Below are positions 1 through 64,000 of a DNA stretch of 64,000 nt, piece after piece. The stretch covers positions 3,786,546-3,850,545 of the forward strand of contig NZ_CP032157.1 in NCBI RefSeq assembly GCF_003555545.1, read 5' to 3'. This DNA is from Paraflavitalea soli. Lineage in GTDB: Bacteria; Bacteroidota; Bacteroidia; Chitinophagales; Chitinophagaceae. Position numbers and translations under genes: made by a program. Position 1 is the stretch's first letter. Each line of letters begins with the position of its first letter. The notes below the pieces were generated by a model that saw only the letters and a program-made list of their open reading frames with translations, did no database searches and was not told the DNA's origin.

Positions 1-559
1 TCTGGAAACCATGTGCCAGGTGATAAGCCAGGGAAATACATCCCAGTATATACAGGATCACAATGAAAGGGTTCTCAAATACCAGGGCCATTTTACCAAA
101 CAGGTCATGGTGCTCAGGATTATAAGAAGCTTCGGGCAAACCCGTAATGCGGGAAGGTACCCAGAAATGGGAAATGTGCATGATCAGGAACAACAACAAC
201 AAGGTGCCCAGCAAGCCCATGGAGCGGCTGTACCATTTGCTGCCTTTGTTGCCCATAGTCTTTTGGTATCCTACGCCACGGCGGCTGCGATTCTGGAATT
301 CCACCATAAATCCCTGTACCACGTGCAGGATGATAAACGCAAACAGGCCAATTTCTGCGGCACGGATCACCCAGCTTGATCCCATAAAATGAGCTGCCCG
401 GTTAAACATTTCACCATCATCGGTGGGATCAAACAGGTCGGCAAAAATGCAGGCATTGATCCCCGCATGGACCACCAGGAAGGTGATCAGAAAAATACCT
501 GTTAAACTCATTACCAGTTTTTTGCCGATCGAGGACGTAAAGAAGGCAGACCATTTCAT
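1..559 (-). CDS. sdhC: Succinate dehydrogenase cytochrome b subunit (SdhC-like), partial
   Basis: Membrane anchor of succinate dehydrogenase/fumarate reductase, which carries haem and passes electrons from succinate oxidation to quinone. The gene runs off the left edge, so only the first 186 codons are visible. The start is ATG at 557-559, followed by MKWSAFFTSSIGKKLVMSLT and a first membrane segment (LVMSLTGIFLITFLVVHAGI). Two further hydrophobic segments follow (around EIGLFAFIILHVVQGF and LLGTLLLLFLIMHISHFW) with several His residues in them that could ligate haem, and the start of another segment lies at the edge. This matches the fused cytochrome b type of Bacteroidota. The flavoprotein and iron-sulphur subunits would be expected to the left. 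Family recognised from the protein pattern; axial ligands are inferred. Confidence 0.85.
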   Translation of the reverse strand, partial: MKWSAFFTSSIGKKLVMSLTGIFLITFLVVHAGINACIFADLFDPTDDGEMFNRAAHFMGSSWVIRAAEIGLFAFIILHVVQGFMVEFQNRSRRGVGYQKTMGNKGSKWYSRSMGLLGTLLLLFLIMHISHFWVPSRITGLPEASYNPEHHDLFGKMALVFENPFIVILYILGCISLAYHLAHGFQ

Positions 560-904
560 TGGTTAGTATTTATGATTCTTGGCAAGTCTCAGGATGAGCT
601 AAAGTCTTCATCGTGAGGTAAATTGATCTATTCGACTGATTTCGACGCAAAAATAACGCAGCAATGTGAAATATCATATTTCGGTAAAAAATTTCCTGAT
701 ATATATACATTTCTTTGCAACATTTCGTTACACCATGTGGCGATTACACAATTGTTGGTTGGAGGTAATATATAACACTGCTATTATGGCACATCAACCA
801 GCCGCCATTTACCTCATTTATCCCATCCATTCAGAACGCACTTTAGATTGTACTTCTTGCACTTATTGTAAAATACCTATCTTAGCCCCCTTAAAATCGA
901 CCTA
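560..904. other. Divergent intergenic region between sdhC and accD
   Basis: This 345-bp gap separates two divergent genes and holds no convincing coding region. On the minus strand a possible -7 element TATTTTTG lies at 648-655, about 90 bases upstream of sdhC, without a good -33 partner. On the plus strand a better promoter for accD lies at 857-885 (listed separately). The rest is AT-rich, with no repeat or hairpin that I can see. Confidence 0.5.
857..885 (+). promoter_or_regulatory. Probable accD promoter
   Basis: TTG at 857-859 is followed after 18 bases by TATCTTAG at 878-885, one mismatch from the Bacteroidota -7 consensus TAnnTTTG. Transcription would start near 892 and leave a leader of roughly 13 bases before the accD ATG at 905. 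Confidence 0.45.
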
Positions 905-1816
905 ATGAAGCAAGAAGAGGATTTTGAGGCCAATCTGGCAGGAGAAGAAGGACAAAGTGAAGAGACAAAAAGCAGTTGGTTCAAAAGGATCAAGAAGGGG
1001 ATTCTCACCAGTACCGCCGAAAAAAAAGAAACACCTGAAGGACTCTGGAGCAAATGCCCGGAATGCGGTTATATATGTACAGTAACGGAGCTCCGGGAGA
1101 ATATTTTTGTTTGTCCCAAATGCAATTACCATCACCGTATTGGCAGTTCAGAGTATTTCGACATCATTTTTGATGAAGACCAGTACGAAATTCTCTATGA
1201 GAACATCCGTTCCAAAGATTTCCTGCACTTTACGGACCTGAAATCATACGACAAACGCCTGCAGGAAACCTGGGCCAAAACGGATATTACAGACTCTATC
1301 CGCGTAGCCAGGGGCACGGTGAAGTCATTGGACATGGTGATCGGCTGTATGGATTTTGAATTCATTGGCGGTTCGCTGGGCAGTGTAATGGGTGAACGTA
1401 TCTCCCGGGCTGCCGACTTGTGCCTGGAGCATCGCATCCCGCTGATGATCATTTGTAAATCGGGTGGCGCGCGGATGATGGAAAGCGCTTTTTCGTTGAT
1501 GCAACTGGCCAAGGTATCGGGTAAGCTATCGCAACTTACCGATGCCGGTATTCCTTATATCTCTTTACTGACGGACCCCTCCTTCGGAGGTATTTCAGCT
1601 TCCTTTGGTATGCTGGGCGATCTGAATATCGCAGAACCAGGGGCCCTCATAGGTTTTGCCGGTCCCCGGGTAATCAAGGAAACGATCAAAAAAGACCTGC
1701 CGGAAGGTTTCCAACGCAGTGAATTCCTGCTGGAACATGGTTTCCTCGATTTCATTGTGCACCGCAAAGAGTTAAAAGATAAACTGGCTACTGTACTTTC
1801 ATTGTTTAAAAACTAA
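905..1816 (+). CDS. accD: Acetyl-CoA carboxylase carboxyltransferase subunit beta
   Basis: Beta half of the carboxyltransferase of acetyl-CoA carboxylase. It transfers the carboxyl group from biotin to acetyl-CoA to make malonyl-CoA, the committed step of fatty acid synthesis. The 303-residue protein is the usual family length. An acidic, poorly conserved N-terminus is followed by the four-Cys zinc ribbon (C51, C54, C70, C73) and then the crotonase-type fold, with the glycine-rich stretches FIGGSLGSVMGERISRA and KSGGARMMESAFSLMQLAK expected for CoA binding. The partner accA is not in the window. smpB follows after about 110 bases containing a heptamer repeat. Confidence 0.97.
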   Translation: MKQEEDFEANLAGEEGQSEETKSSWFKRIKKGILTSTAEKKETPEGLWSKCPECGYICTVTELRENIFVCPKCNYHHRIGSSEYFDIIFDEDQYEILYENIRSKDFLHFTDLKSYDKRLQETWAKTDITDSIRVARGTVKSLDMVIGCMDFEFIGGSLGSVMGERISRAADLCLEHRIPLMIICKSGGARMMESAFSLMQLAKVSGKLSQLTDAGIPYISLLTDPSFGGISASFGMLGDLNIAEPGALIGFAGPRVIKETIKKDLPEGFQRSEFLLEHGFLDFIVHRKELKDKLATVLSLFKN

Positions 1817-1823
1817 AAGAATA

Positions 1824-1908
1824 TTAGAATATAGAATTTAGTATATAGAATTCAGAAGGGCGCCCCGTGCTGGTACCCGGATTCTATATACAGAATTCTG
1901 ACTTCTGG
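1824..1908. repeat. Degenerate 7-bp tandem repeat with an inverted counterpart
   Basis: Five direct heptamers of the form [AT]TAGAAT (TTAGAAT, ATAGAAT, TTAGTAT, ATAGAAT, TCAGAAG) occupy 1824-1858, starting 8 bases after the accD stop. After a GC-rich spacer of about 22 bases, units of the reverse-complement type (ATTCTAT, then ATTCTGA and CTTCTGG) occur in the same 7-base register at 1881-1908. The two blocks could pair into an imperfect stem. The right block lies just before the smpB start. Confidence 0.7.
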
Positions 1909-1923
1909 ATCCTTGTATTTCCC

Positions 1924-2358
1924 ATGTCAATCAGCAACAAATCGGCCTATCATGAGTTTTTCATCGAAGACAAATACGATGCAGGACTTGTATTGATGGG
2001 AACGGAGGTTAAATCGCTCCGGGCCGGCCGGGCCAGCTTCAATGATAGCTATTGCTATTTTCAGAAAGGGGAACTCTGGATCAAAAGCCTCCACATTGCA
2101 GAATATTCTCATGGAATAGGCAATAACCACAACCCGGTACGTGAAAGAAAGCTGCTGCTTCAAAAGAAGGAATTGCGTAAAATTGAGGCCAAGGTCAAGG
2201 AAAAGGGATATACCATCGTTCCCCTGAAGATCTTCTTTAATGAAGGCGGACTGGCTAAAATGGAAATTGGCCTGGGTAAGGGTAAAAAGCTGTATGATAA
2301 GCGTGAGACCATCAAACAACGGGACAATGACCGTGAGCTGAAAAGATATATGAAGTAG
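1924..2358 (+). CDS. smpB: SsrA-binding protein SmpB
   Basis: RNA-binding partner of tmRNA in trans-translation; it brings tmRNA to stalled ribosomes. The protein is 144 residues, the normal length. The start at ATG 1924 (MSISNKSAYHEFFI) is preferred over an in-frame upstream ATG at 1867, because the extra 19 residues would come from the inverted heptamer repeat and are unlike the family N-terminus. Conserved SmpB features are visible: AYHEFFIEDKYDAGLVLMGT, the EVKSLRAGRA segment, and a basic C-terminal tail (GKKLYDKRETIKQRDNDREL) that enters the decoding channel. The tmRNA gene itself is not visible here. Confidence 0.96.
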   Translation: MSISNKSAYHEFFIEDKYDAGLVLMGTEVKSLRAGRASFNDSYCYFQKGELWIKSLHIAEYSHGIGNNHNPVRERKLLLQKKELRKIEAKVKEKGYTIVPLKIFFNEGGLAKMEIGLGKGKKLYDKRETIKQRDNDRELKRYMK

Positions 2359-2371
2359 CAAGCGCTGAAAT

Positions 2372-2399
2372 CAGGACTACAGACTCAGCACTCCAGACT
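2372..2399. repeat. Degenerate 7-bp tandem repeat after smpB
   Basis: Four heptamers of consensus CAGNACT (CAGGACT, ACAGACT, CAGCACT, CCAGACT) start 13 bases after the smpB stop codon. Same period, but different unit sequence, as the array after accD. Confidence 0.65.
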
Positions 2400-2453
2400 C
2401 AATACCCTCCCCTCTTCCGTTTCTGGCTTGATTTTTTCTCCTTAATTTCACGT

Positions 2454-3464
2454 ATGCTGAAAAAGACACTCCTCCTGTTATCGCTTTTTGCAGCCCACCA
2501 GGTGGGTGCTCAAACTGTAACCGGCGCCTGGTTTGGCAGGGCCGATGTAGTGGATCAGGGTAATCAGAACAACTATTTAACAGAATTTATACTGAAGCAA
2601 AAGGGTGATGAAGTAGAAGGTATATTCGGCTACTACTTCAAGGATAGTTACCAAAGCTTTTTTGTAAGGGGCACCTATAATAAGACTACCCGGGAGGTGC
2701 TGATACCTAACCTATCCATGTTCCATTACAGTTCATCCACCCGGGGCGGCATTGAATGCCCCATGAGCTTCTATGGCAAACTGATGGTAAGTCAGGCCCA
2801 AAGCACCCTGAGCGGTTCTTTCATAACAGAGCCTAAATACAAATATACCTGTCCGGAACTGCGCACCAGTTTTACCCTCGACAATGAACAAAACCAGGAT
2901 AACCTGTTGGCCAGCGCCACCACCGGCCGTAAATTCTGGCAACCCCAACAGGAAGATGTGATCGTATTCAATCCCACTCCTACTAATCCCACCAATTCCA
3001 ATACACCCGAGAGCAAGCCTGTAGCTGCTACAGCAGTGATAACGCCTGACTCGCTGGTATTGCAACCTGCCAAATTAGAAGAATCGGTAAGCGCCAAACT
3101 GGTCAATCAATTTGAGGGCAGGAAGAATATCTATATGCAGGACCTGGAAATAGAAAGCGATTCCATACGGGTAAGCTTTTACGATAATGGAGATATAGAT
3201 GGCGATACAGTGAGTGTATTACTGAACAAGACACCGATCATCGTAAAGCAGGAACTGAGCTCCAGGGCCATGACCATCTATATCGTACTGGATGATAAAA
3301 GACCCGTGAGTGAAATTGGCATGTTTGCTGAAAACTTAGGTAAATACCCTCCCAATACTGCGCTGATGGTAGTGACAGACGGCGTTCATCGGTATGAGAT
3401 GTACCTTTCCAGCAGCCTTAAGCAGAATGCACTGGTGCGATTGAGGAAAAAGAAGAAGCAATAA
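2454..3464 (+). CDS. Secreted protein of unknown function
   Basis: I do not recognise a named family. The 336-residue protein starts with a signal peptide (MLKKTLLLLSLFAAHQVGAQ, cleavage after GAQ), so it should be periplasmic or outer-membrane associated. The N-terminal half (TGAWFGRADVVD onwards, about residues 24-150) reads like a small beta-barrel or lipocalin-like domain with strand-rich spacing. A Pro/Thr/Asn-rich linker (about 165-195) separates it from a C-terminal domain with an acidic DNGDIDGDTVSV motif (about 245-256) that could bind calcium. The C-terminus is very basic (RLRKKKKQ). It stands between heptamer arrays and is convergent with the lipoprotein at 3537. Confidence 0.75.
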   Translation: MLKKTLLLLSLFAAHQVGAQTVTGAWFGRADVVDQGNQNNYLTEFILKQKGDEVEGIFGYYFKDSYQSFFVRGTYNKTTREVLIPNLSMFHYSSSTRGGIECPMSFYGKLMVSQAQSTLSGSFITEPKYKYTCPELRTSFTLDNEQNQDNLLASATTGRKFWQPQQEDVIVFNPTPTNPTNSNTPESKPVAATAVITPDSLVLQPAKLEESVSAKLVNQFEGRKNIYMQDLEIESDSIRVSFYDNGDIDGDTVSVLLNKTPIIVKQELSSRAMTIYIVLDDKRPVSEIGMFAENLGKYPPNTALMVVTDGVHRYEMYLSSSLKQNALVRLRKKKKQ

Positions 3465-3476
3465 GCAGGTATTGGC

Positions 3477-3497
3477 CATTAGCTTTTAGCATTTAGC
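3477..3497. repeat. Short 7-bp tandem repeat (TTTAGC type)
   Basis: Three heptamers (CATTAGC, TTTTAGC, ATTTAGC) begin 13 bases after the stop of the 2454-3464 gene. The array is short, but the register and the position after a stop codon match the other heptamer arrays in the window. Confidence 0.5.
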
Positions 3498-3536
3498 TGA
3501 TACATAGATATAAAAAGAGTATTGCGAATGCGATTG

Positions 3537-4262
3537 TTATTTGATAGAATATTCGACCAGGTTCATTTCCGTCCTTATATCACCACCGCCCATTGGGTCA
3601 TCGGCTATTGTTTTTATCTTAATAATGCCGATGTTTTTGGCAACGTAGTAATCATAGTCGGTCAATGGAACCAACCCAACACCGGGCAACTCATACTGTA
3701 GTTGAACAACGGTATGCATCACATCGGTGTAGGTTTTGCCTTCTACCGTCATGATGATCCCCTTTTCAAGCACCAGACCTGAAGTAATGATTTTAAAACC
3801 ATTGCCTGTTCCAGCTACATGATCCCAATCATAGTTTACTGATGCCGTATCATTCATGTACAGGAAAGTAATATCAAGGAGCGCCCCTGTATTGGGAGAA
3901 ACAGCTTTTATCACCGAATAATAATTATGATCTTTAATTCCAAACAAACCTTCCCCTGTGCTCGGTGGGTTGGTGATGGTGCTGGTATTATTGAATACGC
4001 CGCAGGAAATGCCACTAACTGTACGCGTTTGCCCCGTGCTGGTAACGGTCATTTCACCTGGAAATGCACCCGTCTGTTTATATTTCCAGTAACTGTTCTT
4101 TGAAAAAGGCTGGTAGGTACCAGTAACTGGTGTACCGCTGCCGCCTGTACCCGGGCCGGGTCCCGGAGCTGTACCGGCGCCATTGGTCTCTGTGCTGATT
4201 TCCTTGCCGCAACTGGTGGCCAATAATGCTATCACCAATAAAGAACCTAAAATCCTTTTCAT
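3537..4262 (-). CDS. Putative lipoprotein of unknown function
   Basis: A 241-residue protein with a lipoprotein signal peptide: MKRILGSLLVIALLATSCGK, lipobox LATSC with Cys18 as the acylation site. A Gly/Pro/Thr-rich linker (about residues 26-46: GAGTAPGPGPGTGGSGTP) follows the lipidated Cys, then a globular domain beginning YQPFSKNSYWKYK. This looks like one of the many surface or periplasmic lipoproteins of this phylum, and nothing shows a specific activity. It lies after the parC terminator on the same strand, so it is probably transcribed separately. Confidence 0.75.
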   Translation of the reverse strand: MKRILGSLLVIALLATSCGKEISTETNGAGTAPGPGPGTGGSGTPVTGTYQPFSKNSYWKYKQTGAFPGEMTVTSTGQTRTVSGISCGVFNNTSTITNPPSTGEGLFGIKDHNYYSVIKAVSPNTGALLDITFLYMNDTASVNYDWDHVAGTGNGFKIITSGLVLEKGIIMTVEGKTYTDVMHTVVQLQYELPGVGLVPLTDYDYYVAKNIGIIKIKTIADDPMGGGDIRTEMNLVEYSIK

Positions 4263-4295
4263 GTTATGGGAGGGGGAGGGTTGAGGGTATATGTA

Positions 4296-4326
4296 GTAAA
4301 AGGTGGGGCCATTACTGGCCCCTACC
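4296..4326 (-). terminator. Rho-independent terminator after parC
   Basis: Read on the minus strand, GGTAGGGGCC and GGCCCCACC form a stem around the loop AGTAAT, followed by TTTTAC. It lies 9 bases beyond the parC stop and would end the parE-parC operon. Confidence 0.6.
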
Positions 4327-4334
4327 CGATTGCT

Positions 4335-6857
4335 CTAAAATAATTCAGGTTGATCGTTCTCTGTTTCTTTGATCTCTTTCATGGCCCATTCAAACTCGGT
4401 ACTCTTGGTAAAGTCGGCCAGTTTATTACCTACCGCTTTCCAACCCATCACTTCTACAAAGCCATGGATCTTGATCTTCTGTGTACGTGCCTGTGTGCCG
4501 CGGCCCGATTTAATCAACACAATAGGCTCCGGGTGGGTAGTAACAGAATCGAGGTAGTTGCCATCTCCTTCCTTGATAAACATAAATTTATTATTGAGCG
4601 TAGTGGTCTCAATTTTGAACCGCTTAATATTAAATTGCTGTTTATCATTATCCAGGTAAATGGCGGTCACGATCTTCTCAGGATTGAACTTCTCAATCTC
4701 GACCACACTGTCTACATCAAATTTCTTGGTCAACTCCTGATCGGTGATCTCATAAGTTCCATCATGATACATAACCAGCAGTTTGTCTTCGGGCTGGAAA
4801 GTACCCAGGTATTCGCCTTTGGTCTCGGTGGTTAAGCGACCAAACTGGTCATCAAACCAGAGCTTACGGCCACCCAGTGTAGAACGACCTGCCTCTTTGA
4901 ACTTAACGCTCTTGATGGGGTATTTGGTAACCTGGTTGCCCATACTGGTGCGGTTCTTGATCTCCAGCTCTTCGAAGGCAAAGTCGAATTCCTTATTGCG
5001 TGCAGAGCTGTTGGGATTGAGTACAACTTTCACGATCTCCGCTTCACCATTGGGATTGGCAGAGAAATAATGCACCTTGCTCTTTTCATCGCCCTTGGTA
5101 AGATCGTACTCTTTATCACGGGTAATACCGGTTACATTGAATCGCTTGGCGAAGCTGATGCCGGACTTACTATCCACGTAGATCATATTGTAGGTCGTAC
5201 GCTCATCATTCTTCTGGAACAATGCCACATGGATGATATCTTTTCCAATGAAGGCCTTGTCGGATACCTTCACGATCTTCATCTTACCAGTCTTGGTAAA
5301 GGCAATAATATCATCAAGTGCTGAACAGTCGGCTACAAACTCATCCTTCTTCAGGCTGGTGCCAATAAATCCATCAGCGCGGTTTACATATATCTTGATA
5401 TTGGCAATGGCCACCTGCTTGGCCTGAATGGCTTCAAACAGCTTTACTTCTGTTTTACGTTCCCTGCCCTTGCCATATTTAGCAAGCAGGTTTTCATAAT
5501 AGGCTACTGCAAAATCAACCAGGTTGTTCAGGTCATGCTTCACCTGTTTGATATCTTTTTCCAGGCCTTTGATCTGATCATTCAGCTCATCAATATCCAG
5601 CTTATAGATACGACGTACAGGCTTTTCGGTCAGCTTTACAATATCTTCCCGGGTAATATCGCGCTTCAGTTGCTTTCTGAATGGTTCGAATGCTTTGGCG
5701 ATCGCCAGTAATACCTTATCCCAGGTCTCATGTTTCTTCTCCAGCTCCTTGTATATCTTTTCTTCGAAGAAGATCTTTTCCAGTGAGGTATAGTGCCATT
5801 TCTCCTGCAGTTCACCCAACCTGATCTCTAGTTCACGCTTCAGCAGGTCCTTGGTCTTATCTACCGACAGGCGCAGCAGTTCATACACGCTCAGGAACTG
5901 TGGTTTATGGTCAACGATCACACAGGCATTGGGCGAGATGCTTACTTCACAATCGGTGAAGGCATACAGGGCATCGATGGTAATATCCGGTGAAATGCCG
6001 GGAGCCAGGTCTACCTGCACTTCCACTTCAGCGGCTGTATTATCGGTCACTTTCTTGATCTTGATCTTTCCCTGGTCGTTGGCCTTTACAATGGAGTCCA
6101 TCAACTGGGCTGTAGTTACTCCATAAGGAACATCCCTGATCACCAATGTCTTTTTATCCAATTCCTCAATATGAGCGCGCACCCTCACTTTTCCTCCACG
6201 TTTGCCTTCATTGTAATTAGTGGCATCCATCATACCGCCTGTTTGGAAATCGGGCAACAATTCAAACTTCTTTCCACGCAGGTATTTAATGGCTGCTTCG
6301 ATCAGTTCGATGAAATTATGTGGTAATATCTTAGTAGCGAGGCCCACCGCAATACCCTCAGCACCCTGTGCCAGCAATAAGGGAAACTTCATGGGCAAGG
6401 TTACCGGCTCATTTTTACGACCATCATAGCTCAAGGCCCACTCGGTAGTCTTTGCATTGAAGGCTACGTCGAGGGCAAATTTGCTCAGGCGTGCTTCAAT
6501 GTACCGGGCTGCCGCCGCATCGTCGCCGGTGCGCACATCACCCCAGTTACCCTGTGTATCGATCAGCAGGTCTTTTTGTCCCATATTCACCAGGGCATCT
6601 CCAATACTGGCATCACCATGCGGGTGGTACTGCATGGCTTGTCCAATGATATTGGCCACCTTATTGTACCGGCCATCATCCATTTCTTTCATGGCGTGCA
6701 GGATACGCCGTTGTACGGGTTTCAACCCATCTTCCACCGCAGGTACCGCCCTTTCCAGGATCACATAAGATGCATAGTCCAGGAACCAGGTTTTGTATTG
6801 GCCGGTTAACCCGGTGTCAAGATTAAATGCCTGTTCGTTTATTTTTGATTTTGCCAT
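4335..6857 (-). CDS. parC: DNA topoisomerase IV subunit A
   Basis: Breakage-reunion subunit of a type IIA topoisomerase, which decatenates daughter chromosomes. The 840-residue protein opens with the winged-helix/tower core: ERAVPAVEDGLKPVQRRIL (about 35-53), YHPHGD (77-82), and AAAARYIEARL with the catalytic Tyr at 119. A long coiled-coil-like segment lies at about 335-460, and the C-terminal part (from about 500) is the beta-pinwheel region. ParC rather than GyrA is favoured because the same operon carries the B subunit and because the GyrA-box QRRGGKG is not seen. It is the last gene of the operon, 9 bases after the serine hydrolase. Confidence 0.93.
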   Translation of the reverse strand: MAKSKINEQAFNLDTGLTGQYKTWFLDYASYVILERAVPAVEDGLKPVQRRILHAMKEMDDGRYNKVANIIGQAMQYHPHGDASIGDALVNMGQKDLLIDTQGNWGDVRTGDDAAAARYIEARLSKFALDVAFNAKTTEWALSYDGRKNEPVTLPMKFPLLLAQGAEGIAVGLATKILPHNFIELIEAAIKYLRGKKFELLPDFQTGGMMDATNYNEGKRGGKVRVRAHIEELDKKTLVIRDVPYGVTTAQLMDSIVKANDQGKIKIKKVTDNTAAEVEVQVDLAPGISPDITIDALYAFTDCEVSISPNACVIVDHKPQFLSVYELLRLSVDKTKDLLKRELEIRLGELQEKWHYTSLEKIFFEEKIYKELEKKHETWDKVLLAIAKAFEPFRKQLKRDITREDIVKLTEKPVRRIYKLDIDELNDQIKGLEKDIKQVKHDLNNLVDFAVAYYENLLAKYGKGRERKTEVKLFEAIQAKQVAIANIKIYVNRADGFIGTSLKKDEFVADCSALDDIIAFTKTGKMKIVKVSDKAFIGKDIIHVALFQKNDERTTYNMIYVDSKSGISFAKRFNVTGITRDKEYDLTKGDEKSKVHYFSANPNGEAEIVKVVLNPNSSARNKEFDFAFEELEIKNRTSMGNQVTKYPIKSVKFKEAGRSTLGGRKLWFDDQFGRLTTETKGEYLGTFQPEDKLLVMYHDGTYEITDQELTKKFDVDSVVEIEKFNPEKIVTAIYLDNDKQQFNIKRFKIETTTLNNKFMFIKEGDGNYLDSVTTHPEPIVLIKSGRGTQARTQKIKIHGFVEVMGWKAVGNKLADFTKSTEFEWAMKEIKETENDQPELF

Positions 6858-6866
6858 AGATCATTG

Positions 6867-8219
6867 TTATTTAATTCGCTTTGCCTGGATGGTAGCGCCC
6901 TGTTTCCAGGTGATGGAATTTACTTTTCCATCGGCATCCTTTACAAACTCGCAAGTGGCATCCACCACTTTTAAAAAGAACTTGTTTTCTGTTTCGGCGT
7001 ACATGTCAAATTCAGGTTGTCCGGTGACCAATCCTTTCAAAGCACCATTCTCCACCCGTACAGTAAGCGTGAGACCCGGTTTCAGCTCATATTCGCCTGC
7101 ATATTGCTGCAAAACGGCGGCATCTACTTTAATAGCCACTTTTTCTTTAGGCACCTCATAAGGGCGATTGTACAGGATGGCCAGTATACTTTCGTTGATG
7201 GCTCCCAATGCGCCGGTATTCATATTGGATAGCAGCACCACACAAAGGTCATCGGCCGGTATACGGGCAAAATTGGTATTGAAACCAAAAATACCGCCGC
7301 CATGCTGCATGATCTTTTTTCCAAACACGGTATCTATTGTCCAGCCATAGCCATACTTATTCATATAAGGGGTGTAGGCTTTTTCCAGGGAGGCTGCTTT
7401 CAGCACTGTGTTTTTCAGCAACCCCTTGTGCCATTCCCACAGGTCATTTACGGTAGAATAGATGGCGCCTGCTGCAAAAGAAACAGAAGAATCCACAATA
7501 CCTGCCTGCACTTTCATCTTTTCCTTATAGACCGTATAACCGGTGGCCTTATTTATGTTGGTCAGGTGGGTAAAATCAAATCCACTGTGCGTCATGCCCA
7601 ATGGTTTGAAGATACGCTCCCGTACTGCCTGTTCATAAGGCTGGCCCATTACTTTTTCAATGATATAGCCCAGCAACATATAGCCAGAGTTGCTATAGCT
7701 CCATTTGGTACCCGGCCGGAAATCCAACTGCCTGTCCTTAAACAAGGCAATGATCTTTTCCGGTGTGGCTGATTTAACAGCCTCGGTGGCCATGAAGGTA
7801 CCATCGTTGGTATAATTGAATATACCTGATGTATGTGTCAACAGGTGTTCAATGGTGATCGTATCAGCGCCCGGCAGTTCCGGAAAGTATTTGCCCAGTT
7901 TATCCTGCACCGACAATTTCTTCTGCTCCTGCAACTGCAGGATAACGGCAGCTGTAAATTGTTTGGTGACAGAACCCAGCTGGTATATGGTATTCACATC
8001 ATTCCAGGTGCTGTCCTTTACGCTTTTAAAGCCAAACCCTTTACTGAATACTACCTGTCCTTTATTAACGACCAGTACTGTTCCGTTGAACTTGTATTGG
8101 CGGACATAGGCAGTGACCAGTTCATTGATCCTGTCGGCATCGGTTTGGGCGGAGGCTGTATGGCTGCTGCAGGCAAGCTGCAGTATGACCACAACGATCA
8201 GCCATAGTTTCTGTCTCAT
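6867..8219 (-). CDS. Serine hydrolase of the beta-lactamase/penicillin-binding-protein (class C) family
   Basis: Secreted 450-residue protein with an N-terminal signal peptide (MRQKLWLIVVVILQLACSSH...ASAQ). The active-site serine motif SVTK (S83-x-x-K86), the tyrosine motif YSNSGY (about 180) and HGGG (about 306) are all present, as expected for class C beta-lactamase-like hydrolases, which include D-aminopeptidases, esterases and true beta-lactamases. A C-terminal domain of about 100 residues (from QQYAGEYELKPG) is the lipocalin-like DUF3471-type tail common in this family. Substrate cannot be told. It lies within the parE-parC operon, 7 bases after the DUF1835 gene. Confidence 0.88.
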   Translation of the reverse strand: MRQKLWLIVVVILQLACSSHTASAQTDADRINELVTAYVRQYKFNGTVLVVNKGQVVFSKGFGFKSVKDSTWNDVNTIYQLGSVTKQFTAAVILQLQEQKKLSVQDKLGKYFPELPGADTITIEHLLTHTSGIFNYTNDGTFMATEAVKSATPEKIIALFKDRQLDFRPGTKWSYSNSGYMLLGYIIEKVMGQPYEQAVRERIFKPLGMTHSGFDFTHLTNINKATGYTVYKEKMKVQAGIVDSSVSFAAGAIYSTVNDLWEWHKGLLKNTVLKAASLEKAYTPYMNKYGYGWTIDTVFGKKIMQHGGGIFGFNTNFARIPADDLCVVLLSNMNTGALGAINESILAILYNRPYEVPKEKVAIKVDAAVLQQYAGEYELKPGLTLTVRVENGALKGLVTGQPEFDMYAETENKFFLKVVDATCEFVKDADGKVNSITWKQGATIQAKRIK

Positions 8220-8226
8220 GATATGC

Positions 8227-9063
8227 TTAGGCGTTGGTTGTTTCTGCTCCCTGTGCCACCTTGTTCTTCACTTCAAACTCCTTCATGTTCTTCACTTCAC
8301 CCTGTACATCAAATTCACCGGCTGCCAGCATTACTTTCAGTCGCCACAGCATGTAGGCATCGCCCGTGGTTTGCTTATTCTTACTCAGGAACTGGTGAAT
8401 GATCTTCGACGCTTTCTGCCAGTCGCCGGTGATGTATTTTTTCAGGTCGGCATCATAATAATCATATCCCTGCTGCACCAGTTTTTTACCTCCTTCCAGG
8501 AGGCGCACACCTTTATCTTCCTGTTGCAGTTTGGCCCATTCATCCGGGTCAACCTCAAATTCACTAAGTGTAATGGGACGGGCCAGCTTTTTGGCTTTCA
8601 GGAATTCTTTCGGTGGAATTACATGCAGCCATTCAGGATAAAAGATTAATCCTTTCTCATTGATAAAAGGCAGGTTATTCAGGTACAGGATATACAACCT
8701 TCCCTGAAAATCTTTCAACTGGCTCATAAGCCAGTAATAACCACTCACATCATGTTTATTCTGGGCAGCCCATATCCATACCAGTTCAGTGGGCTCATTT
8801 TTTAACCTTTCTATTAAATCGATCACTACTGCATTATCATCTATCTGGCCCGTTTCTACCCTGCCATCATAATCCCCACCGGCCAGTACATCACGCCACC
8901 ATTGCTTGCGGGCTTCCATGCCTTCGGTGGTATAAATGCCCATGAGCGGGCCCACTGCATAATCGTCTTTTATCTGCACCACATCGCCCTGCATGGTTTC
9001 ATCCAGCTCAATGGCTTTTTTCAGAACATCTACATCAGCTTCGTTAAAAACTATATGGATCAT
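8227..9063 (-). CDS. DUF1835-domain protein
   Basis: A 278-residue cytoplasmic protein whose N-terminus (MIHIVFNEADVDVLKKAIEL, then GDVVQIKDDYAVGPL) matches the DUF1835 pattern, with a DUF3658-like C-terminal part. The molecular function of this family is not known to me. No signal peptide or membrane segment is visible. It sits between the methyltransferase (12 bases upstream) and the serine hydrolase (7 bases downstream), so it is probably co-transcribed with parE and parC. Many DUF1835 proteins occur in variable contexts, so the neighbourhood alone does not give a role. Confidence 0.85.
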   Translation of the reverse strand: MIHIVFNEADVDVLKKAIELDETMQGDVVQIKDDYAVGPLMGIYTTEGMEARKQWWRDVLAGGDYDGRVETGQIDDNAVVIDLIERLKNEPTELVWIWAAQNKHDVSGYYWLMSQLKDFQGRLYILYLNNLPFINEKGLIFYPEWLHVIPPKEFLKAKKLARPITLSEFEVDPDEWAKLQQEDKGVRLLEGGKKLVQQGYDYYDADLKKYITGDWQKASKIIHQFLSKNKQTTGDAYMLWRLKVMLAAGEFDVQGEVKNMKEFEVKNKVAQGAETTNA

Positions 9064-9075
9064 TGCAAGATTTTT

Positions 9076-9861
9076 CTATTCAGGTGTAATGAGATAGTAT
9101 ACACAGGTCGTTACAAAATTGCGCAGCCAGGGAATATGCCTGATAACCCCCAACTGTTTGCGGGCCTTCCATCCAAATTTATATTCATAGATCGGATTGA
9201 TCAGGTAATGTCTGCTTAAACTTATCTTATACCCGGTCTTTTTAGCAATTCTTTCAAACTTTTCGATAGAGATACGGGTATCCCTTATTTCCAGCAGAGC
9301 CTCTACCGGCTCTCCATTGCGCTTTAAAATATAGCTGTACAGGCTACGCGGTAACAGGTGGTACCAGGGCAATTTGCTCAGCCATTTTCCTTTGCACATC
9401 TGCTGGTGACCTCCAAATGGCATTTTCCAGGGAGGGAATCCAAAGAAGATGCAACCGGAAGGATTCAACAGGCGTTTCATTTCGGCTATCAGCTTTGGCT
9501 GATCGTGAATATGCTCAATAACATCTTTCAGGATGATGATGTCAAACTTTCCGCCCAGCTCCCTTTCTACATCTACCTTATAAATGTCTTTGTCGATGTA
9601 TATTACCTTGCCTGCATCGAGGTATTCTTTGGTCCATGCTGCTGCATTTACCAGACGTGGAGAATCAAGCTCTACCCCTACGCCCGTGCAACCTTTTTCC
9701 AGGAAAGCCAACAGTACGCCTGCTTCGCCACAGCCGATTTCCAATACCCGCTGTCCCGGTTTGATCGGAAACCGCTCCTCTATAAAGGGTATGACAAAAC
9801 GCTCAGCATTATCGCGCTGGATATCGAAATATCGTTTCCGGTCGGCATGAAATTCAAACAT
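9076..9861 (-). CDS. Class I SAM-dependent methyltransferase
   Basis: A 261-residue Rossmann-fold methyltransferase. Motif I, VLEIGCGEAGVLLAF (about 39-53), binds S-adenosylmethionine. The acidic residue at the end of strand 2 is in GVELDSPRL, and the motif IV region reads DIIILKDVIEHIHD. The Methyltransf_11/23 pattern is common to enzymes acting on small molecules, lipids or sugars, so the substrate is open. The C-terminal part is rich in Trp, Tyr and basic residues and could contact membrane. It is the second gene of the parE operon, 44 bases after parE. Confidence 0.85.
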   Translation of the reverse strand: MFEFHADRKRYFDIQRDNAERFVIPFIEERFPIKPGQRVLEIGCGEAGVLLAFLEKGCTGVGVELDSPRLVNAAAWTKEYLDAGKVIYIDKDIYKVDVERELGGKFDIIILKDVIEHIHDQPKLIAEMKRLLNPSGCIFFGFPPWKMPFGGHQQMCKGKWLSKLPWYHLLPRSLYSYILKRNGEPVEALLEIRDTRISIEKFERIAKKTGYKISLSRHYLINPIYEYKFGWKARKQLGVIRHIPWLRNFVTTCVYYLITPE

Positions 9862-9905
9862 AGATAGGGCAAATGCTTCTGATTAATGTCAACTCCTGTT
9901 CATCA

Positions 9906-11813
9906 TTACGCTTTCTTTTCTTCTTCCTCCTCTACCAGGTCCAGCTCTACTTTCAGGTTGTCGATGATAAACTCCTGGCGTTCCTGGGTGTTCTTACCCA
10001 TATAGTATTCCAGCAGCTGCTGAATGTGCTCGCCATGCTCAATAATAACTGGCTCTTTGCGCATTTCCGGGCCAATAAAGCGTGCAAACTCATCGGGCGA
10101 GATCTCACCCAATCCTTTAAAGCGGGTGATCTCTGGCTTACCGCCCAGTTTCTTGATAGCGGCTTGCTTTTCACCCTCATCGTAGCAATAAATGGTTTCC
10201 TGTTTGTTGCGTACACGGAACAGCGGCGTTTCCAGGATGTATACGTGCTGGTTCTTTACCAGGTCGGGGAAGAACTGGAGAAAGAAGGTCATGAGCAATA
10301 ACCGGATGTGCATACCATCCACATCAGCATCGGTAGCTATTACAATATTGTTATAACGCAATCCCTCGTATCCTTCTTCAATATTAAGGGCATGCTGCAA
10401 GAGGTTGAACTCCTCATTCTCATACACCACTTTTTTGGTAAGCCCAAAACAGTTGAGTGGCTTACCACGCAAGCTGAATACCGCCTGCGTTTCTACCTGG
10501 CGGGCCTTGGTGATAGAGCCACTGGCCGAGTCACCTTCGGTAATGAAAATGGTACTTTCCTTTTGCTTTTCTATGATGTTGTCTTTGTCCTTACCGGTAG
10601 CTTCATCATTGAGGTGAAAGCGGCAATCACGCAGCTTGCGGTTGTGCATATTGGCTTTCTTGGCACGCTCATTGGCCAGTTTCTTGATACCTGCCAGCTC
10701 TTTGCGCTCCCGCTCACTTTGCTCAATACGCTTCTTTAATGATTCGGCTGTAGTAGGATTCCGGTGCAGAAAATTGTCCAGTTCCTTGGAAAGGAAGTCG
10801 GCTACAAAGTTCCGCATGGTAGGTCCGCCATCATATACTACCTGTGAGCCCAGTTTCGTTTTTGTCTGGCTCTCAAACACCGGCTCCTGCACACGTACAG
10901 ATACCGCCGCACAGATGCTGGCACGGATATCGGCCGCATCATAATCCTTCTTATAAAAATCGCGGATGGTCTTGACATATCCTTCCCGGAAGGCGGCCAG
11001 GTGGGTACCTCCCTGGGTAGTGTATTGCCCGTTTACAAATGAATAATACTCTTCCCCGTATTGGTTCTCGTGGGTAATGGCTACTTCGATATCTTCTCCC
11101 TTGAGGTGGATAACGGGATAGCGCAATTCATCTTCATTGGTTTTTCGCTGCAACAGGTCGAGCAAACCATTCTTACTCACATATTTCTTGCCATTGAGGT
11201 TAATGACCAGTCCGGCATTGAGGTAACAGTAATTCCACAACTGGCCGTCGAGGTACTCATGGATGTAATGAAAGTTCTTGAATACGGTATCATCGGGTAT
11301 GAACTCCACCCTGGTACCATTCTCTTCGGAAGATTTGGTTTCCTTGTGTTCTTTGGTCAATACGCCCCGTTCAAATTCAGCGGTCTTTTCTTTGCCCTCC
11401 CGGTAGGCGGTTACTTTGAAATAGGTACTTAAGGCATTGACGGCCTTGGTACCTACTCCGTTCAAGCCCACGCTTTTCTGGAAAGCCTTGCTGTCATATT
11501 TAGCGCCTGTATTGATCTTGCTCACCACATCCACCACCTTACCAAGAGGAATGCCGCGGCCATAGTCGCGTATGGTAACGGTTTTACCTTCAATGGTAAT
11601 GTCGACGTGCTTACCATAACCCATGGTATGCTCATCAATACAGTTATCAATCACTTCTTTTATTAATACGTAGATACCGTCGTCGGGACTACTGCCATCG
11701 CCCAGTTTTCCGATATACATACCAGGGCGCAGGCGGATATGCTCCCGCCAGTCAAGACTACGTATCGATTCTTCATTGTAATCAAACAGGTTGCTGTCTT
11801 TTTCTTTTGCCAT
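9906..11813 (-). CDS. parE: DNA topoisomerase IV subunit B
   Basis: ATPase subunit of topoisomerase IV, 635 residues. The start chosen is ATG 11813 ([16 protein letters not shown]); ATG 11819 gives two more residues and has a purine-rich GGGGAG stretch just before it, while the ATG at 11846 adds a non-conserved leader. The GHKL ATPase region shows [19 protein letters not shown] and DYGRGIP; the TOPRIM domain has EGDSASGS (about 425) and [15 protein letters not shown] (about 490). The length is short, as in ParE, without the insertion of enterobacterial GyrB. First gene of the operon that ends with parC. Confidence 0.93.
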
Positions 11814-12051
11814 ATCCATTCTCCCCGCCAGGTGAAGGGGGATCATTTTTTTAATGTTATCAATCTAAGGTTCTCTATACAATATTGGTTATCAACAGAT
11901 TTAGCGCCCGTTATTGGCGTGGCCCAATTCCTGGTAAAAGTAAGCCGGAGGCTTGATCTTCCAGGCAATAAACTACTAAATACCAGAAAAAACAACAGGT
12001 AACCGGTTCATTTTTTGAGCAGGCCGGAGCCTGCCCCTTTTCCGGAACGGG

Positions 12052-12059
12052 CAAATATA
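12052..12059 (-). promoter_or_regulatory. Possible -7 element for the parE operon
   Basis: TATATTTG on the minus strand matches TAnnTTTG exactly. A TTG lies upstream but at only 14 bases, shorter than usual, so the call is tentative. Confidence 0.3.
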
Positions 12060-12227
12060 GCAAAAGCGCATCACAAGGTGTTTCCCGGAAATATTAACGA
12101 TTTGTGGAAAAAAGAGGTTGATGATGAACTAATTACAATAGAATCGACCCATTCCGGTCCGGAGCCGCTTTGGCAAGCTCCCTGTGACAGCTTAATTCAG
12201 CGAGATTAATTCTCCCGGTCAGGTCAA

Positions 12228-12270
12228 TAAAAAACCCGGTTCCTCCAAAGGACGACCGGGCTGGTTTTTA
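12228..12270 (-). terminator. Rho-independent terminator of the M43-type metalloprotease gene
   Basis: On the minus strand CCCGGT-cg-TCCT / AGGA-ACCGGG forms a two-part stem around TTGG, followed by six T. It lies 18 bases beyond the stop codon at 12289. Confidence 0.75.
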
Positions 12271-12288
12271 TTCTACACAAATAACCGA

Positions 12289-14445
12289 TTACTTGTTTTT
12301 GATCACTTTCTGCACTACTGTCCGGTCGGTGAATACCACCCGCACGGAATACAGGCCATTGGCAAAGGCGCTCAGGTCAAAATCATACCGGGTGGTAGCG
12401 TTGTTATTACCTACGAGCCTTTCGACTACTTTCTGGCCAGCTACGTTGTAAATAGCTATCCCCTTCAGGTTGGTTGGATTGGGGTAAAATTGAACGCTTA
12501 TGGCCCCGCTGGTGGGATTGGGAGTTACCAGCACCCCTTTGGCCCTCAGGTTGGGATTGATGGAAACTTTATAGACATTGATATCATCGAGGTAGATATT
12601 GTTCTCATATTCCGAACTATTCAAAAATGCCAGCATAATGGGACCGGCGCCTACATAGCCTGTAAGGTCCACAGAATCTTTGCGCCATTCTGTAGAGGCA
12701 GGCACAAAGGATTGGGTGGTAGCGGTTTTGCGGGTAATGAGTGAATTGCCCCATTTTTTATAGAGACTGGTATAGGTATTACCACAATCGGTACTGACCA
12801 GCACCTGCAAGGTATCCCATACATTGCCGGGAGTGGAAGGATCGGTTTGTACAGCCGCCGCTACCTGGAAGGTAAGGAACGCAGAATCGGCGGTACCAAT
12901 ATTTACCAGCGGCAGGCGCAGGTAATCTTTAGGGCCATTCTGTTCATACTGCAGGTTACGCATCACTACGGAAGCATTGCCGGTTTTGGCCACGCCGGTT
13001 ACTCTTTCCCAGGTCAGGTAGCTATCGGGGTTCAGTATATCCCAGCCTTGCGGAGGATAGGTGCTGCCTTCAAAACCCTCGGTAAGGGGTGGATCGACCG
13101 GGGGATAATATTCAAAAGAAGTTGCCAGCGTATCGTTGGTAAGCTCGCCATCCACGGTACCGTTGGGATCGGCCACATATATTTTAAGGGTGTGCTTGCC
13201 GGCCACAGCAGTAAGGTTATTGAGGGTCACATTCATAGTGGCGCGGCTGGCCAGTGAGCCGGTCCATTGGGTGCGCACGGGCACGCCGCCATCTATAGCA
13301 GCATAAATATTAGCAGAGGTGAGGGTCTGCAACCCGAGGTTACGCAAAGTAATGGACGGCGCAAAAGAGGCATTACAAATACGGGAAACAGGTGCGTTGA
13401 TGCTGCGCAGAGCAGCATTGACATTTTTGAGCACTACGGGGTCGGCGCCGTTGGAAGTAAGGAGTGAAGCCCGGTAGGTGGCAACAGCACTTTCCATGCG
13501 GGTGGCCTGCTGCCGTGTAAACATCACCATGCAGGCATCATCCGTATAATCCATATAATTCTGGTACATAATGCCCGGAGCAACCGGAGAACAGGCGTCG
13601 GTCACCACGCCACTGGGGCAACCGCCCGTCTTATCTGTCTGGTTGGGCGTATCATTCACATCATCTGAGCCGGAACAGGCGCCGCCGTCATCGCCCCAGA
13701 TATGGTAGAGGAAAAAGTAGTGACCGGTTTCATGGGTAAGGGTGCGGCCCTTATTATAAGGAGCAGCGCTGCCGCCCGGAAGACTGCTGTACAATACCAC
13801 CACGCCTTGCTCGGCCGCTACGCTTCCCTGGGGAAAAGTGGCATAACCCAGAATGCCGCCAGAGATATTGGTAACCCATATATTGAGATAGCGGGCAGGG
13901 TCCCAGGCATCTGCACCTCCGGAGGAGGCATATTTAAGGGTATTATCGGTATAAGCATAAGAAGCACGGGTGGTTACATACCGGTTGATGCCGGTAGTAG
14001 GCTCATCGTTTGGCGTGCGCTGGGCCATTTTGAACTGGATCTTTGCTTTTCCAAACAGGGGCTTGAAAGCGGCCGGTATTTTGGTAGAATCTGAATTCAG
14101 CCCGGCAAAGTCAATATTGAGGGTATCGAGCTGTGCCTGTATCTGGGCATCTGATACCAGGTTGGGATTTTGCAATACAATATGAAATACGATGGGTACA
14201 TAAACGGGCTCGGCCTCTTCTTTCAGGGCCGTCTGAGGCTGGGTGAGGCGCAAAGCTGCCGCCTGGCGCATTTCCTGGACTGATCGTTCAAAATTGACTT
14301 TTAAAGCGGGATTGCGTTCTAAGTTATTTTGAAGCAGCTCTACCGTTGCGCAACGGTCAACGTTTTGCTTTTGCTGGGCAATGCCGGTACAATAAACCAG
14401 CAATAAAAATACGGTAGGCAGTAAGGATCGGTTGGCGGCCAACAT
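12289..14445 (-). CDS. Secreted M43 (pappalysin-type) zinc metalloprotease with T9SS sorting domain
   Basis: A 718-residue extracellular protease. The signal peptide ends near YCTGIAQQ. The metzincin zinc site is complete: HETGHYFFLYH with H238, E239, H242 and H248 in HExxHxxxxxH spacing. The Met-turn expected in the family would be around VAPGIMYQNYMDY (about 300). After the catalytic domain come CARDB-like beta-sandwich sequence (about 345-445), a jelly-roll-like domain (about 455-630) and a C-terminal sorting domain (VTPNPTSGAISVQFYPNPTN, ending in VVQKVIKNK), which directs export by the type IX system. It has its own terminator and is likely monocistronic. Confidence 0.9.
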   Translation of the reverse strand: MLAANRSLLPTVFLLLVYCTGIAQQKQNVDRCATVELLQNNLERNPALKVNFERSVQEMRQAAALRLTQPQTALKEEAEPVYVPIVFHIVLQNPNLVSDAQIQAQLDTLNIDFAGLNSDSTKIPAAFKPLFGKAKIQFKMAQRTPNDEPTTGINRYVTTRASYAYTDNTLKYASSGGADAWDPARYLNIWVTNISGGILGYATFPQGSVAAEQGVVVLYSSLPGGSAAPYNKGRTLTHETGHYFFLYHIWGDDGGACSGSDDVNDTPNQTDKTGGCPSGVVTDACSPVAPGIMYQNYMDYTDDACMVMFTRQQATRMESAVATYRASLLTSNGADPVVLKNVNAALRSINAPVSRICNASFAPSITLRNLGLQTLTSANIYAAIDGGVPVRTQWTGSLASRATMNVTLNNLTAVAGKHTLKIYVADPNGTVDGELTNDTLATSFEYYPPVDPPLTEGFEGSTYPPQGWDILNPDSYLTWERVTGVAKTGNASVVMRNLQYEQNGPKDYLRLPLVNIGTADSAFLTFQVAAAVQTDPSTPGNVWDTLQVLVSTDCGNTYTSLYKKWGNSLITRKTATTQSFVPASTEWRKDSVDLTGYVGAGPIMLAFLNSSEYENNIYLDDINVYKVSINPNLRAKGVLVTPNPTSGAISVQFYPNPTNLKGIAIYNVAGQKVVERLVGNNNATTRYDFDLSAFANGLYSVRVVFTDRTVVQKVIKNK

Positions 14446-14582
14446 GCTGTAAATGTTTATTATGACTACGTATGTTGATTCAAAACTGTTGGTTGCCGGG
14501 GCGTAAAATAGAGGGATTGAGGTATTTTATCTGCCAACCTGCCTTTTTAAGGCACCAGTTTCTACCCCCAAATTACTGAAAT

Positions 14583-14615
14583 AAAAAAACCTCACCGTAT
14601 AAATAACGGTGAGGC
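14583..14615 (-). terminator. Rho-independent terminator of the 14638-15024 gene
   Basis: CCTCACCGT and ACGGTGAGG form a perfect 9-bp stem around a 7-base loop, followed on the minus strand by a run of seven T. It lies about 20 bases beyond the gene. Confidence 0.8.
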
Positions 14616-14637
14616 GGCAAAATACATCGGTAAAAGG

Positions 14638-15024
14638 TTACTGGCCTATTTCCTTGACCTGGACGGTTTCCACGATATTGGTATCAATGGTAAATGTTTT
14701 GCTGCATTGTTGTTTTCTATTGCCCAATATAAAGCGGATGGTATGGCCTGCAGCCCGCGGGATACGGATGCGGCGAATACTGCTGATCTCATTATGATAC
14801 TCACGATAGATATCATCCCCTGCTTCGTTGCGAATGGAAAACACTGTTTTGGGGATCACTTTCTCAGCTTTCACGGTAAAGAGGAGAAATTCACCTTCCA
14901 CACCCAGGTATACTACTTCCAGGCTTGGCTTTTCAACAGGTTCTGTTGAAGTACAGCCACCGGTGGCACTTACAGAGGAGATCAATAACAAAGTGGAAAC
15001 GATGATAAGGCATATACTTTTCAT
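14638..15024 (-). CDS. Small secreted protein or lipoprotein of unknown function
   Basis: A 128-residue protein with an N-terminal signal sequence (MKSICLIIVSTLLLISSVSA). A Cys follows at residue 24 (TGGC), a poor lipobox, so lipidation is uncertain. The mature part has alternating hydrophobic residues typical of a small beta-sandwich (LEVVYLGVEGEFLLFTVKAEK, then KTVFSIRNEAGDDIY). No enzyme motif is visible. The clear terminator after it supports it as a real transcription unit. The short length leaves some doubt about function but not much about coding. Confidence 0.65.
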   Translation of the reverse strand: MKSICLIIVSTLLLISSVSATGGCTSTEPVEKPSLEVVYLGVEGEFLLFTVKAEKVIPKTVFSIRNEAGDDIYREYHNEISSIRRIRIPRAAGHTIRFILGNRKQQCSKTFTIDTNIVETVQVKEIGQ

Positions 15025-15597
15025 AGTCTGAAAATTGGTTTACGAACTTGTTTTGTTTTTGTCGCCGCAAAGTTGCAACTGTTATATTACCTCCATATGA
15101 CCGAAGGTTTAAGGGAATGTTATATCGCGGAATATGCGGATCAGGTGGAGTACGCGGATCAGCTGGACTATGAATACCCGTATCCGAATGCCGGAACAGG
15201 CCCGCCAAAAATTAAAATGTATTTAATGAAATACGGTTTAGCACCCGCTGTATCAGTCTACCTATACCATATGCTTTACGCATACGTTGGAGCTGATGTA
15301 CTTCTATTCAATGAACTACGGAGGCTAACAAAAATAAATTATCAATCAGCCAGTGTAGATTTTTTTGCTCACCAACTATACAACAAAAAATCGCCGGCTA
15401 TTAAAACAATCGTGCCATGAAAGAGGCTACCGTGGCTTATAGCCGAAAAAGACTTGTTAATTTATTTTTTATCAATTGAAAAAGATTATGGCATAGTACT
15501 TGTCTACACTATCGTAACTCCGACAAACCAATATAACCGCAGGAATCATTTAGTCTTATTTAGTAACCATTTTTATTAACCTATAATTTTTCGTTGT
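15025..15597. other. Intergenic region with short local repeats
   Basis: About 570 bases without a convincing gene. An open frame on the plus strand (15073-15420) has odd composition and is partly made of a local tandem repeat (GCGGATCAGGTGGAG / GCGGATCAGCTGGAC, around 15135-15170), so I do not call it. Bases 15476-15502 hold a TTG and a TAGTACTTG-like sequence with a spacer of 15, a weak promoter candidate for the gene at 15598. Confidence 0.4.
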
Positions 15598-15921
15598 ATG
15601 AAAAGCATCAAGTCAAGATTGGTGGGATTGAGCATTGTTGCCGCCACTGCAGGATTATTCGCCTTCCAGGCTGTTCAAACAGGTTCAGTGAAAGGTACTG
15701 TATCACCCGCTGATGGCGGTGTACGTGCATGGGCCCTGTCTGGCACGGATACGCTGAAAGCGACTATCGATAAAGGCGCATTTGAAATTACCGGTGCAAA
15801 AGCTGGTACTTATCGTGTGATCATTGAGGCAAAACCGCCTTATAAGAATGCAGCCAAAGATGGTGTAACAGTAGTAGACGGACAACCTACAGATATAGGC
15901 GAAATCAAACTGGAACAATAG
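15598..15921 (+). CDS. Small secreted carboxypeptidase-regulatory-like protein
   Basis: A 107-residue protein: a signal peptide (MKSIKSRLVGLSIVAATAGLFAFQAVQ) and one beta-sandwich of the carboxypeptidase-regulatory or SpaA/prealbumin type (SVKGTVSPADGGVRAWALSG ... GAFEITGAKAGTYRVIIEAKPPYK ... VDGQPTDIGEIKLEQ). The pattern GxV-ADGG-V-G-Y-V-V-G-I-L is the usual one for these domains. A stand-alone domain of this kind probably works as a periplasmic or surface structural module; no catalytic residues are present. A strong terminator follows 30 bases later, so it is monocistronic. Confidence 0.8.
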   Translation: MKSIKSRLVGLSIVAATAGLFAFQAVQTGSVKGTVSPADGGVRAWALSGTDTLKATIDKGAFEITGAKAGTYRVIIEAKPPYKNAAKDGVTVVDGQPTDIGEIKLEQ

Positions 15922-15951
15922 TCTATACACTATAGTCATTGATCCTCATTC

Positions 15952-16004
15952 AAAGCACGCCACGGACAGGAGTTATATCCTGTGACCGTGGTGTGCTTTT
16001 TTAT
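15952..16004 (+). terminator. Strong Rho-independent terminator
   Basis: AAAGCAC-G-CCACGG...CCGTGG-T-GTGCTTT forms a long stem with an inner CAGGA/TCCTG pair, followed by six T. It ends the small secreted protein gene. Confidence 0.85.
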
Positions 16005-16008
16005 ACCC

Positions 16009-16016
16009 TATCTTTG
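16009..16016 (+). promoter_or_regulatory. Probable -7 promoter element of the double ABC ATPase gene
   Basis: TATCTTTG matches TAnnTTTG exactly and overlaps the end of the upstream terminator. No clear TTG at the -33 position. Transcription would begin about 17 bases before the ATG at 16040. Confidence 0.45.
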
Positions 16017-16039
16017 CGGCAGATCTTAAGCAAGGATAT

Positions 16040-17494
16040 ATGGCGGATATTTTATTACAATTGGAACAGGTAGCTGTACAGCTCGGCGCACAAAAGGTTT
16101 TAGAAAATATTAATCTAACTATTTATAAAGGGCAGCAATGGGCCGTCACCGGTCAATCGGGCAGCGGCAAAACAGTGCTGGCACATACCCTGGCCGGCAG
16201 GCATTTCTTCAGCGGCCATATCAGCGCCTCTTTCGATACACCGGAAACATTTCACCAGTCTATTGTAGTGGTAGAACAACAACACCGGTTTAAAGACCTT
16301 ACCAACCGCAGTGATTTCTATTACCAGCAACGCTTCAACTCCTTCGATGCAGAACAAACAGCCACCGTAGCACAGGAGCTGGCCAACTACATCACACCCG
16401 CCAACCAGGCAACAGCCACGCAATGGATATCCATGCTGCAGATCGACAGCCTGCTGGAAGAGCCATTGATACAACTTTCCAACGGAGAGAATAAAAGGCT
16501 ACAACTCACCATTGCTTTATTACAGGAACCCAAACTGCTGGTGCTGGACAATCCCTTTGTTGGATTGGATGTAAACGGCCGGGCCATACTCAATACTATT
16601 CTTGAAAAGATCAGCAGTTCAGGTATCACCCTATTACTGATCACCACTCCCGATCAATTACCGCCCTGCATTACCCATGTAGCTACTTTACAAAAAGGCG
16701 TACTGACGCAGGCTGTTCCCGCAGCACAATACCAGCCGCCCGCCCCTGAAAAGCTGTCACTACCCATCACCGCTGGCTTACAGGCATTGGCCGGCGCGCC
16801 GGAAGCTGATTTTATGACCGCCATCCGAATGGCAGATGTAACCATACAATACGAAGGAAAATATATTCTTCACCATATAAACTGGGAAGTAAAGCGGGGT
16901 GAACATTGGAGTGTTTCAGGTCCTAATGGGGCGGGCAAGTCTACCCTATTGAGTCTCATTACCGGCGATAACCCACAGGCCTATGCCAATGAGATATACC
17001 TGTTTGACAAACGACGCGGCAGCGGGGAAAGCATTTGGGATATCAAGAAAAAGATAGGATACGTATCGCCTGAGATGCATCTTTACTTTGATTATACAGC
17101 CACCTGTTTTCAGGCCATTGCTTCCGGCTTATTTGATACGATTGGCCTGTTCCGCACGCTGAATGCAGAGCAGGAAGAGCTGGTCAATCAATGGATGAAG
17201 GTTATGCAGCTGGATAAAAAAGCGCATCATGGCTTATCAAGGTTATCAGCAGGCGAACAAAGACTCACGTTGCTGGCAAGGGCGCTGATCAAAAATCCAG
17301 CCCTGCTGATCCTGGATGAACCCTGCCAGGGGCTGGATGCTGCGCACACCGAACTATTCCGTCACCTGGTGGATACCATTTGCGCGCAATCCTCTACCAC
17401 CCTGGTATATGTAAGTCATTACCGGGCAGAGATACCTTCTTGTGTCAATAAATTCCTGGCGCTGGAGAAAGGCAAAGGCACCATTACCGTGTGA
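16040..17494 (+). CDS. ATP-binding protein with two ABC domains (ModF-like)
   Basis: A 484-residue soluble protein made of two ABC ATPase domains in tandem. Domain 1: Walker A GQSGSGKT (about 38-45), signature LSNGENKR (about 151), Walker B LLVLDNP. Domain 2: Walker A GPNGAGKST (about 293), signature LSAGEQRL (about 411), Walker B ALLILDEP followed by the CQGLDAAH D-loop. The arrangement and the weakly conserved first signature resemble ModF/PhrA proteins, whose role (molybdate-linked or otherwise) is poorly established. No permease gene is adjacent, so it is not shown to be part of a transporter. Confidence 0.88.
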   Translation: MADILLQLEQVAVQLGAQKVLENINLTIYKGQQWAVTGQSGSGKTVLAHTLAGRHFFSGHISASFDTPETFHQSIVVVEQQHRFKDLTNRSDFYYQQRFNSFDAEQTATVAQELANYITPANQATATQWISMLQIDSLLEEPLIQLSNGENKRLQLTIALLQEPKLLVLDNPFVGLDVNGRAILNTILEKISSSGITLLLITTPDQLPPCITHVATLQKGVLTQAVPAAQYQPPAPEKLSLPITAGLQALAGAPEADFMTAIRMADVTIQYEGKYILHHINWEVKRGEHWSVSGPNGAGKSTLLSLITGDNPQAYANEIYLFDKRRGSGESIWDIKKKIGYVSPEMHLYFDYTATCFQAIASGLFDTIGLFRTLNAEQEELVNQWMKVMQLDKKAHHGLSRLSAGEQRLTLLARALIKNPALLILDEPCQGLDAAHTELFRHLVDTICAQSSTTLVYVSHYRAEIPSCVNKFLALEKGKGTITV

Positions 17495-17512
17495 TCAACG
17501 ATTGGCGCCAGC

Positions 17513-18076
17513 TTATTTGAGTGCAGGCAGCCTGGCGCCCCTGGTCAGACCCCAATGGGGATGATAGGTTTTTCCGGATGTGCCGTTACCCATATATAAC
17601 CTAATTCCTGTTTGGTATCTTTTATTAAAGGCAGGATAGCCTAACTAAAAGGCACAAGCTGTAGGGGAAAAATGGTTGGCCCAGGCAGCAAAACCTTTAT
17701 TCAACTCTTCAATGGTACCCTCCGATGCATCATTGATAAAGATGAGATCGCCCTTGCCCCGGTATACGGGTGGCATATAATCGGGATTATAATGACGAAG
17801 GAATAAACGATAGGCAGGACGGTGTGATTTCATCTGCGCATCCCAGACGGCCGCTGCAGAGTCTGTCGCTTTCCCGAAATACTCCAGCTCAATGCCCAGC
17901 CCGGCAATACAGGAATGGTGTTTGAACTTCTTCAGCCAGGTATCGATCGCAGCAGGGATATCTGTGGCGGCGATGCCTTTCTTTGCATTGGCTTTGAAGG
18001 GAAATATCTCCAGGAATATTTTCACGCCCAGGCGATTCGCTATTGAGCGAATTCCACCAAAAGATACTGGATATTT
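17513..18076 (-). pseudogene. Decayed gene of unknown family, coding pieces in several frames
   Basis: Directly after the TAA of the hydrolase gene, and in the same frame, an open stretch reads KYPVSFGGIRSIANRLGVKI and continues through FLEIFPFKANAKK, GIELEYFGKATDS and FRHYNPDYMPPVYRGKGDL-like sequence to a stop at 17645-17647. It has no ATG; the first possible start is GTG 18025. Beyond that stop, a frame +1 piece reads AILPLIKDTKQELGYIWVTA, and a third frame continues GKTYHPHWGLTRGARLPALK to a TAA at 17513-17515. Protein-like text moving across frames, no start codon and an apparent internal deletion point to a truncated, frameshifted remnant. I cannot name the family. A readthrough extension of the hydrolase is a less likely alternative. 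Confidence 0.5.
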
Positions 18077-19030
18077 TTAGAATCCGTTCTCCCGCAACCA
18101 ATTTCTGCAGGAGTCGAACCATTTGTCTTTGTTGTTGGGATTGTCTAAACCAAATCCATGTCCGCCAGACTGGAAAATGTGCATGCTGGCCTTTACGTTG
18201 GCAGCCAGCAGGGCGTTATAGAATACCAGGCTGTTTTTGACTGGCACCACATCATCGTCGGCAGCGTGCACTAAAAAGGCAGGCGGCGTATTGGCGGTCA
18301 CATGTTTTTCATTGCTGAACTGATTGAGGAGGGCAGGTTGCGCTGCCGCACCAATGAGGTTTTCGCGGGTGCCACTTTCTATGGCGGTGTCAAAGAGAAT
18401 GACGGAATACACCAGCACCATAAAATCGGGGCGCAGGTCGATCTGTTCTTTGTTGTCAATAACCGGCTGATCGAAATGGGTGGCAGCTGTAGTAGCCAGG
18501 TGACCACCTGCGGAAATACCTACAAATCCTATTTTATGGGGGTTGAGGCCCCATTCGGCAGCCCTTTTACGAATGAGCAGCAGGGCAGTTTGAGCATCCT
18601 GTAAGGGACCAATGGTCTTATCGACCATGATCTCATCGCTGGGCAAACGATAGTTGAGTACAAAGGCTGCTATGCCCGCCTGGTTGAATGCTTTGGCTAC
18701 CAGCGCGCTTTTTTCGGCTGATGCCAGCACGGCATAACCACCACCCGGACAGATAATAACTGCCGTGCCTGAAGCCGTGCCTTTCTTTGGAAAAAAGGGA
18801 GTGATGCTGGGATTAGTCACATTCCTGATGAGGCCCGAAGTATCAGTATACTGCACATAGCTTGCCGGTGCTTTTTTGGAGTTGGGAATATCCTTACCGT
18901 ACAAGGGGATCGCTTTTTCCTGTGCACAGAGAAAATAGCCTACTGACATTAAAACCAGGGTGATTAAGGTACTTTTCAAGTTGCGGCATTTTAAGAGGCC
19001 CAAAACTATTCTGCCTGTCCGGAAGGGCAT
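18077..19030 (-). CDS. Secreted alpha/beta hydrolase (acetyl-esterase/BD-FAE type)
   Basis: A 317-residue esterase. The N-terminus is unusually long before its hydrophobic signal segment (STLITLVLMSVGYFLCAQ), so the true start may lie slightly downstream of ATG 19030. The oxyanion motif GGGYAVL follows VIICP, the nucleophile elbow is GISAGGH, the acid is likely the Asp of HAADDDVVP, and the catalytic His is in GGHGFG. This pattern is common in periplasmic acetylxylan-esterase-like enzymes of Bacteroidota, but the substrate is not shown. It lies 33 bases after the AraC regulator gene on the same strand and may be co-transcribed with it. Confidence 0.88.
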   Translation of the reverse strand: MPFRTGRIVLGLLKCRNLKSTLITLVLMSVGYFLCAQEKAIPLYGKDIPNSKKAPASYVQYTDTSGLIRNVTNPSITPFFPKKGTASGTAVIICPGGGYAVLASAEKSALVAKAFNQAGIAAFVLNYRLPSDEIMVDKTIGPLQDAQTALLLIRKRAAEWGLNPHKIGFVGISAGGHLATTAATHFDQPVIDNKEQIDLRPDFMVLVYSVILFDTAIESGTRENLIGAAAQPALLNQFSNEKHVTANTPPAFLVHAADDDVVPVKNSLVFYNALLAANVKASMHIFQSGGHGFGLDNPNNKDKWFDSCRNWLRENGF

Positions 19031-19063
19031 ATGCCAAAATGCTCAATTTCATATGGTCTACTA

Positions 19064-19876
19064 TTATACTGCCCATTCAGTGGGGGCCTTACCGAATTTC
19101 TTTTTGAATGAATGGGAGAAATGAGAGAGGCTTTCAAAACCCAGGTCGAGGTAAATGGCAGATGGCTTCTTATGCTTCTTTTCTATCAGCAGGCGGGCTT
19201 CCGCCAGTCGCCTTTCCAGTAACCATTGCCGGGGCGCCATCCCGAATATTTTTTGAAACTCACGCTTGAATCCTGCGAGGCTTCTCCCGGTGAGCCGTGC
19301 AAACTTTTCAACAGGCACATTGTAATGAAAGTTAAGCAGCATGAATTGTTCCAGGTCTATCTTATAGGGTTCTGAAAAATCGAACAACATGGCCTTGAGT
19401 TCGGGCATGGTATTGAGGAGCAGGTATACAGCTTCTCTTACCTTTAACATACCCACGGTATTGGTTATCTTATGCTCCGGGTGCCGGACATAAGGAAGTA
19501 CAGACTGAAAGAAGGCATGCAGGAAATCGTTTCCGGGAATCAGTATATTGGAAGGACCCGTATATTTTTGTCCTGTCTCTATCCCCTCCTCCAGCGCGAT
19601 CTTCCTGATCAGGTCTTCTTTCAGCATGATGACAATGGTTTGATAGTCCCCTCCTTCCAATGGGGTCTTGGTAATTTCTCCTAATTGATTTTTCTGCACC
19701 AGCAACATCTGACCACTCTCCATGGACACAGTCTGGTTGGCCGTTACCAGTGTAAACCGGCCCGACACCTGCAATATCAGCGTATTATGCTCCATGAATG
19801 CGACCTTTTCCTTTCTCATGGAGGAGTAATAGGAATAAAAGAGGACACCCGGGATTATCTCGGTTGGATTTGTCAT
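19064..19876 (-). CDS. AraC-family transcriptional regulator
   Basis: A 270-residue regulator. The N-terminal half (about 1-160) looks like a cupin-type sensing domain (HNTLILQVSGRFTLVTANQT, then MESGQMLLVQKNQLGEI). The C-terminal double helix-turn-helix begins about residue 175: VPVEKFARLTGRSLAGFKRE, FGMAPRQWLLERRLAEARLL, then IYLDLGFESLSHFSHSFKKK and FGKAPTEW, the signature end of AraC/XylS proteins. Likely targets are the adjacent hydrolase gene (33 bases downstream) or the aldo/keto reductase gene just upstream on the same strand; this is inference from position. Confidence 0.93.
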   Translation of the reverse strand: MTNPTEIIPGVLFYSYYSSMRKEKVAFMEHNTLILQVSGRFTLVTANQTVSMESGQMLLVQKNQLGEITKTPLEGGDYQTIVIMLKEDLIRKIALEEGIETGQKYTGPSNILIPGNDFLHAFFQSVLPYVRHPEHKITNTVGMLKVREAVYLLLNTMPELKAMLFDFSEPYKIDLEQFMLLNFHYNVPVEKFARLTGRSLAGFKREFQKIFGMAPRQWLLERRLAEARLLIEKKHKKPSAIYLDLGFESLSHFSHSFKKKFGKAPTEWAV

Positions 19877-19916
19877 GGTATAAAGGTATAAAACAGTCGG
19901 CTATGTGAAGCCTCCC

Positions 19917-20888
19917 CTACCGCTGCAGGTAGGTGCCTCCCAATATCGATCCTTGTGCAAAATGAGTGTTAAGCCGATGCATTTCTTCGGGTGTGAACCG
20001 GATTTCCATAGCCTGCATATTTTCCGGCAACCTTGATCTCCGGCTCATGCTCACCAATGGCATGATATGATCACCTTGTGCATTTACCCAGGCAATCGCT
20101 AATTGCGTAGGGGTGTATCCTTTTTCTTTTGCCATTTGCTTTAATAGCTCCACCTTTTCCAGGTTCTTTACCAGGTTGTCGCCCTGAAAACGGGAGAAGT
20201 GATTATGGTAGCTATTGGCAGGAAGCGGCACCTTCATCTCTCCAGTAAGTAACCCTTCGGCTGTATTGGCAAAGGCCACCACGCCAATACCCAGTTCTTT
20301 TGCAGCAGGAAGCAGGTCAGCTTCAATCTGGCGATCCGCCAATGAATAGCCAATTTCCAGAGCAGTGACGGGGTGGATGCTATGTGCTTTGCGCAGTTGA
20401 TCGGTAGTAATTTCAGAAACGCCCAGGTAACGCACTTTTCCTTCTTTGATGAGGTCGGCCACTGTTCCAATCACCTCTTCATCCGGAACACTGCCATCAA
20501 GCCTGCAAGGCTGATACAGATCAATGGTATCTATGCCTAAACGAACCAGGGAATAATTGATGAAGTTCTTAATGGCTACAGGGCGCAGGTCCAACCCCAG
20601 CCATTGACCATTGTAGAAGATCGCACCAAACTTGACACTGATAAAAGCATCGTCCCTTCTGCCTTTGATAGCTTTGCCTACCAGTAGCTCATTATGCCCT
20701 GCGCCATAAAAATCTCCTGTATTTAAAAAATTGATGCCGCTGTCAAGGGCCATCTGAATAGTAGCAATACTTTCATTTTCATCGTTTGCCTGGCCTCCCC
20801 AAACAGCAGACATGCGCATACAGCCTAATCCGATCTTCGACACAAGTGGTCCATTATTGCCTAAAGCGATCTTTGATATTGTTGTCAT
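19917..20888 (-). CDS. Aldo/keto reductase
   Basis: NAD(P)H-dependent oxidoreductase with a TIM-barrel fold, 323 residues. The Asp-Tyr pair is in NTGDFYGAGHNE, and the catalytic Lys is in ISVKFG. The fourth tetrad residue, normally His in a YQPHR-like motif, is Cys here (YQPCRLDG); related subgroups carry Ala at this place, so this may be subfamily-typical, but activity could differ. The cofactor-binding C-terminus (PLVSMSRRSRLPENMQAM) is present. It precedes the AraC gene by 40 bases on the same strand. Confidence 0.92.
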   Translation of the reverse strand: MTTISKIALGNNGPLVSKIGLGCMRMSAVWGGQANDENESIATIQMALDSGINFLNTGDFYGAGHNELLVGKAIKGRRDDAFISVKFGAIFYNGQWLGLDLRPVAIKNFINYSLVRLGIDTIDLYQPCRLDGSVPDEEVIGTVADLIKEGKVRYLGVSEITTDQLRKAHSIHPVTALEIGYSLADRQIEADLLPAAKELGIGVVAFANTAEGLLTGEMKVPLPANSYHNHFSRFQGDNLVKNLEKVELLKQMAKEKGYTPTQLAIAWVNAQGDHIMPLVSMSRRSRLPENMQAMEIRFTPEEMHRLNTHFAQGSILGGTYLQR

Positions 20889-21024
20889 GGTATTTATTTA
20901 TAGTTTGACAATACAAAGATCAGCTCATAACCACGGCAGCAGCTTTCTCCTATAGCTCAATTTACTTGCTTTGACGGCTCAGCAACACATGCGCCGTCCC
21001 ATCTTAATAGACAACGGATGAACT

Positions 21025-21060
21025 AAAAAAGCCTTCAGGTCTGATGACTTGAAGGCTTTG
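21025..21060 (-). terminator. Rho-independent terminator of the 21112-21417 gene
   Basis: AAAGCCTTCA and TGAAGGCTTT form a stem; on the minus strand it is followed by six T. It lies about 50 bases beyond the gene. Confidence 0.75.
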
Positions 21061-21111
21061 AATTTGTTTGATTGTTATCCCGGAGGTACGATTGGCCATG
21101 TCAGGCTCTAT

Positions 21112-21417
21112 TCATTTTTCGTCAATAATCGTGTATGGAATAAACCCGTGTTCAGCAGTTATTTTTAATCTCTCCCTGTAAGTCATCGGATTAAAATGTA
21201 TGCTTTTGTAATATTCTTTAAGGGACTTTTCCGCATGCTCATAGGTTTCCTGATTTGCCCATGTGGTCACTGAGACCAAATTTAGATTGCCCGCACTATC
21301 CAGCATCTCATAGGATTTATTCCGGTTAACTTTCAGCGGTTTAAAGGAGCTTATGATCTTGTCAAAATGCGGCCACTGGAAAAGACCGGGGGTATGATGT
21401 ATAACTTCGTCTTTCAT
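21112..21417 (-). CDS. Small protein, possibly antibiotic-biosynthesis-monooxygenase-like fold
   Basis: A 101-residue cytoplasmic protein. The arrangement (a strand, then FDKIISSFKPLKVNRNKSYE, a strand NLNLVSVTTWANQETYEHAE, a helix KSLKEYYKSI) resembles the dimeric ferredoxin-like ABM/NIPSNAP fold, whose members range from haem-degrading enzymes to proteins of unknown role. The sequence is too short to assign a reaction. It is divergent from the PadR gene at 21517 and shares its regulatory region; a terminator closes it. Confidence 0.6.
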   Translation of the reverse strand: MKDEVIHHTPGLFQWPHFDKIISSFKPLKVNRNKSYEMLDSAGNLNLVSVTTWANQETYEHAEKSLKEYYKSIHFNPMTYRERLKITAEHGFIPYTIIDEK

Positions 21418-21465
21418 CGGTAAAAGTTAGCACATTATGCCTGACTAAATTAATTATTCACCTTT

Positions 21466-21495
21466 TGTATGTATAATACAACCTTAATACATACA
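21466..21495. promoter_or_regulatory. Inverted repeat, probable PadR operator
   Basis: TGTATGTAT at 21466-21474 and ATACATACA at 21487-21495 are perfect 9-bp arms around 12 bases. PadR-family operators commonly contain ATGT...ACAT dyads. The repeat lies 21 bases before the PadR start and overlaps a possible -7 element (TACATTTA, 21492-21499), so autorepression is likely. Confidence 0.55.
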
Positions 21496-21516
21496 TTTAC
21501 GTAATTAATACCGAAA

Positions 21517-21849
21517 ATGAAAGGGACCAACCTCGGAGAATTTGAAGAACTGGTGTTACTCACCATTGCCGCTTTGGGGAATGAAGCGTATAGCGTAGCG
21601 ATATGCGACGAGCTCTCGGACCATACCGGTCGCTTAGTGAAACTAGGCGTAGTGCACGCGGTGCTCAACCGTCTCGAAGAGAAAGGACTTGTGAAAAGTG
21701 AGCTGGGCGAAGCAACCAAGGCACGTGGCGGTAAACGCAAAAGGTTCTATGAACTCACTATGCAAGGAAAGACAGCACTCGTCAATGCAAAGGCGATGCG
21801 CGATCAGCTGTGGGCCAGGATACCGCCACTTGCCTGGAAAAAAATATAG
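21517..21849 (+). CDS. PadR-family transcriptional regulator
   Basis: A 110-residue winged-helix protein of the short PadR type (MKGTNLGEFEELVLLTIAAL, then GNEAYSVAICDELSDHTGR, VVHAVLNRLEEKGLVKSELG, RKRFYELTMQGKTAL). In Bacteroidota such genes typically sit directly before an FtsX-like permease, as here: the stop codon is one base before the permease ATG (TAGCATG). It probably represses this two-gene operon through the dyad at 21466-21495, in response to an unknown ligand. Confidence 0.93.
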   Translation: MKGTNLGEFEELVLLTIAALGNEAYSVAICDELSDHTGRLVKLGVVHAVLNRLEEKGLVKSELGEATKARGGKRKRFYELTMQGKTALVNAKAMRDQLWARIPPLAWKKI

Positions 21850-21850
21850 C

Positions 21851-24499
21851 ATGAAGGAACAACGGCAACACCATCCACCCTCCTGGGCGCAGCGCTTTGT
21901 AGCATGGTATTGTAAGCCCGGGCTTGTAGAAGACCTTATGGGGGACCTCAACGAATGCTTTGAGCGGAACGTCCACTCCATCGGGCCACGCCGGGCAAAG
22001 CTTATCTACATCATTGATGCCTTCAAGTTCTTCAGAAGTTATACGGTACGAAGACCCATATTTGTCAACCCTTTTATGAAACAGATCATGATTGGAAGCT
22101 ATGTCAAAACATCAGGGCGCAATATCATGCGCAACAAGGTATTCTCCTTCATCAATATCCTTGGCCTCGCCATCAGTATGTGTGTTGGGTTACTGCTGAT
22201 CGCTTTTTTACTTGACCTGCGATCGTACGACAGGTTCCATAAAAATGGGGACCGGATCTATCGCATCACCAATATAATGAGCTCCAACAACGAGCAAAGC
22301 GGCAAGTTTGCGTCTACCTCCATAAAGACGGGAAAGCTTATCCGGGAGAAGGTGACGGGCATTGAAGCAGTGACTACCATGCGCAACAACTTTTCGGGCG
22401 ATGCGAAGGTGGGCGATAATATTCTACCCATCAAGGGATACTGGGCAGAACCTTCGCTGTTCAGGGTATTTACCTTTCCGATGGCGGAAGGCAATCCGGA
22501 AACGGCGCTGAAAGATCCTTATTCAGTGGTGCTCACGGAGACAGCAGCCAGGAAGCTGTTTGGCAACCAACCTGCGCTCGGCAAGGCAATCCAGATCGAT
22601 ACACTGACATACCAGGTGACCGGTATAATAAAGGATGTCCCCTTCTTTTCGCACATCAGTTTCGAAGCGCTGGTATCCTTGTCAACGGTTGAACAAGCCA
22701 ATAAAAGCGACAGGACTTTTGGGGCATGGACAAATATGTGGTCCAACTCGGTGTACCTCCTGCCCACTGAACATGCCGACATGGCATCAATCCAATCGCA
22801 GCTTAACGCTATTGCCAGGGAAGAAAACCAAGCCGAAGAAAATACTAAGATCCAACTGGAACTACTTCCTCTATACAACATCGTGGTTGGAGAGAGTCTC
22901 CGTCAATCCGAAGGCGGCCCTGGCTTTATGGGGCCGCATATGCCCCCTGTTGTACTATGGATACTCGGGGGACTGGCATTTGTGGTGATATTGTCTGCCT
23001 GTTTCAACTATACCAATCTTTCGATAGCGCGCGCTATGCGCCGCATTAAGGAGGTAGGTCTTCGGAAAACTATCGGCGCCGGAAAGGGCCAGGTGAGGTT
23101 ACAATTCCTGGCAGAGTCGGTTATTATATCCCTGGCAGCTCTTCTTCTTTCATTCCTGCTGTTTCTTCTATTGCGGCCGTTGCTGATCAATATGGCGCCT
23201 GAGATGCAGCGCCTGGTAAAGCTCGATCTCACGCCAATTATGATTGCGGCTTTCATCGTCTTTGCAGTCGCAGTAGGTGTTATTGCAGGCTTTGTACCCG
23301 CTATCTTCTTCTCGAAAGTAAAACCGATCCATGCGTTGGGCAATCTTTCATCAGTAAAAATGTTCAAACACCTGTCGCTCAGGCGCGCCCTGGTGGTGAT
23401 CCAATACACCATTACACTGATCTTTATTACAACGACTGCTATCGGCTATGTTCAGTATAAGAACATACTGACATTTGACCTGGGATTCAGCACGGCAAAC
23501 ATTCTGAACATCAATACGCAGGATAACAAACCGGACGTATTGCTCAAGGAACTTGGTGAGCTGCCGGAAGTAACTGCACTCTCCCGGTCGCTGATCACCA
23601 CCGGCGTTGGGAACGCCTGGGGCAGCACTATGAAATACAAAGATTCACGGGATTCTGTGCTGGTTATGACTAACCACGTTGACGAAAACTATTTGCCGCT
23701 GCATGATTATAAACTTGTTGCCGGCGGGAATTTTATTGCCCGCCCCACCACTGCCCAGGCAACGGGTGAAGTGATCGTCAACGAACAGGTTTTAAAGCGA
23801 TTCAATATAGGCACTGGCAACCCCGGGAAGGCTATCGGGGAGCAAATCATCATGAATGGACGTAAAATGACGATCGTTGGCGTAATGAAAGACTTTCATT
23901 ATGGTACAGTGGAGAACCTCATCGGACCGGTAGCATTTACGTTCTGGACACCCGAAGACAGGGCCATTATCAGCGCCAAAATTCAAAGCGCCGATATGCC
24001 GGCAACGCTGGCAAAGATCGAGTCGATATGGAAGAAGATCGATCGTGTCCATCCATTGGAGGCAGCGTTCTATGACCAGGCAATAGAAGATGCTTACAGC
24101 GAATTTTCCACCATGATCAAGATCATCGGCTTCCTTTCGTTTTTGGCCATTTCTATTGCGTCGATGGGACTGTTTGGCATGGTAGTATTTACCACCGAAA
24201 CAAGATTAAAGGAGATTGGCATACGAAAGGTTATGGGCGCCAGTATCGGCAACCTTATATACTTGCTGAGCCGTGGCTTTCTATTTCTACTGTCGGTATC
24301 GGCGCTTATTGCTCTTCCGGCAACCTACTTTTTCTTCAAAACCATTGTGCTCCCCAATTTCCCTTATCATACATCCATGCAGATCCCCGAGCTGTTCATT
24401 GGCTTACTGGCGGTCTTGTTGATCGCGCTGATCATGATCGGGTCGCAGACACTGAAGGCAGCGAGAAATAATCCGGTGACGGTCCTGAAGCGCGAATAA
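21851..24499 (+). CDS. FtsX/MacB-type ABC transporter permease with N-terminal prefix domain
   Basis: An 882-residue membrane protein of the macrolide-exporter-like permease family. The start at ATG 21851 gives MKEQRQHHPPSWAQRF, the conserved N-terminal prefix domain of PadR-linked permeases; an in-frame upstream ATG at 21698 would run inside padR. TM1 is at VFSFINILGLAISMCVGLLL, followed by a large periplasmic domain (about 110-360). Three FtsX-type TM segments follow (around 370-500), then a second TM plus periplasmic domain, and three final TM segments (from about 760, IGFLSFLAISIASMGLFGMVV). No ABC ATPase gene is adjacent; the ATPase must come from elsewhere. Role likely in stress response or export, not proven. 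Confidence 0.92.
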   Translation: MKEQRQHHPPSWAQRFVAWYCKPGLVEDLMGDLNECFERNVHSIGPRRAKLIYIIDAFKFFRSYTVRRPIFVNPFMKQIMIGSYVKTSGRNIMRNKVFSFINILGLAISMCVGLLLIAFLLDLRSYDRFHKNGDRIYRITNIMSSNNEQSGKFASTSIKTGKLIREKVTGIEAVTTMRNNFSGDAKVGDNILPIKGYWAEPSLFRVFTFPMAEGNPETALKDPYSVVLTETAARKLFGNQPALGKAIQIDTLTYQVTGIIKDVPFFSHISFEALVSLSTVEQANKSDRTFGAWTNMWSNSVYLLPTEHADMASIQSQLNAIAREENQAEENTKIQLELLPLYNIVVGESLRQSEGGPGFMGPHMPPVVLWILGGLAFVVILSACFNYTNLSIARAMRRIKEVGLRKTIGAGKGQVRLQFLAESVIISLAALLLSFLLFLLLRPLLINMAPEMQRLVKLDLTPIMIAAFIVFAVAVGVIAGFVPAIFFSKVKPIHALGNLSSVKMFKHLSLRRALVVIQYTITLIFITTTAIGYVQYKNILTFDLGFSTANILNINTQDNKPDVLLKELGELPEVTALSRSLITTGVGNAWGSTMKYKDSRDSVLVMTNHVDENYLPLHDYKLVAGGNFIARPTTAQATGEVIVNEQVLKRFNIGTGNPGKAIGEQIIMNGRKMTIVGVMKDFHYGTVENLIGPVAFTFWTPEDRAIISAKIQSADMPATLAKIESIWKKIDRVHPLEAAFYDQAIEDAYSEFSTMIKIIGFLSFLAISIASMGLFGMVVFTTETRLKEIGIRKVMGASIGNLIYLLSRGFLFLLSVSALIALPATYFFFKTIVLPNFPYHTSMQIPELFIGLLAVLLIALIMIGSQTLKAARNNPVTVLKRE

Positions 24500-24510
24500 A
24501 TTGACTGCTA

Positions 24511-25080
24511 TTATTTTTTTAGCGATCCAATGTGCTTATAAGTGTTGATGAGCAAACCGGTGGGCGTTGCCTTCGAATCAACAAAAGCCAATTCCCGGGC
24601 ATCAATATTGTCTGACAATAAGCGTTTACCACGGCCAAGCAAAACCGGATAGGTAATGAGTACCACCTCATCAGCCAGTCCCTGGTCGAGCAACAAGGAT
24701 GTTAAGGTCGAACTTCCCACGACAATCAGATCGGGGCCGTCTGTTGATTTGAGATCGCGGATCGCTCCTATAATATCTCCACCCAGGCCCTTTACAGGTC
24801 CCCATTCCAAGCTGTCGGGCCTGTGGGTCACAATGTATTTGGTTGCAGCGTTTATAGCGTTTGCCATGGGGAAATCTCCGGCATTGGGCCAAAAGCCACT
24901 AAATATATCGTAGGTGTGGCGGCCAAGGAGCAGGTCGAAATTGGGTCCGTATGCTTCAAAGAGCATTTTCGCTCCTGCGGGGCTTCGATAGGGTGTTGTC
25001 CAGGCGCCATAAGTATAGTCTCCGTCGTGTTCGATTACACCGTCAAGCGATATGTGTTCGAAGATCCTGATCTTTCTCAT
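24511..25080 (-). CDS. Dihydrofolate-reductase-fold protein (RibD C-terminal family)
   Basis: A 189-residue cytoplasmic protein of the DHFR/RibD C-terminal superfamily. The N-terminus reads MRKIRIFEHISLDGVIEHDG, followed by LLLGRHTYDIFSGFWP and the nucleotide-binding strand DLIVVGSSTLTSLLLDQGL, then EVVLITYPVLLGRGKRLL. These proteins bind NADPH, but physiological substrates of the stand-alone bacterial members are mostly unknown. Convergent with the permease gene (11 bases between stop codons). Confidence 0.9.
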   Translation of the reverse strand: MRKIRIFEHISLDGVIEHDGDYTYGAWTTPYRSPAGAKMLFEAYGPNFDLLLGRHTYDIFSGFWPNAGDFPMANAINAATKYIVTHRPDSLEWGPVKGLGGDIIGAIRDLKSTDGPDLIVVGSSTLTSLLLDQGLADEVVLITYPVLLGRGKRLLSDNIDARELAFVDSKATPTGLLINTYKHIGSLKK

Positions 25081-25296
25081 TTTGTTTAATTTGATTAATT
25101 ATTATCCAAATTTAGTTGGGATCAGGAATCCTCATGCGGTGCATTCGCGACAAGACAAGGGTGTGATTAGCCTATCAAATTTTGGAGAGTACCAAGTCTC
25201 TGCGGTTCGATAAATCTTCGGCAGTAGGAACCTCTGAAAATTCATAGCCTGATGCTTCCAGTTGATAATAGGGCTCCATTCGATTTGGGGAATACG
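25081..25296. other. Intergenic region with a possible small coding remnant
   Basis: On the minus strand, 25279-25175 contains a 34-codon open frame (MEPYYQLEASGYEFSEVPTA, ending LVLSKI) with a composition typical of real protein. It extends upstream without a stop through the hairpin next to the tRNA. Too short for a firm call: it may be a C-terminal remnant of a lost gene or chance. The rest shows nothing I can name. Confidence 0.25.
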
Positions 25297-25340
25297 ACAA
25301 AATAAAACAGGCTCGCAAATGCGAACCTGTTTTATTTTGT
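25297..25340 (-). terminator. Long hairpin terminator of the tRNA-Lys gene
   Basis: A perfect 15-bp stem (ACAAAATAAAACAGG with CCTGTTTTATTTTGT) extended inward by CGC/GCG forms a hairpin of about 20 bp starting at the 3' end of the tRNA. T-rich flanks on both strands make it suited to stop transcription in both directions. Confidence 0.7.
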
Positions 25341-25413
25341 GACCCCCCTGGGACTCGAACCCAGGACCTACTGATTAAGAGTCAGTAGCTCTAACCAACT
25401 GAGCTAGGGAGTC
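25340..25413 (-). tRNA. tRNA-Lys (anticodon CTT)
   Basis: The minus strand folds as a complete 74-base cloverleaf. The 7-bp acceptor stem GACTCCC/GGGGGTC contains one G-T pair, and the discriminator is A. The D arm contains AGCTCAGTTGGTTAGAGC. The anticodon stem is TACTGA/TCAGTA around CTCTTAA, so the anticodon is CTT (reads AAG, Lys). The T arm is CTGGG-TTCGAGT-CCCAG. The CCA end is not encoded. It stands alone, with its own promoter at 25470-25502 and a hairpin terminator. Confidence 0.97.
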
Positions 25414-25469
25414 TATTCCTTTACACATACCTGTTTTGCCTTTGCAAAACCAAATCGTAAAAGGGATTG

Positions 25470-25502
25470 CAAAAGTAAGGAAAGCCGATGATATGTAACA
25501 AA
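25470..25502 (-). promoter_or_regulatory. Promoter of the tRNA-Lys gene
   Basis: On the minus strand, TTTG near 25499-25502 is followed after 21 bases by TACTTTTG (25470-25477), an exact match to TAnnTTTG. Transcription would start about 50 bases before the tRNA. Confidence 0.55.
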
Positions 25503-25674
25503 CTTCTTTGAAAAAATGTCTCTACCTGAAAATATTCCCCACAAAGCCTGCTCCAGCGCTATTCATCCCATTATTTACCAATCCCCACCCCTGCCCTGCA
25601 TTTTTAGCAAGGATTTTGCATAGAAACCATGAGGCTGCCCAATAGCAGTCCTCACCCCTTAAAATCAACTATTT

Positions 25675-26160
25675 ATGAAAACCATTTGTCTCGCTCTTGC
25701 GTGCCTCGCCTTCAGTACTATGTCCATGGCCCAGCTTAAAGCCAAAGTTCTTTGCCCTGCATTCGATGTAGATATTCTCGAAGGAAAAGTAAATGGCTAC
25801 AAAGCCACGGTGGGTATCGGCGAATTAAAAAACAAATTCCCCTGCTTTACCAGCGCTACCAATGATAGCGCCAAATGTGGTGAAGCCATTTATTATAAAG
25901 ACAAGGACATTAGCTTTTACACAGGACGGGATTATATCGAGATCGGGGAAAAATTCAAAGGCAAGATAAGTATGCCTCTTATCGGTGCCAGCCGTGGCAG
26001 CTTATTCAAGTACCTGGGAAATCCACTCATGAAAGACGATACCTGGGATGCCTTCCAAACCTCCTATGGCACCCTGGTATTACATTACAACAAAGCAAAA
26101 AAAGTGCGCCTGATACAATTCAGCACCAAAGGTACCAGTACGCTAAGTCTGTGTGAATAG
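25675..26160 (+). CDS. Small secreted protein of unknown function
   Basis: A 161-residue protein with a signal peptide (MKTICLALACLAFSTMSMAQ, cleavage after MAQ). The mature part has four or five Cys residues that could form disulphides (VLCPAFDV, FPCFTS, AKCGEAIYY, LSLCE at the C-terminus). No family is recognised. Its stop codon directly abuts the remnant of an acylase gene in the same orientation, so it may mark one edge of a rearrangement. Confidence 0.7.
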   Translation: MKTICLALACLAFSTMSMAQLKAKVLCPAFDVDILEGKVNGYKATVGIGELKNKFPCFTSATNDSAKCGEAIYYKDKDISFYTGRDYIEIGEKFKGKISMPLIGASRGSLFKYLGNPLMKDDTWDAFQTSYGTLVLHYNKAKKVRLIQFSTKGTSTLSLCE

Positions 26161-26539
26161 AACAGGCATAGACAAGATTTCCCGTTTGGGGGGTAGCCTC
26201 CATCTTTCTATTTCGGATGCCACGGGCGACAATGCTATTTTCGAATATGTGCATGGCAAGTTGGTTGTCCATCATGACAAAAGCTCCCTGATAATGACCA
26301 ACTCGCCGTAAGGGCTTCCTTCTATACGGAAGCGGTGGAGGTCGGTATCAGACCAGAAAAACCTGGTGTATTATTTCGAAACGGTATTAACGCCCAATAC
26401 ATTTTGAATCAACCTGAAGGAAGTCGATTTTTCCGAAAAAGCTGCTGTTAAGAAACTGAGCTTGTCACAAGGGGAAGTATATGCCGGCAATACTGTTGCC
26501 TCTTTTAAGACAAGTCCCCCTTTCAAATTCAGGGATTAA
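26161..26539 (+). pseudogene. C-terminal remnant of a choloylglycine hydrolase/penicillin V acylase family gene
   Basis: Translated pieces match the C-terminal half of linear-amide C-N hydrolases. The first piece reads KISRLGGSLHLSISDATGDN, then AIFEYVHGKLVVHHDK and LIMTNSP, and ends in TAA at 26309-26311. After a gap and frame change comes RWRSVSDQKNLVYYFETVL, then TPNTF with TGA at 26405-26407 where the family usually has Trp, then INLKEVDFSEKAAVKKLSLS and GEVYAG...PPFKFRD with the natural stop at 26537-26539. The catalytic N-terminal Cys and most of the first half are missing. Clearly non-functional. Family assignment is by motif memory, not by a search. Confidence 0.8.
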
Positions 26540-26602
26540 GCCAGTAATGTTGACCGATAGTGTATCGTATTGGAGCGTCAGGGGCATTGGATGATCAACA
26601 GG

Positions 26603-28590
26603 TCAGGCCACATACAACAAAGGATCGGTCTTAAATTCAATATGGATGGAAGTGCCGCGTGGAGAGGAGTCGATATCTACCTTGCCCTGGAAAGCTTTCA
26701 TGCGTGCATGAAGACTGTTTATGCCCAGTCCGCTCAATTGACCGATGCCGGAAGGATCAAACCCTTTTCCATTATCTTCTACGGTGATGGTGATCATGTC
26801 TGTATTGAACACCAGCTGCACCAGGGCCCGGCTGGCTTCGGCATGCCTGACCACATTGTTAATGAGCTCCTGTATGGTCCTGTATATCATCAATTCAAAA
26901 TGGTGATTAAAGCGCACGGGCGTCCCGTAGGATTGAAAATCTATGCCCAGCTGATGGTTGTTACTGAACTTAAGGCAAAACGCCTGAACGGCATCATACA
27001 GGCCTTGCTCATGCAAAATGACGGGCAGGAGGTTATGGGCAGTCTCCCTGATCTCTGAGGTAGCATCCTTTAGCAGGGTAAGTGATTCGTGGTAGGCAGG
27101 AATAGCCGGCAATTGCCCTACCTGACGGCCGAGGGAATCCATATTTAGCCTGGCGGCCGATAAGATGCTCCCTACCCCATCATGCAGGTTGCGGGCAATA
27201 CGCGTGCGCTCGCGCTCCTCCCCTTCCATCATGGCTTTCACGGCCAGCAATTCATGCTCCTTGCGTATCATAAGCCACTGCAGCTTTTGTTTCTGCCGGA
27301 AGCCCAGCCAGATCAGCACACCGATGATCAGCAGGGTGATCATGGAAATAATGGAAAACACAATGAACATGTCTTTCTTCTTCAAGGCTGATCTTTGATG
27401 CTCAATAGCCAGCTGTTTATCTGAAAGCTCTTTATCCTTTTGCAGGGTGCGGTACTTTGTTTCGAGGTCATTGACGCGGTTGGCCATTTTCTCATTGGCA
27501 AGGCTGTCATTGTACAGTACAAACTTTTTGAAAGCACCCATGCTTTGTTCATGCATACCCAGGGCGGAATACACTTGCAGCAATTTGCCATAAGCTTTGA
27601 ACAGGCCTTCCTTACTACCAATCCGTTCAGCGATCTCTACACTCTTAAACAGGTAATCCTTTGCTTTAAGGTATTCTTTGGTATTTTCATAGATCTTGGA
27701 GTAGCACAAATATACCTGCAGCAGGTAATAAGGTGTACCGGCCTTGAGTGCCAACCTTTCCGCCTCCCGCAGGTACGAGGCAGCAGAATCGAATTGTTTA
27801 TAATCGATGTAGGTATCGGCAATATTGGACCTGATCATAAACGGTAACACCTGGTCATTGGTATGATCGGCCATTTTCAATGCCTCCAAAGCCAGCAGTA
27901 ATGACTCCTTGCGTTTATTCATGGAGCTATAGGTAACACTTAAATTACTTAAGGCACGCGCAAGCGTTAAAGTATCTTTATTCTGCCTGGCTATGGCTTC
28001 TGCTTTCCTGAGGTAATGCAGGCTTTTTTCGTGCTGGCCTAACTCCTGGAAAGTATTGCCGATCCCATCATTGACTTGCGCCATCAAATGATGAGCCCCT
28101 GCTTTCTCGAAGACATCGACGGCTTTGAGATACCAGATAATCGCCTCATCATATCTATCCTGGAAATAATACAGGTTACCGGTATTGTTGAAGACCTTGC
28201 CCAGTTCGAGGTAATTGCCTAGCGCCGAGAAATGAATGGCCGCCTGATCATAATAACTTTTGGAGGTGGGAAAGTCTGCTTTGTCTGCATACACAATGCC
28301 GATAAGGGTCGCGCTTTTGCCTCTTCCATAGGTGTCATTTTTTGCCTGGCTCAATTTAGCAGCCCGTTCCAATACTACCAGGGCGGTATCATTATTAAAG
28401 TCCATCAGATCGCTCCCGTACTTCAACAGCTGCCTGATGAGAAAGGTATCTTCTTTGGCTCCCCTGACAGCGGACGGTATCGTTCATGGACAGCCTGCAA
28501 GGACTGGGAATAGCCAGTTACGTACAGCAACAGGCACAGGAATGCCAGGTACCATTTTTTGCAGGAAAAGTTTGCCGCGGGTAATATCAT
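26603..28590 (-). pseudogene. TPR-containing sensor histidine kinase (HisKA_3/NarL type), apparently frameshifted near its N-terminus
   Basis: The long frame (26603-28426) encodes tetratricopeptide repeats (for example YDEAIIWYLKAVDVFEKAG, HEKSLHYLRKAEAIARQ), a coiled coil, one membrane segment (IVFSIISMITLLIIGVLIWL), then a HisKA_3 domain with the phospho-acceptor His in ARNLHDGVGSILSAARL, and a HATPase domain with N-box ELINNVVRHAEA and VEDNGKGFD. This frame has no ATG or signal peptide at its start. A signal peptide lies in another frame starting at ATG 28590 (NFSCKKWYLAFLCLLLYVTG, then YSQSLQAVHERYRPLSG). Adding one base, for instance in the CCCC run at 28461-28464, joins them into one normal kinase. 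Either a real disabling mutation or a sequencing error. Confidence 0.75.
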
Positions 28591-28928
28591 GTTTCACATA
28601 GCTATAAAGTCCTAATTTAGGAAGGTTTTTTATCTATGGGTTTCCTGTAGACAGCATTCAGTGGGCATCCTGGGTCTGTTCGGCCTCTCTTTCGATCAAT
28701 CCATATACTACTTATTGCAATTCATACATGATCCCCATTAACCACAGAAATGGTTCTTGTTCTTACGATCAATATCCTGTCAACACCACTACATAGGGGG
28801 CGGAATATCTGCAACTTCCACGGAGCAATGGAGCAACCGGATGGCAGCGTCCAATAAAGACCCCGGGGTCTTTATTTTATTAGGTGCATTTATTAAGCGG
28901 GATATACTATATTGCATTTTTTGTGCAC
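28591..28928. other. Divergent region between the two sensor kinase genes
   Basis: About 340 bases. It contains a perfect 24-bp palindrome at 28853-28876 (listed separately). No good promoter match and no coding region are seen. Confidence 0.4.
28853..28876. promoter_or_regulatory. Perfect 24-bp palindrome upstream of a sensor kinase gene
   Basis: The half-site AATAAAGACCCC is followed immediately by its exact reverse complement. It may be an operator or, since GGGGTCTTTATT is T-rich at its end, a compact bidirectional terminator insulating the two divergent kinase genes. Confidence 0.5.
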
Positions 28929-30887
28929 ATGTTGATCAACCCCTTAGCCCGCCAACGCATCTGCTGGTTATTCCTTTTTTTTATTGCAGCGCTACCCTGC
29001 AAGGCAGATACCTTGACCCTTCGCCCGGGCGCCCAGGCGGTACAAAAAGTGGAGCTGACCAACTACCTCACTGCCTGGGAAGATCCTTCCCGCAGTTCCG
29101 ACACCAGCACGGTCAATAGCCACCGAGCCTTGTTTGTGCCTGTCCATCAGTTGCAGCAACAAACAACTACCAGCTTTTACTGGCTGCGTATGCCCATCAG
29201 CAATGAGACCGGTGCAGCGGCTAACCTGATGCTTTCCTTTAGCAGCCTCACGCTGGTGGATGTGTACCTGTATCACAATAATCAGTGTATACTCCATAAG
29301 CAGGCAGGTGCTTTCCGGGAACAAAGCGCTATTGTACCCTACGATGGGCGATTGTTTAGTTCGCTGATCTTTCAGCCCGGGCAATCGTATGAACTATTAA
29401 TAAAGGTTTACCATAGCAAGGGCTATATGCCGGTCTTCAACTTTACCCTGCAGCAAAAGGAGCCATTCCTGCAGCAACTGCACCAGCGCAGGCTGATCGA
29501 TGCGTTTGCGCAGGGGGCGGTTTGCCTGTTCTTTGTATATGCGCTGGTATCCTGGGCGGTAAGCCGGTTCAGGCCTTACCTGTGGTTATTGTGTTATATA
29601 GGCGGCATTGGCATGTATGGTATCTGTACAGGCGGTTATCTTATTGAGTGGGCATTTCCACATCAACCTCCCATGGGCTGGCTGTTCAACCTCGTCTTTG
29701 TTCACCTGGGCAGCTTAGGTATTTATATGCTGATGATGGATTTCTGGCAAATGAAACTACACAACCCCATCCTATACAATGTAGGGCGTATGCTGGTGAT
29801 AGAGCTGGGTGTGTTATCGCTGGCCGGTGTTTGCATCAACTACTTTACGGGTAATTTTCAGCTGGTGAATACGATCAATTTGTGGCTGTCTGTATTTCCT
29901 TTAAGCTTTATTACAGCCTCCCTCTGGTTATGCTGGCGGCGGCTCACCACGGCGCAGCGGTACCTTGCCTATGGTCTGTTGCTGTTCTTTGGTTCGGCCA
30001 TTTATGTGCTACTCAGCTCGGCATTACTGAAGGAAAGGTCATTGCTGAGTGCTCCCTATGTTTCTAATTTCACCACACTGGCAGTCTTCCTCCTGTTTGC
30101 CACGGGTCTCAAAGAAGACCTCCGCCAGCATGAAATAGATAAACATGCGGTACTGGAGGAGCTCAACCGCCTGCAGCAATTCCAAAATGCGATACTGGAA
30201 AAGAAAGTAGAAAACCGTACTTCAGAACTCAGTATATCCAACCGCCACCTCAAAGAGCAGCAAGCGCTGCTGGCGGACAGGAATACCAAAATTGAGACGC
30301 TGATCAATGAGCTGAATCACCGTGTAAAGAATAACCTGCAACTACTCTATGGCCTTAGCAGTCTCCAGGTGCCGATGGTCAATGATGAAGCGGCCCGGGA
30401 GATCATGAGGGGCAATATGGGCAAGATCAAAGCGATGATGCTGGTGAATGAAAAGTTGTTCCGGTTTGAGGAGCAATCCGCTGTTCATGTACGGGAATTC
30501 ACCACGGAGCTGGCGGATCACCTGCAACGCATCTATGACAGCAAAGGCAAGATCCGCATTCTCCAGGATATTGGGAGCGGCATACAATTACAGGGTAAGC
30601 AGGCGCTCTCCTTTGGCCTGATCCTGGCAGAGCTGCTCACCAATTCTTTTAAATACGCCTTTCCTGAGCACCGCGATCCGACAATCCGGATCACGATGCA
30701 AGTTGCAGATAAAGACACCGTGCAGTTTATCTATGCCGACAACGGCAGGGGAATGGATCACCTGGAGCAGGAAAAACAGGTGACGATGGGTATTTCGCTG
30801 GTGCATGACCTGGCCCGGCAAATGAATGGTAAAATTAACGTAACAAATGGCCTCGGATTAACTTATCAGTTCTTAATTCCCGTGTAA
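28929..30887 (+). CDS. 7TM-DISM sensor histidine kinase
   Basis: A 652-residue membrane kinase. The start at ATG 28929 (MLINPLARQRICWLFLFFIA) places a signal peptide at the N-terminus. The periplasmic domain is of 7TMR-DISM type (YWLRMPISNETG, about 80-180), followed by seven hydrophobic helices (about 200-395). A coiled coil (about 410-465) then leads to a HisKA_2-type phospho-acceptor region (LINELNHRVKNNLQLLYGLS; His in NHRVKNN) and an HATPase domain (ILAELLTNSFKYAF, YADNGRGMD). It is followed by its likely partner regulator after only 2 bases. The signal may be a carbohydrate or other small ligand; unknown. Confidence 0.92.
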   Translation: MLINPLARQRICWLFLFFIAALPCKADTLTLRPGAQAVQKVELTNYLTAWEDPSRSSDTSTVNSHRALFVPVHQLQQQTTTSFYWLRMPISNETGAAANLMLSFSSLTLVDVYLYHNNQCILHKQAGAFREQSAIVPYDGRLFSSLIFQPGQSYELLIKVYHSKGYMPVFNFTLQQKEPFLQQLHQRRLIDAFAQGAVCLFFVYALVSWAVSRFRPYLWLLCYIGGIGMYGICTGGYLIEWAFPHQPPMGWLFNLVFVHLGSLGIYMLMMDFWQMKLHNPILYNVGRMLVIELGVLSLAGVCINYFTGNFQLVNTINLWLSVFPLSFITASLWLCWRRLTTAQRYLAYGLLLFFGSAIYVLLSSALLKERSLLSAPYVSNFTTLAVFLLFATGLKEDLRQHEIDKHAVLEELNRLQQFQNAILEKKVENRTSELSISNRHLKEQQALLADRNTKIETLINELNHRVKNNLQLLYGLSSLQVPMVNDEAAREIMRGNMGKIKAMMLVNEKLFRFEEQSAVHVREFTTELADHLQRIYDSKGKIRILQDIGSGIQLQGKQALSFGLILAELLTNSFKYAFPEHRDPTIRITMQVADKDTVQFIYADNGRGMDHLEQEKQVTMGISLVHDLARQMNGKINVTNGLGLTYQFLIPV

Positions 30888-30889
30888 TT

Positions 30890-31492
30890 ATGGTACGCGT
30901 ACTTATAATAGAAGATGAGATCATTATAGCCCGGTTTATTGAACAGCAGTTACTGTCCTCCTTTCAATGCACTACCCGCATTGCTTTGTCGGTCAACGAA
31001 GCACTGACTGCCATGCCGGAGATGCTGCCACACCTCCTGTTGTGTGATATCAACCTCCAGGAAACGGAATCGGGCATTGAGCTTATTGCGCGCCTGCGCC
31101 ATGATTTTGCCTTTGAAGTGATCTATATTACTTCCTATCAAAACCGGGGCATCATCGCACAGGCAGCTTCTACCAACCCGGCCAACTATATTATTAAACC
31201 GGTAGATGAAGCACAGTTATTTGCCGGGGTACAATTGGTGATGAACAAGATCCTGCACCATTCAGCAGCCGGAGAAAAGATCATGCACCCGGCCTCGCTG
31301 CTCAATACCACTGAACTCAGTATCCTGCAACAGATCCGCGATAAAAAGACCACCAAGGAAATTGCTCAAAGCCTGTTCCTGAGTCCCTATACGATCAAGA
31401 ACCACCGCCACAATATTTGCCGGAAATTACAACTGGATGAAGGGAACAATGCCTTGCTAAAATGGGTGATGCAAAACAGCCATTTATTGTAG
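30890..31492 (+). CDS. LuxR/NarL-family response regulator
   Basis: A 200-residue two-component regulator. The receiver domain has the acidic pair EDE (8-10), the phospho-acceptor Asp53 in LLLCDINLQ, a Thr/Ser at YITSY and Lys103 in IIKPVD. The C-terminal LuxR-type helix-turn-helix reads LSILQQIRDKKTTKEIAQSL and LSPYTIKNHRHNICRKLQL. The ATG is 2 bases after the kinase stop, so the two are co-transcribed and probably form a pair. It could also serve the NarL-type kinase encoded divergently at 26603-28590. Confidence 0.93.
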   Translation: MVRVLIIEDEIIIARFIEQQLLSSFQCTTRIALSVNEALTAMPEMLPHLLLCDINLQETESGIELIARLRHDFAFEVIYITSYQNRGIIAQAASTNPANYIIKPVDEAQLFAGVQLVMNKILHHSAAGEKIMHPASLLNTTELSILQQIRDKKTTKEIAQSLFLSPYTIKNHRHNICRKLQLDEGNNALLKWVMQNSHLL

Positions 31493-31495
31493 CAG

Positions 31496-33025
31496 CTACT
31501 TAAAGGCGCCGCTGTTGCTGATAAAGGCCAGCCGCTTACTGTCGGGACTCCAGGACGGTGTATTGATGGAACCCTGACCGCCATACAGGTAAGCGATCAC
31601 TTTGGGCGTACCGCCCTCCACAGGCAAGAGGCGCAACATTACCCTTTTGTAAAAGGGATGATCGCCCGGATCGACTGTTGCAGGAAAAGTAATAAAGGCT
31701 ATCCATTTACCATCGGGAGAAATATGGGGGAACCAGTTGTTGAATTCATCAAGAGTGAGTTGCTGCTGTGCACTGCCATCGGACTTCATACGCCATAGCT
31801 GCATGGTGCCGGAATGATTGGCATTGTAATAAATGTATTGTCCGTTGGGTGCATATTCAGGCCCATCGGCCAGCCCTGTAGTATGTTTCGTTAGTGCTAC
31901 TTCCGGCCCTCCGTTGATGGGCTTTTTGTAAATATTATAGGCGGGGCTTTTACTTAACCGTTGTGCGGTATACAGCACTTCCTTGCCATCGATACTCCAG
32001 CTGTGCAAATAAGAGGGTGTACTATCGGTGATCAATACAGGCTCGCCCCCGGTTAATGGCAGGTAATAAACAGTGGAACCTCCACCTGGCATACCATCGC
32101 GATGGTGGCTGATGCCGAGCATTTTTCCATCAAAAGAAATTACGTGGTCATTGTTGTTGCGATTGGCGGATCCGGTAGACAGTTTTTCAGGCACTCCACC
32201 CGTAACAGGTATAGTATACAGTGAACCGCCCTTATTGAATAATAAGCGCTTGCCATCGGGCATCCAGTTGGGGGCTTCCAGGCGGCCAGTCTCTTCATGG
32301 ATGAGGGTACGCCTGCCATTGAATACATCCAGCCATTCCAGGCGACTCCCCAAGATACCATCGCGGTAACCATTGTGGGTATCGGGTACTGTTTTCTCTA
32401 TGCGCACATTCCAGGCCATGCCTTCTTCCAATACATCGGGGTTGTGGCTGCAAATGAACAAACCGGCCAACGCCTCATCGGGCATTTCGATACTGTCTGT
32501 CCTGCCTACTTCCTGTAACAACTCACCGGCGTTGGCCACACGCATGATGAAGGTTTTGCCGATGCGCTCCAGCTGGATGATCTCTGCGTGTTTCTTCGTC
32601 GTAAAAAGTTCATCCTGCGGATCGCGCATGGCAGCGCCTTTGGAACGACGCCATTGCAATACGGTAAGTCCATCGCCATGCACCACGGCACTCATATGGG
32701 CAGCATCTGCCTGCTCACCGGCACGCACCATCCAGCCTATTTTGCGATGGGGATCTTTGCCTGTACCGGACAATTTCACATTAGCCGTCAATATAAAATC
32801 GCCATTTACTTTGCGCCAGGCGTACTGAAACTCATCACGGTTGAACCAGATATTATACCCGCCTCCTTTGAGTTGGTAGGTTTGTGTCTGGCTGTTCCAG
32901 GATACTCCGCCTTTGATGGCAGGATTACCAATATCAGCTTGTTGTTGGAAAATACCAATGGAGGTGGACTGGGCCATGGCAAGGCCGGTATAAAGCAGCA
33001 GGATGGCAGGAAGCAGGCGTTTCAT
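31496..33025 (-). CDS. Secreted TolB-like beta-propeller protein with N-terminal DUF1349-like domain
   Basis: A 509-residue secreted protein. ATG 33025 gives MKRLLPAILLLYTGLAMAQ, a clean signal peptide; the open frame extends further upstream, but only into antisense of the helicase gene. Residues about 20-210 resemble a DUF1349/concanavalin-like beta sandwich (GGYNIWFNRDEFQYAWRKVN, GWMVRAGEQ, VLQWRR). From about 235, repeated WD40-like TolB blades appear (LEAPNWMPDGKRLLFNKGG, HISPDGKWIAF, TPSWSPDSKRLAFISN). Likely binds glycans or proteins in the periplasm. The stop codons of this gene and the response regulator are 3 bases apart, convergent. Confidence 0.85.
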   Translation of the reverse strand: MKRLLPAILLLYTGLAMAQSTSIGIFQQQADIGNPAIKGGVSWNSQTQTYQLKGGGYNIWFNRDEFQYAWRKVNGDFILTANVKLSGTGKDPHRKIGWMVRAGEQADAAHMSAVVHGDGLTVLQWRRSKGAAMRDPQDELFTTKKHAEIIQLERIGKTFIMRVANAGELLQEVGRTDSIEMPDEALAGLFICSHNPDVLEEGMAWNVRIEKTVPDTHNGYRDGILGSRLEWLDVFNGRRTLIHEETGRLEAPNWMPDGKRLLFNKGGSLYTIPVTGGVPEKLSTGSANRNNNDHVISFDGKMLGISHHRDGMPGGGSTVYYLPLTGGEPVLITDSTPSYLHSWSIDGKEVLYTAQRLSKSPAYNIYKKPINGGPEVALTKHTTGLADGPEYAPNGQYIYYNANHSGTMQLWRMKSDGSAQQQLTLDEFNNWFPHISPDGKWIAFITFPATVDPGDHPFYKRVMLRLLPVEGGTPKVIAYLYGGQGSINTPSWSPDSKRLAFISNSGAFK

Positions 33026-33067
33026 GATACTTAAATATACTACTAAATAGCCGATATTTGCAGGCTT

Positions 33068-36000
33068 ATGGACCAGGCAGCAGGCAATGAGGCATCTATT
33101 TCCGGACCCCGGGGCACAGGCTTTAAAAGGATTCCCCTGGAAAGCCTTACGGAGCTTTTTATCGCACAACATAGCCAGGCAGGCGTGTATGTGGAACCCC
33201 GGGAGTACCAGCTCATCACCCCGCATAGCCTGGATATCGACAACGGCATTTTCCTCAGCCAATATGCGGTGCCTCCCTTTCCACCGGTTACTGTCATACG
33301 GCAGGAACAACAATTGCTGGTCTCCTGCACCTGTCACCAAACTGCTGATAAATTGTGTGTGCATGAAGCGCAGGTATTGACGGCGCTGGTACGCCGGGAA
33401 GAGCTGCGCATCTTTTTCGATGCAAAGCTGCGACAGGAAAAACTGACCAGGTTTGCCGCTGATTATGGTCTTTCTGCTACTACCAACCTGGACGAATACT
33501 TCGCCATCCATTTTGAGCACAATAAGCTAGCCATCAGTTCCCGGCTGCCTTCGCTGCTGGCGGTGAACCAGGATACCCTGCAGGCCATGAACCAGGTGCT
33601 GTATCCGGTACCTGATAGCATTCCGCAGGAAGACGTTGCAGCCGATGGCAAAACGATCTGTGTGGTATTGAAACAACACAAATACCACAAGCACCTGCTG
33701 GTCGAATTGTACAGCGCTCCGGTATCGAAAGAAGGGAAAATAAAAAATCCTATGACGCCGGTGCCGCCCCTCGACCTGGCCTGGACGCTCGATGATCCGG
33801 AGCACCTGAAGTTCTATACGGCTGTTCATAAATTCCAAAACCATCCGGCGGCCAAACGATCGCCTTCGGACCTGGCGGCGCTGAAAGCCATTGTTAAGAA
33901 TCCGGCGGGCTATCGTTTCTATTATCACAATCCTGCAGTATCCGACAATATTACGTCCACGGCTATAGTACCTGTACAGGCAGCGCTGATACCGGGCAAT
34001 CTAACGCTTACGGTAACACAGGAAGGGGAATTCTATGCCATAGGGGGGCGCCTATCGCTGGATGACAAAGACTATACGCTGGGGGATGTGAGCCTGCGGT
34101 ACAACTGGTTTGTGCAGGCGGATGATACCCTGTACCTGGTAGATCAACTTCAGGCACTCGGCGTTATTGAATTGCTGAAAAAAAAGAGCCAGTTCCTGAT
34201 CCATGCCAGCAAATACCGGGAATTCAAATTACAATTGCTGGATAAGCTGGAAGACACGATCCGGATCGGTTATGAATACATACAGGAAGCAACGCCTGGG
34301 CAACTGGAGCAGCAAGGATTTAACAACAGGCCGCAACGCATCATCTATTTATCCGATCTGAAGAATTATGTGATGATCATCCCGGTGATCAGGTATGGCG
34401 AAATCGAGATACCTATCCGCACTTTAAGACTGGTGCATGGGACGGATGAGAAGGGAAAAGAATTCCTGGTAAAGCGTGATGACCAGGCAGAGAAGGCATT
34501 CAACGCGCTGATTGTACACCAGCATCCACACTTTGAAGAACAACTGGAAAACGACCTGCACTACTGGTACCTGCACCGGGACCGTTTCTTATCAGAAGAA
34601 TGGTTTCTCCATGCGTTTGAGGAGTGGAACAAAGCAGGTATTACGGTATTAGGGTTCAATGAGCTGGATGGGAATAAACTGAATCCGCATAAAGTAAAAA
34701 TCGATATCAAGGTACATTCGGGCATCAACTGGTTCAATGCGGATGTACAGGTAAAGTTTGGTAAGAAAAAGGCTTCCTTAAAACAGGTCTATAAGTCGAT
34801 CCGCAACCAGAACAAATATGTGCAGCTGGATGATGGCACGAAGGGGATCCTTCCGGAAGAATGGATCGCTAAGTTTACGGATTACTTCAACAATGCCGAG
34901 ATCATCGATGAATCGACCATCCGGATCGATAAGATCAACTTCACTACGATCGAGCAATTGTATGACGAAGCGATGGTGGATGAAGCGGTGATGCAGGAAG
35001 TACAGCAATACCGGGAGAAGCTACAGCAGATCGATCGCATCAAAGAAATTGAAGTACCCGATACCTTGCAGGCGACGCTTCGCCCCTATCAGCGGGAAGG
35101 ATTGAACTGGCTCAATTTCCTGGACGACCTCAACTTTGGAGGCTGTTTGGCGGATGATATGGGCCTGGGCAAATCGATCCAGATCATTGCCTTTATACTT
35201 TCACAAAGAAGCAAGGTGAAAAGGAATACCAACCTGCTGGTAGTGCCTTCCACGCTTATCTTCAACTGGCAGCAGGAAGTACAACGATTCGCTCCTTCTA
35301 TAAACATCTATACGGTACATGGGGCAGGCCGGATAAAGCACACAGCAGCGTTTGATCAATACGAGCTCATCCTAACGACCTATGGTACGCTGTTGTCGGA
35401 TATCCAGTTCCTGAAAGATTATGTTTTCAACTATGTATTCCTGGATGAATCGCAGAACATCAAGAACCCCGAAACGCAACGGTACAAGGCAGTACGGCTG
35501 TTGACCTCCCGCAATAAGATAGCGATTACGGGTACACCGATAGAGAACAATACCTTCGACCTGTTTAGCCAGTTGTCCTTTGCCTGTCCGGGGCTGCTGG
35601 GCAGCAAGCAGTATTTTAAAGACATCTACTCTATTCCCATTGATATGTTCAAAAGCAGCAAGCGCGCGATCGAACTGCACCGGAAAGTAAAACCATTTAT
35701 CCTGAGAAGGACGAAGCAAGAAGTGGCGCCGGAACTGCCGGAGAAAACTGAAATGGTATTGTACTGTGAGATGGATGAGGAGCAGCGGGGCATCTACCAG
35801 GCTTATGAAAAAGAGTTCCGGGAGTATATTTCTGCTACTACGGCGGATGAGCTGAAGAAGAGTCCCATGAATGTATTGAAGGGGCTTACGCGTCTCCGGC
35901 AGATCTGTGATGCGCCTGCTTTGCTGGGTGATGATGCCCTTACAGGCAGCACCTCTGCCAAGATCAATACACTGCTGGAGCAGATCGAAAACAAATCACC

Positions 36001-36469
36001 CAATCATAAGATACTGGTGTTTTCGCAGTTCGTGTCGATGCTGGAACTCATCAGTAAGGAATTGATCAAAAGGGGTATTGGTTTTGAAATGCTCACCGGC
36101 AGTACGCGCAACCGGGGCACGGTGGTCAATGCCTTCCAAACGAATCCCGGTAGCCGTGTATTCCTCATCAGCCTGAAAGCAGGCGGTACGGGGCTCAACC
36201 TCACGGAAGCAGATTATGTATACCTGGTAGATCCCTGGTGGAACCCTGCGGTGGAAAACCAGGCCATTGACCGGGCACACCGCATAGGCCAGGATAAAAA
36301 GGTGATCGCGGTACGCCTGATCTGCCCGGAAACGGTAGAGGAAAAGATGATGAAAATGCAGGAGCATAAGAAGATACTGGCAGATGACCTGGTGAAAACA
36401 GGCTCCTCCTTACTGTCATCGCTATCGAAGGACGACCTCCTCAATTTATTGTGGTTTCAGCCGGCGTAG
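33068..36469 (+). CDS. SNF2-family DEAD/DEAH-type helicase with SWIM zinc finger
   Basis: An 1133-residue DNA translocase. A SWIM-type zinc finger sits near the N-terminus (C87-x-C89-x7-C97-x-H99). The middle region is long and not recognisable. The Swi2/Snf2 motor begins around residue 655 (LRPYQREGLNWLNFL). Walker A is DDMGLGKSIQ (about 698), and the motif II box is DESQ (about 792) rather than the common DEAH/DEGH. Motif III is ITGTPIEN. The C-terminal helicase lobe contains FSQFVSML, KAGGTGLNL and WWNPAVENQAIDRAHRIGQ. Bacterial members of this type probably remodel protein-DNA or RNA polymerase complexes. The gene starts 42 bases from the divergent TolB-like gene. Confidence 0.92.
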   Translation: MDQAAGNEASISGPRGTGFKRIPLESLTELFIAQHSQAGVYVEPREYQLITPHSLDIDNGIFLSQYAVPPFPPVTVIRQEQQLLVSCTCHQTADKLCVHEAQVLTALVRREELRIFFDAKLRQEKLTRFAADYGLSATTNLDEYFAIHFEHNKLAISSRLPSLLAVNQDTLQAMNQVLYPVPDSIPQEDVAADGKTICVVLKQHKYHKHLLVELYSAPVSKEGKIKNPMTPVPPLDLAWTLDDPEHLKFYTAVHKFQNHPAAKRSPSDLAALKAIVKNPAGYRFYYHNPAVSDNITSTAIVPVQAALIPGNLTLTVTQEGEFYAIGGRLSLDDKDYTLGDVSLRYNWFVQADDTLYLVDQLQALGVIELLKKKSQFLIHASKYREFKLQLLDKLEDTIRIGYEYIQEATPGQLEQQGFNNRPQRIIYLSDLKNYVMIIPVIRYGEIEIPIRTLRLVHGTDEKGKEFLVKRDDQAEKAFNALIVHQHPHFEEQLENDLHYWYLHRDRFLSEEWFLHAFEEWNKAGITVLGFNELDGNKLNPHKVKIDIKVHSGINWFNADVQVKFGKKKASLKQVYKSIRNQNKYVQLDDGTKGILPEEWIAKFTDYFNNAEIIDESTIRIDKINFTTIEQLYDEAMVDEAVMQEVQQYREKLQQIDRIKEIEVPDTLQATLRPYQREGLNWLNFLDDLNFGGCLADDMGLGKSIQIIAFILSQRSKVKRNTNLLVVPSTLIFNWQQEVQRFAPSINIYTVHGAGRIKHTAAFDQYELILTTYGTLLSDIQFLKDYVFNYVFLDESQNIKNPETQRYKAVRLLTSRNKIAITGTPIENNTFDLFSQLSFACPGLLGSKQYFKDIYSIPIDMFKSSKRAIELHRKVKPFILRRTKQEVAPELPEKTEMVLYCEMDEEQRGIYQAYEKEFREYISATTADELKKSPMNVLKGLTRLRQICDAPALLGDDALTGSTSAKINTLLEQIENKSPNHKILVFSQFVSMLELISKELIKRGIGFEMLTGSTRNRGTVVNAFQTNPGSRVFLISLKAGGTGLNLTEADYVYLVDPWWNPAVENQAIDRAHRIGQDKKVIAVRLICPETVEEKMMKMQEHKKILADDLVKTGSSLLSSLSKDDLLNLLWFQPA

Positions 36470-36555
36470 GCATCTTACTTTTCGGGCCGCAGGGGCGCCA
36501 GCTGCCCTGACAGTCTTGGCGAAAAGTGGCTGTTTTGGCGTTTGATGCTATTAGC

Positions 36556-36610
36556 ATACTCTATCCATACTGAAGGTATACTGAAGCTATACTGTAGCCA
36601 TACTGAAGGA
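36556..36610. repeat. 11-bp tandem repeat
   Basis: Five consecutive units of consensus ATACTGAAGNT (the first, ATACTCTATCC, is the most divergent), followed by a partial ATAC. The period is close to one helical turn, so the units present the same face of the DNA. Confidence 0.75.
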
Positions 36611-36983
36611 ATACGAATTTCGGATTTAGAATTACTCCGTGCGTTGTACTTTCCTTCCTGTTGGTAACTGACTGATCTTTTTGTTGACCTTTGACCAAGC
36701 TATGCATCCTTCCATTCATTCTCAAACCGAACAAACATACAATCTGTGGTATGCCAAATCCAAATTTTATTTTACTGCATCAGCTATTTTAATAACAAGA
36801 TTAAAAAAGTGTAGAAAAACAACCGTTTCACGCCAAAACAACCAAAAGCAGTCAACAGCAGACATTTTAAATTTGGAAACGGGTATATCGGTGTTGTATG
36901 TTTGCTGTGAACAGATCGACTGTGTGGACGGGGCCCCTAAGCATGGTCGGTGGAAGACGAAGTGTTGTGCAACACTGAATACA

Positions 36984-37018
36984 AGCTGCGAGCGGTGAGC
37001 TTCGAGCTGCGAGCTTTA
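36984..37018. repeat. 7-bp tandem repeat (AGCTGCG type)
   Basis: Five heptamers: AGCTGCG, AGCGGTG, AGCTTCG, AGCTGCG, AGCTTTA. It is followed after 9 bases by another heptamer array with a different unit. Confidence 0.7.
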
Positions 37019-37027
37019 GGCAAGAAC

Positions 37028-37070
37028 AGTTAGCAGTTAGCTTTTAGGTTTTTAGGAGTTAGCTGTTAGC
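37028..37070. repeat. 7-bp tandem repeat (AGTTAGC type)
   Basis: Units AGTTAGC (twice), TTTTAGG, an 8-base TTTTTAGG, AGTTAGC and TGTTAGC. One unit is longer by a base. The unit resembles the TTTAGC array at 3477-3497. Confidence 0.7.
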
Positions 37071-37359
37071 AATTTAACTGTTCGTGGTTATTGGTTGGCT
37101 GATGGTTATACTATCAGCTGAGGGCTATTGCCACTGGCTGTTACCTTACCAATACTGATCGACATCTGCGGTGAACGCCAGCCACCAGGTAAAGAGAAAT
37201 GGAGATCAGGATGTAAGGGAAGACGAAGGCCAGGATTTGGAGGATAGTTTTAGTAATCAGCTATTAACCGTAACCCATTTCACTGAATCCAATTTTTAAA
37301 CGATAAAATTTATATCATAAGACAAGGATAAAGAAATAATGATTGTACCAGGTGTACAA

Positions 37360-37408
37360 AGGGGTGTCTCCTATGTTTGCAAAAAACAGGAGGCGCCCTC
37401 TTTTTTTT
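37360..37408 (+). terminator. Orphan Rho-independent terminator-like hairpin
   Basis: AGGGGTGTCTCCT pairs imperfectly with AGGAGGCGCCCT across a 15-base loop and is followed by eight T. No gene lies upstream on this strand for 890 bases, and the promoter of the next gene lies downstream of it. Confidence 0.55.
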
Positions 37409-37430
37409 ACAATGGGCAGCAATCACCTAA

Positions 37431-37461
37431 TTGGCCATCGCATCACAATACAGTAGTTTTG
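37431..37461 (+). promoter_or_regulatory. Promoter of the MtfA-like peptidase gene
   Basis: TTG at 37431-37433 and an exact TAnnTTTG match (TAGTTTTG, 37454-37461) are separated by 20 bases. The ATG at 37468 is only 6 bases after the -7 element, so the transcript would be leaderless or nearly so. Confidence 0.55.
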
Positions 37462-37467
37462 TACGGT

Positions 37468-38241
37468 ATGGAAACAATTATAGGTATTGCCGGCTTAGCT
37501 ATTATGGGTGTATTGCTTTCTCTTGCCTTCAGGAAGAAAAAGGTAATACCGGCTTTATCGACTCAAAACCTGCAATCGATACTCCAACAGTATGTAGCTT
37601 TTTACCGTGCACTCAATGATGAGCAAAAAGCATCGTTTGAGCAACGGGTAATGCAGTTTCTTCAAAAAGTGCCTATTACGGGTGTGAAGACCACGGTAGA
37701 AGATGTAGACAAGGTGCTGGTAGGCGCCGGCGCCATTATCCCCATCTTTGCTTTTCCGGGATGGGAATACAGGAACATTCATGAAGTATTATTGTACCCC
37801 GGATCATTTAACGAGGAATTTGGGCAGGATGGGCAGGACCGCAATATCCTGGGCATGGTAGGCAATGGGCCTATGCAAAATGTAATGGTCCTTTCGCAAC
37901 AGAATGTGCGGGAGGGTTTCACGGGCAGCTCAGACAAGCACAATACGGCGATCCATGAGTTTGTACACCTGGTCGATAAATCGGATGGCGCTACAGATGG
38001 ATTGCCGGAAGCGCTCATCCCCCACCAATATGCCCAGCCCTGGCTTAAACGGATACATGAAGAAATGCAACTGATACGGGAAGGCCGGTCGGACATTAAC
38101 TATTATGGCACCACCAATGAAGCTGAGTTTTTAGCGGTCGTATCTGAATACTTTTTTGAGAAGCCGGCTGAAATGGAAAAGAAACACCCGGAGCTCTACG
38201 CTTTACTGAAAACGATATTCCTGCCAGGCACTCCCTCCTAA
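37468..38241 (+). CDS. MtfA-like zinc-dependent peptidase
   Basis: A 257-residue protein of the MtfA (DUF980) metallopeptidase family, which in enterobacteria links to the glucose regulator Mlc. An N-terminal membrane helix (METIIGIAGLAIMGVLLSLAF) anchors it here. The gluzincin motif HEFVH (H163-E164-x-x-H167) and the downstream Glu in NEAEFLAVVSEYFFE give a complete zinc site. The start at 37468 is preferred to an in-frame upstream start (37339) because that one lies before the terminator hairpin and promoter. The natural substrate in this phylum is unknown. Confidence 0.9.
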   Translation: METIIGIAGLAIMGVLLSLAFRKKKVIPALSTQNLQSILQQYVAFYRALNDEQKASFEQRVMQFLQKVPITGVKTTVEDVDKVLVGAGAIIPIFAFPGWEYRNIHEVLLYPGSFNEEFGQDGQDRNILGMVGNGPMQNVMVLSQQNVREGFTGSSDKHNTAIHEFVHLVDKSDGATDGLPEALIPHQYAQPWLKRIHEEMQLIREGRSDINYYGTTNEAEFLAVVSEYFFEKPAEMEKKHPELYALLKTIFLPGTPS

Positions 38242-38290
38242 GCAATCGGCAATCGGCAATCGACAGTCGGCAATCGGCAGTCGGCAATCC
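38242..38290. repeat. 7-bp tandem repeat (GCAATCG), seven units
   Basis: Seven uninterrupted heptamers begin at the base right after the mtfA-like stop codon. Four are GCAATCG exactly and the others differ by one or two bases (ACAGTCG, GCAGTCG, GCAATCC). This is the clearest heptamer array in the window. Confidence 0.85.
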
Positions 38291-38448
38291 TTTGCTTCGA
38301 AGGGGTCCTGAGTTCCTTATCCGGTCATCGATATGTCTTATCCAGAGGAACGGGTTATTTACTGGTTAATGGGTCAGTATTTCCTCACCTACCCGGGCAT
38401 AAAATTCGTATTTAGGGTTAGTCTGTACTGAAAATCAACCACCCTGAT

Positions 38449-39285
38449 ATGAATAAGAAACACTGTATCCTTACAGCATGGATCTGTATGTCGATCCTGG
38501 CTGTATCCTGCCACAAAGATGATGATTCCGACAAACTTCCCACTACGATTGAAACACAACCCGCTGTCTTAACACCTGTCACCCAAAGTATTGGCAACAA
38601 TATAGGAGGCTATTACGAGGCTATGCCGGCACAGTATGGACAAAACGACGCCAAGTATCCGTTGCTGATTTTCCTGCCGGGAGCCGGGCAATACGGCACG
38701 GGCAGCACGGCAGATCTGGCCAAGGTGCTGACGGAAGGCACCCCTGTATGGCTAAGACAACAAAAGTTTCCGCCCAATTTTCTGGTCAATGGTCAAAATT
38801 TTGCGCTAATCGTGTTGGTACCACAATTTAAAACTGAGCCCCGCTATGCGGACCTGCGGGCTTTTATAGATTATGCTTTTTCAAAATACCGGATCCATAA
38901 ATCCTATTTTTACCTTACAGGCTTTAGCCTGGGCGGCCGGCAAACGGCAGAATTTGGTGCACTGGAACCCACGGTGCCTGCCGCTATCGTAACGATGGCC
39001 GGCGCTTTCACGTACAACCTGCCCGGTACGGTAATAGGAATTGCCGATAACAAACTTCCGGTTTGGTGCTTTCACAATGAACAAGACCAGGCGATCCCTT
39101 CCAAAGAGACCAAAGATTTTGTAGCTGCTATCAACAGCTTCAACCCGGCTATACCAGCCAGGCAAACTATTTTTCCCACCTCCAATGCAGACCTTAAACA
39201 TGACTGCTGGACAAAGGCGACCGATCCCGCCTACAAGGAAAATGGTATGAATATTTATGAATGGATGTTATCGCACAAGCGGTAA
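38449..39285 (+). CDS. Lipoprotein alpha/beta hydrolase (esterase-like)
   Basis: A 278-residue lipoprotein (MNKKHCILTAWICMSILAVSCHK, lipobox LAVSC with Cys21). After a short linker comes an alpha/beta-hydrolase domain: LLIFLPGAGQYGTG near the oxyanion hole, the nucleophile elbow GFSLGGRQT, probable acid in HNEQDQAIP, and a late His in DLKHDCW. The pattern resembles phospholipase/carboxylesterase or dienelactone-hydrolase-like surface enzymes. Substrate unknown. The next gene on the strand starts 73 bases later. Confidence 0.85.
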   Translation: MNKKHCILTAWICMSILAVSCHKDDDSDKLPTTIETQPAVLTPVTQSIGNNIGGYYEAMPAQYGQNDAKYPLLIFLPGAGQYGTGSTADLAKVLTEGTPVWLRQQKFPPNFLVNGQNFALIVLVPQFKTEPRYADLRAFIDYAFSKYRIHKSYFYLTGFSLGGRQTAEFGALEPTVPAAIVTMAGAFTYNLPGTVIGIADNKLPVWCFHNEQDQAIPSKETKDFVAAINSFNPAIPARQTIFPTSNADLKHDCWTKATDPAYKENGMNIYEWMLSHKR

Positions 39286-39358
39286 GAAGCTATAATAAAC
39301 GAAACATACGGCATGAAGATTTCCAACAAATGGAACTATTTCCGATATTGTTGGATAT

Positions 39359-40630
39359 ATGGAAAATTACAGCATTGTCTTATTGCTGCTGGGCATTATG
39401 ATGGCGCTTTCTGCCGTAGCAGACAGGATAAAGCTATCATCACCCATCATACTGATCGTAGCCGGTATAGGGCTTGGTTTTATACCCGGTATGCCACCGA
39501 TCGAACTGAACCCGGAAATAATACTATTGCTCTTTTTGCCGCCTCTTTTGTATGATGCAGCATTCAATATATCCTTCAAAAGCTTCCGGGTCAACAGCAA
39601 TACGATTGCCACGCTGGCGGTAGGATTGGTATTCCTAACAGCCACGGGCATTGCAGCGCTGGCGTACTCTTTTATTCCCGGTATGAACTGGCCGCTGGCC
39701 TTTGTGCTGGGCGCGATCCTTTCGGCCACGGATGCTGTAGCAGCAATCAGTATCACCAAGGGCCTGGGCTTGTCGCACACAACTACGACCATCCTGGAGG
39801 GTGAAAGCCTGGTCAATGACGCCTCGGCGCTGGTAGCTTACCGGTTTGCAGTAGCGGCTGTAACAGGCTCTGCTTTCGTGATATGGAAAGCTTCTCTGAT
39901 CTTTCTGGGGCTGATGGCCGGTGGCGTGCTGATAGGCCTGCTGGCAGGCAAAATGCTGGGCTTTATACTGCGGACTGTACGGGAGAATAGTCTGGTAGCT
40001 ATTAGCTTCACCTTGCTGGCTCCCTTTATCACTTACCTGGTAGCAGAGGAATTTCATGTATCGGGTGTGATCGCAGTAGTGATGCTGGGTTTGAGTATTT
40101 CGCGATTAAGCGCCATGCGATTTCCGGAAAGCATCCGGCATCAATCGAAAAACATCTGGGACATCATCATCTTTTTACTCAATGGCTTTATCTTCATCCT
40201 GATCGGGTTGGAGTTTCCCATTGTGATAAAGTCTATTGGCAAGGGCATGATATGGCCCTATATTGGCTATGCACTACTTATCACCATTGCCGCCCTGGTA
40301 TTGCGTATGGCCAGGGTATTCCTGCAAAAGGTAAACCTTCAAAAAGCCTTCAGCAGCCAAAAGAGGAGAATAACTGAAGCAGCTTTATTGACCTTCCAGG
40401 AATGCATGATCATTGGCTGGTCGGGCATGCGGGGCATTGTATCGCTCGCCATTGCCATCGGTTTACCCAAGGAATTGAAAAATGGGGAACCCTTTCCTAT
40501 GCGTGCAGAGATCATTTTTATTTCCACTGTGGTGGTATTGTTCACTATTGTAGGGCAAGGGCTTACGCTTCCCTGGATCGTAAGGCAGCTGAAAGCAAAA
40601 CATCCTGAGCAAGCGGTCAAGACGCATTAA
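39359..40630 (+). CDS. Na+/H+ antiporter (CPA1/NhaP type)
   Basis: A 423-residue inner-membrane antiporter exchanging Na+ or K+ for H+. There are about 12 hydrophobic segments from MENYSIVLLLLGIMMALSAV onwards. The family motifs are clear: GAILSATDAVAAISITK with the ion-binding Asp, and LEGESLVNDASALVAYR with the conserved ESLVND. A later GMRGIVSLAIAIGLP (about 355) is typical of CPA1 carriers. There is no long C-terminal regulatory tail. Its stop codon overlaps that of the convergent YdeI-like gene. Confidence 0.93.
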   Translation: MENYSIVLLLLGIMMALSAVADRIKLSSPIILIVAGIGLGFIPGMPPIELNPEIILLLFLPPLLYDAAFNISFKSFRVNSNTIATLAVGLVFLTATGIAALAYSFIPGMNWPLAFVLGAILSATDAVAAISITKGLGLSHTTTTILEGESLVNDASALVAYRFAVAAVTGSAFVIWKASLIFLGLMAGGVLIGLLAGKMLGFILRTVRENSLVAISFTLLAPFITYLVAEEFHVSGVIAVVMLGLSISRLSAMRFPESIRHQSKNIWDIIIFLLNGFIFILIGLEFPIVIKSIGKGMIWPYIGYALLITIAALVLRMARVFLQKVNLQKAFSSQKRRITEAALLTFQECMIIGWSGMRGIVSLAIAIGLPKELKNGEPFPMRAEIIFISTVVVLFTIVGQGLTLPWIVRQLKAKHPEQAVKTH

Positions 40631-41205
40631 TGAAACTTTTCTCCCTTTTCCAGTTTCGCTATGATGGCATGCATCCGCTTTTCCCTCGTCTCCGGCTTTT
40701 TGGCGGTTTGCAAGCGCCAGGAAATGGCAAAGAGGTTGGTCTTATTAAGGGTTTGAAACAATGCCCAGGCAGCTTTATTTTTCTTCACGGCTTTTAAGAA
40801 GTCTTCGGGTATCTGGCTATTGGCTGGTGAATCATAGGCAGCCGCCCATCGTCCATCTGCTTTGGCAGCGGCTATTTCTTTCAGTCCACGGGCTGTCATT
40901 CTCCCAGCTTTGATGAGGCGGTCGGTATTTTCAATATTCTTCTTTGACCAAAGACTTCCAGGTCGTCTCGGTGTATACTTCTGAATGTAGGACTCCTCAT
41001 CATACTTGTTGCGCTGCCCATCTATCCATCCGTAGCAGAGTGCTACATCCAATGCCTCGGTGATGGTGATACTGGGTATACCTGAATCTTTCTTGTATAC
41101 ACGCAGCCAAAGGCCTTTGCCTTCCTGGTTTTTAGCTACCCAGGCTTCAAATAGTTCGCTTGTTTTAAAAGCTTTGACGGGTAAATCGTCGTTTGGAACA
41201 GGCAT
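40627..41205 (-). CDS. YdeI/OmpD-associated family protein
   Basis: A 192-residue cytoplasmic protein. The start at ATG 41205 (MPVPNDDLPVKAFKTSELFE) is preferred to an upstream alternative that lies inside the preceding gene. The family pattern is visible: FEAWVAKNQEGKGLWLRVYK, ALDVALCYGWIDGQR, YTPRRPGSLWSKKNIENTDR and LIKAGRMTARGLKEI, with the C-terminal FQTLNKTNLFAISWRLQTA and RMHAIIAKLEKGE. The molecular role of this family is poorly defined. It follows the aminotransferase gene by 22 bases and is likely co-transcribed. Confidence 0.9.
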   Translation of the reverse strand: MPVPNDDLPVKAFKTSELFEAWVAKNQEGKGLWLRVYKKDSGIPSITITEALDVALCYGWIDGQRNKYDEESYIQKYTPRRPGSLWSKKNIENTDRLIKAGRMTARGLKEIAAAKADGRWAAAYDSPANSQIPEDFLKAVKKNKAAWALFQTLNKTNLFAISWRLQTAKKPETREKRMHAIIAKLEKGEKFH

Positions 41206-41227
41206 GAACTGTTGTTTGGTAAAATAA

Positions 41228-42364
41228 TTATGCTTCCAGGCAGGCGAGCAAGTTGTCAAGATCGGGAACATCATTGTACAAATGCGGTGACACGCGTATG
41301 GAAGAACCCCTGAAGCTAACGATCACTTTGTTCTGCTCCAAACGTTTTTTCAGGGATGTTACATCCCTATCACCCAGGGGGATACTACACATATGCCCTA
41401 CAAAGTGTTCTTTATTTAAGCCGATGCCCTTTTCTTTTTTGTACGCCACGATCCTGCCTGTAAGCGTTGTTAACTGTTGCTGAATTGCTGCCGGCTTCCA
41501 ATGAATGATCTGCTGTAATGCGGCAATGCACATGGGCAGCAGATTGAACTGTGGAAATTCGCCCATATCAAACCTTCGGGCGCCATGCCGGTAACCATCT
41601 TTATAGTTGGTGAGGCCTGCAAAATCCTCAGCGCCATTTTTGGTAAGCCAGGAATATTCCAAAGGATCTCCCTGTGCCTGCCACTTGGGAGCTACATACA
41701 TATAACCCAGGCCATAGGGCCCTAACATCCATTTGTAACCGACACTTACGGCAAAGTCGGGTTGTATCCGGTCTATATCAACAGGCAGTGCGCCCAGGGA
41801 CTGACTCAGGTCCAATACAAGGCTGGCGCCCACTTTTCTAACAGCCCCACTGACTGCCTCCAGGTCGATGTGGGCTCCATCCATCCAATGGCAATTAGGA
41901 ATGGCTACCAGGCCCGTCTGGTTATTGATGGCAGCCAATATGCTGTCTGTGATATTTTGCTCCTGGCTGCGCGGAATGGTGATCAGCTGTAGCTGTTGCC
42001 GGCGCGCCAGTTGTTCCCATACATAATAATTAGAAGGGAATTGATCTTCCAGTACCATGATGGACTGGCCAGGCTTCATCGGCAGGTTTTTAGCGGCTAC
42101 GGCCAAGCCATAACTCACGGATGGCACCAGCGCGATATTGTTTCCATGGGTTTGAAATACAGTGGCTGCCAGTTCCCGCAATATTTCTGCCTGGGTGAAC
42201 CAATCGGCCCCGGCAATTTTCCAGGGAGCGGCCCTGGTATCAAGGGCCTGCAAGCCGGCTTGCCGCACGGTATGCAGCATGGGGGACATATTGGCGCAAT
42301 TGAGGTAGGTAATGCCTTCTTCCAATTCAAATAAATGCCTGGACGCATCAATAGGATAGTTCAT
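41228..42364 (-). CDS. Class V aminotransferase-fold PLP enzyme
   Basis: A 378-residue pyridoxal-phosphate enzyme of the class V (cysteine desulphurase/isopenicillin-N-epimerase-like) group. The Schiff-base Lys is in AVSVGYKWMLGPYGLGY (about 210-226). The cofactor-binding segments VPSVSYGLAVAAKNL and SLVLDLSQSLGALPVDID precede it. The Cys loop of true cysteine desulphurases is not apparent, so another lyase, kynureninase-like or epimerase activity is possible. Divergent from the RND operon. Confidence 0.88.
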   Translation of the reverse strand: MNYPIDASRHLFELEEGITYLNCANMSPMLHTVRQAGLQALDTRAAPWKIAGADWFTQAEILRELAATVFQTHGNNIALVPSVSYGLAVAAKNLPMKPGQSIMVLEDQFPSNYYVWEQLARRQQLQLITIPRSQEQNITDSILAAINNQTGLVAIPNCHWMDGAHIDLEAVSGAVRKVGASLVLDLSQSLGALPVDIDRIQPDFAVSVGYKWMLGPYGLGYMYVAPKWQAQGDPLEYSWLTKNGAEDFAGLTNYKDGYRHGARRFDMGEFPQFNLLPMCIAALQQIIHWKPAAIQQQLTTLTGRIVAYKKEKGIGLNKEHFVGHMCSIPLGDRDVTSLKKRLEQNKVIVSFRGSSIRVSPHLYNDVPDLDNLLACLEA

Positions 42365-42408
42365 AATTAAAGTTAATCAATTCATTAGCAATGGCTATGA
42401 TCGCCGGG

Positions 42409-42438
42409 TTTGATTTTGGAAATACTTGAATATATTTG
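42409..42438 (+). promoter_or_regulatory. Promoter of the heavy-metal efflux operon
   Basis: TTTG (42409-42412) and an exact TAnnTTTG match (TATATTTG, 42431-42438) are separated by 18 bases. The first usable start codon (TTG 42444) lies 6 bases downstream, implying a leaderless or nearly leaderless transcript. Confidence 0.5.
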
Positions 42439-42443
42439 CCTTG

Positions 42444-42827
42444 TTGAAAAAAGGGTGCCTATACATACTATTTTTCATTCTTCTGCTGAATGACACCTCA
42501 CTGAACCAGTTTGTAAAACTGCCGGTGATGCTGGCGCATTTTACAGAACACCGCCAGCGGGACAGCCAGATAGGCTTTATCCAGTTTCTCGCCATGCATT
42601 ACTGGGGCACGGATCTCAATGACAATGATAATGACCGGGATGCGCAATTGCCCTATAAGAAAGTAGACATCCACTCAATTGATCACCCGGTGATCCCAAC
42701 TATTAGACCGGTTATTGAAAAACACCTGGTACTCTCCTCGGTAGTGGTGCAACCGGTATTCAACAATGATCTTCTCCCCCAGCCTGCCTTAGGCTCTTTA
42801 TTCAGGCCGCCGAAAATAGCTGTCTGA
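42444..42827 (+). CDS. Small exported protein preceding the RND efflux genes
   Basis: A 127-residue protein from TTG 42444, giving MKKGCLYILFFILLLNDTSL, a plausible signal peptide; no ATG is available, and the promoter position excludes the longer frame. The mature part contains HFTEHRQRDSQIGFIQFLAM, then HYWGTDLNDNDNDRDAQLPY with many His and Asp residues that could bind metal. Similar short proteins often stand before CusA-type genes in Bacteroidota, which suggests an accessory role in metal efflux. This link is from gene context, not from a known function. Confidence 0.7.
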   Translation: MKKGCLYILFFILLLNDTSLNQFVKLPVMLAHFTEHRQRDSQIGFIQFLAMHYWGTDLNDNDNDRDAQLPYKKVDIHSIDHPVIPTIRPVIEKHLVLSSVVVQPVFNNDLLPQPALGSLFRPPKIAV

Positions 42828-42922
42828 ACCACGATCTATTGGATATATAGGATTACTGGAACGCAGCATACATGCTGCTTTCCAATTTCTTTATTGATCA
42901 TTTTTACAAGACCCAATCAATT

Positions 42923-45900
42923 ATGCTGAATAAGATCATCGGCTTTTCCGTAAGGAATAAGCTGATCATTGGATTATTTGTTATTGCACTTGTTGCCTGG
43001 GGTAGCTATGAAGTAACCAGGCTGCCCATTGATGCGGTGCCCGACATTACGGACAACCAGGTACAGGTGCTGACTGTTTCTCCCTCGCTGGGGGCACCGG
43101 ATATCGAACGGCTCATTACTTTCCCCATTGAGCAGGCCTGCAGCAATATACCCGGGCTAAAACAGGTACGTAGTTTTTCGCGCTTTGGCCTTTCGCTGGT
43201 GACGATTGTATTTGATGATGCCACGGATGTATACTGGGCGCGACAACAGATCAGCGAACGACTGCAACAGGTACAACAGGAAATACCCGCCGGGATTGGA
43301 TCGCCGGTAATGGCCCCCGTATCCACGGGACTGGGAGAAATATACCAATATGTGGTAAGGCCCAAAGCCGGATATGAAGGAAAATATGATGCGATGCAGC
43401 TGCGAACGCTGCAGGACTGGATCGTAAGGCGCCAACTGATGGGCACACCGGGTGTGGCCGAGGTATCGAGCTTTGGCGGACAATTGAAGCAATATGAAAT
43501 TGCGGTGCGGCAGGAACAACTGAAAGCCTATCAACTTACGATTGCCGATGTGTATGACGCGCTGGAGAAAAACAACCAGAACACGGGCGGCGCTTATATT
43601 GAAAAAGGGCCTACGGTGCTTTACATCCGTAGTGAAGGGCTTACGGCAGCATTGGAAGACATTGAAAAGATAGTGGTAAAAACGCTGAGCAATGGTGTGC
43701 CGCTGCTCATGCGCGATGTAGCTACGGTACAATACGGCGCGGCCATCCGGTATGGCGCTATGACGTATAATGATAAAGGAGAAGTAGCAGGCGCGGTGCT
43801 GATGATGCTGAAAGGAGAGAACTCTTCGGCAGTCATTAAGCGGGTCAAGAAACGGATCGAAGAGATACAACAAATGCTGCCTGAAGGAGTAGTGATCGAG
43901 CCCTTCCTGGACCGGACCAAGATGGTGAACAATGCTATTGAAACGGTAGAGACGAATTTGCTGGAAGGCGCGCTGATCGTGATACTGGTATTGGTATTCT
44001 TTTTAGGTAACCTGCGGGCGGGTCTGATCGTTTCTTCTGTGATACCGCTCTCCATGCTGTTTGCCATCATATTGATGAACAAGTTTGGCGTAGGAGGCAA
44101 CCTGATGTCGCTGGGCGCTATTGATTTCGGATTGATCGTGGATGGATCGGTGATTGTGGTAGAAGCGATCCTGCACCGCTTTTCGCATTCCAAACATTTC
44201 AGGCAAGTGGGGCGCATCAGCCAGCAGCAAATGGATGAAGAGGTGACGAAATCCACGGGCGCCATGATCAAGAGTGCGGTGTTCAGCCAGATCATCATCC
44301 TTATCGTATACCTGCCCATTCTTTCGCTGCAGGGCATTGAAGGCAAGATGTTCAAGCCGATGGCCATTACGATTGCGTTTGCCATATTGGGGGCCTTCCT
44401 GTTGTCGGTGACGTATGTACCGATGATGGCTGCTTTGTGTCTGAGTAAAAAACTCAACCATAAAGACACGATGACAGACAGGCTTGTGGGCTGGTTGGGA
44501 AGGAGGTATCAACCGATGCTGGGTCGTTTGTTGCATTATCCCAAATCCATGATCGCCGTTGTGCTCACCTTGTTCATAGGGGCTTTGATGATACTGAGCC
44601 GCATGGGAGGCGAATTCATACCGCTGCTGGAAGAAGGTGATTTTGCGGTAGAGACCAGGTTGCTCACCGGCACTAATTTGAATAATACCATTAACTCCAC
44701 GCAACAGGCTTCGAAGATACTATTGAAGGAATTTCCGGAAGTGGAGAAAGTAGTTACGAAAATTGGCAGCTCAGAGATCCCTACTGATCCAATGCCTTTT
44801 GAAGCAGGAGATATGATCGTAGTGCTGAAACCCAAAAAGCAATGGACATCGGCCAGCACTTTTCCCGAGCTAAGCGCTAAGATGACAACTGCACTGGAGG
44901 CAGTGCCCGGCATCACGGTGAGTTTCCAGTTTCCGGTGCAGATGCGGTTCAACGAACTGATGACCGGGGCACGGCAGGACATTGTGTGTAAGATATTCGG
45001 GGAAAACCTGGATACGCTGAGCCATTATGCGCACCGGCTTAATGAGATCATACAATCTGTAGACGGGGCCATTAACGTATACGAGGAAACGGTGACGGGG
45101 ATGCCTCAGGTAGTAATCAAATACAATCGTGATGGCATGGCCAAGTATGGGCTCAATGTAAGTGATATTAACCGGGTGGTGAATACTGCTTTTGCGGGCC
45201 AGGTGGCAGGACAAGTATATGAAGGAGAAAAACGATTTGATATGGTGGTGCGCCTGGCAGGTGATGCACGAAAAAACATAGCGGATATTCAAAACCTGTT
45301 GGTCCCCACGCAACAGGGCCCACAAATACCTTTATCGATGGTAGCTACTATACAGGAAATAGAAGGGGTAAACCAGGTGCAGCGGGAGAATACGCGCCGC
45401 CGCATCATTGTAGGTTTTAATGTCAGCGGCCGTGATGTACAATCCATTGTACAGGAATTACAGCAGAAAGCACAGCAACAGCTAAACCTGCCCAAGGAAT
45501 ATACGATCGCTTATGGCGGCTCATTTGAGAACATGAATGCGGCTAAAGAGCGGTTAAGCATTGTGGTGCCGGTGGCCTTATTACTGATCTTCCTGCTGTT
45601 GTATTTTGCTTTCAATTCTGTAAAGCAGGGTTTGTTGATCTATACGGCCATTCCGCTATCGGCTATTGGCGGCATTGTAGCGCTTTGGATACGCGACATG
45701 CCTTTCAGCATTTCTGCCGGGGTGGGCTTTATTGCGCTCTTTGGCGTGGCAGTATTGAACGGGATTTTACTGGTCAGTGAATTTAACCGGTTGAAGCAGG
45801 AAGGCTGGCATGATGTACGGCGTATTGTGATCCATGCCACGAAGTCGAAATTGCGGGCCGTATTGATGACTGCGCTGGTGCCCTCGCTTGGTTTTATACC

Positions 45901-47287
45901 CATGGCCATCAGCACGGGAGCAGGTGGTGAAGTTCAAAAGCCATTGGCCACGGTGGTGATCGGCGGTCTTATTATCTCTACCCTGCTCACGCTCTTCTTG
46001 CTGCCGGTACTCTATATTTTGTTTGAGAAAGGCTTTGGCTACTTCAGGCCAGGCCGTAAGCTGGCAGCTGCAGTTGTGCTGTTGATGTTAGCCAACACGG
46101 CTGTACAGGCACAACAGCCTATCCGGCTGGAGGCTGCTATTGACAGCGCTTTAAAGAACAACCAACGCTTACAAATAGCCAATACAGAGATCAGCTATTA
46201 CAAGGCTTTACAAAAAAGCAGCTTTGACCTGGAGAAGACAGTGCTCGATGTGGAATATGGACGGTTTAACAGCCTGGCCAACGACAACCGTTTTTCGCTT
46301 TCGCAGAGTATACAGTTCCCATCGGTCTATAAACACCAGCGCACTATTAACAATACGCATGTATTGATCAGTGAGACGAACCGGCAACAACAGCAGGTAG
46401 CACTAAGGGCGTTGGTAAAGGAAGTGTTTTACCAAATGCTGGTATTGCAGCAAAAGCGCCGGTTGCTGCAGGAAGCAGATACGCTTTATAGCAGCCTGCT
46501 CGGCAGATCGCGCCAGCGCTTCCAGGCAGGTGATATTGACGTACTGGAAAAAACAACGGTGGAAAACCAACGGCAACAGATCGGCAGTCAGCTGCGGCTA
46601 TTGGCATCGGATTACCAGGTGTTGCAAACACAGTTAAAGCTTTTGCTGAATAGTCCGGATAAACCGGAACCGGTTGCCGATACGGTATTGTACTCCCTGG
46701 AATTACTTCCCGATACCAGCCTGGTACAATCGAGCCCCGTGCTTCAGCTGCATGAACAACAGGTGCAACTATCAGCTGCACAAAGCAAGCTGGAGAAAAG
46801 CAAGTTGCTGCCCACCTTCAGTGCGGGGTATAACAATGCCTCTATAATTGGATGGCAAACAACGAAAGGAGGACAGGACCTGTACTTTGAAGGCAGCAAA
46901 CGCTTCTCTTCTGTGAATGTAGGCGTAGGCATCCCTATTTTTTCGGGAGCACAACGGGCCAGGATCAAAGCAGCAGAAGTGCAGGTAACGCAGCGGATAC
47001 AGGAAACAGCGGCTACCCGGCAGCAGCTATATGCCAGCCTCGACGCTGCCACGCAGGTATACCTTCAGCGCAGTGAGCTGGTAAAGGATTATCAGCAACT
47101 GCTATTGCCCAATGCTACTACCATTATCCACACAGCCAGCCAACGATTGCAGGCCGGCGAAACCAGTTACCTCGATTGGGTAATACTGGTAAACCAGGCC
47201 TTACAGATACGCAGCGATTATTTTAATGCGGTACAGCAACGTAATGAAGCTGCTTTTGAAATAGAAAAAATAACTGCTTCCCATTAA
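42923..47287 (+). CDS. CusA/CzcA-type heavy-metal RND transporter fused to a TolC-like outer-membrane factor
   Basis: A 1454-residue inner-membrane pump plus C-terminal efflux channel. The start at ATG 42923 (MLNKIIGFSVRNKLIIGLFV) is the usual CusA start. The RND part shows TRLPIDAVPDITDNQVQVL, two large periplasmic loops and GAIDFGLIVDGSVIVVEAI with the proton-relay Asp; about 12 membrane helices end near residue 1040. Then a segment that looks like a signal peptide (KLAAAVVLLMLANTAVQAQ, about 1045-1062) leads into an outer-membrane-factor domain (IRLEAAIDSALKNNQRLQIA to the C-terminus). Monovalent versus divalent metal specificity cannot be read off. The adaptor gene follows 10 bases later. 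Confidence 0.93.
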   Translation: MLNKIIGFSVRNKLIIGLFVIALVAWGSYEVTRLPIDAVPDITDNQVQVLTVSPSLGAPDIERLITFPIEQACSNIPGLKQVRSFSRFGLSLVTIVFDDATDVYWARQQISERLQQVQQEIPAGIGSPVMAPVSTGLGEIYQYVVRPKAGYEGKYDAMQLRTLQDWIVRRQLMGTPGVAEVSSFGGQLKQYEIAVRQEQLKAYQLTIADVYDALEKNNQNTGGAYIEKGPTVLYIRSEGLTAALEDIEKIVVKTLSNGVPLLMRDVATVQYGAAIRYGAMTYNDKGEVAGAVLMMLKGENSSAVIKRVKKRIEEIQQMLPEGVVIEPFLDRTKMVNNAIETVETNLLEGALIVILVLVFFLGNLRAGLIVSSVIPLSMLFAIILMNKFGVGGNLMSLGAIDFGLIVDGSVIVVEAILHRFSHSKHFRQVGRISQQQMDEEVTKSTGAMIKSAVFSQIIILIVYLPILSLQGIEGKMFKPMAITIAFAILGAFLLSVTYVPMMAALCLSKKLNHKDTMTDRLVGWLGRRYQPMLGRLLHYPKSMIAVVLTLFIGALMILSRMGGEFIPLLEEGDFAVETRLLTGTNLNNTINSTQQASKILLKEFPEVEKVVTKIGSSEIPTDPMPFEAGDMIVVLKPKKQWTSASTFPELSAKMTTALEAVPGITVSFQFPVQMRFNELMTGARQDIVCKIFGENLDTLSHYAHRLNEIIQSVDGAINVYEETVTGMPQVVIKYNRDGMAKYGLNVSDINRVVNTAFAGQVAGQVYEGEKRFDMVVRLAGDARKNIADIQNLLVPTQQGPQIPLSMVATIQEIEGVNQVQRENTRRRIIVGFNVSGRDVQSIVQELQQKAQQQLNLPKEYTIAYGGSFENMNAAKERLSIVVPVALLLIFLLLYFAFNSVKQGLLIYTAIPLSAIGGIVALWIRDMPFSISAGVGFIALFGVAVLNGILLVSEFNRLKQEGWHDVRRIVIHATKSKLRAVLMTALVPSLGFIPMAISTGAGGEVQKPLATVVIGGLIISTLLTLFLLPVLYILFEKGFGYFRPGRKLAAAVVLLMLANTAVQAQQPIRLEAAIDSALKNNQRLQIANTEISYYKALQKSSFDLEKTVLDVEYGRFNSLANDNRFSLSQSIQFPSVYKHQRTINNTHVLISETNRQQQQVALRALVKEVFYQMLVLQQKRRLLQEADTLYSSLLGRSRQRFQAGDIDVLEKTTVENQRQQIGSQLRLLASDYQVLQTQLKLLLNSPDKPEPVADTVLYSLELLPDTSLVQSSPVLQLHEQQVQLSAAQSKLEKSKLLPTFSAGYNNASIIGWQTTKGGQDLYFEGSKRFSSVNVGVGIPIFSGAQRARIKAAEVQVTQRIQETAATRQQLYASLDAATQVYLQRSELVKDYQQLLLPNATTIIHTASQRLQAGETSYLDWVILVNQALQIRSDYFNAVQQRNEAAFEIEKITASH

Positions 47288-47297
47288 GCAAAATAGA

Positions 47298-48461
47298 ATG
47301 ATCATGATGCACAAAATAATAACAGCACTTGTTTTCATCAGCCTCTTTACCCAATGTAAAGATGAGCCTGCTGCAGCAACAGCAGCCGCTCCAGGCGCCA
47401 GGACAGGCATTGATAGCCTGAAAGTACAGGATGATGTCGTAACCCTTACCACTGTACAGGCGGCCAATGCCGGCATTGCTACGGGCACTCCATCGAAAAG
47501 GGAAATGCATACGGCGCTACAGGTGAGTGGTGTAGTAGATGTGCCGCCACAAAATATTGTGTCGATCAGTGTTCCGCTCGGCGGCTATGTCAAGAGAACA
47601 ACCCTGCTACCCGGCTCCAGGATAAACAAGGGCGCCATATTGGCTACGCTGGAGGATCAGCAATACATCCAGCTGCAGCAGGATTATCTGACGGCTAAAA
47701 GCCGGCTGCAGTATGCAGAAGCCGATTTCAACAGGCAGCAAGGGCTCAATGAGACGAAGGCGGTGAGTGATAAAGTATACCAGCAGGCGCGCAGTGAATT
47801 TGAAAGCCAGAAGATACTACTGCGCTCCCTGGGTGAAAAGTTGCGGCTGATCGGTATTAACCCTGAGTCGTTGAACGAGAACAATATCTCCCGCAGCATC
47901 TACCTCTATGCGCCCATCAGCGGCTATGTGAGTAAGGTAAATGTGAATACAGGTAAGTATGTAAGTCCTACGGATGTATTGTTTGAGTTGATCAGTCCGG
48001 ATGATCTGCATTTGAGTCTCACGGTGTTTGAGAACAATGCGGTTAACCTTTCTATCGGTCAAAAGGTTACCTGTTATACGAATAGCCATCCGGAAGTAAA
48101 GTACCAGGCCACGGTAAGGCTCATTACGCCTGCCGTGAATGAAGAAAGAGCGGCTGAAGTGCATTGCCATTTGGACGAGCATGTGAAAGGGCTGATGCCC
48201 GGCATGTTTATGAATGCGTCGATCGAGTTGAACAATGCGCAGGTGATGGCGGTTCCGGAAGAGGCGGTAGTGAAGTGGAATAGCCAGTATTATGTGTTCA
48301 GTGCGGAAGGCAGCAACCGGTATAAACTTTTTCCAGTGGAAACAGGGGTGTCAGCCGCAGGATTTACAGAGATCAGGAGTACTCTCCCGGCGGATCGTGC
48401 TGTAGTAGTGAAGAATGCGTATACCTTGCTCATGAAGATGAAGAATAGTGCGGAGGAGTGA
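47298..48461 (+). CDS. RND efflux periplasmic adaptor subunit (CusB/CzcB type)
   Basis: Membrane-fusion protein linking the RND pump to the outer-membrane channel, 387 residues. The N-terminus (MIMMHKIITALVFISLFTQCK) is a lipoprotein signal with Cys at residue 20; either of the nearby ATG codons could be the start. The beta-barrel and lipoyl-like region starts at LQVSGVVDVPPQNIVSISVP. An alpha-helical hairpin lies at about 120-170 (QDYLTAKSRLQYAEADFNRQ). The second lipoyl half (IYLYAPISGYVSKVNVNTGK) and a C-terminal beta domain follow. Third gene of the efflux operon; a strong terminator follows. Confidence 0.93.
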   Translation: MIMMHKIITALVFISLFTQCKDEPAAATAAAPGARTGIDSLKVQDDVVTLTTVQAANAGIATGTPSKREMHTALQVSGVVDVPPQNIVSISVPLGGYVKRTTLLPGSRINKGAILATLEDQQYIQLQQDYLTAKSRLQYAEADFNRQQGLNETKAVSDKVYQQARSEFESQKILLRSLGEKLRLIGINPESLNENNISRSIYLYAPISGYVSKVNVNTGKYVSPTDVLFELISPDDLHLSLTVFENNAVNLSIGQKVTCYTNSHPEVKYQATVRLITPAVNEERAAEVHCHLDEHVKGLMPGMFMNASIELNNAQVMAVPEEAVVKWNSQYYVFSAEGSNRYKLFPVETGVSAAGFTEIRSTLPADRAVVVKNAYTLLMKMKNSAEE

Positions 48462-48489
48462 GGGGTGAATGGCAAGTGGTGAGTAGTGA
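48455..48489. repeat. 7-bp tandem repeat (GGAGTGA type) overlapping a stop codon
   Basis: Five heptamers: GGAGTGA, GGGGTGA, ATGGCAA, GTGGTGA, GTAGTGA. The first contains the TGA stop of the adaptor gene. The middle unit is the most divergent. Confidence 0.7.
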
Positions 48490-48504
48490 GAGCGTAATAA
48501 TTTT

Positions 48505-48551
48505 AATCAGGCGCATAAATGGCGAGGGCTGTTTATGCGCCTGATTATTTT
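48505..48551 (+). terminator. Rho-independent terminator of the efflux operon
   Basis: AATCAGGCGCATAAA and TTTATGCGCCTGATT form a perfect 15-bp stem around a 12-base loop, followed by TATTTTAT. Confidence 0.85.
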
Positions 48552-48639
48552 ATAGCTATCCGTTATAGTTTATAGAACCCTGTTACTGGGAGTAGCACAA
48601 AAAAGACCAGCCAGCAGGATAATTTATATTATTTATTTA

Positions 48640-48647
48640 TATATTTG
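48640..48647 (+). promoter_or_regulatory. Possible -7 element of the DUF1016 gene
   Basis: TATATTTG matches TAnnTTTG exactly within an AT-rich stretch; no TTG at -33. Leader of about 73 bases. Confidence 0.3.
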
Positions 48648-48726
48648 AGATATTCCTGCCTTACCTTTTTAAGCACCTGCTACATGGGTGTCCATCTTCT
48701 GTCATTAATAAATCAGCATTTACCAT

Positions 48727-49749
48727 ATGCAGATAAGAAAAGAACTCATTTCTGAGATCCAGGTCATTATTGCCAGTGCGAGAGAAAAAGCCATCCGTTC
48801 TGTAGATACTTACCGGGTACTTATGTACTGGCAAATTGGCAAAGTGATCTTTGAGGAAGAACAGCAAGGGAAGGAAAGGGCGGAATACGGCGAGTTTTTG
48901 ATCAAATCACTTTCAGAGCATTTGCAGCCCCAGTTTGGCAGCGGGTTTTCTATTCGCCAATTGGAAATGTGCCGGCAGTTCTATCGTGCTTTCCCAATTA
49001 CGAACGCAGTGCGTTCGCAATTCAGTTGGACACACTATAGGACCTTATTAAGAATTGATAATCAACACAAAAGGGAGTTTTACATTGCTTAAACGGAGAA
49101 AAATAACTGGACAGCCAGGCAACTGGAGCGACAAGTAAATAGCCAGCTTTTCGAACGGCTGCTGGTTAGCAGTAATGTAAAAGAGGTGTTAGCAGTAGCC
49201 AGAGAAGAAAAACTACCATCTGAGGCTAAACAGATCATTAAAGACCCCATGGTATTGGAGTTTTTAGGGTTAAAAAGGGAGACTTCTTACTACGAAAAAG
49301 ACCTGGAAAGCGCCATTATTACACACTTGCAGGATTTCTTACTGGAAATGGGTAACGGCTTTTCTTTTGTAGCACGGCAAAAACGATTACACATTGAAGG
49401 GGATGAGTTTTTTATAGACCTTGTCCTCTACAACAGGTTACTGCAATGCTTTGTAATCATAGAGACCAAAACCACCAAATTGACGCATGAAAGTATTGGC
49501 CAGCTGCAGATGTATGTCAATTACTACGACCGTACGGAGAAACAGTCTTACGAAAACCCTACCATAGGTATTTTATTATGCGCCGATAAAAACGACGCAG
49601 TTGTAAAGTTTACCTTACCGGAAAACAATAAAAACATAATTGCCAGCAAATATCAGTTGTACCTACCCACTGAACAGCAGCTCATTGACGAAGTAAAGGA
49701 GGTTAAAAAGGAAATAGAAAAACTGGATCAGGAAACCAGTAACACATAG
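48727..49749 (+). pseudogene. YhcG/DUF1016-family PD-(D/E)XK nuclease interrupted by one stop codon
   Basis: Codons 1-121 encode the DUF1016 N-terminal domain (SVDTYRVLMYWQIGKVIFEE, then RQLEMCRQFYRAFP, FSWTHYRTLLRI). At codon 122 (49090-49092) there is a TAA, after which the same frame continues as TEKNNWTARQLERQVNSQLF and on through the nuclease domain with EGDEFFIDLVLYNRL and CFVIIETKTTKL, the D...ExK core, to the stop at 49749. Related proteins usually have an acidic residue where the TAA stands, so a single GAA-to-TAA change would explain it. A restart at GTG 49186 could still make the nuclease domain. A 28-base segment of the gene (48997-49024) recurs downstream (see repeats). The family is a putative nuclease of uncertain biological role. 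Confidence 0.85.
48996..49024 (+). repeat. Palindromic element, copy 1 (inside the DUF1016 gene)
   Basis: The core CGAACGCAGTGCGTTCG is a perfect 8-bp dyad around one G, flanked by AATTA and CAATTCA. It encodes NAVRSQF within the conserved DUF1016 domain, apparently without disturbing the alignment I expect for the family (compare SALRTQL-like sequence). Confidence 0.85.
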
Positions 49750-49803
49750 GCTGCATATATCTAATAATCAATTACTTATAAAAAAATCAGCTTCATTACT
49801 TAG

Positions 49804-49831
49804 ATTACGAACGCAGTGCGTTCGCAATTCA
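49804..49831 (+). repeat. Palindromic element, copy 2
   Basis: Identical over all 28 bases to positions 48997-49024 in the gene. Lies 55 bases after the DUF1016 stop codon. Confidence 0.9.
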
Positions 49832-49867
49832 AAACGCTTCAAATTCGATCAGCTTAACGATCTCTCC

Positions 49868-49894
49868 AATTGCGAACGCACTGCGTTCGTAATT
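49868..49894 (-). repeat. Palindromic element, copy 3 (inverted)
   Basis: Exact reverse complement of 48996-49022 over 27 bases. With copy 2 it forms an inverted pair 36 bases apart, as in composite REP (BIME-like) arrangements. Confidence 0.9.
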
Positions 49895-49944
49895 TAAAAA
49901 GCAAGACTTGAAGCCGGCATTTCGCCAAATTATCGGTCATTTTG

Positions 49945-49973
49945 AATTGTAAACGCAGTGCGTGCAAAATTCA
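49945..49973 (+). repeat. Palindromic element, copy 4 (degenerate)
   Basis: Same 29-base length and ends (AATT...AATTCA) and same centre AACGCAGTGCGT as copy 1, with several substitutions that break the outer stem. Confidence 0.75.
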
Positions 49974-50010
49974 CATTACAACACTTTCTACTTGAGAAAT
50001 TGCAAAAATC

Positions 50011-50676
50011 TTAATAACCAGCCCCTGCCGCTACAGGTTGGGCTGCTCCTTTCTGTAGTGCCCTGGTGTAGATCACCCAGGTGATGATGCCCATCCAGGT
50101 CATGACCAGCAGGAAGGTGATCTTTTGAAGAACGGGTAATACATATAACCATTGGCCGGTATAGTATATATAATTGTTGGCGCCGATCAGGAACAGACAA
50201 GCCAGGCCAAAGACAAACAGCTTATACCAACGATACCTGTACAAGGCGGTAAACGTGGTGGCCAGGGCAATGATACCAGGAATACTGGCCAGGTTGATGA
50301 TGAGATCATGGTATTGTGTGAACAGAAAAGGAGCAATGGCCATGGAAATAATACCTGGATAGGCGATCAGGATCTTGTACCAACGGCTACGCTCAAATAG
50401 CCTGGGCACTATCCACCAAAATACAGCCAGGGCCACACATAGTACGCCCATCGCCCACATGGCTACCCGCCAACCTGGATTGTGCTCTCCATTTTTAGCT
50501 ACAGGCCCCAACAGGTCGCACCAATAGTTGTGCAATACATCAAACCCACCGGCTGTTTTATCGGTATTGGAACCGCCGGGATACAAACAGGCTGCAATAA
50601 TGTATAAAAGAACAAACAGGCTACATCCAACAAGTGGGATCAATAGCCAGCCTGATCTGGTAAAGTTTCTTTTCAA
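50011..50676 (-). CDS. Multipass membrane protein, DUF998-like
   Basis: A 221-residue integral membrane protein with about six hydrophobic helices (first at GWLLIPLVGCSLFVLLYIIA, last at ITFLLVMTWMGIITWVIYT). The loop after TM1 carries YPGGSNTDKTAGGFDVLHNY, and a WCDLLGP motif follows, a pattern seen in DUF998-like proteins. No transport or enzyme signature is visible. It follows the DNA-alkylation-repair-type gene on the same strand after 94 bases, which contain an inverted repeat (TTTAGGGA/TCCCTAAA, 50688-50720). Confidence 0.75.
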   Translation of the reverse strand: MKRNFTRSGWLLIPLVGCSLFVLLYIIAACLYPGGSNTDKTAGGFDVLHNYWCDLLGPVAKNGEHNPGWRVAMWAMGVLCVALAVFWWIVPRLFERSRWYKILIAYPGIISMAIAPFLFTQYHDLIINLASIPGIIALATTFTALYRYRWYKLFVFGLACLFLIGANNYIYYTGQWLYVLPVLQKITFLLVMTWMGIITWVIYTRALQKGAAQPVAAGAGY

Positions 50677-50687
50677 TGATACCTGGT

Positions 50688-50720
50688 TTAGGGAGCAAGA
50701 GAGGAATTCCTGTTCCCTAA
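50688..50720. repeat. Inverted repeat between two minus-strand genes
   Basis: TTTAGGGA and TCCCTAAA form an 8-bp stem enclosing AGGAATTCCT, itself a palindrome. No T-run follows on the minus strand, so a terminator is not certain; it may be an operator for the gene at 50011-50676. Confidence 0.4.
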
Positions 50721-50770
50721 ATTAAGTTTTTAACCGGTGGACTTTATTGCCTTTACTTTCTTTTAACAAG

Positions 50771-51871
50771 CTATTCTGTAACGGTGAATTTCTTAACAGC
50801 CAGTTCCTGCCCGTTGATCACTACGGCCAGGGTATGCTGTCCGGCATAATGTTTCCGGGTAGTGAGGTTACGGAATGACTGGGCGCGTTTGAATGAATAG
50901 GTTTGGCCGGGCTGGTAGGTATTTTCGGTGATCTTAAACAGCTTCCTGTTGCCCTTCCCATTGGATTTCATATAATCGATCCCATACTCCACACGCAATT
51001 TGATGGGCTTTTTGCCACTGTTGGTAAGGTCGAAGCTGAAATGCAAAGTATCGCCGATACCAATACTTTTGTCGGTGATCTTCAATTTATCTATCACAAT
51101 CTGATCTGCTACGGCCAGACCAAATAGCTTCATGGCCTGCGGATGTGCCTTGCGCAGCAGGGTACGGCTACCATGTTTTATGATCCAGTCAGTACGGGGT
51201 GACACGCCCTGCCATCTCTTTACAATCCCCAATACAATATCAGGATTGTCTTTGACAATATCATTGAGGTTATTGGCTACGCTCTTACGCACAAACTCTG
51301 AAGTATCGTCTTTTAGATTCTCCAATATGGGCAGGATGGCTGACGGATCTTTTTTCAATGCCGGCAATGCCATGGCCCAGGGAAGGCGGGGACGGCAGCC
51401 CTCGCTCGAAAAGCGACGTACATGCAGGCTCTCATGTTTTGACCACAGGAGCATTTGTTTCATGGCCTTTTCGGGATAACGGATAATGAAGGGACGGATC
51501 GCAAACTCGCAACTGATAAACTGGGTAATGAATTCCATGGCTTGCATGGAGATATCGTAATGCTCCAGCCCATAGGCCTCTACATATTCGGTGAAGACCA
51601 TGTATTCCAATCCCCCACTGATGCCCTCTTTACGGAGGGCAATGATGATATCCTTTATCAGGGAAATATTCTTATCATATTGACCCGGCAAAAATTCGTG
51701 GAGCACTTGCGCAATATGCTTCATACGCTGCTTCAGTTCCCGTGCTTCCCAGGCATCGTCATAGATCTTTTTCAGAAACCGCTTTTTATCAAACCCCTTG
51801 ATACATTTTCCCAATACGGCGGTAAACTGGTTGAAAAATGTGTCGTTATAAATATTCTTGAATGGCTCCAC
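50771..51871 (-). CDS. DNA alkylation repair (AlkD-like HEAT repeat) protein
   Basis: A 366-residue protein of the DNA-alkylation-repair family, HEAT-repeat proteins that include the glycosylase AlkD. Helical repeats run through the first 250 residues (FDKKRFLKKIYDDAWEAREL, MKQMLLWSKHESLHVRRFSS, LENLKDDTSEFVRKSVANNL, DWIIKHGSRTLLRKAHPQAM). The C-terminal 110 residues add a beta-sandwich (SIGIGDTLHFSFDLTNSGKK) seen in longer members. Whether it is a catalytically active glycosylase is uncertain, since the equivalent of AlkD's catalytic Asp is not obvious to me. Confidence 0.88.
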   Translation of the reverse strand: MEPFKNIYNDTFFNQFTAVLGKCIKGFDKKRFLKKIYDDAWEARELKQRMKHIAQVLHEFLPGQYDKNISLIKDIIIALRKEGISGGLEYMVFTEYVEAYGLEHYDISMQAMEFITQFISCEFAIRPFIIRYPEKAMKQMLLWSKHESLHVRRFSSEGCRPRLPWAMALPALKKDPSAILPILENLKDDTSEFVRKSVANNLNDIVKDNPDIVLGIVKRWQGVSPRTDWIIKHGSRTLLRKAHPQAMKLFGLAVADQIVIDKLKITDKSIGIGDTLHFSFDLTNSGKKPIKLRVEYGIDYMKSNGKGNRKLFKITENTYQPGQTYSFKRAQSFRNLTTRKHYAGQHTLAVVINGQELAVKKFTVTE

Positions 51872-52124
51872 TATTGCGTGATTTTGGAACGCAATATAAG
51901 AACAGTTATGCCGAAAAGATTACGGGGTTTAAAAGTTGAGTTTTGTATTGTTATTGGCGCAGTCATAAACAAACCGGGTATAGCCAAAGACGATATGCCG
52001 GATTATTGGAAGGAAAGAGGATTACAAATGGGAACGGCTGGAAACAATACGGAGGAGCGTCACAAACAAACAGACAGTCATTTAGAGATAAGTAATATTC
52101 CCGATTTATGGAGCTGGCGGCTCC

Positions 52125-53168
52125 TCAGGGCCTTCGATAATTGGCAGGCAGTGCAGTGGATTGGCGGCAAATGATCTCCGGTTCCAGGATGAGTTTACGG
52201 GGCGGGACCCTGGAGGATACTTTTTTGTTCAGCACTTCGAAGAACAGTCCGGCGGCTTCTTCGCCCATGCGCACGGTCTGTTGATTTACGGTAGACAGGG
52301 ACGGAGTAAGGTATTCACTAAATAGTTCATTGGCAAAGCCGATAATGGCAACATCTCCGGGAATGCTGAGGCCAGCCTCTTTGATGGTTTGCATGGCGCC
52401 AAGGGCAGTAAAATCCTCCACAGCAAATACAGCATCCGGTTGCCTGGGCAGCAGTCCTTTCATACATTCCCTGCCTGACCCTATGCTTACTTTTCCATAT
52501 ACAATAAGGTCATCATCCACGGCTATATTGTGTACGTTCAATGCGTCGATATAACCACGCAGGCGTTGGTTGAAATTGGTCACATGCTGCTGGCCGCCGA
52601 TATGGGCGATGCGGCGGCAGCCCTGTTCAATAAGATGCCGGGTAGCATTAAAAGCACCCTGGTAATCATTGACTACCACCGCAGGAACCTGCAGGGAATC
52701 ATTGGCCCTGTCAAATAATACCAGGGGAACATTCTTTCCTTTCAGATCGGCATAATGTCCCAGGTTGATGGTCTCTTTGGAAATAGAGGCCAATACGCCA
52801 TCTACCCGCGAACGGAGAAATGTTTGTACGGCCTTTTTTTCCAGTTCATATAATTCATTGGACTGATAGATCAGTACATTGTAGTCATTTTTGCTGGCCA
52901 CCTTTTCAATGCCATGGATCACAGAACCAAAGAAATTGATCTCTGCACTGGGAATGATGACGCCAATGATCTTTGACTTGCCCAGCCTCAGGGAAGAAGC
53001 GATCTTATTGGGCTGGTAATTCATCCTTTTGGCAGCCTCCTTTACCGCTTCGCGGGTAGCGTTGCTGATGGCCGGATGATCATTCAACGCCCTTGATACG
53101 GTAGCTGCTGCCACATTCAACGCGCGTGCGATATCAAGGATCGTTGTTCTGATCGCAGGTTCACTCAT
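52125..53168 (-). CDS. LacI-family transcriptional regulator
   Basis: A 347-residue sugar-responsive regulator. The start at ATG 53168 (MSEPAIRTTILDIARALNVA) overlaps the stop of the upstream gene by 8 bases (ATGAGTGA), a sign of coupling. The N-terminal HTH with hinge reads TVSRALNDHPAISNATREAV and MNYQPNKIASSLR; the C-terminal half is a periplasmic-binding-protein-like ligand domain (IIGVIIPSAEINFFGSVIHG, then VVNDYQGAFNATRHLIEQGC, IGFANELFSEYLTPSLSTVN). As the last gene of the glycan operon it probably controls it, with a sugar as inducer. Many loci of this kind use hybrid two-component or sigma/anti-sigma regulators instead. Confidence 0.93.
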   Translation of the reverse strand: MSEPAIRTTILDIARALNVAAATVSRALNDHPAISNATREAVKEAAKRMNYQPNKIASSLRLGKSKIIGVIIPSAEINFFGSVIHGIEKVASKNDYNVLIYQSNELYELEKKAVQTFLRSRVDGVLASISKETINLGHYADLKGKNVPLVLFDRANDSLQVPAVVVNDYQGAFNATRHLIEQGCRRIAHIGGQQHVTNFNQRLRGYIDALNVHNIAVDDDLIVYGKVSIGSGRECMKGLLPRQPDAVFAVEDFTALGAMQTIKEAGLSIPGDVAIIGFANELFSEYLTPSLSTVNQQTVRMGEEAAGLFFEVLNKKVSSRVPPRKLILEPEIICRQSTALPANYRRP

Positions 53169-53820
53169 GGCTTGTTTCAAGATGTGTTATCAGTCTGGCA
53201 AGGTCTTCCCGCTTTGAAAAATCAGTACGGTTGCTCTTAACCAATTCGTTGATGATGGCCTTTTTATCGGGATAAAGCTTACTAAGCTGTTGGGCATTGT
53301 TGACCTTATGGTATTCATTATCCTTATAAGCGTAGTAAATCACTTTTGAAATAACCTTGTAGTCTTCCGGCAATTTCAGGGCATACACCATACCACTGCC
53401 GATGATCGCTTTCAGGGAATGACCAGCCGCAGTGTTACTGTTACCATACCCAGTATTGACGCCCTCATCCTGCAGGTTGCTTACATAATCAGCAAACAAT
53501 GGATAAGTTTTACCAGCGATCCATTCATAGAATCTTTTATCTCCGACAATAAACCGGCGGCCCGAAATAACTACTGAATCAACCGTTTCAACATTGGCTA
53601 TAGCCAGGTATTTACCGCCATTCTCAAAGATCATTTCGCGGGTAAGTGCATTATAATTCAGTGAACGATCGGACGCTTCGCCTGATTTCAGGTATACCTT
53701 ACCCGGGTAAAACTTATCAAACACATAGTGGGTTACGAATACACCCTGTATCTGGTTGGGCGTTTGAGCGGCAGCATATAATCCAACCATCAACAAGGGC
53801 AGGAGCAGTAACTTCTTCAT
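53161..53820 (-). CDS. Secreted protein of unknown function in the glycan locus
   Basis: A 219-residue protein with signal peptide MKKLLLLPLLMVGLYAAAQ; this start is chosen over an upstream ATG because the signal peptide begins there. The mature sequence (GKVYLKSGEASDRSLNYNAL, TREMIFENGGKYLAIANVET, VVISGRRFIVGDKRFYEWIA) is like small periplasmic proteins of unknown role in Bacteroidota. No enzyme motif is seen. It lies between the DUF4965 gene and lacI and belongs to the same operon. Confidence 0.7.
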   Translation of the reverse strand: MKKLLLLPLLMVGLYAAAQTPNQIQGVFVTHYVFDKFYPGKVYLKSGEASDRSLNYNALTREMIFENGGKYLAIANVETVDSVVISGRRFIVGDKRFYEWIAGKTYPLFADYVSNLQDEGVNTGYGNSNTAAGHSLKAIIGSGMVYALKLPEDYKVISKVIYYAYKDNEYHKVNNAQQLSKLYPDKKAIINELVKSNRTDFSKREDLARLITHLETSHE

Positions 53821-53872
53821 AAATAATGATGTTTTATTGGGCATTCCCAACGCTCAATATAAGTACTACCTC

Positions 53873-56332
53873 CTACTTATCCAACAACTTAATAAAGTAG
53901 CCGCCTACTACGCTCCGCGCCTGGAAACCTACCTGCCTGCCGTTGGTCGTTTCATGCCAATCGCTTAAGGGTACCCGGCTGGAGGACTCAGCAGCATATT
54001 TATACAAAGGCTGTATAAATGCATTCCAATCCTGCTGGTTATCGGTCAGGGTAGCTGTCCACATGATCCAATCGGATTTAGTATATGTTTTGCGGCTGTC
54101 GAGGGGCAATCCATAGGCTTCCTGTTTGGCGAGGTAATATTTTATTTCTTTTTCATATACTTCTTTTGGGAATACATTCAGGCGGAGTAATTTATCCCAT
54201 ACCAGGTTGTATTTCTGGCTCCAGGTACCTTTACGGTCAAATGCCAGTGTATAATGATCTCCATCGTCCGCCAGCTGCATCCAGCGTTGGGCCATGGCCA
54301 CAGCTGTATCATGGTACTTTTTACCGGTTGCAGCATCGCCGAGTTGTTCTGCCAGCATAGCATAACCGGCAATACCCATAATGGCTTTTACAGAAAGATT
54401 GGCATTGCGCGCCAGGTGACCGGCAAAATCATCGGTGCACAATTGGTTGGCAGGATCAAAACCATCCTTCACCAGGTAGCCCACCCAGGTAGTGAGTGTA
54501 TTCCAATGTTTCTTTGCATAATTGGCATTGCCTTCCGCTTTGGCAATAGCTGCTGTAAGGATGATCATATTACCTGCTTCTTCCACAGGCATGTCTTCCC
54601 CATACAACTGCCCGTTGGCCAGGGGGTAGGTACCCAGGTCGTGTGCGGGAAAAGGCTTGGCCCATTTGCCGCTTTCACTGTAATAAAAGATGCCATTGAG
54701 CATTCCCTTTAATAACTCAGGATTATAGGCCAGGTACAAGGGTGCAGACGGGTAGGTAACATCTACGGTATTGATACAGCCATTGCTGTAATTCTCTTTT
54801 GATAAAAAAAGGATCTCGCCCTGGGGGTCTTTCAGTACTTTATGGGCTGACACGCTTTGGCGATAAGCCAGTTCACAGAGTTGGGCATACTGCTCACCTC
54901 CTGCTTTCAGGGTTTCATTGTATAATTTCTTATTGAACTGATCGCATTGTTCCATCACACTTGTATAGTCGGCTGCGGCCTGCGCCAGCTCCTGGTCGAT
55001 GGTCCTTCCATCCTGTGCCCACCAGGCTTTTAAGTTCTGGCCAAAGTATTGTATGGCATACAGATCATCATACCCTATCAGGAGTATTTTTTCTACGGGA
55101 GTATTACCAACAGCACCATAAGCAAGGAGGGTGTTCAACATAAGTTGTTTGCCTTCCCGTTTCACCGGAGCACCCAACCTTGCAGAGGTAATATTAAATG
55201 CATTTACTGCTTCACCGGAAGTCGATACAAATTGCCCGGTTGAGAAATCGCTGGGCACAGCTACATACAGGTACCCCCAATCAATGCGCAGGTCATCGCC
55301 TTTCTTTTTAAGCACTGGTTGTTCAATAGTACCCGTCTTAAGAATAGACAGGTTATTGGCATTGTATCGCTCTGCCTTTACTTCCTGGGCGCCTGTATTG
55401 GTAGCCAGGGAGGAAGAAACACCAAAATTCAATCGTACACGGTGTTTAGCTTTATCATTGGATTGCACTTTTGCGGTAACATAGGTAACAGGCCTTGATA
55501 AGAGATCGAGGTTGTCCGGCAGCAGCGGGGAGGTAAAAGTAAGACCAAGCTTTACCTTACCTGCCGTAAACTGATAAATGGTTTGCGTAGCATTTACTGT
55601 AACAGACTCCTGGGTGGCGAGCTTAATATTTCCCCCCGGCTGTACTTTTGGTTCGTTGACAATGCCTGCATCGAGCCAGGCGCCGCCCGCTGTATTGGCT
55701 ACATGGATGGCCAATACATTTTTCCCTTTTACCAGTTTGCGTTTAGCAGCTTCGGGTATGGGGAAGTATTGAAATTTATTCAGCCAGCCGACATAGCTGT
55801 ATATCTTTTCACCGTTGAGGTATACTTCTGCATTATCGTCGTGGTTGATCTTCAGCAGGAGATCATTGAAGTTGGTTTGATCCAATACAAACTCCCGGCG
55901 TACCCATAAGTTCTTGCTTCTCCACAAGGTAGCCGCACTGCTTTTATCATCAGTAAAAGGCGCTCCGCCTTTTTTCCATGACTGGTCATTGAAAGCAGTA
56001 GTCATCCAGTTGCCGGATGGTTCACTTTCTGTATAAGTCACCTGGTAGGGCTTTTCGTCCGACGCAGGTAGTACGGTATTGTACACTTTTTCCGTAGCAC
56101 CCATAAAACGATAGACGACGCCATCTACTTCAATCAATCCCAACATGGATTGATCGGCGCCGGTCCAATGTTTGGTAGGGGAAGTATTCAGCTGATCGGA
56201 GAAAGACCATACACTAAAATAAGGATCATGTGTGATCAGCGGGTATGCAGGTGCACGCATTTCCTGTGCCATTGTACTGCTTAACTGTATCGTTGCTAAA
56301 CCAATTGCCAGTGCTTTTTTCATATTGTTCAT
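53873..56332 (-). CDS. DUF4965/glutaminase-A-like secreted protein with inserted jelly-roll domain
   Basis: An 819-residue secreted protein. ATG 56332 gives MNNMKKALAIGLATIQLSST, ending MAQ. The N-terminal region (RAPAYPLITHDPYFSVWSFS, KHWTGADQSMLGLIEVDG) is the DUF4964/DUF5127 type. An inserted segment (about residues 95-225: NDQSWKKGGAPFTDDKSSAA, NLWVRREFVL, HDDNAEVYLNGEKIYSYVGW, KGKNVLAIHVAN) looks like a galactose-binding jelly roll as in GH2 enzymes. The C-terminal (alpha/alpha)6-like region carries the DUF4965 and DUF1793 motifs (YNPELLKGMLNGIFYYSESG, FAGHLARNANLSVKAIMGIA). Family members are annotated as glutaminases, but in glycan loci they may be glycosidases; this is unresolved. Confidence 0.88.
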   Translation of the reverse strand: MNNMKKALAIGLATIQLSSTMAQEMRAPAYPLITHDPYFSVWSFSDQLNTSPTKHWTGADQSMLGLIEVDGVVYRFMGATEKVYNTVLPASDEKPYQVTYTESEPSGNWMTTAFNDQSWKKGGAPFTDDKSSAATLWRSKNLWVRREFVLDQTNFNDLLLKINHDDNAEVYLNGEKIYSYVGWLNKFQYFPIPEAAKRKLVKGKNVLAIHVANTAGGAWLDAGIVNEPKVQPGGNIKLATQESVTVNATQTIYQFTAGKVKLGLTFTSPLLPDNLDLLSRPVTYVTAKVQSNDKAKHRVRLNFGVSSSLATNTGAQEVKAERYNANNLSILKTGTIEQPVLKKKGDDLRIDWGYLYVAVPSDFSTGQFVSTSGEAVNAFNITSARLGAPVKREGKQLMLNTLLAYGAVGNTPVEKILLIGYDDLYAIQYFGQNLKAWWAQDGRTIDQELAQAAADYTSVMEQCDQFNKKLYNETLKAGGEQYAQLCELAYRQSVSAHKVLKDPQGEILFLSKENYSNGCINTVDVTYPSAPLYLAYNPELLKGMLNGIFYYSESGKWAKPFPAHDLGTYPLANGQLYGEDMPVEEAGNMIILTAAIAKAEGNANYAKKHWNTLTTWVGYLVKDGFDPANQLCTDDFAGHLARNANLSVKAIMGIAGYAMLAEQLGDAATGKKYHDTAVAMAQRWMQLADDGDHYTLAFDRKGTWSQKYNLVWDKLLRLNVFPKEVYEKEIKYYLAKQEAYGLPLDSRKTYTKSDWIMWTATLTDNQQDWNAFIQPLYKYAAESSSRVPLSDWHETTNGRQVGFQARSVVGGYFIKLLDK

Positions 56333-56355
56333 CCTGTTGTAATTATTAGGTATTG

Positions 56356-57405
56356 TCATTTACTTCCTGTGGGCACCGGAAGTGGTATGCCTTCGCGAAC
56401 AGGCTCTCCAAATTGAGGCATACCATCTTTATCCCAGGTAAATAACTGGGCTCGCGGTGAGCGATGCCCGCCACAACCCTGTCCCGGTGCATTGTTGGCA
56501 TGGTACAGGATCCAATCCTGCTTACCATCCGGTGATTTGAAAAATGAATTATGTCCCGGCGCATACACGCCGTTTTCTTTTGATTGCTTAAAGAAAGGCT
56601 CCGGGTGCTTTTTCCAGCTGGCTGCTTCGAGTAAATTGTCTGTACCGGTGAAACTGAGTACACCCAATGCATAAAAATCTGTCCAGCAGCCACTGGCAGA
56701 AAAAATAATGTGGAGGCGGTTGCCATGTATCAATGCCTGTGGTCCTTCGTTGACATTTACGTGGGGTGGATTATTGGCATCGTGCAGATCGCCGTGTTTT
56801 TCCCAGTCAAACTGTGGCGCAGCAATCCTGACCCGGTTGCCTTCAATCGTCCAGGGATTCTTCATTTTTGCAATATAGATATCCTGCTGTCCGTTGGTAT
56901 CTCCCTCCCATCCGGACCAGATCATGTACAGCTGATCTTTCCAGGTAAATACATCGCCATCGATGGCCCATTTATCAGTGGGGTCTGCGACTTTACCTTT
57001 GAAGGTCCAGCTGCCTTGCATGGGATCGGCAGCCTCGTTTTCCAATACATACATCCGGTGATTTTCGTTGCGTCCATCATCTGCTGCAAAATACACGTAC
57101 CATTTTCCCTGCAGGAAATGTATCTCCGGCGCCCACAGCTGTTTGGAGTAAGCGGTATTGGGTGGAGGCTTGAAAATAATGGTACGTTGGGCTGTCTTCA
57201 GGTCTGCGAGGTTTTGTGTCTTCCACAGGTCCACCCGGTTACCGGTAGTATGGGTGTAGTAGTAAAAGCCATCCTTGTAAAAGGAAAAAGGGTCAGCACC
57301 GGAAGGCAATAATGGATTGGAGAAGGAGGCGCTGGTTGATTGGGCCAGCGCTCCTCTACCTGCGACGAAAACGAATAACCATATGAAAACGATCTTGCTG
57401 CTCAT
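56356..57405 (-). CDS. Glycoside hydrolase family 43 (arabinofuranosidase/xylosidase-like)
   Basis: A 349-residue secreted five-bladed-propeller enzyme. The signal peptide is MSSKIVFIWLFVFVAGRGAL, ending AQ. The three GH43 acidic residues are visible: general base Asp in LPSGADPFSFYKDG (about 37), the pKa-modulating Asp in KWAIDGDVFTW (about 150) and the acid Glu in VNEGPQALIHG (about 221). GH43 enzymes act on arabinan, arabinoxylan or related glycans by inversion. It follows the GH127 gene by 16 bases and precedes the DUF4965 gene by 23 bases, within the same operon. Confidence 0.92.
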   Translation of the reverse strand: MSSKIVFIWLFVFVAGRGALAQSTSASFSNPLLPSGADPFSFYKDGFYYYTHTTGNRVDLWKTQNLADLKTAQRTIIFKPPPNTAYSKQLWAPEIHFLQGKWYVYFAADDGRNENHRMYVLENEAADPMQGSWTFKGKVADPTDKWAIDGDVFTWKDQLYMIWSGWEGDTNGQQDIYIAKMKNPWTIEGNRVRIAAPQFDWEKHGDLHDANNPPHVNVNEGPQALIHGNRLHIIFSASGCWTDFYALGVLSFTGTDNLLEAASWKKHPEPFFKQSKENGVYAPGHNSFFKSPDGKQDWILYHANNAPGQGCGGHRSPRAQLFTWDKDGMPQFGEPVREGIPLPVPTGSK

Positions 57406-57421
57406 GTACTGATGCTTTATC

Positions 57422-59497
57422 TTATTGTACTACCGGAAAAGAGGCAATCCTTAACCGGGCGGCACCCATGGGAACCAGGGTGAGCTCTGTAACCGGTTCA
57501 GTAGTCGCCACAGGGCTTTGCGGCAACAGGCCACAAAGTCCATATTGGTCGATGGTCCAGGAAGGTATCTGCTTTCCTTTTGCTTTCAGGGCGATAGGCG
57601 CACCGCCAAGCGTAAAAGGGTTGTTGTCCTTCGGCCAGCTTTTCTTTATTACTGTAAATGTTTTGTCTAAAGGTTGTTCATTCAATAGCAAGCCATAGTT
57701 CCATTGGGAAGCGGGGTATATTTCAAATGAAGGCCACTTCGCAGGATCGGCATTTTCCTGCCATTTGGAATCACCAATAGCTGTTGCCTTACTGTCTTTT
57801 TGCTCATACCGTTCTTTGATCTGCAAGGAATAGGTAATAGGCCCACGATTAATGCTTACGCTGTTCTTATTCTTATCCCAGGTGCGGAGTTGTAATTCCA
57901 TGGGAAGCTCCAGGGAAATGCGGTCATTATTTTTCCATGCATTGGTCAGCTTTACATAACCGCCCGGTGAAGCCTGGAGCGTGACCGATTTGCCATTCAC
58001 TTTTACCACAGGCGCTTTACACCATTCGGGAATACGCAGGTATAAAGGAAAGGCAGTGGTCTTAGCTGCCCTGATCGTAAAGCCCACCGATTCCTCAAAG
58101 GGATAATGTGTATTCTCGACGATGGTAACGCTATTGCCATTGCCCACCTGGGCTGTTACTGTTCCTTCTACATACAACTGTGCGGCCAATCCATTATCGG
58201 GAGTGGCCATCCAGCTGTTTTCTGCATAATACACCCAACCCGCAGCATGGTTGTGCTGGCAACAACGGCTGCTAAAAGGATTCATCATCAGAAAGGGGCC
58301 GTTGTTGTCGATGCCGGGTGCGTGGTTCTTGCTATCGCTCACCACCATGTTGGGTGCTGTTAAATAACGCAATGACCGGTAGTCGGGCATGAAGGCGGCC
58401 GGAAACGTATTGAAAGCAATGTCCTCGCAATTCTCCGCCCATTTGGTATCGCCTGTGTACCAGAGTAAGAACTGATCGGATGTCATTTGCTCTACCATGC
58501 CACAGGTCTCTACCAGCTGGCGCGGATCATCATATCCTTTGCGGGCATTTTCATCAGCGCCAAACAATCCACCGGGTACCTGTCCATAGATATCACGTAT
58601 CAGTTTAAAATTGTCGTAGGTGGCGCGCAGGTCATTTTCATTGCGGCTGAGCATGGCATATTGGGCGGGCTCCCGAAAGCATTGGGCCACATTTACATTG
58701 TGCCAGTTGGGCAGGTTATTTTTCTGCGTCCAGTTGGCGGTGTTCTTATGCAGTTTGGTAGCCAGGTCCAGCAACCAGGACTCACCGGTACGGTTATACA
58801 GCCAGTAAACGCTGTAGATATTATCGCCACCCCGGCTGTTTTCCCAATAATCTTCCAGCAACTGGTCATCGGCCAGGGAAAGTTCCCACCTGAAGTATTT
58901 TGTCATGAGGGCCAGTACGCGTGGGTCCTTCGCATATTCATAATAAGATTGCAGGCACCAGAGCATGGGCATATTGGTCCATAGGTCTCTTTTACCATTG
59001 CGGGTCACCAGCGGGCCGAAGTCGCCATTCTCCCGTTGATTGTCCAATGCTGCATTGAGCCAGAACTTTGCTTCAGTGATCATTTTCTCATCGCGCAGCA
59101 TGTAACCAATGTTGCCATATCCCTTGAGCCAATAGGGTAATTCTTCCCAGCCATATTTTCCTTTGCCGTCTTTGTGCAGCCAGGCATTGTCCTCGCGCGA
59201 CAACCAGATACTGATCTCTCCCAGGTGGCCGGTAAGGCCATCGCGTTGTAATTCCAGCATCTTCTTCAACCAGCCGCCGGGCTTCACCGCTGTGACAGGT
59301 AGTTTAATAAAATACTGTTGCTGTAAAGGCGCTTTGTTGCTCACATAAAAATTGTTGCGGGCGGTATTATCAGGGCGGTCCAGGGTTTCTACCTTCAAAC
59401 CCGTCTGGGCCTGTACAATTGTAGTGAAGGCAACGCCCATCATTGACAAGTAACCGGTAATCTGTCTCTTACTCTTTTGCCATGTATTCAAATTCAT
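57422..59497 (-). CDS. Glycoside hydrolase family 127 (beta-L-arabinofuranosidase-like)
   Basis: A 691-residue secreted enzyme (start ATG 59497, MNLNTWQKSKRQITGYLSMM, ending VQAQ). The GH127 zinc-thiolate site is complete: Glu330-x-Cys332 in LVETCGMVEQ, and the Cys pair 412-413 in SSRCCQHNHAAGW, where one Cys is the nucleophile in the characterised Bifidobacterium enzyme. The (alpha/alpha)6 barrel spans about 60-400, with C-terminal beta-sandwich domains. Likely removes beta-L-arabinofuranose from plant glycans. The numbering of the active site is my own count. Confidence 0.93.
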   Translation of the reverse strand: MNLNTWQKSKRQITGYLSMMGVAFTTIVQAQTGLKVETLDRPDNTARNNFYVSNKAPLQQQYFIKLPVTAVKPGGWLKKMLELQRDGLTGHLGEISIWLSREDNAWLHKDGKGKYGWEELPYWLKGYGNIGYMLRDEKMITEAKFWLNAALDNQRENGDFGPLVTRNGKRDLWTNMPMLWCLQSYYEYAKDPRVLALMTKYFRWELSLADDQLLEDYWENSRGGDNIYSVYWLYNRTGESWLLDLATKLHKNTANWTQKNNLPNWHNVNVAQCFREPAQYAMLSRNENDLRATYDNFKLIRDIYGQVPGGLFGADENARKGYDDPRQLVETCGMVEQMTSDQFLLWYTGDTKWAENCEDIAFNTFPAAFMPDYRSLRYLTAPNMVVSDSKNHAPGIDNNGPFLMMNPFSSRCCQHNHAAGWVYYAENSWMATPDNGLAAQLYVEGTVTAQVGNGNSVTIVENTHYPFEESVGFTIRAAKTTAFPLYLRIPEWCKAPVVKVNGKSVTLQASPGGYVKLTNAWKNNDRISLELPMELQLRTWDKNKNSVSINRGPITYSLQIKERYEQKDSKATAIGDSKWQENADPAKWPSFEIYPASQWNYGLLLNEQPLDKTFTVIKKSWPKDNNPFTLGGAPIALKAKGKQIPSWTIDQYGLCGLLPQSPVATTEPVTELTLVPMGAARLRIASFPVVQ

Positions 59498-59573
59498 TAT
59501 AAGGTCCTTTTTTGTTTTTTCGCAACGTCCATTGCGGGAATTTAGGGGGTGCACCTACGGCGCACTAGAATAA

Positions 59574-59660
59574 CCTTCAACAGGCTCCTTTAAATCAGGG
59601 TGAGCCGCCCTTAGAGGGCGACCCACCCTTGAGACGCCTTCGACAGGCTCAGGCTGACAA
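59574..59660. repeat. Direct repeats flanking a hairpin between GH2 and GH127 genes
   Basis: CCTTCAACAGGCTC (59574-59587) and CCTTCGACAGGCTC (59637-59650, continuing AGGCTGACAA) are direct repeats with 13 of 14 bases identical. Between them, a hairpin at 59597-59629 pairs AGGGTG with CACCCT and GCCCT with AGGGC. The right-hand sequence resembles a short motif I believe is dispersed widely in bacterial genomes. Confidence 0.6.
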
Positions 59661-59664
59661 ACGT

Positions 59665-61512
59665 TTATTTCATAGTCACGAGATTAATATCATATAGCTT
59701 ATTGTGCACTTGCTTCAGGCTCGCCACGGGTATTTTGAATACTTTCCGGTCATAGGTCATCAGTCCATTGGTTTCCACCTCTACATCGGTAGTTTGGGTG
59801 TAAACAGCAGCCGACAATCCCTTTTTGATCAAAGCAGGGAATTTATCAATGAGCTGGGAGTAGTTGGTCAGTAGTTCTTCCTTGTTTTTGTAGCTGCGGT
59901 ATCCCCAGTTGTTCTTATCCTGCCAGGTATGTCCTTCGAGGGGCAGTCCCAGGCCACCAAACTCTCCCAATACAATGACATACTTAGCGCCAAACAGCTC
60001 CACACTGGGCATGGCCGGCAGGGGATAATTGTGCAGGTCAATGATATGTCCTGCTGCATGGAAATTACCACCACTGGCGGTATTGATGAGGCGGGAAGGA
60101 TCTTTCTGCATGGTCCAGTTTACGATCTCTTTGGTCTTGAACTGTCCCCAGGCTTCATTGAAAGGTACCCAGGCAATAATACTAGGAAAATTGTGCAGGC
60201 TTTCCATAATGGCATTCCATTCGGTACGGTAAATCTGTTCCGACTCCGCAGAGCGTTCCATATCGTAACCAATACCCTCTACGGCAGGGCGTGGTTCCCA
60301 ACGGGCGCCCAGATCACCACTTGGCATATCCTGCCACACCAGCATACCCAGTTGATCACAATGGTAATACCAGCGGGCAGGCTCTACTTTCACGTGTTTG
60401 CGGATCATGTTGAAGCCCATTTCCTTTGTTTGCACTACGTCAAACTTCAGTGCTTCATCGGTAGGTGCGGTATACAATCCATCAGGCCACCAGCCCTGAT
60501 CGAGCGGGCCGTACTGGAATACAAAACGGTTGTTGAGCAACATACGTTGCACGCCATTGCCATCAACACCCATCGATATTTTGCGCATGGCGAAATAACT
60601 GTCTGCTTCATCTACCACCTTACCGGCACGGAGGATGGCCACTTTAAGTGTATAGAGAAATGGATTTTCAGGCGTCCATAATTTGGGATCATTGATCACC
60701 ACTTTCACCTCTTCACCGGCAGTAACGGTGTATTCACTCAGTTTGGCTGTTCCATCAAAAGCAGTCACTTTTACCAGGTCGCCGGTTTGGGCATTGGCCA
60801 CTTTGGTTTGAACGCTGAGTGATCTGGTATCAATGTCGGGGGTTTGTTTGGTAGATACGATATAGGTGGTGGGCACGGTTTCCAGCCATACGGTTTGCCA
60901 GATACCTGTTACTGGTGTATACCAGATGCCATTGGGCTTTTTTACCTGCTTGCCACGGGGCTGGGGACCTTCATCGGAAGGGTCCCATACGGATACCGCG
61001 ATCTCCTGCTCTTTTCCTTTTTTGAGCAAAGCAGTAATGTCAAAAGAAAAAGGATCATAACCTCCCTGGTGTGTGCCTGCCTTTTTACCATTTACATATA
61101 CGGTACAGCGCCAGTCTACCGCGCCAAAATGAAGGATAAGTTGCTGACCCTTTTTAATAGCGGGTAAGGTGATCACTTTTTTATACCAGAGTACGCTGTC
61201 TTTTCCTACCGTTTTTCCTACACCTGATAATGCTGCCTCCACTGCATACGGCACCAGGATATTGCCGGCAAAAGAAGCCGGGATGGTCTCTTCCTGGGCT
61301 TTGGGCAGAATGGCATATTGCCAGAGGCCATTGAGGTTTTGCCAATTCTTCCGCACCAGTTGGGGGCGTGGGTATTCCGGTAATGGATTGGCAGGATCTA
61401 CATTGGCAGACCACTGGGTAGTAATATGCCCCGGCACTACCTGCCAGTTTTGCTGTGCCTGTACGTAACCTGCGAGGAATAACAATAAGAAGAGGACGGG
61501 TACTCTTTGCAT
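59665..61512 (-). CDS. Glycoside hydrolase family 2 enzyme
   Basis: A 615-residue secreted enzyme (signal MQRVPVLFLLLFLAGYVQAQ). The GH2 domain order is clear: sugar-binding jelly roll (LVRKNWQNLNGLWQYAILPK, CTVYVNGKKAGTHQGGYDPF), an immunoglobulin-like domain (about 220-315), and a TIM barrel with acid/base Glu in WVPFNEAWGQF (about 441) and nucleophile Glu in VIVLGEFGGLGLP (about 515). No C-terminal extra domains are present. Beta-galactosidase, beta-glucuronidase or alpha-L-arabinopyranosidase-like activity is possible; the locus suggests an arabinose-bearing substrate. Confidence 0.92.
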   Translation of the reverse strand: MQRVPVLFLLLFLAGYVQAQQNWQVVPGHITTQWSANVDPANPLPEYPRPQLVRKNWQNLNGLWQYAILPKAQEETIPASFAGNILVPYAVEAALSGVGKTVGKDSVLWYKKVITLPAIKKGQQLILHFGAVDWRCTVYVNGKKAGTHQGGYDPFSFDITALLKKGKEQEIAVSVWDPSDEGPQPRGKQVKKPNGIWYTPVTGIWQTVWLETVPTTYIVSTKQTPDIDTRSLSVQTKVANAQTGDLVKVTAFDGTAKLSEYTVTAGEEVKVVINDPKLWTPENPFLYTLKVAILRAGKVVDEADSYFAMRKISMGVDGNGVQRMLLNNRFVFQYGPLDQGWWPDGLYTAPTDEALKFDVVQTKEMGFNMIRKHVKVEPARWYYHCDQLGMLVWQDMPSGDLGARWEPRPAVEGIGYDMERSAESEQIYRTEWNAIMESLHNFPSIIAWVPFNEAWGQFKTKEIVNWTMQKDPSRLINTASGGNFHAAGHIIDLHNYPLPAMPSVELFGAKYVIVLGEFGGLGLPLEGHTWQDKNNWGYRSYKNKEELLTNYSQLIDKFPALIKKGLSAAVYTQTTDVEVETNGLMTYDRKVFKIPVASLKQVHNKLYDINLVTMK

Positions 61513-61556
61513 AAAAGTGATAAATTGGTTGATGCTTTAAATATATTCCGAAATTA

Positions 61557-62264
61557 TCAGAATGTGATTTTTTGAACGGGTGAATATAGTCTGTCTTCCA
61601 CACCAGCAATCTTAACCCCTATCCTGGCGAATACATAATTCTGCGCCGGGGTCATGCCAGGTACGGTTACGGTAAGGGAAATATTGTTGGGATCAACAAT
61701 GGCCGGTCCATCAATACCTGCTGTGGCTATATTTTCATTATCAGCGCGGGAAACAAACTGTGTTTTGTTAATGAAGAGGGTAACATTTTCAATATCCCTG
61801 GCATTGGCATCGGTAATGATCTTCTCCACTTTAAACGCTGCTTTTACCTGTCCGGCTCCGCCGGTTAGCTGAGCATTCCGGATCATGTAATAAGGCATTA
61901 CATCAATGTCCATGTTCTGGTTTCCTTTGAGGCTAATAGTTATTGTATCAGGCGCACCACCTGCAGTTTTCTTCCATAAGAAAGGGCCCTGTCCGTTTGG
62001 AACGATCAGTTTGTACTCCCCATCAAAAAGAAGGGCAGAGAAGGTTCCATCCTGTCCGAAGGAAGATCCGATAGGCCCTACTTTTCCAAAACCAAACTGG
62101 TAGAGCTCATAGGGTACCTGGTAGTTTTCGACACCTATTGCTACGCCCTGGTATACTATGCGGCCCGTTAGTCTGGAAGAAGGCTCATCATAGTTATCCT
62201 TTTTACAAGATACTCCTGCAACACAGATCAGGATGAACGCTATGTATTGAAATATGATTTTCAT
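61557..62264 (-). CDS. DUF3823-domain lipoprotein (SusE-position protein)
   Basis: A 235-residue lipoprotein: MKIIFQYIAFILICVAGVSC, lipobox AGVSC. The DUF3823 pattern follows: RLTGRIVYQGVAIGVENYQV, ELYQFGFGK, FSALLFDGEYKLIVPNGQGP. These proteins sit directly after SusD genes and are thought to be surface glycan-binding proteins; binding specificity is unknown. The start at ATG 62264 is chosen for the signal peptide. It lies 29 bases after the SusD gene. Confidence 0.9.
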   Translation of the reverse strand: MKIIFQYIAFILICVAGVSCKKDNYDEPSSRLTGRIVYQGVAIGVENYQVPYELYQFGFGKVGPIGSSFGQDGTFSALLFDGEYKLIVPNGQGPFLWKKTAGGAPDTITISLKGNQNMDIDVMPYYMIRNAQLTGGAGQVKAAFKVEKIITDANARDIENVTLFINKTQFVSRADNENIATAGIDGPAIVDPNNISLTVTVPGMTPAQNYVFARIGVKIAGVEDRLYSPVQKITF

Positions 62265-62293
62265 AACAGAATGATTATATGGATAAAAGACTA

Positions 62294-64000
62294 TTACTGG
62301 TTGGGTTGTCTTACTATTTTGGGGTTGGCCGCCCTTATATTGTCGTTGATAAAGGAATAATAATTGCCAAACTGAAACCGGTTGGAGGCGGTGACCTTGG
62401 AAGGCAATACTTCCCGGAAGATCCATTTACCGTTGTTGGGACCAGCCGGGTTATATACTTTATAAGGCCATAGGCCCCAGGGTTGGGTGCTCTTTTGGGT
62501 GGCAACACCAATATTGCTGATCAGGTCGGTCCTGGAGGTAGGTGATCCGTCCCATACCTTATGGGCCAATCTCCAGCGCTTTCTATCGAAGAGGATATGG
62601 CCTTCAAATGCCAGTTCCACGCGGCGCTCATGAACAATGCGGTCAAAAGTGATCTGGGCAGGGGTGAGTGGTATGATCAATCCTGCACGGGCGCGTACCT
62701 GATTCATATAGCCAGCAGCAATATCCGGTTGTCCCAACTCAAAAGCGGCTTCAGCAGCATTGAGCAGTATTTCAGCAAAGCGATAACGGATGAATGCCAC
62801 ATCGCTACGGCGGCCACGGCGGCCCGATCCTGTGGCGGGGTCCAGGTACTTGCGTATATAAAAACCAGATTGTGTTCTGAACTCAAGTCCATTTACCGGT
62901 CCATCTTTACCTACAACCTGTACAGGTGTGGTGGTGCCCGGTAAAGGTTTCAACTGACCTGCTTCATCACTACTCAGGATACTGCCATCTGGCAACAGGT
63001 AACCGGCCCATATATCTACCCGTTTCCCTTTGAACAGGCCATTGGGCAACAGTACAGTACCAGCGAGGCGGGCATCTCTGCCGGCAAAAATATCCAAGGG
63101 GTTATCGTAGTATATCGGATTACCGCCGCCATCCGTTGTTGGAATGGGCGCATAAGTACCATCCAGCTTTTCAAATACTTCTACCAGGTTGAGTGATGGG
63201 TTAAGACGGCCGGCATCGCCTCCTTCATCAGAAATAGAGTAAGGCTGGTTGTTGGTGGTATAACTATGTACCTTGTCGGTACCTACTTTAAAATCTTCAA
63301 TGAAAATAGATTCCTGGTTAATAGTCGTTTTGTCCAGGAAGATGGCGGCAAAATTATCAGACAGATCGGGCGATACCTTGTATAACTGGTAAGTGCCCGC
63401 ACCCCCCTCTATAATTTCTTTGGATGCTTTTAATGCGGTAGTATAATAGGCATTGGCTTTGGCAGCGGGGATACCCACTTCTTCGCCGGGCAATGAAACA
63501 GCGGGGGTAGTGGCTCCATATTTTGCGATGGAACCGGCATACAACGCTGCCCTTGATTCCATGGCCAGTGCGGCAGCTTTGGAAGCCCTCGATTTTGTAT
63601 TAACATCCGCGGGTAGCTTATCTTTAATGGCCTCAGCCTCCGCAATGACAAAATCATATATCTCCGATTCTTTTGACCTCGCTGTTTGCAGCGCTGTAAC
63701 ATCACCTTTGGGATCATATGTTTGTGAGGCAGTGATAAGAGGTACGCCACCCATGCGTTTTACCATTTCAAAATAGTAATTGGCGCGCAGGAACCTCGCC
63801 TCGGCTATAAAGCGTGTTTTATCATTATCTGTCAGCGCCGTGGCAGCAGTAGCCCGCTCGATGAACAGGTTCAGTTCACGGATATAGCCATAATCCCAGG
63901 TGCTCCATTCTCCATAACCCCAGCCATTGCGCTGCACAAAATAAGCGGCCCCATTTTCAGAGGGAAAGCTTTCACTGAAATCCGTAAAACTGGCCCAACC
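62294..64000 (-). CDS. SusD/RagB-family nutrient-uptake outer-membrane protein, partial
   Basis: The gene runs off the right edge; 569 residues including the C-terminus are visible. SusD proteins are surface lipoproteins that lid the TonB-dependent SusC porin and capture glycan fragments. The family pattern is clear: helical TPR-like segments (RFIAEARFLRANYYFEMVKR, then GGVPLITASQTY), a central glycan-binding region, and C-terminal VAFIRYRFAEILLNAAEAAF, NQVRARAGL and RIVHERRVELAFEGHILFDR. The N-terminal lipobox and the preceding susC lie outside the window. Confidence 0.95.
   Translation of the reverse strand, partial: GWASFTDFSESFPSENGAAYFVQRNGWGYGEWSTWDYGYIRELNLFIERATAATALTDNDKTRFIAEARFLRANYYFEMVKRMGGVPLITASQTYDPKGDVTALQTARSKESEIYDFVIAEAEAIKDKLPADVNTKSRASKAAALAMESRAALYAGSIAKYGATTPAVSLPGEEVGIPAAKANAYYTTALKASKEIIEGGAGTYQLYKVSPDLSDNFAAIFLDKTTINQESIFIEDFKVGTDKVHSYTTNNQPYSISDEGGDAGRLNPSLNLVEVFEKLDGTYAPIPTTDGGGNPIYYDNPLDIFAGRDARLAGTVLLPNGLFKGKRVDIWAGYLLPDGSILSSDEAGQLKPLPGTTTPVQVVGKDGPVNGLEFRTQSGFYIRKYLDPATGSGRRGRRSDVAFIRYRFAEILLNAAEAAFELGQPDIAAGYMNQVRARAGLIIPLTPAQITFDRIVHERRVELAFEGHILFDRKRWRLAHKVWDGSPTSRTDLISNIGVATQKSTQPWGLWPYKVYNPAGPNNGKWIFREVLPSKVTASNRFQFGNYYSFINDNIRAANPKIVRQPNQ

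Follow-up and report, generated by a model that had tools for sequence, protein, structure and literature searches.

A codon-fixed palindrome in DUF1016/YhcG genes coevolves with the protein segment predicted to read it

Introduction

The repressor LacI has an operator, O3, within its own gene, and in Bacillus subtilis a parS site lies inside spo0J. RAYT proteins are tyrosine (Y1/HUH) transposases, and their REP partners are palindromes dispersed in many copies per genome. For ParB, a bond between R173 and guanine 1 of parS has been described, as has recognition of cytosine 6 by R201 in switched variants (PMC7383237). Rickettsia palindromic elements are described as selfish and about 100-150 nt long; they insert into genes, functional RNAs and intergenic regions, and are found in-frame within ORFs (PMC4316617). 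The DUF1016/YhcG family is predicted to comprise endonucleases related to Holliday-junction resolvases, the N-terminal domain being given as unknown (PMC1189080). In the open-licence literature searched, we found neither a tested function for DUF1016/YhcG nor a report of a palindrome in DUF1016 genes.

Here we describe a DUF1016/YhcG locus from Paraflavitalea soli, located in a window of 64,000 nucleotides (the whole stretch of DNA analysed), and compare it with homologues from other bacteria and from viral contigs.

Results

The DUF1016/YhcG locus of the window

The window contains a DUF1016/YhcG gene on the forward strand (48727-49749), which is broken by a single in-frame TAA at 49090-49092. 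The ORF of its 5' part, up to the TAA (48727-49092), harbors the DUF1016_N domain (PF17761, E 4.1e-35, 121.3 bits with a cut-off of 32.8). The frame past the TAA (49093-49749, forward strand) contains the YhcG_C domain, a PD-(D/E)XK nuclease (PF06250, E 3e-59 for the query 49186-49746, 199.8 bits with a cut-off of 32.5).

The intragenic palindrome AATTACGAACGCA-G-TGCGTTCGCAATT (48996-49022, forward strand) encodes an interhelix linker, and its centre at 49009 is base 1 of codon 95. It is an odd palindrome composed of one unpaired centre base and fully complementary 8-base arms, flanked by one mismatch (A/C, arm position 9) and then by AATT at both sides. The codons of helix 76-88 (48952-48990, forward strand) precede it, and those of residues 101-109, comprising helix 101-108 plus residue 109 (49027-49053, forward strand), follow it. 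Across the family, residues 77, 80 and 81 (R, E and M in the window) covary with the outer arm bases 5-9, and residues 102, 104, 105 and 109 (T, Y, R and R) chiefly with the inner arm bases 3-6. Residue numbers are those of a Pedobacter homologue, L018, and coincide with the window protein in the helix 76-88 region.

The recurrence of this site downstream of the gene, noticed in the first-pass annotation, is confirmed. The 28 bases at 48997-49024 are identical to those at 49804-49831 (forward strand), and sequence comparison places the 27 bases of 48996-49022 inverted at 49868-49894 (reverse strand). The decayed third copy claimed there is also readable in the sequence at about 49945-49973 (forward strand). 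The two intact copies, including that at 49804-49831, both retain the A/C asymmetry of the coding site at arm position 9, and therefore are most likely derived from a copy of the gene.

The 17-base core of the site, CGAACGCANTGCGTTCG, matches the window at three places with up to three mismatches, on both strands each (6 matches), versus 0.05 expected from shuffles. Its three exact places in the 8,443,189-bp genome (one contig) are all at this locus, and two mismatches add two further places in the whole genome. The second full-length DUF1016 gene of the same genome possesses another palindrome, GCGGGACA-C-TGTCCCGC, whose sole match in the genome with up to two mismatches is its own gene.

The palindrome is fixed in position and variable in sequence

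DUF1016/YhcG is present in 122 of 296 genomes of the window's phylum, in 41 of 200 genomes of a second phylum and in 10 of 149 genomes of a third; four genomes (G325, G353, G422 and G432) hold 13-14 DUF1016_N matches each. The second and third phyla were reached from one gammaproteobacterial and one Lachnospiraceae genome, and their names are inferred from named loci.

DUF1016 genes picked regardless of palindromes contain other perfect palindromes at the identical codon. For 91 of 119 genes from the window's phylum, the highest-scoring palindrome anywhere in the gene centres on a single HMM column; the sample of 120 stretches behind this count leans to well-matching members because it was selected by best HMM score. 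The best palindromes of these 119 genes score 6-18, versus mostly 5-8 for synonymous-codon shuffles. The alignment of DUF1016 genes at the nucleotide level, which had been proposed in the first-pass annotation, reveals a palindrome at a fixed codon with arm sequences that vary: the site scores at least 8 in 166 of 200 distinct genes and below 8 in the other 34, compared with at least 8 in 88 of 4211 control intervals from the same genes. This set comprises distinct genes with an aligned site, including E. coli and viral loci and excluding the loci of the exact-core scan. In the two other phyla, scores of at least 8 were obtained for 28 of 31 genes (control, 5/541) and 5 of 8 genes (control, 2/113), or 27 of 30 and 4 of 7 after removal of the palindrome-found gene of each centre genome. 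Viral contigs with a DUF1016 gene also have a palindrome at the site.

The symmetry of the site was analysed after dropping even loops and scores below 7, which kept 175 of the 200 genes with 151 distinct sites. The palindrome centre is codon position 1 in 175/175. Among the distinct sites, arm positions 2-8 are self-complementary in 93-98%, and the mutual information between the arms rises from 0.64 bits at position 2 to 1.1-1.6 bits at positions 3-8, with a maximum of 1.57 bits. The 151 sites comprise 101 different 8-nt arms, commonly bordered by AATT on both sides. Moreover, proteins of about 90% identity can have differing yet symmetric arms, as in GTGCACGCA/TGCGTGCAC versus GTGCATACA/TGTATGCAC. 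Four loci (L234, L260, L363 and L403) have a palindrome elsewhere in the DUF1016 gene, at HMM column 56, and in L260 the column-89 site is similar in sequence to the column-56 palindrome.

An inverted repeat within a coding region could also be an mRNA hairpin under selection for translation control or RNA processing. The mismatches between the arms (positions 1-9) argue against such a hairpin: GT/TG occurs 48 times, AC/CA 51 times and other combinations 26 times, so that neither strand displays a G-U bias. In addition, the complementarity reaches the centre base, leaving no room for the loop that a hairpin requires, and the coupling to helix residues described below reads as base recognition. 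We consider this explanation very remote, and it was rejected on the mismatch counts.

Arm bases change together with residues of the flanking helices

The coupling between protein residues and arm bases was tested on a tree built from the C domain only, with 224 genes and 2392 tests. All 224 genes were kept for having an odd palindrome with a score of at least 7 centred on HMM column 89, hence the test does not describe site-less genes. Since 45 of them came from palindrome searches (44 from the exact-core scan and one from the design pattern), the 179 others form a set free of palindrome choice.

In the 224 genes, arm bases change together on the tree with residues that the palindrome does not encode. 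The strongest couplings are formed between residue 77 and base 7 (33 co-changes of 61 and 45, p 2.6e-23) and between residue 102 and base 3 (26 co-changes of 51 and 37, p 1.2e-19), followed by 81-base 6 (p 3.2e-10), 105-base 4 (p 1.8e-8) and 80-base 8 (p 5.6e-8); the best p among 395 other nucleotide positions is 3e-9. The pairs 105-base 5, 81-base 5, 80-base 9 and 104-base 4 are also among the best of the 2392 tests, and residue 130, located outside both helices, is coupled with base 3 (p 6.2e-7). In the 179 unselected genes, only 102-base 3 (p 5.9e-18) and 77-base 7 (p 2.6e-11) clearly exceed the best of 481 control positions (1e-8), and 130-base 3 does so slightly (8.0e-9); 105-base 4 (4.4e-7), 81-base 6 (4.6e-6) and 80-base 9 (6.7e-6) do not exceed it. 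Some close pairs of genes differ as a block over about residues 59-124, so some of the co-changes may be single recombination events. Paralogues within one genome (84 pairs, only one of them more than 50% identical) differ no more than other pairs with a comparable degree of identity.

R77 occurs with G7 in 122 of 124 genes, E80 with C8 in 48 of 49, S102 with A3 in 56 of 67, R/K105 with C4 (G on the opposite strand) in 98 of 107, and R81 with C5 or T5 in 42 of 42; these are pairings of the kind expected from DNA-binding chemistry. The window gene, having R77, E80, T102 and R105 together with G7, C8, G3 and C4, fits the code. The earlier proposal that the DUF1016 protein binds the palindrome is strongly supported in silico by this residue-base coevolution.

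The arm bases also alter the linker residues, so the coupling could be formed at the protein level only, with residues 77 and 102 contacting the linker and the palindrome as a by-product. In line with this, linker residues, which have more states, predict residues 77 and 102 well too. However, with the amino acid fixed, the base still predicts residue 77. For Ser97, R77 is present with 53/53 TCN and 0/6 AGY codons in the 224 genes (10/10 and 0/6 in the 179 genes). For Val92, it accompanies GTG in 43/43, GTC in 2/25 and GTT in 0/4 of the 224-gene set (42/42, 2/25 and 0/4 in the 179 genes), and for Leu92 it is found with 11/11 codons ending in G and 0/17 ending in C (9/9 and 0/17 in the 179 genes). 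This split of synonymous codons indicates that the coupling follows the DNA and not the amino acid. As the arm symmetry would be unexplained as well, we assign a protein-only origin next to negligible likelihood and regard it as refuted unless the synonymous-codon result is wrong.

The code learned on 103 genes of the window's own phylum was used to predict arm bases in 25 genes of the second phylum and in 44 viral genes. Residue 77 predicts base 7 correctly in 24/25 (guess 12) and 37/44 (guess 20), residue 102 predicts base 3 in 18/25 (guess 7) and 32/44 (guess 10), and residue 105 predicts base 4 in 19/25 (guess 1) and 34/44 (guess 12), respectively. The prediction of base 8 from residue 80 falls below guessing across groups (13/25 versus 19; 21/44 viral versus 27). 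Residue 81 brings little gain, or a loss, for bases 5 and 6, and in E. coli its prediction of base 5 scores 0/4 versus a guess of 4.

Protein architecture

AlphaFold2 models, with pLDDT of 81.7 for the whole protein and 91.1 for the N domain, predict that the palindrome-coded residues 90-99 form a linker between helices 76-88 and 101-108. The encoded NAVRSQF had earlier been taken for a conserved stretch of the family; it is instead part of a variable linker joining two conserved helices.

The C domain fold resembles NucS/EndoMS (three matches at E<=0.001). For the N-domain fold, the top 14 Foldseek matches are all ParB/Noc/Spo0J, at weak E values of 0.15-2.7, and a structure search with the N profile gave only weak matches, such as Spo0J 6sdk_A at 0.8. 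HTH_ParB (PF17762) matches 44 of 64 N domains at E<=1, the best at 1.1e-5, and reaches 22.4 bits in L018 (cut-off 22.6), covering residues 96-139 only. The CTP-binding N domain of ParB gave no Pfam match in the window gene halves (E<=0.001) and is absent from the best 25 of the 39 families matched by the 64 N domains. A sequence search at E<=1 found no solved DUF1016 structure. In silico, the coupling of DUF1016 residues to arm bases displays the residue-base specificity of palindrome recognition. These observations suggest that the N domain may resemble ParB and read a parS-like site within the sequence that encodes it.

The PADLOC search classifies L018, E. coli YhcG and a third homologue, L012, as defence candidate PDC-S02. 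Together with the nuclease domain and the presence of the gene in viral contigs, this is consistent with a role in self-recognition, in which the in-gene site would mark the DNA molecule bearing the gene. The nuclease would be tethered or inactive there and would act on untagged DNA or upon gene loss, the DNA of the gene serving as the antidote. The site is inseparable from the gene, and the window genome has no other exact site for either of its full-length genes, both in favour of such a role. However, a single site per chromosome could titrate just a few molecules, and standalone sites exist in some genomes, which makes this mechanism unlikely. The broader proposal, that the coding sequence is a self-address by which the nuclease tells its own-gene DNA from other DNA, or is restrained only while the gene is present, strikes us as rather doubtful. 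If it held, the specificity residues and the address would remain matched, being one DNA stretch, and lineages, as well as alleles within E. coli, would be separate recognition groups.

The core and related sites outside the family gene

The first-pass annotation took absence of the core from other DUF1016 genes as counting against a link to the family. The exact core is indeed rare, being found in 2 of 147 genomes of the window's taxonomic family, where DUF1016_N occurs in 73 of 147. The conclusion drawn from such absence does not hold, however: other DUF1016 genes have a different palindrome at the same codon, so that the absent-core test would have misled.

Searching named genomes for the exact core yielded at least 118 stretches. 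Among the matches listed, 127 core occurrences were examined, including the three of the window and one genome of its family. ORFs matching DUF1016 at E<=1e-3 contain 66 of these 127, a few of these being remnants or having the core elsewhere in the ORF; a further 5 of the 127 listed share a stretch with a DUF1016 ORF, and 56 are located elsewhere. In three Chlorobiaceae loci (L020, L044 and L099), an ORF of 62-63 aa resembles a decayed DUF1016 remnant retaining the palindrome (ITNALRSQF) and adjoins genes read as hsdM and hsdS. An Aeromonadales locus (L114:7733-7881) contains three core copies with 66-bp spacing in a DUF1016-like ORF adjoining another DUF1016 gene.

The design-pattern search of 22 genomes, selected for holding the exact core, gave 40 places, 1-5 per genome. 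Twenty-six are in DUF1016-like ORFs and four within 800 bp of one. Around the other ten, six of them symmetric and four not or poorly so, the sequence retrieved (about 1-1.5 kb or more on each side) contains no DUF1016_N ORF, which indicates that sites away from the gene exist in small numbers. As 30 of the 40 places fall inside DUF1016-like ORFs or at most 800 bp away, the distribution differs from the insertion pattern of Rickettsia palindromic elements, and an unsystematic look found no unrelated host genes among the design places.

Of 94 genes whose surroundings (about 10 kb) were scanned for further copies of their own palindrome, three had such copies, in each case just upstream, and the gene flanks showed no general palindrome enrichment (3 in 54.6 kb). 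A finer scan detected extra sites up to 250 bp downstream of 10/242 genes, seven of the ten being E. coli, and upstream of 13/246 genes, some of these flank sites looking unlike the design; the control, 49/2052 other ORFs, is too high because it includes palindrome-chosen loci. Two sites are located 3' of the gene in Pedobacter L018. At four loci (L226, L306, L216 and L100) a second palindrome lies within about 65 bp before the DUF1016 start, and in the first three its arms are the same or nearly the same as the in-gene arms. In Fibrobacter succinogenes (L060:7329-7433), an intergenic array is composed of three AATT-flanked palindromes with different arms and centres 39 bp apart; the 8-kb stretch around it has no DUF1016 match.

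The first-pass annotation had likened the locus to RAYT-REP pairs, in which case the palindrome would be a mobile element spread by the protein. The downstream copies in the window, the L018 sites after the gene, the Fibrobacter array, the sites 3' of E. coli yhcG with one retained in a yhcG-less strain, and the six symmetric design places lacking a DUF1016_N ORF in their stretch could all be read as such an element. The small number of places per genome (three in the window's own genome, all at the locus), the scarcity of outside copies and the unenriched flanks speak against dispersal. A dispersed repeat was rejected on these grounds, and spreading by the protein is highly improbable.

Tandem units in E. 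coli yhcG

Under a loose criterion, 36 distinct genes have at least two candidate units, some of the second units probably arising by chance. Clear tandem units are often 36 or 39 bp apart and share the core. The number of units in yhcG varies among E. coli strains, K-12 having three at 39-bp spacing and others two or one. The first unit agrees with the protein encoded by the same allele, K77 occurring with C7 in K-12 and R77 with G7 in KN12-1; later units partly mismatch their protein. An extra palindrome is located about 27 bp past yhcG in seven E. coli strains. A yhcG-less ST131 strain retains a 27-bp palindrome at the gltD-nanQ junction (L492:1501-1527). A yhcG match is present in 4417 of 5426 E. 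coli genomes, in 3310 over at least 80% of the gene, and a 31-base palindrome query matches 5082 genomes at E<=10.

E. coli yhcG also occurs as several deletion alleles and as truncations at palindrome units. In strains B, C and OkiPb01713 (L318:2501-3302, L328 and L324), yhcG ends at unit 3, where it is joined to foreign DNA carrying a 101-aa ORF annotated as 'transposase'; this ORF, beside the truncated gene of strain B, has no NCBIfam match. The nuclease may cut its own site, with repair swapping or deleting the specificity segment. The alleles with one, two or three units, the several deletion junctions at palindromes, the truncation of B and C directly after unit 3 and the block-like differences over about residues 59-124 in some close pairs all agree with self-cleavage. 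Palindromes are inherently unstable, though, and cutting its own sole copy would be costly, and we regard self-cleavage as improbable.

Discussion

The site is fixed in position and symmetric, its arms undergo compensatory change, and its bases are coupled to protein residues at the DNA level, all observed in silico. From these features we infer physical binding, the dimer and the role. The DUF1016 protein very probably binds the site inside its own gene, and the safest statement, strongly supported in silico, is that DUF1016 proteins appear to read a palindrome within their own gene. On balance we favour a fuller interpretation, in which a ParB/Noc-like nuclease binds its intragenic palindrome as a symmetric dimer and restrains its own expression.

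In the proposed mechanism, DUF1016/YhcG would combine a nuclease with a ParB/Noc-like DNA-binding domain and would sit as a symmetric dimer on the palindrome inside its own coding sequence. The first-helix residues 77, 80 and 81 would read the outer bases of each half-site, and the second-helix residues 102, 104, 105 and 109 the inner bases. Since the site and the reading residues fit into about 100 bp of the gene, the two are altered and recombined as a unit and remain matched wherever the gene moves. The protein bound to its own gene may act as an intragenic operator or roadblock restraining its expression, and this autoregulation would limit, whatever the host, the amount of a defence-type nuclease that is potentially harmful. 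The extra sites located just before or after some genes, the window gene and E. coli yhcG among them, may be additional operators or leftovers.

Autoregulation is the most likely role. It would account for the scarcity of other sites, the only exact sites for the core in the window genome being at the DUF1016 locus, and for the advantage of having the site move along with the gene. Repressors are rarely positioned this deep in a gene (about 270 bp from its start), which counts against this role.

If true, selection acts on a single DNA stretch in two capacities, as the code of a protein and as the site that this protein binds, and code and site are kept together through changes of specificity. 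Each DUF1016 member gains a predicted DNA target and testable residue-base pairs, and the family forms a natural series of matched protein-site pairs. ParB-type palindrome reading and operators inside genes are already known, as is the nuclease fold (PMC1189080). In the open-licence literature we found no family-wide, codon-fixed site coevolving with its reading module, and the consulted passages of PMC1189080 make no mention of an intragenic palindrome, ParB-like reading or a residue-base code.

Among the known systems, RAYT-REP resembles DUF1016 in having palindromes in or beside the gene of a DNA-acting enzyme, whereas YhcG is a PD-(D/E)XK nuclease (NucS/EndoMS fold) and not a Y1/HUH enzyme, and its sites are undispersed. 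Rickettsia palindromic elements, as described in PMC4316617, are likewise in-frame palindromes in ORFs, but the DUF1016 site is 17-39 bp long, belongs to one gene family, lies at a fixed codon and has a sequence tied to the protein. LacI at O3 is similar to our proposal in that autoregulation would come from a site in the gene of the repressor, and it differs in that its site neither occurs family-wide nor coevolves inside the module that reads it. ParB/Noc with parS/NBS are alike in that a palindrome is bound symmetrically (in DUF1016, as predicted) and specificity is set by a few residues (PMC7383237). Moreover, R173 and R201 of ParB are 28 residues apart, as are residues 77 and 105 of DUF1016; because the Pfam match of L018 spans only residues 96-139, the equivalence of the two pairs is just a suggestion. 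Unlike ParB/Noc, the DUF1016 reading domain is fused to a PD-(D/E)XK nuclease, and in most members the DNA that encodes this domain also contains the site, the two diverging together.
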